IMG/VR virus record: IMGVR_UViG_3300030202_000122
Span: 1-21,601 of that record
DNA length: 21,601 nucleotides
Source of the DNA: a virus
Reading direction: 5' to 3' (one strand)
A model generated the notes under the pieces. The model had not been told where the DNA came from and made no database searches. It was given only the letters and a program-made list of their open reading frames with translations. Below, piece after piece: positions 1-21,601 of this stretch (position 1 is its first letter; every line of letters begins with the position of its first letter). The position numbers and the translations under genes are program-made.

Positions 1-503
1 CTTACTAAGTTATCTATATCTACTGGAGCAGACACAGCACCTTGATTAGCTGCTTGTTTTAATACGTCTATGTTTTCTAAAAATCCTTGAGCTTTAGGTA
101 AAGATACTATTGGTCCTTTAATAACTGTGCCTACAGTAGGAGGGTATTGACCGTTAGATATTTCTGGCATAGCTATAACACTTGGAGACTTAGAAAGTTC
201 TAAAGCAAACTCATTGTCGCCTCCCATCCTATCTGCATGTGGAAATAACATAACCCAACCAACTCCGTAAGCTCCAGCATCTATTATTTGTTTATGTATT
301 TCTGCAAGCTTTTGTCTAGGTAAAGGATATCCTCCCATATTATCTAGGTCTTCTTCAGTAATGTTGAGTATTGTAAAGTGTCCTGTTGGAATTGGTGTTG
401 TAACAAGAGCATCAAAGGTCTTGAGTCTCATTACTTCTAGGGGTGCAAGGTTAAAGAGTAGAGGCAACGTAAGTAAACCTATTAAGGTAATTGCCCACTT
501 CAT
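1..503 (-). CDS. CHASE2-domain sensor protein, N-terminal 167 residues (runs off the left edge)
   Basis: The frame opens at ATG 501-503 and stays open to base 1. It begins with a short N-terminal membrane segment (about residues 4-20, WAITLIGLLTLPLLF). What follows resembles CHASE2, an extracytoplasmic sensory domain: RLKTFDAL near residue 26, a beta strand then ITEEDLDNMGGYPLPR (48-63), an AGAYGVG strand (76-82), LFPHADR then GD (86-96), and a later stretch PVDIDNLV matching the family's downstream pD.DGvvR region. In bacteria CHASE2 is usually followed by three membrane helices and a cyclase, kinase or GGDEF output domain; here that part lies outside the window. The start is well supported by AAGGAG six bases upstream, inside the last codons of the FecR gene. 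Pairing with an adjacent FecR gene is, as I recall, common in bacteria but unexpected in a phage. The output domain is unknown, so signalling cannot be assigned. Confidence 0.82.
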   Translation of the reverse strand, partial: MKWAITLIGLLTLPLLFNLAPLEVMRLKTFDALVTTPIPTGHFTILNITEEDLDNMGGYPLPRQKLAEIHKQIIDAGAYGVGWVMLFPHADRMGGDNEFALELSKSPSVIAMPEISNGQYPPTVGTVIKGPIVSLPKAQGFLENIDVLKQAANQGAVSAPVDIDNLV

Positions 504-504
504 G

Positions 505-1611
505 TTAGTCTCCTTGCGTAATCTTAATGGTAGAATCACCACCACCATTAACTATAATCTGTGTACTCTTACCATTCTGTATCATTACAATAGTATAAGC
601 ATTTGATTTATCTAATTCTAATTTAATTGTATCTTCTAAAACTTTATAAAATGTTATGATGTTATCTGTCAAGAAAGTATTTATTTGAGTTTCACTATCG
701 TATCCTACTTTAGTACCTTTTAAATCTATAGCAGTTTTTAAAATTGTTGAAGTCTGGTCTAACTCATTTACATCTTCTATTATATTTAACAAGTCTTCAA
801 GAAAGTTTACATCAAGATAATTTATGTCTAACTCTGTAAACTCTAAAGTATCTTCTGCAAGATAGTCTGTTTCTAAATCATCAAACTCAAGGAAATCAAC
901 ATCAAGATTATTAACACCGGTCCCTCCATCTTCTCTTTCATTTTGTTCTACTTCCCTAGGTGTATTTACAATTAACATGTTATCAATTAACTCTAGGGTT
1001 AAGTCAAGAATAACGGGGTTTGTGGGTTTAGTTTCAAACATAGAAACTGTAGTAGCTTGATAAGGCTTGTTTAGAACTACCTGTCCCATAGCTGTAGCAA
1101 CAACAATCTCTCCACTAGGTAGACCATCATCGTCTGGTAATAATATAACTAAACTACGACCTAGTTCATCTACAGTTACAGTAAAATCCGTGCCTCTAAT
1201 GCCTATCGTAGCACTTGGAGTATTGATAATTATATTTTCTTTGTCTATAGTTGCTAGTTTTCCTGTGATAAATCTTGCAGTACCACTAGCAAACTGTAGA
1301 GCCATTTTAGATTTAGATGGGTCAACATCATAGATAAACTCATCTATAATTAATTCGGAATGTTCTGTCAGTCTAACTTGACTGTCATCTAAAAAAGTAA
1401 TGCCCAATCTCCCGTTAGAAGTTTGGACATTATCGTAGCTGTTTATGTCTAGAGCTAGAGAGGCTTCATAGGTTTGGTCTCTTACAACTCTACCTGTTCC
1501 GTTTAGTTCAGTTATGTTGCCTATATTAGCAACCGACTGCACTTCCCCCGTCATTTTGATTGACACAAATAGTGCCATTACTGCCACTAGATGTGATGCG
1601 TAACCAGTCAT
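505..1611 (-). CDS. Secreted FecR-domain protein with pentapeptide-periodic acidic tract and curlin-like C-terminus
   Basis: This 368-aa protein begins with a hydrophobic leader (HLVAVMALFVSI, residues 7-18) and a plausible signal peptidase site after SVA (residue 28). Residues 30-180 carry a FecR domain (PF04773 type): a first strand region, NVQTSNGRLGITFLDDSQV (61-79), the helix/strand region around FIYD (92-95), and the hallmark TPSATIGIRGTDF (131-143). A linker follows, then eight contiguous pentapeptides with Leu at 236, 241, 246, 251, 256, 261, 266 and 271 and Asp or Glu at the next position in seven of eight. The last 30 residues (IQNG, then DSTIKITQGD) resemble curlin repeat strands. 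No downstream membrane helix is seen, so this is not a classical FecR anti-sigma factor, and no ECF sigma gene is nearby. Start: ATG 1611 gives the full leader; no clear Shine-Dalgarno is present. Internal ATGs at 1578 and 1554 would shorten or remove the leader. Confidence 0.86.
   Translation of the reverse strand: MTGYASHLVAVMALFVSIKMTGEVQSVANIGNITELNGTGRVVRDQTYEASLALDINSYDNVQTSNGRLGITFLDDSQVRLTEHSELIIDEFIYDVDPSKSKMALQFASGTARFITGKLATIDKENIIINTPSATIGIRGTDFTVTVDELGRSLVILLPDDDGLPSGEIVVATAMGQVVLNKPYQATTVSMFETKPTNPVILDLTLELIDNMLIVNTPREVEQNEREDGGTGVNNLDVDFLEFDDLETDYLAEDTLEFTELDINYLDVNFLEDLLNIIEDVNELDQTSTILKTAIDLKGTKVGYDSETQINTFLTDNIITFYKVLEDTIKLELDKSNAYTIVMIQNGKSTQIIVNGGGDSTIKITQGD
510..515 (-). 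promoter_or_regulatory. Strong ribosome binding site for the CHASE2 gene
   Basis: AAGGAG lies six bases before the ATG at 503 and is made from the terminal Gln-Gly-Asp-stop codons of the preceding FecR gene. It fixes the CHASE2 start and implies translational coupling of the two genes. It is the only canonical site in the csgF-to-CHASE2 module. Confidence 0.8.
787..906 (-). repeat. Eight tandem pentapeptide-coding units (L-[D/E/A]-x-x-x) in the FecR protein
   Basis: Residues 236-275 parse without a gap as LDVDF, LEFDD, LETDY, LAEDT, LEFTE, LDINY, LDVNF and LEDLL. Period five with a fixed Leu recalls pentapeptide-repeat beta helices (PF00805). The residue two before Leu is Asp, Asn or Thr instead of the usual small Ala, so this is at best a divergent relative. 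The nucleotide units are not identical, which means selection at the protein level and not a recent DNA slippage event. Confidence 0.75.
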
Positions 1612-2242
1612 TGTCTAAAGTACTCAGTTGATTTATGTTAAAGGTTCTTGTATTACCTACTTGAGTTAATTTAAAGTACCCACCTGCATAACCTTGACCT
1701 GTAAAGTTTACTACATTGTCATCACCATCAACATTAACGTCATTGGTTGCATCAGCATTATTAATATTAAAGTCAAAGGTGTTACCGTCTCCGTTAATAA
1801 TCCAATCTAAATCTGCATTACTTGCTAAAGATGTAGTTCCTAAATCAAGTGTAAATGTATTTGTACCGCCTGTTACATCAACATTTACATCAGAGTTATC
1901 AGCACCGTAAGTATTAGTTGGGTCTACTTGTATGTTAAACACGTTAGTAGAACCATCAAACTCCCAGAAACCTACAAAGTTATCAGCAGTAATATCACCT
2001 AAAAATTTATTGCTTGAACCAATTTGATTAATATCAATAGTCTGTGTACCGCCGTCTAAATCTAATGCAGTCATTGACCCTGCAGCTGCTGTAGCTCCTC
2101 CTATAATATTACCAGAACCTAACTGCTCTGCATCCAAATTGAATGTAGCACCAGTCTGGTCTATATATATTTCATTGTCAGCCCCGTATGCTATCGATGC
2201 ATTCATCAATGCAATCAGGCTTAGTAATTTTAATGTTTTCAT
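1526..2242 (-). CDS. Secreted curlin-like repeat protein (putative phage-encoded CsgA/CsgB-type amyloid subunit)
   Basis: The 238-aa product starts with a clear Sec signal peptide (MKTLKLLSLIALMNASIAYG, cleavage near residue 20). The rest is low-complexity and rich in Asn, Asp, Gly, Thr and Gln, with alternating hydrophobic strands and G-x-x-N or G-D-G-N turns: IYIDQTG (25-31), EQLGSGNIIGG (39-49), IDINQIGSSN (69-78), VTGGTNTFTLDLG (123-135), NGDGNTFDFNIN (150-161), LTQVGNTRTFNINQ (192-205) and ICVNQN (225-230). This resembles the curlin pattern Q-x-G-x-x-N-x-x-x-x-x-Q but is more divergent than E. coli CsgA. Two Cys (226, 238) sit at the end. It lies directly after csgG, the natural place for a substrate of that pore. 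Start: ATG 2242, with GGAA close upstream and AGAGAGG further back. It could also be another beta-solenoid secreted protein; amyloid formation is inferred. Confidence 0.62.
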   Translation of the reverse strand: MKTLKLLSLIALMNASIAYGADNEIYIDQTGATFNLDAEQLGSGNIIGGATAAAGSMTALDLDGGTQTIDINQIGSSNKFLGDITADNFVGFWEFDGSTNVFNIQVDPTNTYGADNSDVNVDVTGGTNTFTLDLGTTSLASNADLDWIINGDGNTFDFNINNADATNDVNVDGDDNVVNFTGQGYAGGYFKLTQVGNTRTFNINQLSTLDNDWLRITSSGSNGTICVNQNDGGSAVGC

Positions 2243-3032
2243 ATTTCCAATAGCCTCTCTCTATTCCAATATTTATTATATTTAATACCCCTCTTTCTAC
2301 AGCCCTTTGTAAAGCTATAGAAACACTTTCATTCTCTGCTATACCACCTTCTATTTCTACTAGTTCAGTACCAGTTTCTATAAAACGAAATACATCTTGA
2401 GAAACACTTGTTGATAAAATACTTTTAGATACTAATGTTTCCATAAGTACTTCACCTGTAAGCACAGAAACTAATCTTAATGATATAGTAACTGTGTCTT
2501 CCCTAAATTGTTTTGATGTGCCGATACCTAAGTAACGAGCACCACTACCTCCAGATTTTAAATTAGACTCATAGCTAATTACTCCACCTTGAACTAGTAA
2601 CCCTGCGAATAACAAAGGTTTCATCTTGTCATCGTCTTTAAATTCTTTACGTGTGCTACGTATAAGTTGTCTTTCCTTTGTTAGGTCATCTAAACCTACA
2701 CGTTCTACAACTCTAAAAAACTTTCCATTTGCTGTATGTTTAAAAGCTCTAATAAGAAAAGCTTCCGGTGCTTGTGTTACAGCTGTACTAAACAAAGCAA
2801 ATGAACTATTACTTCTTCTTTGACCTGTTAAATCTCTAAAGCTATTAGGGTATATAGCTATAGTTGGTCTTGTTTGTGCTGGAGGTAAATTCCTTAACTC
2901 TTCTGATTGTAAGTTTAAAGTAGCAGTTGATTGTATTTTTTTAGTTAAAACTAAATCACCGCTTTCTTGTATTACTGCACAGCTAGAAAGTAAAATTACC
3001 AACAGGCAAAGATATAGTCGTTGTATTGCCAT
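2178..3032 (-). CDS. csgG: CsgG, outer-membrane curli secretion pore lipoprotein
   Basis: CsgG forms a nonameric outer-membrane lipoprotein channel that exports curli subunits. The 284-aa product has a lipoprotein signal (MAIQRLYLCLLVILLSSC, lipidated Cys18) and family landmarks in order: LTGQ (68-71), FSTAVTQ (81-87), the ER-x-GL-x-x-L region (110-117), then VISYESNLKSGGSGARYLGIG (151-171), GEVL (193-196), VFRFIE (214-219) and IGIERGYW (255-262). Length is close to E. coli CsgG (277 aa precursor). The upstream neighbour is CsgF, its known partner. I chose ATG 3032 because GGA lies about seven bases upstream; GTG 3035 would add one Met. The signal peptide is encoded inside the 3' end of csgF, and the 3' end overlaps the curlin-like gene by 65 nt. 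The pore constriction residues differ from E. coli (see findings). A phage origin is unusual; identification itself is secure. Confidence 0.95.
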   Translation of the reverse strand: MAIQRLYLCLLVILLSSCAVIQESGDLVLTKKIQSTATLNLQSEELRNLPPAQTRPTIAIYPNSFRDLTGQRRSNSSFALFSTAVTQAPEAFLIRAFKHTANGKFFRVVERVGLDDLTKERQLIRSTRKEFKDDDKMKPLLFAGLLVQGGVISYESNLKSGGSGARYLGIGTSKQFREDTVTISLRLVSVLTGEVLMETLVSKSILSTSVSQDVFRFIETGTELVEIEGGIAENESVSIALQRAVERGVLNIINIGIERGYWKYENIKITKPDCIDECIDSIRG

Positions 3033-3477
3033 CACTGTCCGTTATAGTTAAAGTTATTATTCCATCTTCTACGTTGTACACTATTGTGTTACCTTCTAGT
3101 GTAAGTGTTCCTGATTCAGAAGGTATTTCACCAAATAAATTTTCTACTAATTGTCTTGATAACTGTGAATATATTCTTGATTCTAAGTTTCTAATAAATC
3201 TGGCTAAAGTTGTGTTTTCTTTGTCTCTTTCTATTTGTTCTTGTAAAGCTTTTATCTCTGCTTTAAGAGCTTCTTTACGATTAAACTCTTGATTTTCTAT
3301 AGTAAGATAATGTGAGCTAGTGTTATTACCATTAAAACTAGGGCTTTTAAATTTAAATACTATCTCATCTGATATACTATTAACAGACCAAAACATAATT
3401 AATATAGACCAAAAGAAAATACAAAACTTACAGTTTCTTAAAGTCTTATCGCTTTTAAATGTAGGTATTATTTTCAT
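2983..3477 (-). CDS. csgF: CsgF, curli assembly accessory protein that docks on CsgG
   Basis: In curli systems CsgF inserts its N-terminal segment into the CsgG channel and couples secretion to nucleation at the cell surface. The 164-aa product has a hydrophobic leader (CIFFWSILIMFWSVNSIS, 19-36). The mature start EIVFKFKSPSFNGNN (38-52) aligns with the CsgG-binding peptide of E. coli CsgF: the F-x-F, P-x-F and GN positions are kept. A more charged helical segment than in E. coli spans about 62-98 (KEALKAEIKALQEQIERDKE). The C-terminal sheet (TLEGNTIVYNVEDG then TLTITDSDGNTTTI, 126-156) matches the family end, finishing in Phe as E. coli does. The start ATG 3477 lies two bases after the stop of the upstream gene (TAATATG) with no Shine-Dalgarno, so translation probably depends on coupling. 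The last 50 nt also encode the CsgG signal peptide. Confidence 0.9.
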   Translation of the reverse strand: MKIIPTFKSDKTLRNCKFCIFFWSILIMFWSVNSISDEIVFKFKSPSFNGNNTSSHYLTIENQEFNRKEALKAEIKALQEQIERDKENTTLARFIRNLESRIYSQLSRQLVENLFGEIPSESGTLTLEGNTIVYNVEDGIITLTITDSDGNTTTISLPVGNFTF

Positions 3478-3478
3478 A

Positions 3479-3661
3479 TTAAAATATATAACTAATTACA
3501 ACCATAGACAAAGCCATGAATGCTAATACAAATACTTGTACTATAGATGCTATTGTTATTTGTTTCATAGGGTGTACATATATAACTTTTTCTATCCAGT
3601 CTTCACTAGGAGAAAGGTTTACTACTTGTAATATTTTTTTGTTAATCTTTTCTTTGGTCAT
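3479..3661 (-). CDS. Small single-pass membrane protein of the lysis region
   Basis: This 60-aa product has a charged N-terminal half (many Lys and Glu) and one C-terminal hydrophobic helix (about 38-59, TIASIVQVFVLAFMALSMVVIS). I do not recognise the family. It lies between a membrane-anchored coiled-coil gene, which it overlaps by 20 nt, and csgF, from which it is one base apart. Position after endolysin and holin suggests a lysis accessory role (for example a spanin-like or pinholin-like protein), but no spanin lipobox or coiled coil is visible. It could equally belong functionally to the csg module that follows. AAGG about 13 bases upstream is only a weak ribosome site. Confidence 0.6.
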   Translation of the reverse strand: MTKEKINKKILQVVNLSPSEDWIEKVIYVHPMKQITIASIVQVFVLAFMALSMVVISYIF

Positions 3662-3989
3662 CTCTATCTGCCTTTGCTATTTTATCTATATCTATTAAGT
3701 TAGGAACTCCTAACAATGTTTTTAATAACACATCTTGTCTAATACTTTGATTATCCATGGCTCTTACTCTATCTATTAAACTTACTATAATTCCATACTG
3801 ACTATCAAGCTTTGTAGATACTCTTTCTTCCATAGTATCTAGAGATGTTTGTACTTTATCATCTAAAGTATCTAGTTTAGTTTCCATCCCATCAATAATT
3901 CTATTAATAAGTTTCCATACAAACATGCCTAAACCTAAAGCTGCTGCAATAGGAAAACCTAGTTCAGTTATTAAAGCTACTGCATCCAT
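3642..3989 (-). CDS. Membrane-anchored coiled-coil protein (XhlA- or holin-accessory-like)
   Basis: The 115-aa product has one N-terminal transmembrane helix (about 6-28, LITELGFPIAAALGLGMFVW). A helical segment follows with heptad-like spacing (about 31-75: METKLDTLDDKVQTSLDTME), then a polar tail. This architecture is shared by XhlA-type and other small phage membrane proteins that work with holins; sequence alone does not settle the family. The start codon overlaps the holin stop codon (TAATG), so the two are translationally coupled. A second protein of similar design lies at 15692-15937, outside the lysis cassette. The predicted role in lysis is inferred from position. Confidence 0.65.
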   Translation of the reverse strand: MDAVALITELGFPIAAALGLGMFVWKLINRIIDGMETKLDTLDDKVQTSLDTMEERVSTKLDSQYGIIVSLIDRVRAMDNQSIRQDVLLKTLLGVPNLIDIDKIAKADRDDQRKD

Positions 3990-4462
3990 TAGTCTTTAGA
4001 AGTGTTAGAAGCTCCAAAGTAAAAAGATATAACAGCACTTGCTAAACCACCAAGATACCCTAGTACAAGGTTTATAAGAGCTTCAGAGTTTTGCTCTGGT
4101 GGTTGTAGAGTAACAAGAAATATGTATCCCATAAATCCACCTACAACAGCTATGCCCATTATACGAGCTGTCCAGTCTTTACTAAAATTCTTTCTAGCAT
4201 CTTGACCATCAGCTACTTCTAACTTAAATACATCTACATCAAGCTCTTTCATTTGAACTTCAAAGTTTTGTTCAGCTTTTTTAAGTTCTAACATTTGTTC
4301 TGGTGTAGCTTCTGCTAATCCTTTCTCTATAGACTTAGGATTGTTAGGTACACCTAAAACATCAGCTATCATATTAGCTGCCATCCCACCCATAGGTCCA
4401 CCAAGAGCAGTACCTAATGTAGGAGCTACAGCACCTACTATATTTTTTAAAATATTTTTCAT
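3989..4462 (-). CDS. Holin of the GTA/3TM type
   Basis: Holins permeabilise the inner membrane so that the endolysin reaches the peptidoglycan. The 157-aa product shows an N-terminal Gly/Ala-rich hydrophobic stretch (VGAVAPTLGTALGGPMGG, 9-26), a charged helical middle (about 43-95), and two clear transmembrane helices (about 101-119 and 128-149) ending in FYFGAS. That layout matches the 'holin of 3TMs, for gene-transfer release' family (PF11351) as I know it. It follows the endolysin with only a 49-aa gene between, which supports the call. Start ATG 4462 overlaps the stop of that small gene (ATGA). Confidence 0.75.
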   Translation of the reverse strand: MKNILKNIVGAVAPTLGTALGGPMGGMAANMIADVLGVPNNPKSIEKGLAEATPEQMLELKKAEQNFEVQMKELDVDVFKLEVADGQDARKNFSKDWTARIMGIAVVGGFMGYIFLVTLQPPEQNSEALINLVLGYLGGLASAVISFYFGASNTSKD

Positions 4463-4608
4463 ATTATATCCTCATATACTTTTTCTAACATTTGCTCAAA
4501 CATAATTCTAAAACTATTTAAAGACACAAAAGCCATGTTTTGTTTTACTTGTATAATTCTATATACGTTGTAACACTCTTCTAATTGTTTTTCAGTATAC
4601 AGAAGCAT
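4459..4608 (-). CDS. 49-aa small protein between endolysin and holin
   Basis: A short frame, ATG 4608 to TGA 4459, fills the gap between endolysin and holin. The product begins MLLYTEKQLEECYNVYRIIQ and is predicted to be an acidic/aromatic alpha-helical peptide with no signal or membrane helix. Its start lies 17 nt inside the end of the endolysin gene and its stop overlaps the holin start (ATGA), the packing expected of a real cistron. From memory, short proteins opening with MLLYTEKQL and a Y-x-x-Y pattern occur beside lysis genes in other marine phages; I could not check this. Function unknown. Confidence 0.7.
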   Translation of the reverse strand: MLLYTEKQLEECYNVYRIIQVKQNMAFVSLNSFRIMFEQMLEKVYEDII

Positions 4609-5056
4609 TTTGTTGTAATACTATATCTTGTAATTCTTTACTACGCCTACCTACTTGATTATACCAACGACTATCTTCCATTTGTTTAGCCATTTCATTC
4701 CAGTCATGTGCTCTACAAGCACCTAACATATTTTTAAATTTAGATAGTCTAGTACCGCCCAAGTTAAAACACATATTTACTAATACTCTTTGTATGTCAG
4801 ATGGTAAATTATAAAATGCTTCTTCGGTTCCAAATACATGTATAGTTTCTGCTAAGTGTTTATTAAAGTCATCTTCAAAATACATATTAACAACTTCTTC
4901 AGATACTTTTGTACCTACTTCCCAATCATACTCAGGGTCTTCTGGTTGACATAAATGCCCTATACCAAGAGTTTTATATCCTAAACTATCTTTGTATATT
5001 TCTAATACTTTACCTTCGTGCCTAGTTATTTCTGCTTTACATAATTCTATATTCAT
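4592..5056 (-). CDS. Endolysin, T4-type lysozyme (GH24)
   Basis: The enzyme cleaves the N-acetylmuramic acid to N-acetylglucosamine bond of peptidoglycan at the end of infection. The 154-aa product carries the complete T4 lysozyme active-site block: Glu14 (RHEG), Asp23 (YKDSLGY) and Thr29 (TLGIGH) with exactly the E-x8-D-x5-T spacing of T4 E11/D20/T26. The C-terminal lobe has VNMCFNLG (92-99) and SRWYNQVGRRSKEL (129-142), matching T4's INMVFQMG and SRWYNQTPNRAKRV. No signal peptide or SAR helix is visible, so release depends on the holin. Start ATG 5056 is preceded by GGAG at seven bases, formed by the last codons of the 1498-aa gene. Confidence 0.96.
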   Translation of the reverse strand: MNIELCKAEITRHEGKVLEIYKDSLGYKTLGIGHLCQPEDPEYDWEVGTKVSEEVVNMYFEDDFNKHLAETIHVFGTEEAFYNLPSDIQRVLVNMCFNLGGTRLSKFKNMLGACRAHDWNEMAKQMEDSRWYNQVGRRSKELQDIVLQQNASVY

Positions 5057-5058
5057 AC

Positions 5059-8000
5059 TTATTCTCCAAATCCTAGTTTATTCATCTGTTCAGAATAAGG
5101 AAGACCTGTAAAGGGGTCTACTCTATCTGACGGGTCTTCTTTAGTATAAGGAACTTCTTCCTCTCCTTTTACTAGCCCTCCTTCAACTTTAGTTTGTCTT
5201 AGTATTTCTTTTAATTTTTCTTCGTTTTTAGTAGGTTTACGTACCATTTCTACTAATTCTTTAGGTACAGTAGTTGTACCTATAGGTTTATCTTCATCTC
5301 CAGTAAACGATATATTTATCATTGGTAAAGTCCTGTATATTCTACTATATTTACCTACATAGTATTGTAATTCCCTCATCCCCATAGGACCTTGTACATT
5401 TTCATCTAAGAATCTTTTGTATTTTTCTTCAGAAGGAAGATAAGGTTTATATCTATTTCTATTTAAAAATAAAATAGTTTGTTTGTCTATTCCTGCATCT
5501 TCTAAAATTCTTTTTGCTGTTATACCGTCTACATCAAAATATCTGGCAGCATCAACAGCTAACTTTAAATCTTTATAGGCATAGTAATGTTGTTTATTAG
5601 CTTGTGATAAACCTTTTAAAAAATCATTACCGTCTTTAGTTCTTCCTATGCCTATATTGTCAAATGTTTTTCTAGCATCGTCAAAACCTCTAAGATATTG
5701 TTTTGCTTTTCTTTCAAGGTCTCCTTTTACATCTACTTTTTCAAATCTAAAACCTGTTAAGTTAGCAATAACTTGCCCTGTTCTGGTGTATTCTTTTTTA
5801 CCTACTGACCCTGCAGTTACTCCTTCTAAAAACTCAGCAAACTTACCATCTCCAAGTTTTTCATATTCGTCTCCCATAAAAGCTTTTGTTGTTTTAGGAA
5901 CTTGTTGTAGTGCTCCCGGAACAAAAGGTCTATATAGTTCATATAAAGCTAACTTAGCTTTGTCTCCCCAGCCGCCTTCATCCCAGCCTTTAATAGGATA
6001 TCCTTCAGAAGTCTCGCCTCTGTTAATATCCATGATTGCTTTTGTAAACATAGCTTCACTAAAAAAAGGTTTAGTATATTCATACAAGCCTTCTTTCATA
6101 GATTCTCCCATAACTCTAGCTAAATTTTCTTCTGTTTTTTCACCGTGAGCAAAATTAATAATAGCTGTTTGTAGCGGTCTTTTTATAGTGTCGTAAGGGT
6201 CTATAAAACTAAAATCATTTTTATATAAAGTACCTTCTTTGTCTCTATAAAAAATAAACTTAGAATTTTTTGCATAGTCATAAGGATTTAAATGTCTTAT
6301 TCTTTCTTCTTCTTCATCGGTAACACCATGCCAATGTTTAGTTAATTCACTCAGTCCTTCGTTACCAAACATACCTACACCCATGAAGCCTCCTAGCCTA
6401 CGGGCACCTCTCATTCTTGTTGCAGAAGCAATTCCTCCTCCGCTTAAAAACAATTCTCTTAGTCCTTGTTCTACAATACCATAACTAGTACGTACCATTT
6501 CTGCAGGAAAAGAAAAGTAATTACCAAAAGGTAGTTTTCTTAACTGTTTAATACCTGTAGGTACTAGAGAGTAAGTAGGTACAGTATTTCTAACAATTTT
6601 TGCAGCTTCTTTTTCTAACCTTTGTAAGTATTCTGGGTTTTGTTTAATGTATTCATCGTAAGTAACTCTTGTGTTATAAGGTTGACCGCTTCGTTTACCT
6701 ATACGTGTCCCTTTAAATGTAGTTCCTTTAGCTTGTTTTATTAAAGAATCTAACTCTTGTTCAAAACTTATAATTTTAAAAAAGTCATCTTCTGCTATAT
6801 AAGCATCTTGTATATTTTGACCCCATTTTTTTAAAGTTTTACCTTTGTCTCCTAGTTTTAAAGTTGTATTATTTAAAAATCTTTCTACTCCTGAACCAGC
6901 AGATTCTTTCATTAACTCTTGAATATCTCCGTACCTAGCTCCTGTATTAACTAAATCTAAAGATACTAGTTTATTGTAATAATCTAAAGCTTCTTTTTCA
7001 CCTACGTCTTTAAATCTTCTATTGTAAATTGCTTTAGCAGCATCTTTACCTTTACCAGAAAAAGGATTATTACCATTAGCAAGAGTAAAGAAAGCACCAC
7101 CGATAGTGTTTCTTAAATGAGTAATGTGATTTAAAACAGTTTTAGAAGCCTGTCCATAACCTTTTAAAGCTAAGAAACTTTTATACCAATTAGTTTTATC
7201 TAGTTGACCTATTAAGCCTTGACGTTCTCCAAACATCATTGCCATTTCTTCTGTCATAAACTTACCGTTTAAAACACCGTATTGTTTTCCCCTTAAAGGA
7301 GTAGTGTATCTAATTCCTGTTTTAGTATCTACAAACGCTTTGTTAAAAACATGACCTTTTTTTCTTCTTCCTGATTGTCCCATTTGAAAAGCTTGTTGCT
7401 CTAAAGTAGGGTCTAGTTTTTCGTCCCAGTATTTTTCACCTTGTATTTTATCAAATTTCTTTCTTACTCTACCTTTAAGTAAACCATAAGCTTCTTGACT
7501 AAATCTATAATCTTCTATAAAAGAAGTTACTTGAGTAACACTTTTTAAAACATTAACAGAAGGACTTTTTATTTCTCCCATTAAATCTTTTAAAGGTTCG
7601 TCTATGTCTCCTTTACGTTTAAAAATACTTCTATTACTACCGTAAAAATTATCCATACGTGCAAAATAATCGTTTGAAGAATCTTTTGCAGCACTTTCTA
7701 GTATACCTTCTACTCTTGTCATAGCTTCATCTGTTAAAGCTACATCATCATAATCTCTAAACTTATTTTCTTGCGATAACATTTTACGAATACTCGCTGT
7801 AGCTTTTAAAAAAACATCAGAGCCTTCTATTGCTTTATAAGCATCATTTGAACCGTTTACAAAAGCTTCTCTAAACTTTTTAAAATTTTTATATTTTTTA
7901 TTAGCTATAGCACTGCTTTCAAATATATCATAGCTAGTATGTAACCACTTACCTAAGTTTCCTTCTATTGTTTCTTTTAACTCTTTTGATATTTGATTGT

Positions 8001-9555
8001 TAGGCATCTGTAAAAATATTTCACTAAAATTATCTAACAAGGTTCTCATTTCAGCTATATCATTTCTTAACTCTTTAGGTACTTTATCAAAAGCATCTGT
8101 ATTAAAACTTTTAAGATAGTCTTTGCCTAAATTCTTTTTACCATAGGGACTGTTTTTAAATTCTACAGCATCTTTATAAGCTTCCCATTGTGGTACAAAC
8201 TCGTCATTCTTTAATGCATCGTTTACACCTTTTTGTATTTTTTCATCTATCTCTGTAGTTCCTAACTTTTGATACTTTTTTAATTTAGAATATTTAGTAG
8301 TTACATCTTTTATTTTTTTATCTAAACTACTAGCGAAGTTTTCTGCTGCATCTGCCCATGCATTTTTAGCAGCTTCTGATTTATTAAATAATTCAAATAC
8401 TTTCGGGGTAAAGTAACCTCTTGATTTAAAAAACTCTTGAAGTCCTATGCCCAACCCAAATCTTCCCATGCCTAATTTACTAATTCCTCTTTTTAATTTA
8501 TTACTAGAAAATTGCCATAGTTTTGAAACGTCTTCATCTGGTGCACTTTTTAAAGAAGGTAAATTTTCTGGAGAATTTTTAGAAGCTTTAGTTATTATAT
8601 CTTTAAAACCTTGAATATCTAAAGAACCTTTTTCATGTTTTGCTTTAATTTCTTTTAAAGCTTTCATTAAATTTTTTTTATTTTTTACAGTTTCTTTTAC
8701 AGCTTTACTACCATAATAAGCTGCAGGTAATCCTAGAGTAAATGCAAGACCTTCTATTGCTAAACCAGCTCTATTTTCTAATTCTGTTTTGTTGTCATCT
8801 GCTTCTAGGAATTTTAACATATCATTAAGAGCACCTTCATCATCTCCAATAAACTCTCCTATCATATTAGCAAGTCTATCTTCATAAGGATTCACAGAAA
8901 ACTGTACGCCTACTTCTCCTGCAACTGCTGCTTTACCTACGTTTTTAGTTCCTCTTAAAACTCTACTAGAATCTATAGTTTGTTTTAATTTTTTACCTTT
9001 ATCAGTAGCTATGTAAGCTTTACCAACTTTATCTAGACCTTTAGTTCCTGCAAAAACACTTCCTAGAATAGCTGTCATGTCTCTTATAATTTCTCCACCA
9101 GCATATTCAGGTTCTTTTATAACAGATACTTCTCTACCACCTCTATCAGCTTTAGTTACAGACTCTTCTCCTACAAGAGCTTTTAAACCTGTATCTATAA
9201 ATTGTTCTTGTCTTTCTAATAATTCATCATCTACTTCATAAAGATTAGTTTTATCTGCTAATAAATTAACTAAAGACAAACTTTCTCTACCTACATCAGA
9301 AGCAGCTCCAGCTATTGTTCTTTGTGCGGATTCTAATTTAGGAGCTACAGCTAATCCAGCTCTACCTAAAACAGTTTTTTCTATTTCTTTTTTTGTAGCT
9401 TCGTCTATATCTGCATTTAAAGCATCTACAGATTTAATTATCTCATAGCCCGGTAATCTTTTTAAATTAAACTCTAGAGCAGTTTTAAATAAATTTAAAG
9501 CTCTGTCTTCGTTTTCTTTTGAAAGCTCGTCTTCTTCTTTACGAAAAAATCCCAT
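5059..9555 (-). CDS. Giant virion protein (1498 aa), probable internal/DNA-ejection protein
   Basis: This is the largest gene of the window. The protein is mostly charged and predicted alpha-helical, with Lys/Glu-rich stretches, several Gly-rich hydrophobic patches (for example around 250-280, LAIEGLAFTLGLPAAYYG, and about 1050-1110, a FLSGGGIASATRMRGARRLGGFMGVGMFG-like segment read in pieces) and a polar tail with Pro and acidic residues. No lysozyme, transglycosylase or protease motif could be recognised. Its size, its place at the end of a run of structural genes and directly before the endolysin fit the large T7 gp16-like internal core proteins of marine podophages, which form a channel through the cell envelope during DNA entry. 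That assignment is from position and style, not from a motif. Start ATG 9555 has a GAGAG-type site overlapping the previous stop. Confidence 0.6.
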   Translation of the reverse strand: MGFFRKEEDELSKENEDRALNLFKTALEFNLKRLPGYEIIKSVDALNADIDEATKKEIEKTVLGRAGLAVAPKLESAQRTIAGAASDVGRESLSLVNLLADKTNLYEVDDELLERQEQFIDTGLKALVGEESVTKADRGGREVSVIKEPEYAGGEIIRDMTAILGSVFAGTKGLDKVGKAYIATDKGKKLKQTIDSSRVLRGTKNVGKAAVAGEVGVQFSVNPYEDRLANMIGEFIGDDEGALNDMLKFLEADDNKTELENRAGLAIEGLAFTLGLPAAYYGSKAVKETVKNKKNLMKALKEIKAKHEKGSLDIQGFKDIITKASKNSPENLPSLKSAPDEDVSKLWQFSSNKLKRGISKLGMGRFGLGIGLQEFFKSRGYFTPKVFELFNKSEAAKNAWADAAENFASSLDKKIKDVTTKYSKLKKYQKLGTTEIDEKIQKGVNDALKNDEFVPQWEAYKDAVEFKNSPYGKKNLGKDYLKSFNTDAFDKVPKELRNDIAEMRTLLDNFSEIFLQMPNNQISKELKETIEGNLGKWLHTSYDIFESSAIANKKYKNFKKFREAFVNGSNDAYKAIEGSDVFLKATASIRKMLSQENKFRDYDDVALTDEAMTRVEGILESAAKDSSNDYFARMDNFYGSNRSIFKRKGDIDEPLKDLMGEIKSPSVNVLKSVTQVTSFIEDYRFSQEAYGLLKGRVRKKFDKIQGEKYWDEKLDPTLEQQAFQMGQSGRRKKGHVFNKAFVDTKTGIRYTTPLRGKQYGVLNGKFMTEEMAMMFGERQGLIGQLDKTNWYKSFLALKGYGQASKTVLNHITHLRNTIGGAFFTLANGNNPFSGKGKDAAKAIYNRRFKDVGEKEALDYYNKLVSLDLVNTGARYGDIQELMKESAGSGVERFLNNTTLKLGDKGKTLKKWGQNIQDAYIAEDDFFKIISFEQELDSLIKQAKGTTFKGTRIGKRSGQPYNTRVTYDEYIKQNPEYLQRLEKEAAKIVRNTVPTYSLVPTGIKQLRKLPFGNYFSFPAEMVRTSYGIVEQGLRELFLSGGGIASATRMRGARRLGGFMGVGMFGNEGLSELTKHWHGVTDEEEERIRHLNPYDYAKNSKFIFYRDKEGTLYKNDFSFIDPYDTIKRPLQTAIINFAHGEKTEENLARVMGESMKEGLYEYTKPFFSEAMFTKAIMDINRGETSEGYPIKGWDEGGWGDKAKLALYELYRPFVPGALQQVPKTTKAFMGDEYEKLGDGKFAEFLEGVTAGSVGKKEYTRTGQVIANLTGFRFEKVDVKGDLERKAKQYLRGFDDARKTFDNIGIGRTKDGNDFLKGLSQANKQHYYAYKDLKLAVDAARYFDVDGITAKRILEDAGIDKQTILFLNRNRYKPYLPSEEKYKRFLDENVQGPMGMRELQYYVGKYSRIYRTLPMINISFTGDEDKPIGTTTVPKELVEMVRKPTKNEEKLKEILRQTKVEGGLVKGEEEVPYTKEDPSDRVDPFTGLPYSEQMNKLGFGE

Positions 9556-9558
9556 GAA

Positions 9559-11007
9559 TTACTCTCTTAGTTGTTTATCTAATATGTCACTTAAATTATT
9601 AAAAGGCTTAATTACATTCATAAAAGTATCTTCTATTAGTTTTTGACTTTTTTCATTTTCAGCTTTTACTCTTTCATCAAAATCTTCTTGTGATTCATTC
9701 GGTTCTCTTTCAGGAGGTTCTACTATATTTGTAAAGTCTTTAGCACCTCCAGCCATAAATTGCGATAATACTGTAGAAATATCAAGTTCTCCTTTAAGAT
9801 ATTTATTAGCTTCTCCTTCTTGAATACCGGATACTATAAATTTAGAAAATTCTGCAATCGGGTTAGCAATAACAGCTTTATTATTTTCTTTTTGATAAAC
9901 AGCCCACTGTTCTATACCGAAAGAATTTAAAGTTGCGTTAAAAGAATTAATTAAAGGAGCACCTAAAGTAACTAATAGCTGTTCTCCACTTACAATTTCT
10001 TTTTGAGATTCTGTATCTATAGTAACTCCAACAGTACCGTCTGCGTAAGTAGTAGTAATAGTAGGCTGAGCTACAATAACAGTTTCTTTTGTGTTATTTT
10101 CTGGGTTGTCTCTTGAAATAGATTTTAATTCTATTTCACTGGTACTGCTTTTAATAATCTTTTTAACTTTTTTATCAACTATATTACCTTTTATATCTCT
10201 TGTTAAATTATCAGCATAGTCCTGTATAAAATCAGTACTAGCGTTAGGAAAAGCTTTGTTATAAGCTTCAAAGGTTCCTGCAAATTGAGTAAAAGAATTA
10301 AACAACGGGTCGTTTAAAGTTTCTTGTGTAGATTTATTTACTTTAGCCTGTAAAGTTTCTTTAGTTTCTCCTCTAAGTATTCTTTTAACAGGTCTTGTTA
10401 TAGCTCCTAATATATTATTAGGTAGTTCTTGTTTAGCATAAGTATCTAAGTAAGTTTGAACTGCTGTTGTATCACTAGGTACATTTCTTGCATGAGAAAC
10501 AGCGTTATCAAAAAGAGCAACTTGTTCATTTACCATGTCCTCATAAGTAGCGTATTTTTTATTACCTACTTTAAAGTTTGTTAATTTTTTTAAAGTTGCT
10601 AAAGGAACATCATAAGCTGGTATTTCTTTTATTTCATTACCTACCATTGTTTGTACCATGATACCTTCTACATTATTTTCAATACTATTTCTCCAGCTAT
10701 TAGCTATAGAGTTTGAAACATAGTCATAAGTACTTATGTTTTGTTTATCTAAGTTTGATTTTGTAGCAAGTATGTTTTTAGCATTAGTTTGCTCTGTTGT
10801 TAAAAAAGCTTTTTCATCAAGTAAAGAAGCATTAAAAGTATCTACTCTATTTTTTAAAAATTCATTAGCTCCTTTAACTACAAACTTTGCAGCAGCTATT
10901 TTTTTAGCAAACTTTTCTTGTTCTTTTGCTTCATCTTTTTTTCTTTTTATTAAGTCACTTTGAAGTTTTTCTCCAAACTCTATTGACGATGCTTCATAAC
11001 GTGCCAT
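9559..11007 (-). CDS. Virion structural protein (482 aa), probable internal protein
   Basis: The product has a basic, helical N-terminus (KRKKDEAKEQEKFAKKIAAA, about 21-40) and no membrane helix. The remainder is mixed and rich in Asn, Lys and Thr, ending in an acidic helical part (about 428-465). I do not recognise a named domain. Its place between the 210-aa protein and the 1498-aa protein, and its composition, suggest an internal virion protein that works with them. It starts at ATG 11007 with AGGAG six bases upstream, formed by the last two codons (Gln-Glu) of the previous gene. Confidence is high that it is a gene, low for its role. Confidence 0.6.
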   Translation of the reverse strand: MARYEASSIEFGEKLQSDLIKRKKDEAKEQEKFAKKIAAAKFVVKGANEFLKNRVDTFNASLLDEKAFLTTEQTNAKNILATKSNLDKQNISTYDYVSNSIANSWRNSIENNVEGIMVQTMVGNEIKEIPAYDVPLATLKKLTNFKVGNKKYATYEDMVNEQVALFDNAVSHARNVPSDTTAVQTYLDTYAKQELPNNILGAITRPVKRILRGETKETLQAKVNKSTQETLNDPLFNSFTQFAGTFEAYNKAFPNASTDFIQDYADNLTRDIKGNIVDKKVKKIIKSSTSEIELKSISRDNPENNTKETVIVAQPTITTTYADGTVGVTIDTESQKEIVSGEQLLVTLGAPLINSFNATLNSFGIEQWAVYQKENNKAVIANPIAEFSKFIVSGIQEGEANKYLKGELDISTVLSQFMAGGAKDFTNIVEPPEREPNESQEDFDERVKAENEKSQKLIEDTFMNVIKPFNNLSDILDKQLRE

Positions 11008-11010
11008 TAT

Positions 11011-11643
11011 TTACTCCTGTTTTCCTAGTAAACTCATACTAGGTTGTGTTTGTTCTTGAGATTCTTGTGGTTGTAAGTTTTCTTGCTTTTCAAGAATGCC
11101 TGCTTGTAAAGGTAACTCTTCTATTTTTTGTAAAATTTCTGCAGGTACTGATGTTTTAGAAATACTTTCTTTAGTAGGCATTTTACTTTTAGTTAAATTT
11201 TGCATTTGCTCAAATTTATTTTTAGCGTCTTCTTCTAACTCTGTTTCATCTTCATCTTCATCGCCACTATATAAACTATATTCAACTCCAGCTCTTTCAC
11301 AAAGAGCAATAACTACATACATTAAAGGCTCTAAAAGCATCATCATTAAATCAGGATTCCATTGTCCTTCTTTAAAACCTGCATATAAAACTTGCATAAC
11401 TACATCACTTACTGGAACTCCTTGACCGATACCAGAAATAATAGACAAATAATTTTCTTCAATAATTAACTCGCCTACTACATAATCTAAAGCTTCTTTA
11501 AAATTTGTAAATCTAGAAGCACCTTCCCACGGATAAGGAGTATCAGGACTATTAGTTAGAGACTGTCCGGGAATAGGTCTTCCTGCTTGTGATATGGCTT
11601 CAACACCTTTAGGGTCAAGCTCTTCAAACATATTTTGTTCCAT
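11011..11643 (-). CDS. Conserved marine-phage structural protein (RPIPGQSLT/PYPWE type)
   Basis: The 210-aa product carries near residues 22-40 a GRPIPGQSLTN segment and a PYPWE motif that I recall as a conserved signature in virion-associated proteins of marine cyanophages and pelagiphages. A helical core follows with GFKEGQWNPDLMMMLLEPLM (90-109), then a run of acidic residues (GDEDEDETELEED) and a Gln/Glu-rich disordered tail. No enzymatic motif is visible. The start codon overlaps the stop of the 348-aa gene (TAATG), with GGAGG nine bases upstream. Role in the particle is unknown; the family recollection was not checked. Confidence 0.62.
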   Translation of the reverse strand: MEQNMFEELDPKGVEAISQAGRPIPGQSLTNSPDTPYPWEGASRFTNFKEALDYVVGELIIEENYLSIISGIGQGVPVSDVVMQVLYAGFKEGQWNPDLMMMLLEPLMYVVIALCERAGVEYSLYSGDEDEDETELEEDAKNKFEQMQNLTKSKMPTKESISKTSVPAEILQKIEELPLQAGILEKQENLQPQESQEQTQPSMSLLGKQE

Positions 11644-12689
11644 TATTGCATTCCTCCCATACCCATAACATTCATAGCTTGTTGTCTATTTTGAAACCAA
11701 GCATTTTCATCTTGGATAAGACCAGACTGTATGTAGTCATAATTTTGAATAGCTCTTACTTGATAAGGATTTCCTATATTATTTTGTACTGCTAAATCAA
11801 TAGTATCAAAAATACCTTGAGCAGCATTTGGTTGCATTAAAGATGCCATGTTTATATTTGTAAAGTTACTATTAGGAGTAGGTCTTTTTCCTACTACAGC
11901 TTCATATCCTTTTTGTTCTATTCCCTGTGTAAATCCTGAAGTTGCACTATCTACAATTTTTTGTCCAGCATCAAAGTCTTGTATAGAAGTTTTAATATTT
12001 GAAAACTGGTCACTTGCATATCCTTTTATTTTTTCACCTACAGTTTGTTCAGCTACACTAGAAGCTACTTCTGTTTGAATACCGGTTCCTAAATCAAGTG
12101 GTTTATCTAGTAAGCTAGAACTATCAAAAGCATTTTTTACATTAGTTCCTAAATCAGTAGGAGCTTTAAAAGAATTTACAGTTTCTTCAATACTAGGAAG
12201 TTTAAAATCTTTTATATCTTTCATGGCAGCGTCTCCTATAGTCTTAGCATCTAAAGTAGGAGCAGGAGTAAAAGAAGCTTTTAAAGTATCTACAGGTCCT
12301 GAGAATATAGACTTTACTGAGTTACCTAAATCAGCTACAGTTCCTTTACCAGTAACTACATCAAAAGCAGAACTAATAGTATCTGTAACTCCTGTGTATA
12401 CTTTGCCTACCATAGAACCAGCAGTATGAATAGCACTTAAAGTTTTACCAAATAGTTGACCTGCTACTCCTTGACTGTTTGCTAATTTACTAGCAAATTG
12501 TCCAAACTTACCCCAGAAAGTTCCTAGTCCTGCCATCATATGTGGCATAAGAAACATCATACCTATTTGTCCTACTACTCCTAGTTTACCAAAAGCTTTA
12601 CCAATTTTTCCTACAACTTTTTTAATACCTCTGCCAATTTTCTTAGCAACTTTTTTAATACCTTTAAATATTTTTTTAAATAATCCCAT
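11643..12689 (-). CDS. Virion protein with cationic amphipathic N-terminus (348 aa)
   Basis: The first 40 residues are a lysine-rich amphipathic helix (MGLFKKIFKGIKKVAKKIG and so on), followed by a hydrophobic segment (VGQIGMMFLMPHMMAGLG, 39-56). The middle has repeated helical stretches and the C-terminus is Asn/Gln/Met rich, ending GMGGMQ. Such N-termini are typical of membrane-active peptides and occur in small internal virion proteins of marine phages, so a role in membrane penetration during DNA ejection is plausible but inferred. It sits between the 994-aa and 210-aa structural genes. Start ATG 12689 has AGGAG seven bases upstream, derived from the Gly-Asp-stop end of the 994-aa gene. 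Confidence 0.6.
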   Translation of the reverse strand: MGLFKKIFKGIKKVAKKIGRGIKKVVGKIGKAFGKLGVVGQIGMMFLMPHMMAGLGTFWGKFGQFASKLANSQGVAGQLFGKTLSAIHTAGSMVGKVYTGVTDTISSAFDVVTGKGTVADLGNSVKSIFSGPVDTLKASFTPAPTLDAKTIGDAAMKDIKDFKLPSIEETVNSFKAPTDLGTNVKNAFDSSSLLDKPLDLGTGIQTEVASSVAEQTVGEKIKGYASDQFSNIKTSIQDFDAGQKIVDSATSGFTQGIEQKGYEAVVGKRPTPNSNFTNINMASLMQPNAAQGIFDTIDLAVQNNIGNPYQVRAIQNYDYIQSGLIQDENAWFQNRQQAMNVMGMGGMQ

Positions 12690-12691
12690 TA

Positions 12692-15676
12692 TTAATCTCC
12701 TGAAAACATGTTATCTACAATTCCTGTTATTGACCTTAAATTAGAAGACCAGTTTTTAGCTGTGTCTCCTTCATTACCTATAGCTGCTATTAATAACTGT
12801 GCTCTTCTATTAGCTTCATTATCTGACCATTTAAAATCATAATCAGCTTGGTCTCTTAGTTCTTGCCATAAAAAAGATTGAGCTGAAGAACTTAAATTAA
12901 AAGCGTTCTGTGCGTTTTGTTGATTAACAGCATTTTGAGCAGCGGTGTTAGCTGTGTTAGCTTGTCTTCTCCAAGTAACATTAGATTGTATTACTGCTTG
13001 CTCATTCTGTGCGTTCCATTGTTGTCTATTAAAATCTACTTGAGTGTTAAACTGGTCTACTTGATTTATTATAGCAGCATTAGCTTTATTTACATCTGCA
13101 ATTCTTTGAGCATCTCTAGCATTAGCAGCATTTTCAGATTGAACATTAAACTGTCTAGATGCATTTAGTTGTGCTGTATTAAATTGATTCATTTGATTTT
13201 CAAGACCAGCCATAAATTGATTAGTTTGATTTTCACTCGCACTATTAAATTGCCTTGCTGCATTTTCAGCAGATTGATTACTTAATAGTCTTTGTTGGTC
13301 TTGTTGAGCTCTCATCATACTAGCTTGTTGTTGGTTGTTAAGATTGCTCATATCCATTTGTAAAAAGTTTTGAGCATTACTAATAGAAAGTTTAGTTCTC
13401 TGGTCTACTGTAGCCATATCTAAACTAGCCATAGCTGTAGCATTTTGCATAATAGATTGTTGTTCTGCATTCATATTTGTAAGAGCTACTGTTTGCATAA
13501 ACTTACTGTTAGCTAACTCTACTTGTTGTGCAGTACTAAATTTTGTCATGTCCATATTAGCTTGGACATTAGCACGTTGCATTGCAGTTTGTTGGTCAGC
13601 ACTTAGTTGAGCTATTCCCATTTGTTGAGCTAACTCACCATTACGTATATTAACTTGCATTTGCTTGTTAAGGTTTGCAAGTTCTGTCTGTTGTGCAGCA
13701 CTAAGGTTTTCTGAACCAGCTTGATTAAGAGCTGATAAGTTTGCTAATCTCATTTGTTGGTCATTAGATAAATTAGCTAAATCCATTTGTTGTTTAAAAC
13801 CAGAATTTTTAGATAAGAAATCTGCAGCGTTTTGCATTTCTAATATTCTTTCTTGATTAACTGCAGCTTGATTAGCTCCTTCAACACTTGCTTCTATCTG
13901 AAGCTCTACCATATTTAACTGCTGGTCATTACCAAGGTTTTGCATATTTGCTTGTTGTTGGTTTTGAGCATTAGTTATTGCAGCTTGCTGTTGATTTTGC
14001 AAGTTTTGCATTCTTGTTTGTTGTTGCATTTGTGCAGAAGTCATTACAGCATCTTGTGTAAATTGACTTTGCATTGTAGACATTTGCTGTGCCATCTGTG
14101 CAGTTTGACTTGCAGCTCCCTGACGATTAGCTAAGTTAGCCATTCTTAATTGTTGTTCTTGATTAGCTTGCTGTAAATTAGCTTGCTGTTCATTACTTAA
14201 ATTTTGAGCTGCTCTAGTTTGTAAAGCTTGTGCATTACTTTGAGCTATAGGCATAGCTGATTGTATAATAGAATTAAATAAAGCGTCTCTACCTACACTA
14301 GAAACACTTATTCCTCTTGCTGACATTCTTTGATTAACAGCATCTACAGCAGGTTTAGCCCACGAAGGTATTGTACCGTCTTCCATACCTCCTAATAAAC
14401 TTTCCATTTGTGAAGATACTAAAGCTTCTGTAGGTAATGCAGCAATAGCAGCATTTACTTCTACAGGATTAGTATCTACTTGAGCTGTTACAGTTGCAGG
14501 ATTTTCTACAATAGCAGCAGTTATATCAGAAGGTAAATTACCAACTTGAGCTAACATATTAGAAGCTTCGCCTTTTGCAGCAGTTCCTGTTACTGCTCTT
14601 TGTTGTGAAGCTTCGTAACCAACTGTTCCTATAATTTGTGCAGCTTGACCACTTGTAGCGGATATGCCTGTAATAGCTTCACGACTTTGTACTTCAGCAT
14701 CAGAACTTTCAGATATGTTAGCACCTACGCCTTTTACATCTTTAGCAAAAGCCCCTGAAGATAATATACCTTCTACGTTTGTAGCTTTTGCAGCATTTGC
14801 AATACTTTCAGATATTCTTGCAGCTTCTGCAGGGCTTGATAATTCTGATATTTCTTGTACTTTAGCAACAGCTTCTGGAGATAGTTCTCCTATAGCAGCT
14901 TGAACTTCTGGACTATCTGTAATTTTTGAAGCTACCATTTGTGCAGCTTTTATTTGTTCTGGAGTTTTTGCAGTAGTAGCAGTCATAGTAGCTACTTGTT
15001 CTGCTTCTTGTTTATCTATTGTAGTAGCTGTTGCTTGTCTTGTAGGGTCTAATTGAACAGTACCAGCTGTTGTGTCTTTCATAGAAATATCTTCAACATC
15101 TGCAATAGGTACAACACCTTCAGGTATTTTACCAGCAGCTATGTCTGTTGCAGTTCTTCCAGTTGTTATTGTTCTTGTACCTCTTTCTGATTCAAACAAA
15201 TCTTGTTTTTGTTTGTCTGTCATCCCTGAAAATTCATCAGTAGGAGTATCATCAGTACCTCCTCCGTCATCAGTACCTCCTCCATCATCAGTACCTCCTC
15301 CATCATCAGTACCTCCTCCATCATCAGTACCGCCTACTTTTTGTCCTGTGTTTATATATCTATAACCATTCCATGCATGAATAAACCCATTTATTACTTT
15401 TGTAGCTTCTCCATTTGGAGGGTCTTTAGGTTCACCATCTCTTTTTCCACCGGGTCCATCAACACCCACCCCTCCGGGTCCAGTCATTGAATTTGGTCTA
15501 TCACCTACAGGAGGTCTATTAGTTATTTCATCTTCATTAATAACAGGAGAGTTATTTATAATATCGTCTGGTACTTGTGGTTCTCTAACTTTATCGCCTC
15601 TAGCATAGCCAACTCTACCTCCAGTACGATAATCTTTTCTTTCAGATTTATATTTTTGTTTATATTTTTTTGCCAT
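12692..15676 (-). CDS. Virion structural protein with DDGGG repeats and long Gln/Asn-rich helical region (994 aa)
   Basis: Domains in order: a basic head with RTGGRVGYARGDKV (17-30), a Gly/Pro-rich linker, a (TDDGGG)4 tandem spacer at about 115-143, an Ala/Thr/Ile-rich region to about residue 450, and then about 450 residues dominated by Gln, Asn, Ala, Met and Leu. That last part has recurring units of the type NLSNDQQ, NLGNDQQ and LSADQQ, probably a long helical rod. The C-terminus becomes aromatic and ordered (FLWQELRDQADYDFKWSDNE) and ends FSGD. I recognise no enzyme. RVGYARG-type heads recur in marine phage virion proteins from memory. Position at the head of the internal-protein run suggests a structural or ejection role; a fibre-like role is possible. 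Start ATG 15676 is preceded by AGGA. Confidence 0.6.
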   Translation of the reverse strand: MAKKYKQKYKSERKDYRTGGRVGYARGDKVREPQVPDDIINNSPVINEDEITNRPPVGDRPNSMTGPGGVGVDGPGGKRDGEPKDPPNGEATKVINGFIHAWNGYRYINTGQKVGGTDDGGGTDDGGGTDDGGGTDDGGGTDDTPTDEFSGMTDKQKQDLFESERGTRTITTGRTATDIAAGKIPEGVVPIADVEDISMKDTTAGTVQLDPTRQATATTIDKQEAEQVATMTATTAKTPEQIKAAQMVASKITDSPEVQAAIGELSPEAVAKVQEISELSSPAEAARISESIANAAKATNVEGILSSGAFAKDVKGVGANISESSDAEVQSREAITGISATSGQAAQIIGTVGYEASQQRAVTGTAAKGEASNMLAQVGNLPSDITAAIVENPATVTAQVDTNPVEVNAAIAALPTEALVSSQMESLLGGMEDGTIPSWAKPAVDAVNQRMSARGISVSSVGRDALFNSIIQSAMPIAQSNAQALQTRAAQNLSNEQQANLQQANQEQQLRMANLANRQGAASQTAQMAQQMSTMQSQFTQDAVMTSAQMQQQTRMQNLQNQQQAAITNAQNQQQANMQNLGNDQQLNMVELQIEASVEGANQAAVNQERILEMQNAADFLSKNSGFKQQMDLANLSNDQQMRLANLSALNQAGSENLSAAQQTELANLNKQMQVNIRNGELAQQMGIAQLSADQQTAMQRANVQANMDMTKFSTAQQVELANSKFMQTVALTNMNAEQQSIMQNATAMASLDMATVDQRTKLSISNAQNFLQMDMSNLNNQQQASMMRAQQDQQRLLSNQSAENAARQFNSASENQTNQFMAGLENQMNQFNTAQLNASRQFNVQSENAANARDAQRIADVNKANAAIINQVDQFNTQVDFNRQQWNAQNEQAVIQSNVTWRRQANTANTAAQNAVNQQNAQNAFNLSSSAQSFLWQELRDQADYDFKWSDNEANRRAQLLIAAIGNEGDTAKNWSSNLRSITGIVDNMFSGD
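15249..15334 (-). repeat. 18-bp tandem repeat encoding TDDGGG
   Basis: Four near-identical 18-bp units (15257-15274, 15275-15292, 15293-15310, 15311-15328) plus partial flanks encode Thr-Asp-Asp-Gly-Gly-Gly. The units differ at one base (g for a in the first unit). The result is a flexible acidic linker in the 994-aa protein. Near identity at DNA level points to recent slippage expansion, so copy number probably varies between strains. Confidence 0.9.
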
Positions 15677-15691
15677 AGCTATATTCCTATT

Positions 15692-15937
15692 TTACTTTAC
15701 TTCGAAGAGTTTGTCAAGTTTTTCACCAATTTTTTCTATTCTATCCATAATTAATTCCATATCATCTTTTAGTTCTAATTTCGTGACATACTCTTTTGCA
15801 ATTTCTTCACGTGTCTTGTTTAAGAGTATGTCTTGTCTTTTAAGCTCTGAAGTGTTTTGTCTAATCTGAAACCAAATTGGAGCTAACACTAAAGTTATTA
15901 AAACATTCCAAACAATGTAAGGTGATATCATTTCCAT
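15692..15937 (-). CDS. Small membrane-anchored coiled-coil protein (81 aa)
   Basis: One N-terminal transmembrane helix (about 5-24, SPYIVWNVLITLVLAPIWF) is followed by a charged heptad-patterned helix (about 28-78, ending KIGEKLDKLFEVK). The fold plan resembles XhlA-like and other phage holin-associated small proteins, and it parallels the 115-aa product in the lysis cassette, although this gene lies between an oxygenase and a virion gene. No family could be fixed. The start is secure: AAGGAAG lies five bases before ATG 15937 and overlaps the end of the preceding oxygenase gene (GGA-AGT-TAA). Confidence 0.65.
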   Translation of the reverse strand: MEMISPYIVWNVLITLVLAPIWFQIRQNTSELKRQDILLNKTREEIAKEYVTKLELKDDMELIMDRIEKIGEKLDKLFEVK

Positions 15938-15938
15938 T

Positions 15939-16538
15939 TTAACTTCCTTTAAAGTATGACGGTAATCCTATCATAGGTCTACCATCAAATTTATTTTGTT
16001 TAGCATCTTTACTACTTGCATCGTTGTAGTGTAAAAATACCTGCCCACAATCTTTACCTTCAAAAGGTTTTCTCCAATGTTCTACATCACAACCACGATA
16101 CATTAACATATCCCCTTGGTTTAAATTTATTTTAATATTAGGTTCTAAATATATTGACCAATTATCACCACCTAAATTCAAAGTAGTAGATATTTCACAA
16201 GAGTATCTATCTTTGTGTCTTTTTAACTCATCACCTTTTTTATAAATTCTAGCATATGAATATGTTTCAATAAGTTTAACTTCTGATTGTTCTTCCATTA
16301 CAGGCTTTACTTTTTGTAATAAAGTTTCCATAACTATATCACCATAATGTGAATACGTTTCAGGTATTTGTGAGTCATTCCAAACTCCAAAGTATGGTGT
16401 AAACTGTGATATATATTTTTCATCAAATAAATGTCTTGCTACAGCTCGTTTGTTTAAAAAGTATTGATAACAAAAATCTGCTAACTCTGTTGATATAGCA
16501 CCTTTAATTACTTGATATTTATTTTTTTTAAAACTCAT
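15939..16538 (-). CDS. 2OG-Fe(II) dioxygenase-like protein, third of three (199 aa)
   Basis: The family couples oxidation of a substrate to decarboxylation of 2-oxoglutarate using a non-haem iron held by His-x-Asp and a distal His. Here His108-Lys-Asp110 (LKRHKDRYS) and His154 (DVEHWRKPF) supply that triad, and Lys162 (EGKDCGQVFLHY) is a candidate 2OG-binding residue in place of the usual Arg. The strand order around STTLNLG (117-123) and LNQGDMLMYRG (139-149) fits a jelly-roll fold. The protein is soluble without a signal peptide, so it acts in the infected cell. Substrate unknown. It has AGGAG six bases upstream, overlapping the stop of the previous oxygenase gene. Confidence 0.85.
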   Translation of the reverse strand: MSFKKNKYQVIKGAISTELADFCYQYFLNKRAVARHLFDEKYISQFTPYFGVWNDSQIPETYSHYGDIVMETLLQKVKPVMEEQSEVKLIETYSYARIYKKGDELKRHKDRYSCEISTTLNLGGDNWSIYLEPNIKINLNQGDMLMYRGCDVEHWRKPFEGKDCGQVFLHYNDASSKDAKQNKFDGRPMIGLPSYFKGS

Positions 16539-16547
16539 TTACAACTC

Positions 16548-17093
16548 CTATTGAAAGTTTGCAACCATGACTATTCTTTTATCATATATATCAGGAGATT
16601 CTTGATAATGTGCCAACTTACCGTCAAACATAATTACATTATCTTCTTTTGTATTTGAATAAAATTTTTGTTTATCTTCTCTTAAAACTATTGTTCTACC
16701 TTTTGTAAATTTATTTAAATAAACTATAACAACTTTATGTGGTAAGTTTAAATCTGTGTGAGGTATGCTTTCTTTAATCTCACTATGTAATGTTAAGTTT
16801 ATGTTCATCCGATACATAACTTCAAAACTTATATTATTGTAATCTAGTATTTCTTTAAGTATAAAATAACATTTTTCAAAATAAGGCGAAGTACTTACAG
16901 GTATGGCAGGAACTTTGTTACCTTCTATTTCATGCACTTGCCTACTTAAAAGATTATGACTAAAAAAACTCAAATCTTTATTTTTAGAGTTTGTTGTTTT
17001 GTCAAGATAAAACCAATGAAGATAAGGACCTAATACTAATTCTTTTAAATTTTTATATTCTTTAGTTATAGGATTTTTTAATTCAGTAATCAT
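16548..17093 (-). CDS. 2OG-Fe(II) dioxygenase-like protein, second of three (181 aa)
   Basis: The iron-binding triad is visible as His112-Thr-Asp114 (IPHTDLNLPH) and His162 (KLAHYQESP), with Arg173 (YDKRIVMVANF) as the 2OG-binding residue 11 positions further on, the canonical spacing. VVIVYLNKFTKGRTIVL (121-137) and NVIMFDGKLAH form core jelly-roll strands. Length is short but complete. It is soluble and has no signal. The gene starts with an ATGA overlap on the previous oxygenase, so it is co-translated with it. Substrate unknown; its low resemblance to its neighbours suggests a different target and not a recent duplication. Confidence 0.85.
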   Translation of the reverse strand: MITELKNPITKEYKNLKELVLGPYLHWFYLDKTTNSKNKDLSFFSHNLLSRQVHEIEGNKVPAIPVSTSPYFEKCYFILKEILDYNNISFEVMYRMNINLTLHSEIKESIPHTDLNLPHKVVIVYLNKFTKGRTIVLREDKQKFYSNTKEDNVIMFDGKLAHYQESPDIYDKRIVMVANFQ

Positions 17094-17710
17094 TTAAAGG
17101 GATATCCTAAATTCCAACATACTAAAGAGTGTCGTGTTCCTTTTGTTACTGGCTTAACTCTATGCCAAACAAAAGAAGGAAAAACTATTACACTACCTTT
17201 TTGTCTAACTTCTTCACATATTCTTGGTTGTGAGCCTTCGTCTGTATTTCTAAAATCAAACTCTAAATCTCCGCCTTCATATTCTTTAGGGTCAGTAAGT
17301 GATACAGTCATACTAAGTTTTCTTAGCTTACCATGAGTATCTGGATTATCTGGTTGGTTATAAGGTTCTTCATATGAATCACAATGCCAATCATAAAACT
17401 GTCCTTTTTTATATTCTGTAAACTGACAAGCTTCACTAAAATTCCAATCAAAATTCCAACCAGCACTTGCATTTGCTTGATGTATGTAAGGTTGTATTTC
17501 TTTATATATCCATCTATCACTCATCCATACAATATCTGACTTTCTTTTTTTTTGAATGTTTTTTAATTGTACTTCTGTAAGTTCTTTTTTATTATTGTTT
17601 CCTGTAATAGCTATTTCTTTTTTTTGTTCTTTACCGTAACGAACTATATCATCACATATTCTTTCTGGTATAGCAGATTTAAAATACCAATAATACCATT
17701 TAAGATTCAT
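17090..17710 (-). CDS. 2OG-Fe(II) dioxygenase, prolyl-4-hydroxylase/PKHD-like, first of three (206 aa)
   Basis: This is the clearest of the three oxygenases. His109-Cys-Asp111 (FYDWHCDSYEEP), then EYEGGDLEF (143-151), GSVIVFPSFVWHRVKPV with His183 (172-188), and Arg193 (KGTRHSLVCWNLG) give the full Fe and 2OG site. The pattern is that of the prolyl-4-hydroxylase alpha / PiuC-like group common in marine phages, where the physiological substrate is mostly unknown. The product is soluble without signal peptide. It overlaps the end of the sulfotransferase gene by 11 nt and the next oxygenase by 4 nt. Confidence 0.92.
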   Translation of the reverse strand: MNLKWYYWYFKSAIPERICDDIVRYGKEQKKEIAITGNNNKKELTEVQLKNIQKKRKSDIVWMSDRWIYKEIQPYIHQANASAGWNFDWNFSEACQFTEYKKGQFYDWHCDSYEEPYNQPDNPDTHGKLRKLSMTVSLTDPKEYEGGDLEFDFRNTDEGSQPRICEEVRQKGSVIVFPSFVWHRVKPVTKGTRHSLVCWNLGYPFK

Positions 17711-18473
17711 ATTTTTTTCCTATGTTTTTATATTTTTCTATAACAGAAGGAAGTAAAAAATCTTCTATTGGGTACGGTTTCTTTTCTATTTTATCTGTTC
17801 TTATTGTGTGTAAATCTACATCACCAAAAATAGAATCATCATACTGTACCCCTTGTATTTCAAATTGTTTTAAGTTTTTAAAATTATGTTCAAACTTAGG
17901 TATATTAAAAAAATCATAAACACTATTAACTGTACTTTGTGGGTTAGCAATTAGCTGGTCATATGTAATAAACAAATGTTCATAATTTTTTTGTACTAAA
18001 TCAATTTGTTTAATAGCATTTCCTAAAACACCTGTTTCTGGATTCATATAATAATCTGCATCTATTTCAAGATTTTCTTTTTTAACTTTATATGCTTTTA
18101 ATAACGAAGCTAAACACTCTAAAGGGTTTCTATACAAAATTAAAAATTTAATCTTTTTATCAAAATACTTTTCTAATAATTCAAGGTTACCATCTGACCA
18201 CCAATTTGACCTATTAATAACATATTTTGTTTTAAATGTTTCAGAATAAGTATAAAAAGTTTTCCTAATAACATTGTCTAAAGACTCATTATGAGGAAAG
18301 TTTTGGTGTTGAGATAATCTTAAATCTTTTTGATTTTTAATTAAATCAAGCTGGTAAATAATTTCAGTAAGAGGACTATTAGCTGTAAAAGTTATATTTG
18401 TATTTTGATTTAAAATACTACCAAGTAAAGTATTACCTGCACGTTGTAAACTTATACAAAAATATAATTTCAT
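17700..18473 (-). CDS. Sulfotransferase-family protein (257 aa)
   Basis: Sulfotransferases move a sulfuryl group from PAPS to hydroxyls or amines of sugars, lipids or proteins. The N-terminal SLQRAGNTLLGSIL (8-21) is the 5'-phosphosulfate-binding loop, with RAGNT in place of the usual R-x-G-T-T/S. FLILYRNPLECLASLL (110-125) is the 3'-phosphate-binding motif with Arg115 and Ser123 at the canonical eight-residue spacing. ITYDQLIANPQSTV followed by DFFNIP (about 172-196) is a typical family segment. Complete length, no signal or membrane segment. It lies directly after the Gly-rich adhesin and before three oxygenases, which suggests modification of a phage or host macromolecule; substrate unknown. 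No Shine-Dalgarno is evident. Confidence 0.85.
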   Translation of the reverse strand: MKLYFCISLQRAGNTLLGSILNQNTNITFTANSPLTEIIYQLDLIKNQKDLRLSQHQNFPHNESLDNVIRKTFYTYSETFKTKYVINRSNWWSDGNLELLEKYFDKKIKFLILYRNPLECLASLLKAYKVKKENLEIDADYYMNPETGVLGNAIKQIDLVQKNYEHLFITYDQLIANPQSTVNSVYDFFNIPKFEHNFKNLKQFEIQGVQYDDSIFGDVDLHTIRTDKIEKKPYPIEDFLLPSVIEKYKNIGKKYES

Positions 18474-18485
18474 TAATAGGCTAAA

Positions 18486-19535
18486 TTAAATCCAATCGCC
18501 GTCTTTTTTTAATTCAAATACTCTTCTTAAATTCCAAACACTTGATGCACTAAAACCGCCGTTTGGGTCATTAACAGCAACAAATCCTGAGCCACCAGCT
18601 TGACCTGTCCTAGAAGCACCTGATGGACCATAAGCACCACCACCACCTCCACCACCTCTATTTACAGTACCTTCGGTTGCTGCCAAAGAAGGGTCAGAGC
18701 CACTTCCATAACCTGTTCCGCCAGTACCTCCGGGTCCGGGAGCTCCTCCTTTATCATTAGGAGCTGAAAGAGTGGTATCACCTGCTGCACCTCCACCACC
18801 GTCTGCATAAGCTACTGGTGAACCTGTAATAGAAGATGCTACACCTTGTCCACCTCTACCTCCGATAACATTATCAGGGTTTCCTTTTTGACCTGCTTCA
18901 CCTGCTCCACCGCCACCTACAGCACAACCATAGTTTGATGATGGGTTTCTTCCAAGACCAGAGGGAAAACCTTGATTAGCTGTTCCTAATCCACCACCTT
19001 CAGGATATGGACCAGTTCCAGCTACATCTGAACCCGGACCACCAACGCCATACCAAATACCAGAACCTCCGCCTGAACCTCCGGGTTGTCCAAGCTGACT
19101 ACGTCCAGCAGGTCCGGGGTCTGCTGGTCCAATATAAGCAAATCTACCACCACCTGAACCTCCGCCTTCAGAGGTTATAGGACCAAAACTAGAATCTGAG
19201 CCTTTATTGTATATGTTGTGACCACCTATGTCTGCTCCTCCTGCTCCTACAACAACAGGTATTGTTGAACCGGCAGTAACAGTTAAAGCTGGTTCTGCAG
19301 AAGCTCCTCCGCCTGATGCTTCGCCGGGTGTAGATGACCTGTAACCTCCTGCTCCACCTCCTCCACCAAAGAATCCACCAGCTCCACCACCAGCAACTAC
19401 TAAATAAGTTACTGAAGTTGTTTTAGAAGGTACTGCATAGTTTGTACTGCTAGTAAAAGATGTTACTTTTGCTGAAAAAACTGGTTCATGGTCTGCTCCA
19501 ATTAATTGACTTCTTTGATTTCTTGTAATAGGCAT
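18486..19535 (-). CDS. Glycine-rich tail adhesin / fibre-tip protein (349 aa)
   Basis: After a short head (MPITRNQRSQL) and beta-rich segment ending TYLVVAGGGAGG, the protein consists largely of Gly-rich loops (GGGGGAGGYRSS, GGGSGGGRF, GGSGGGSGIWYG and others, more than ten clusters) separated by short polar strands, and closes with a compact C-terminus (SSVWNLRRVFELKKDGDWI). Such Gly-rich lattices (polyglycine-II type) occur in phage receptor-binding adhesins at fibre tips. I chose ATG 19535 instead of the upstream ATG 19580: GGAG lies about nine bases before it, it follows the previous stop by four bases, and the extra 15 residues of the long form look like chance coding. Placement next to tail-fibre genes supports an adsorption role. 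Confidence 0.75.
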   Translation of the reverse strand: MPITRNQRSQLIGADHEPVFSAKVTSFTSSTNYAVPSKTTSVTYLVVAGGGAGGFFGGGGGAGGYRSSTPGEASGGGASAEPALTVTAGSTIPVVVGAGGADIGGHNIYNKGSDSSFGPITSEGGGSGGGRFAYIGPADPGPAGRSQLGQPGGSGGGSGIWYGVGGPGSDVAGTGPYPEGGGLGTANQGFPSGLGRNPSSNYGCAVGGGGAGEAGQKGNPDNVIGGRGGQGVASSITGSPVAYADGGGGAAGDTTLSAPNDKGGAPGPGGTGGTGYGSGSDPSLAATEGTVNRGGGGGGGAYGPSGASRTGQAGGSGFVAVNDPNGGFSASSVWNLRRVFELKKDGDWI

Positions 19536-19539
19536 AATA

Positions 19540-20001
19540 TTAAATCTCCGTCCATTGTAAATTAGTAGCATCCCAAACATAATCAGTTTCTGTTACTGGA
19601 TTAGTACTTTCGTCAAATGTTTTACCTATCCATCTTAAGTTAGCTTCATCCCATCCTGCATTAGCTCTAAGACCACCTATGGTTGTTGTATTTGGAAAAG
19701 TTACTGGTGGTTGCCAATCATCATTTGAATCTAAAGACCAAGAAGTAAACGGTTGTTGTAGCATAAATTTATCTTTACTTGCATTATAAATAGCATCATT
19801 ACCAGCAAATTGTTTTCTAAAATTACTATTATAAGAAGTTTGTTTCCAAGCAGTACCATTTTCTGAATATGGAACAATCGTTGTTACAAAAGTTTCTGCT
19901 TCTGTACTTAAATCTCCACCATTAGCATCTACATCCTCATTGGATATTACTACTACTCGTATTACTTTATTATTACTATCAAGTTCTGCAAAATGAGCCA
20001 T
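19540..20001 (-). CDS. Conserved marine-phage virion protein (MAHFAELD...WKQTSYN...FRKQFAG type, 153 aa)
   Basis: The 153-aa product opens MAHFAELDSNNKVIRVVVI and carries WKQTSYNSNFRKQFAG (52-67), PFTSWSLD (84-91) and two terminal Trp motifs (DYVWDATNLQWTEI). From memory this is a widely shared protein of marine T4-like and podo-type phages, often beside tail-fibre genes and annotated only as structural or hypothetical. The Trp- and Asp-rich C-terminal repeats are likely surface-binding. No enzymatic motif. The start is secure: AAGGAG lies seven bases before ATG 20001 and overlaps the previous stop. Function in the particle is unknown. Confidence 0.72.
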   Translation of the reverse strand: MAHFAELDSNNKVIRVVVISNEDVDANGGDLSTEAETFVTTIVPYSENGTAWKQTSYNSNFRKQFAGNDAIYNASKDKFMLQQPFTSWSLDSNDDWQPPVTFPNTTTIGGLRANAGWDEANLRWIGKTFDESTNPVTETDYVWDATNLQWTEI

Positions 20002-20012
20002 CTTCTAACTCC

Positions 20013-20378
20013 TTATGCGTCATCTAAGATTTCACCAGATACTGTGTATTCTAAATCACTATTAGCACTAGCTGTTATTCTTAATAAATCTGTTTCATCT
20101 AAATAAAATGAAGAGTTTTTATCAGTAATTATTAGAGTTGAATCTGCTGGTACTGCAACTGTTGAAGCTATATTGTAATAATTAGAACCGTTAGTAGTTG
20201 ATAACCCTATTGTAATATTAGCTGAGTTTGTTCCGTCTATATTTGCAATTATTATCGTGTTTACTTTATATAATTTATCAGCAGGTACGTCTATTATGTC
20301 CGTTGCTGAAGTTGTTACTGACCCATTAATTGTGAATGGTAAAATGGATGTTACATTTACTATATTTACTGATGCCAT
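20013..20378 (-). CDS. Small beta-rich phage structural protein (121 aa)
   Basis: The product is nearly all short beta strands separated by Asn, Thr, Ser and Gly turns (TIIIANIDGTNSANITIGLS, about 41-60), with no Cys and no membrane helix. It resembles small tail-fibre or head-decoration beta-sandwich proteins of marine phages, but no family could be named. It lies between the tail-fibre gene and the 153-aa protein, with AGGAG six bases before ATG 20378. A structural role is inferred from context and composition. Confidence 0.55.
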   Translation of the reverse strand: MASVNIVNVTSILPFTINGSVTTSATDIIDVPADKLYKVNTIIIANIDGTNSANITIGLSTTNGSNYYNIASTVAVPADSTLIITDKNSSFYLDETDLLRITASANSDLEYTVSGEILDDA

Positions 20379-20392
20379 ATTTTTCTCCTATA

Positions 20393-21601
20393 TTATCCGA
20401 ATACAATAGCCATGGCTATAGCTTTACCTGTTGAGGTTTTTGTATCAAGCTGTGTTTGTATGTTGGAAGTTACTCCATCACTAAAGTTTAATTCTGCTGC
20501 TGTAGCTGTTACGTCTGTTCCACCTATATCTAAAGTAGTCATTGAAACTTCTCCAGCTATAAGTGTTCCAGCAGTATAACCAGTAGCTCCTGTATTAACA
20601 GTTGTACTAGGCTCTGTTTGTGTATCTACAAATAATCTAAAAGTATTATCAGTAGAAGCATCAAAGAAAAGACCAGCATATTTAGTTGTACTAGATTCTA
20701 CATATTTACCAAATAAACCAAAGTCTGTAGCGTTACCACTATTACCATTAGCTAATGATTGAAAATTAGAGTTAGATACTATACTACCTGTTTGGGTTGT
20801 ACTACCTGTAACTACTAAATTTCCTGATACTGTTAAATCATTTGCAATAGTAACATCGTTAGATAACTTAGCACCTGTAACTTGGTCGTCTGCAATATGT
20901 GCAGTATCAATACTACCGTCTGCTATTTGAGCTGAATCAATAGCATCGTCTGCTATCATAGAGTTTACAATAACATCTGCACCAATTACAAAGTCTAGTG
21001 TATTATCACTATCATCATAAGTTACTGCTATGCCAGTTTCTGTATTAGAACTAACCATAGCACCAACTGTATCTGAAATAGTTTCAGCTAGAGTTGTACC
21101 ATTAACTGTTATAGCATCTGCTTCTAATGTGCCATCAACATCAACATCACCTGAAATATCTAAAGTTGCTGCCGCTAGTTGACCACCAATAGTTAAATTA
21201 CCAGAACTAGGATTATAAGTAAATCCTGTATCAGTTTCTAATCCTTGTGTTCCTGTAGCTGCATCAACAAACACAGGAAATATATTTTCATCTGTACTAT
21301 TATTAGCTGTAATAGTTGATGCTGTAGCAATTGCTGCAGTACCTGTAATATCACTTGAAGTTAAAGCAATTGTACCTGTTGTATTAGGTAATGTTGCTGT
21401 AATGTTACCACTAAAAGCAGAGTGAGCAGGTGCTTGTAATCTTGCATAATGAGCATTAGATGATTCACAATAAAAATCTACATATGATTGTGTACCACCA
21501 TTTTTAATAGCAATAGCACCTTGAGATATTGCTACTCCATTTGTAGAGCCACCAGCAATACCTAATGTTCCTGCAATAGTAGCATTAGTGTCTGCTGTTA
21601 A
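20393..21601 (-). CDS. Tail fibre protein, C-terminal 402 residues (runs off the right edge)
   Basis: The frame is open to the right edge (exactly 403 codons with the stop), so any start inside, such as GTG 21274, is spurious. The visible part has the repetitive Thr/Ser/Asn/Ala/Gly pattern of marine phage tail fibres: ITGTAAIATASTITANN, DENIFPVFVDAATG followed by SSGNLTIGG, ISGDVDVDGTLEADAITVNG (beta-helical rungs), IADDAIDSAQIADGSIDTAHI (a hexapeptide-like tract), and VTATAAELNFSDGVTSNIQTQLDTK near the end. The short closing segment (KAIAMAIVFG) with no chaperone domain suggests that the adsorption tip is supplied by the downstream proteins, especially the Gly-rich one. Confidence 0.85.
   Translation of the reverse strand, partial: LTADTNATIAGTLGIAGGSTNGVAISQGAIAIKNGGTQSYVDFYCESSNAHYARLQAPAHSAFSGNITATLPNTTGTIALTSSDITGTAAIATASTITANNSTDENIFPVFVDAATGTQGLETDTGFTYNPSSGNLTIGGQLAAATLDISGDVDVDGTLEADAITVNGTTLAETISDTVGAMVSSNTETGIAVTYDDSDNTLDFVIGADVIVNSMIADDAIDSAQIADGSIDTAHIADDQVTGAKLSNDVTIANDLTVSGNLVVTGSTTQTGSIVSNSNFQSLANGNSGNATDFGLFGKYVESSTTKYAGLFFDASTDNTFRLFVDTQTEPSTTVNTGATGYTAGTLIAGEVSMTTLDIGGTDVTATAAELNFSDGVTSNIQTQLDTKTSTGKAIAMAIVFG

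Follow-up and report, generated by a model that had tools for sequence, protein, structure and literature searches.

A Type VIII Secretion (Curli) Module Carried by a Phage, with a Probable Curlin-Like Substrate and a FecR-Domain Protein Bearing a Putative Curlin-Like Tail

Results and Discussion

The window analyzed here, a stretch of 21,601 nucleotides from a virus (IMG/VR record IMGVR_UViG_3300030202_000122), carries csgF, csgG, and a gene for a secreted repeat protein; together, these genes belong to a type VIII secretion (curli) module like those already described in other phages. We consider it likely that the phage uses this module to export a curlin-like solenoid protein, which would probably form a fiber or a coat that is capped, started, or tethered by a FecR-domain protein, which could also signal to an adenylate cyclase. 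This explanation draws on the identities of the genes, their order, their linkage, the selection acting on them, the homology of the substrate, a solenoid model, and a common C-terminal pattern. The module itself is not new and has been known since the annotation of phage HTVC008M and the work of Wittmers et al. (2022), who described a CsgF-CsgG-CsgA/B-FecR-adenylate cyclase module in HTVC023P-type podophages and found CsgF, CsgG, and curli-repeat CsgA/B to be universal in curli-bearing podophage genomes (PMC9599517). An earlier note on this DNA had held that a substrate encoded directly after the pore looked new; this view has to be given up, since curli-repeat CsgA/B was already part of that description, the GenBank entry of HTVC008M lists a curlin subunit as the product of the gene behind csgG, and the record of phage Melnitz likewise annotates a curlin after csgG.

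Gene Content and Organization of the Module

The genes form a minus-strand run with overlaps, csgF (2983..3477) being followed by csgG (2178..3035) and by the gene of the 238-aa repeat protein (1526..2242), with overlaps of 53 bp between csgF and csgG and of 65 bp between csgG and the repeat gene. The range 505-3477 also holds a gene for a FecR-domain protein (505..1611, minus strand), which the repeat gene overlaps by 86 bp, and a CHASE2 cyclase gene begins at its edge. The FecR gene and the start of the cyclase in the window went unmentioned in the earlier note, whose identification of CsgF and CsgG is borne out: CsgF, an outer-membrane-associated assembly factor, matches Pfam PF10614 (E 1.3e-18) and aligns with E. 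coli CsgF, with which it has an N-terminal F-x-x-P-x-F-x-G stretch in common, while CsgG, the lipoprotein secretion pore, matches PF03783 (E 6.1e-48) and can be aligned, nearly from end to end, with the E. coli CsgG structures (PDB, E 5.6e-63). The CsgG lipobox reads LSSC, and its Cys19 is invariant in the alignment. CsgF is required for curli assembly, and CsgE is a periplasmic gate factor. No match to CsgE (PF10627) was obtained in eight phage records, including the full-length 147,284-bp genome of HTVC008M, with a positive E. coli control. CsgE of the E. coli type helps secretion, but curli are possible without it (PMC7029224), and CsgE is therefore not a defining feature of type VIII secretion.

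Linkage between the repeat protein and csgG, which the earlier note had proposed as a check, is near-perfect in relatives: a curlin-like repeat gene lies directly after csgG in 76 of 80 close loci, and the remaining four contigs stop at csgG. Among further loci, the repeat gene adjoins csgG in 118 of 132 (scored automatically, by a rule that overlooks genes with long overlaps), csgF is kept in all 167 viral loci, the FecR gene is present in every one of the 101 viral loci with at least 2.5 kb beyond csgG, and the cyclase gene in 60 of the 70 with sufficient sequence. All five module genes are under purifying selection. A pore without a substrate was rejected as an explanation, because the repeat protein is linked to csgG and homologous to curlins. 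Four csgG relatives were found in bacterial genome bins; a bacterial host origin was rejected for these, which look like phage contigs in MAGs.

In this phage, the gene order runs from tail and internal proteins through a lysozyme and a holin-like gene to csgF and the rest of the module. This order fits the late operon suggested previously, but a promoter scan gave no support for it. One has to consider here a lysis role of the pore, as proposed for Melnitz (PMC9004378), in which CsgG/CsgF would be repurposed, pinholin- or secretin-like, for timing or helping lysis, and the repeat protein would be a plug or a leftover. The position right behind the lysozyme and holin-like genes, seen in the window phage and in most close relatives, speaks for such a role, as do the missing CsgE, which may leave the pore open, and the Melnitz cultures, in which no clumping was seen (PMC9004378). 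We nevertheless regard it as improbable: the lysis context is not common to the phages concerned, the module lying elsewhere in HTVC008M and Melnitz; the repeat protein and the FecR protein are conserved and linked as strongly as the pore; and the idea of a Melnitz without curlin conflicts with the annotation deposited for this phage and with a Pfam match.

Two small genes precede csgF on the minus strand. One encodes a 115-aa membrane protein with one predicted helix and a coiled part (3642..3989), whose family is represented by one gene or two ahead of csgF in podophages and myophages; the other, a 60-aa membrane protein by hydropathy (3479..3661), is not constant and occurs in about 30 of 80 relatives. 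The 115-aa protein is probably what the literature calls a “histidine kinase,” judging from its position, its copy number of one or two, and the remark of Wittmers et al. on the shortness of their gene. Kinase domains (HisKA/HATPase) are absent by Pfam from all 10 family members scanned (85-115 aa), which makes the label doubtful; if these small genes are the ones meant, the published name looks wrong, a correction that appears to be new.

The Curlin-Like Repeat Protein

The product of the gene after csgG starts with a signal-peptide-like stretch, and its mature part is acidic (29 D+E vs. 4 K+R). Blastp with the low-complexity filter off relates it to the repeat proteins of HTVC008M (E 2.7e-12) and Melnitz (E 1.9e-12), shuffled controls being negative; tblastn of the 238-aa protein against the phage records gave no match. 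This homology at about 1e-12 to curlin-repeat proteins upholds the earlier suggestion of a curlin-like substrate after csgG. Pfam finds no match for the window protein itself, Curlin_rpt (PF07012) remaining under the cut-off; the same family is touched below threshold by 11 of 22 close relatives (best E 0.021) and is over the cut-off in the homologous Melnitz protein.

The published curlin kernel is N-$-Psi-$-Psi-$-Q-X-G-X-X, in a repeat of 23 +/- 5 residues (PMC10192328). The first and best kernel of the window protein (2111..2176, minus strand), N23-EIYIDQ-TGAT-FNLDAEQ-LGSG, matches it at all positions but one. The repeats are degenerate. Three QX10Q motifs are present where shuffles would give 0.30 (P 0.0015), together with three degenerate kernels, again above shuffles (P 0.002). 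When 53 bacterial curlin repeats were used to build a position-weight scan, the repeat proteins of Melnitz and HTVC008M scored significantly, and the window protein alone did not (P 0.13). The gene is under purifying selection with a median dN/dS of 0.146, which rounds to 0.15, the value for csgG.

AlphaFold predicts, with modest confidence (pTM 0.70, pLDDT 70), the beta-solenoid that had been expected of this product. From residue 144 on, the model has two strands per 22-24 residues, a spacing that matches the curlin repeat length cited above (PMC10192328); the rungs are longer before that point. In a structural comparison (VIA), the model aligned with a beta-helix chain of the SufB-SufC-SufD complex (Z 16.4, rmsd 3.9, 199 aligned), with no curlin listed. 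Foldseek gave no match with E < 0.001, which speaks against the curlin-like reading; that no curlin stood among the top matches listed carries no evidential weight. Neither outcome that the earlier note had named as a refutation, a model lacking a solenoid or missing linkage to csgG, was obtained.

Such a protein could also leave the cell, or stay bound to it, as a solenoid that never forms amyloid and acts, say, as an adhesin or as a decoy for competing phages. Irregular repeats with rungs of 22-29 residues, a Cys-containing C-terminal extension in place of the usual curlin end in the window clade, and a fold that resembles many non-amyloid beta-helices would fit this. We think it unlikely, though less so than a lysis role, given the curlin-repeat homology, the QX10Q kernels, and the conservation in all loci of CsgF, which curli assembly needs.

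The FecR-Domain Protein and the CHASE2 Cyclase

The FecR-domain protein is 368 aa long, with a signal-like N-terminus and a FecR domain at residues 62-147 (PF04773, E 3.5e-11), the sole Pfam domain found. No anti-sigma domain was detected in it by Pfam, and no sigma factor was matched among the window proteins scanned; in this it differs from a FecR iron-citrate anti-sigma regulator, which has a cytoplasmic anti-sigma domain, a membrane span, and a FecI partner. Its C-terminus (508..597, minus strand) reads YTIVMIQ-NGKS-TQIIVNG-GGD-STIKITQ-GD. The corresponding curlin-type pattern, first derived from FecR tails and then tested on new loci, is found in 113 of 126 FecR proteins of these new loci and elsewhere in curlin-like proteins only; of 838 ORFs without an assignment, taken from 174 further viral loci, none has it, whereas E. 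coli CsgB does. Pfam Curlin_rpt does not match the FecR proteins, and in a position-weight scan from bacterial curlin repeats most FecR tails were not significant. The AlphaFold model of this protein (pLDDT 33) is too low in confidence to use. The pattern suggests that the FecR protein carries a degenerate C-terminal curlin repeat, as expected of a CsgB-type nucleator. The earlier statement that CsgB is not seen in the window, thus, needs a qualifier, as the FecR protein ends in a CsgB-like repeat. The presence of a terminal curlin-type repeat on nearly all phage FecR proteins looks like a new observation.

The adjoining gene (3..548, minus strand) encodes an adenylate/guanylate cyclase with a CHASE2 domain (PF05226, E 4.3e-12), truncated at the end of the window so that the N-terminal part is present, and likely starting at an ATG at 503 behind AGGAG; its full-length relatives combine CHASE2 and Guanylate_cyc. 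In Campylobacterota, a FecR-domain envelope protein is paired with a CHASE2 cyclase (PMC9239204). The recognition that the FecR-cyclase pair of phage curli modules has this bacterial counterpart looks new.

A FecR domain and an ungated CsgG pore that could pass small molecules also recall the suggestion (PMC7029224, PMC9599517) that the outer membrane is opened by the module so that nutrients or cofactors can be taken up, FecR being an iron-related regulator. For such a role, however, CsgF, the substrate, and the cyclase would be superfluous; the FecR protein has a curlin-like tail and shows neither an anti-sigma domain nor a sigma-factor partner; and CHASE2 cyclases are also accompanied by FecR domains with no known iron role. 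We give this explanation little chance of being right.

Comparison with Known Curli Systems

The closest system is that of the HTVC023P-type podophages, with an identical order (CsgF-CsgG-curli repeat-FecR-adenylate cyclase) and no CsgE in either. They are the same type of marine podophage, an internal protein of the window phage being related to 023Pt_psg01 and HTVC027P. Unlike them, the window clade lacks a second curlin gene, in whose place some relatives carry an unrelated gene of 128 aa, and the “histidine kinase” position is taken by a small membrane protein without a kinase domain. The myophages HTVC008M (of Pelagibacter) and Melnitz (of Methylophilales, OM43) have homologous CsgF, CsgG, first repeat protein, FecR protein, and cyclase in the same order, but differ from the window phage in the genome part that holds the module and in a second, longer curlin-repeat protein, which in HTVC008M has a PA14 domain.

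Bacterial curli loci (E. coli csgBAC/csgDEFG; alphaproteobacterial csgF-csgG-curlin) have the CsgF and CsgG families in common with the phages, and in Alphaproteobacteria the curlins are adjacent. E. coli has, in addition, CsgE, CsgC, and CsgD. Neither FecR nor a CHASE2 cyclase was detected beside csgFG in five alphaproteobacterial loci, whose curlins have repeats more regular than those of the phage protein. The FecR/CHASE2 clusters of Campylobacterota also contain a phosphodiesterase and a TPR protein, with no curli genes described (PMC9239204). Bacterial FecR relatives share with the phage protein the FecR domain alone; in five of them the C-terminus is complete, and a curlin-like tail is absent from all five.

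Proposed Role in Infection

During infection, probably late, the CsgG pore and CsgF would be placed in the host's outer membrane; curli genes are reported to be lacking in the clade to which the host belongs. The acidic, divergent, curlin-like solenoid protein would be exported through this pore and would probably stack into thin fibers or coat the infected cell. The end of the FecR-domain protein resembles a last curlin repeat, most like that of CsgB, and this protein would probably cap, start, or tether the fiber; its FecR domain could also report fiber export to the inner-membrane CHASE2 adenylate cyclase. Points that speak against this picture are the Melnitz cultures without clumping (PMC9004378), the missing CsgE, the degenerate repeats of the substrate, and the scan from bacterial curlin repeats, which was not significant for most FecR tails. 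The benefit would most likely be an altered cell surface, either excluding rival phages or keeping cells attached to one another. The main functions put forward in the earlier note, from superinfection exclusion and the joining of cells to nutrient entry and release, have all been suggested in print before.

Annotations of curli genes in phages go back to HTVC008M, and detailed descriptions followed in 2020-2022. Pore, substrate, FecR protein, and cyclase are linked almost totally across very different phages, which favors a working export system over a lone pore. The curlin-like tail may give a concrete and testable role to a FecR protein hitherto called an iron regulator. A further reading, tentative and in our opinion rather doubtful, is that this protein unites an anchor and a sensor in one fusion, the tail joining the fiber at the cell surface as CsgB would and the FecR domain signaling the state of export to the CHASE2 cyclase; no such fiber-to-cyclase link was found in the literature examined. 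If true, the phage would both build a fiber and read its assembly through cAMP.

Organization of the Curli Module

In reading order, the curli module, entirely on the minus strand, begins with a small membrane protein (3642-3989) and a second one that is only sometimes present (3479-3661), followed by csgF (2983-3477), csgG (2178-3035), the gene of a 238-aa repeat protein (1526-2242), that of a FecR-domain protein (505-1611), and the start portion of a CHASE2-domain cyclase (3-548). The latter, cut by the window end, has a probable start codon at 503 preceded by AGGAG, and its full-length relatives carry CHASE2 and a nucleotide cyclase domain. The genes overlap by 53 bp (csgF/csgG), 65 bp (csgG/repeat gene), and 86 bp (repeat gene/FecR gene). 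A holin-like gene, a lysozyme, and phage structural genes precede the module upstream. Distant relatives (26-27%) of a 1498-aa protein of the window occur in Pelagibacter phage HTVC027P and phage 023Pt_psg01, a sign that the window comes from an HTVC023P-type podophage. Elsewhere, a sulfotransferase-domain protein (17700-18473; PF00685, E 2.9e-11) adjoins a 2OG-Fe(II) oxygenase (17090-17710) and two more small genes (16548-17093, 15939-16538) of similar appearance but without Pfam match.

Zaragoza-Solas et al. 2020 (PMC7029224) found a curli cluster in pelagimyophages, guessing at the CsgA/B equivalents, and Wittmers et al. 2022 (PMC9599517) the module discussed here, CsgA/B included, in podophages, with FecR and adenylate cyclase; proposed uses are superinfection defence, sibling capture, import, and recombination (PMC9599517), or, in Buchholz et al. 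2022 (PMC9004378), a role in lysis, the authors also seeing no clumping. The GenBank entries of Pelagibacter phage HTVC008M and Methylophilales phage Melnitz also annotate curlin proteins behind csgG. The module of the window, real and well supported, belongs to the kind described in 2020-2022, and the earlier note was wrong to see novelty in a substrate next to the pore, since the podophage module and the GenBank curlins predate it.

Conservation of the Module

The linkage of the repeat gene to csgG in related phages held: it directly follows csgG in 76 of the 80 closest viral loci, and in the other four the contig stops at csgG or within about 65 bases past it. Searches with CsgG of three other phages added 174 loci, on contigs of up to 337 kb; in these, CsgF was present wherever there was room for it (167/167), FecR in 101/101, the cyclase in 60/70, and a repeat protein immediately after csgG in 118/132, by a criterion that overlooked some long overlaps. 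All five module genes have a dN/dS of 0.13-0.15.

The genes directly before csgF code for proteins of 85-116 aa with one hydrophobic segment each, in which no kinase domain was found; by position, number, and size, they are likely the "HK" genes of PMC9599517. They travel with the module, since two copies sit after FecR in one viral contig (L276, 9010-12296), where the cyclase is inverted; gene order is shuffled in some phages, the module still being kept together. In five loci (L031, L032, L041, L056, L066), the position between FecR and cyclase where myophages carry a second curlin is taken by a conserved gene whose product, about 128 aa long, starts signal-like and lacks curlin repeats. In HTVC008M (L082, 9471-10796), this second protein joins a PA14 domain, possibly sugar-binding, to classical curlin repeats. 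Four contigs assigned to genome bins of Maricaulis, Flavobacteriaceae, Rhodobacteraceae, and Pelagibacter (L084, L085, L086, L087) have the module; they look like phage contigs, and their bin taxonomy is unfit for host claims.

CsgE was not found in any of the eight phage records searched; the pore thus has no gate or relies on a different factor for gating. The constriction loop of phage CsgG is one residue longer than that of E. coli CsgG, and Tyr51 and Asn55 of the latter are not conserved in the alignment of the two. On two viral contigs of 337 kb and 236 kb (L294, 5899-6960; L276, 5992-7029), CsgG has a C-terminal extension ending in WVAVQDSAGRRGWVKSDRLIQP that looks like an SH3-type domain; no such extension was seen in the window CsgG.

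The Repeat Protein

The repeat protein, in which G, N, D, and T abound, has a signal-peptide-like N-terminus. Taken alone, it has no Pfam match; it is clearly homologous in sequence to the first repeat proteins of HTVC008M (E 2.7e-12) and Melnitz (E 1.9e-12) by composition-corrected blastp; shuffled controls gave no match and reversed ones a single match, at E 7.4. Profile comparison agrees, and the Melnitz protein passes the Pfam curlin-repeat cut-off. The first repeat of the window protein matches, bar one Asn, the curlin kernel that Sleutel et al. (PMC10192328) give as N-$-Psi-$-Psi-$-Q-X-G-X-X, and motif counts with the search patterns of that paper exceed those of shuffles (P 0.0015 and 0.002). 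In the clade of the window phage, the C-terminus (1526-1570) is TICVNQNDGGSAVGC; this differs from how curlins usually end, and its pair of conserved cysteines may form a disulfide.

AlphaFold (22 sequences) returned an all-beta solenoid (pTM 0.70, mean pLDDT 70). Starting at residue 144, each stretch of 22-24 residues contains two strands. Structure comparison matched parallel beta-helices, among them the SufB-SufC-SufD complex (Z 16.4, rmsd 3.9, 199 aligned residues), pectate lyases, and tailspikes. The model is no guide to handedness, as the alignment is sparse and AlphaFold curlin solenoids are then often right-handed (PMC10192328).

A Curlin-Like End on the FecR Protein

The last 30 residues of the FecR protein, YTIVMIQ-NGKS-TQIIVNG-GGD-STIKITQ-GD, can be read as one and a half degenerate curlin repeats. 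From such tails we derived a C-terminal pattern (hydrophobic-x-hydrophobic-x-Q, then 19-22 residues, then the Q closing another hydrophobic-x-hydrophobic-x-Q strand with <=3 residues after it), afterwards run on the ORFs found in these 174 loci. Matches were 112 FecR proteins, 118 proteins of the repeat family, and 7 further proteins with curlin motifs; the 838 unassigned ORFs gave none, nor did any CsgG, CsgF, cyclase, or small membrane protein. Counted over the 126 FecR proteins with complete end, 113 have the pattern. Among the 13 negative FecR proteins, 12 have a Q-terminated hydrophobic strand at or near the end and one is apparently truncated. Two bacterial curlins examined carry the pattern; E. 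coli CsgB fits it, CsgA only its looser half. The FecR tail is degenerate at the first Asn, as is the last repeat of CsgB (PMC10192328). The tail is absent from all five bacterial FecR proteins with complete end, and bacterial relatives align within the FecR domain only. This is good evidence for a curlin-type repeat at the C-terminus of the FecR protein. As structure prediction gave no usable model and a bacterial curlin repeat scan was not significant for most FecR tails, that the protein nucleates, caps, or anchors the fibre is something we infer from a hint.

The FecR protein has a signal-like N-terminus, shows the FecR domain alone, without an anti-sigma region, and need not be an iron regulator. 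FecR proteins cluster with CHASE2 cyclases in Campylobacterota (PMC9239204); in five alphaproteobacterial curli loci, neither was detected beside csgFG, in agreement with FecR and cyclase genes marking the phage module (PMC9599517).

The analysis shows gene identities, order, conservation, homology, and the shared C-terminus. In the most likely mechanism, the CsgG pore and CsgF would export the solenoid repeat protein, which would stack into fibres on the infected cell surface, one end being formed by the FecR protein as a putative nucleator; the cyclase would signal by converting some periplasmic state into cAMP, to the possible benefit of the phage. Beyond prior work, our analysis adds the likely "HK" genes, in which no kinase domain was found, a FecR protein that is not necessarily an iron regulator, and its curlin-like tail, a fresh and testable observation in the phage curli module.
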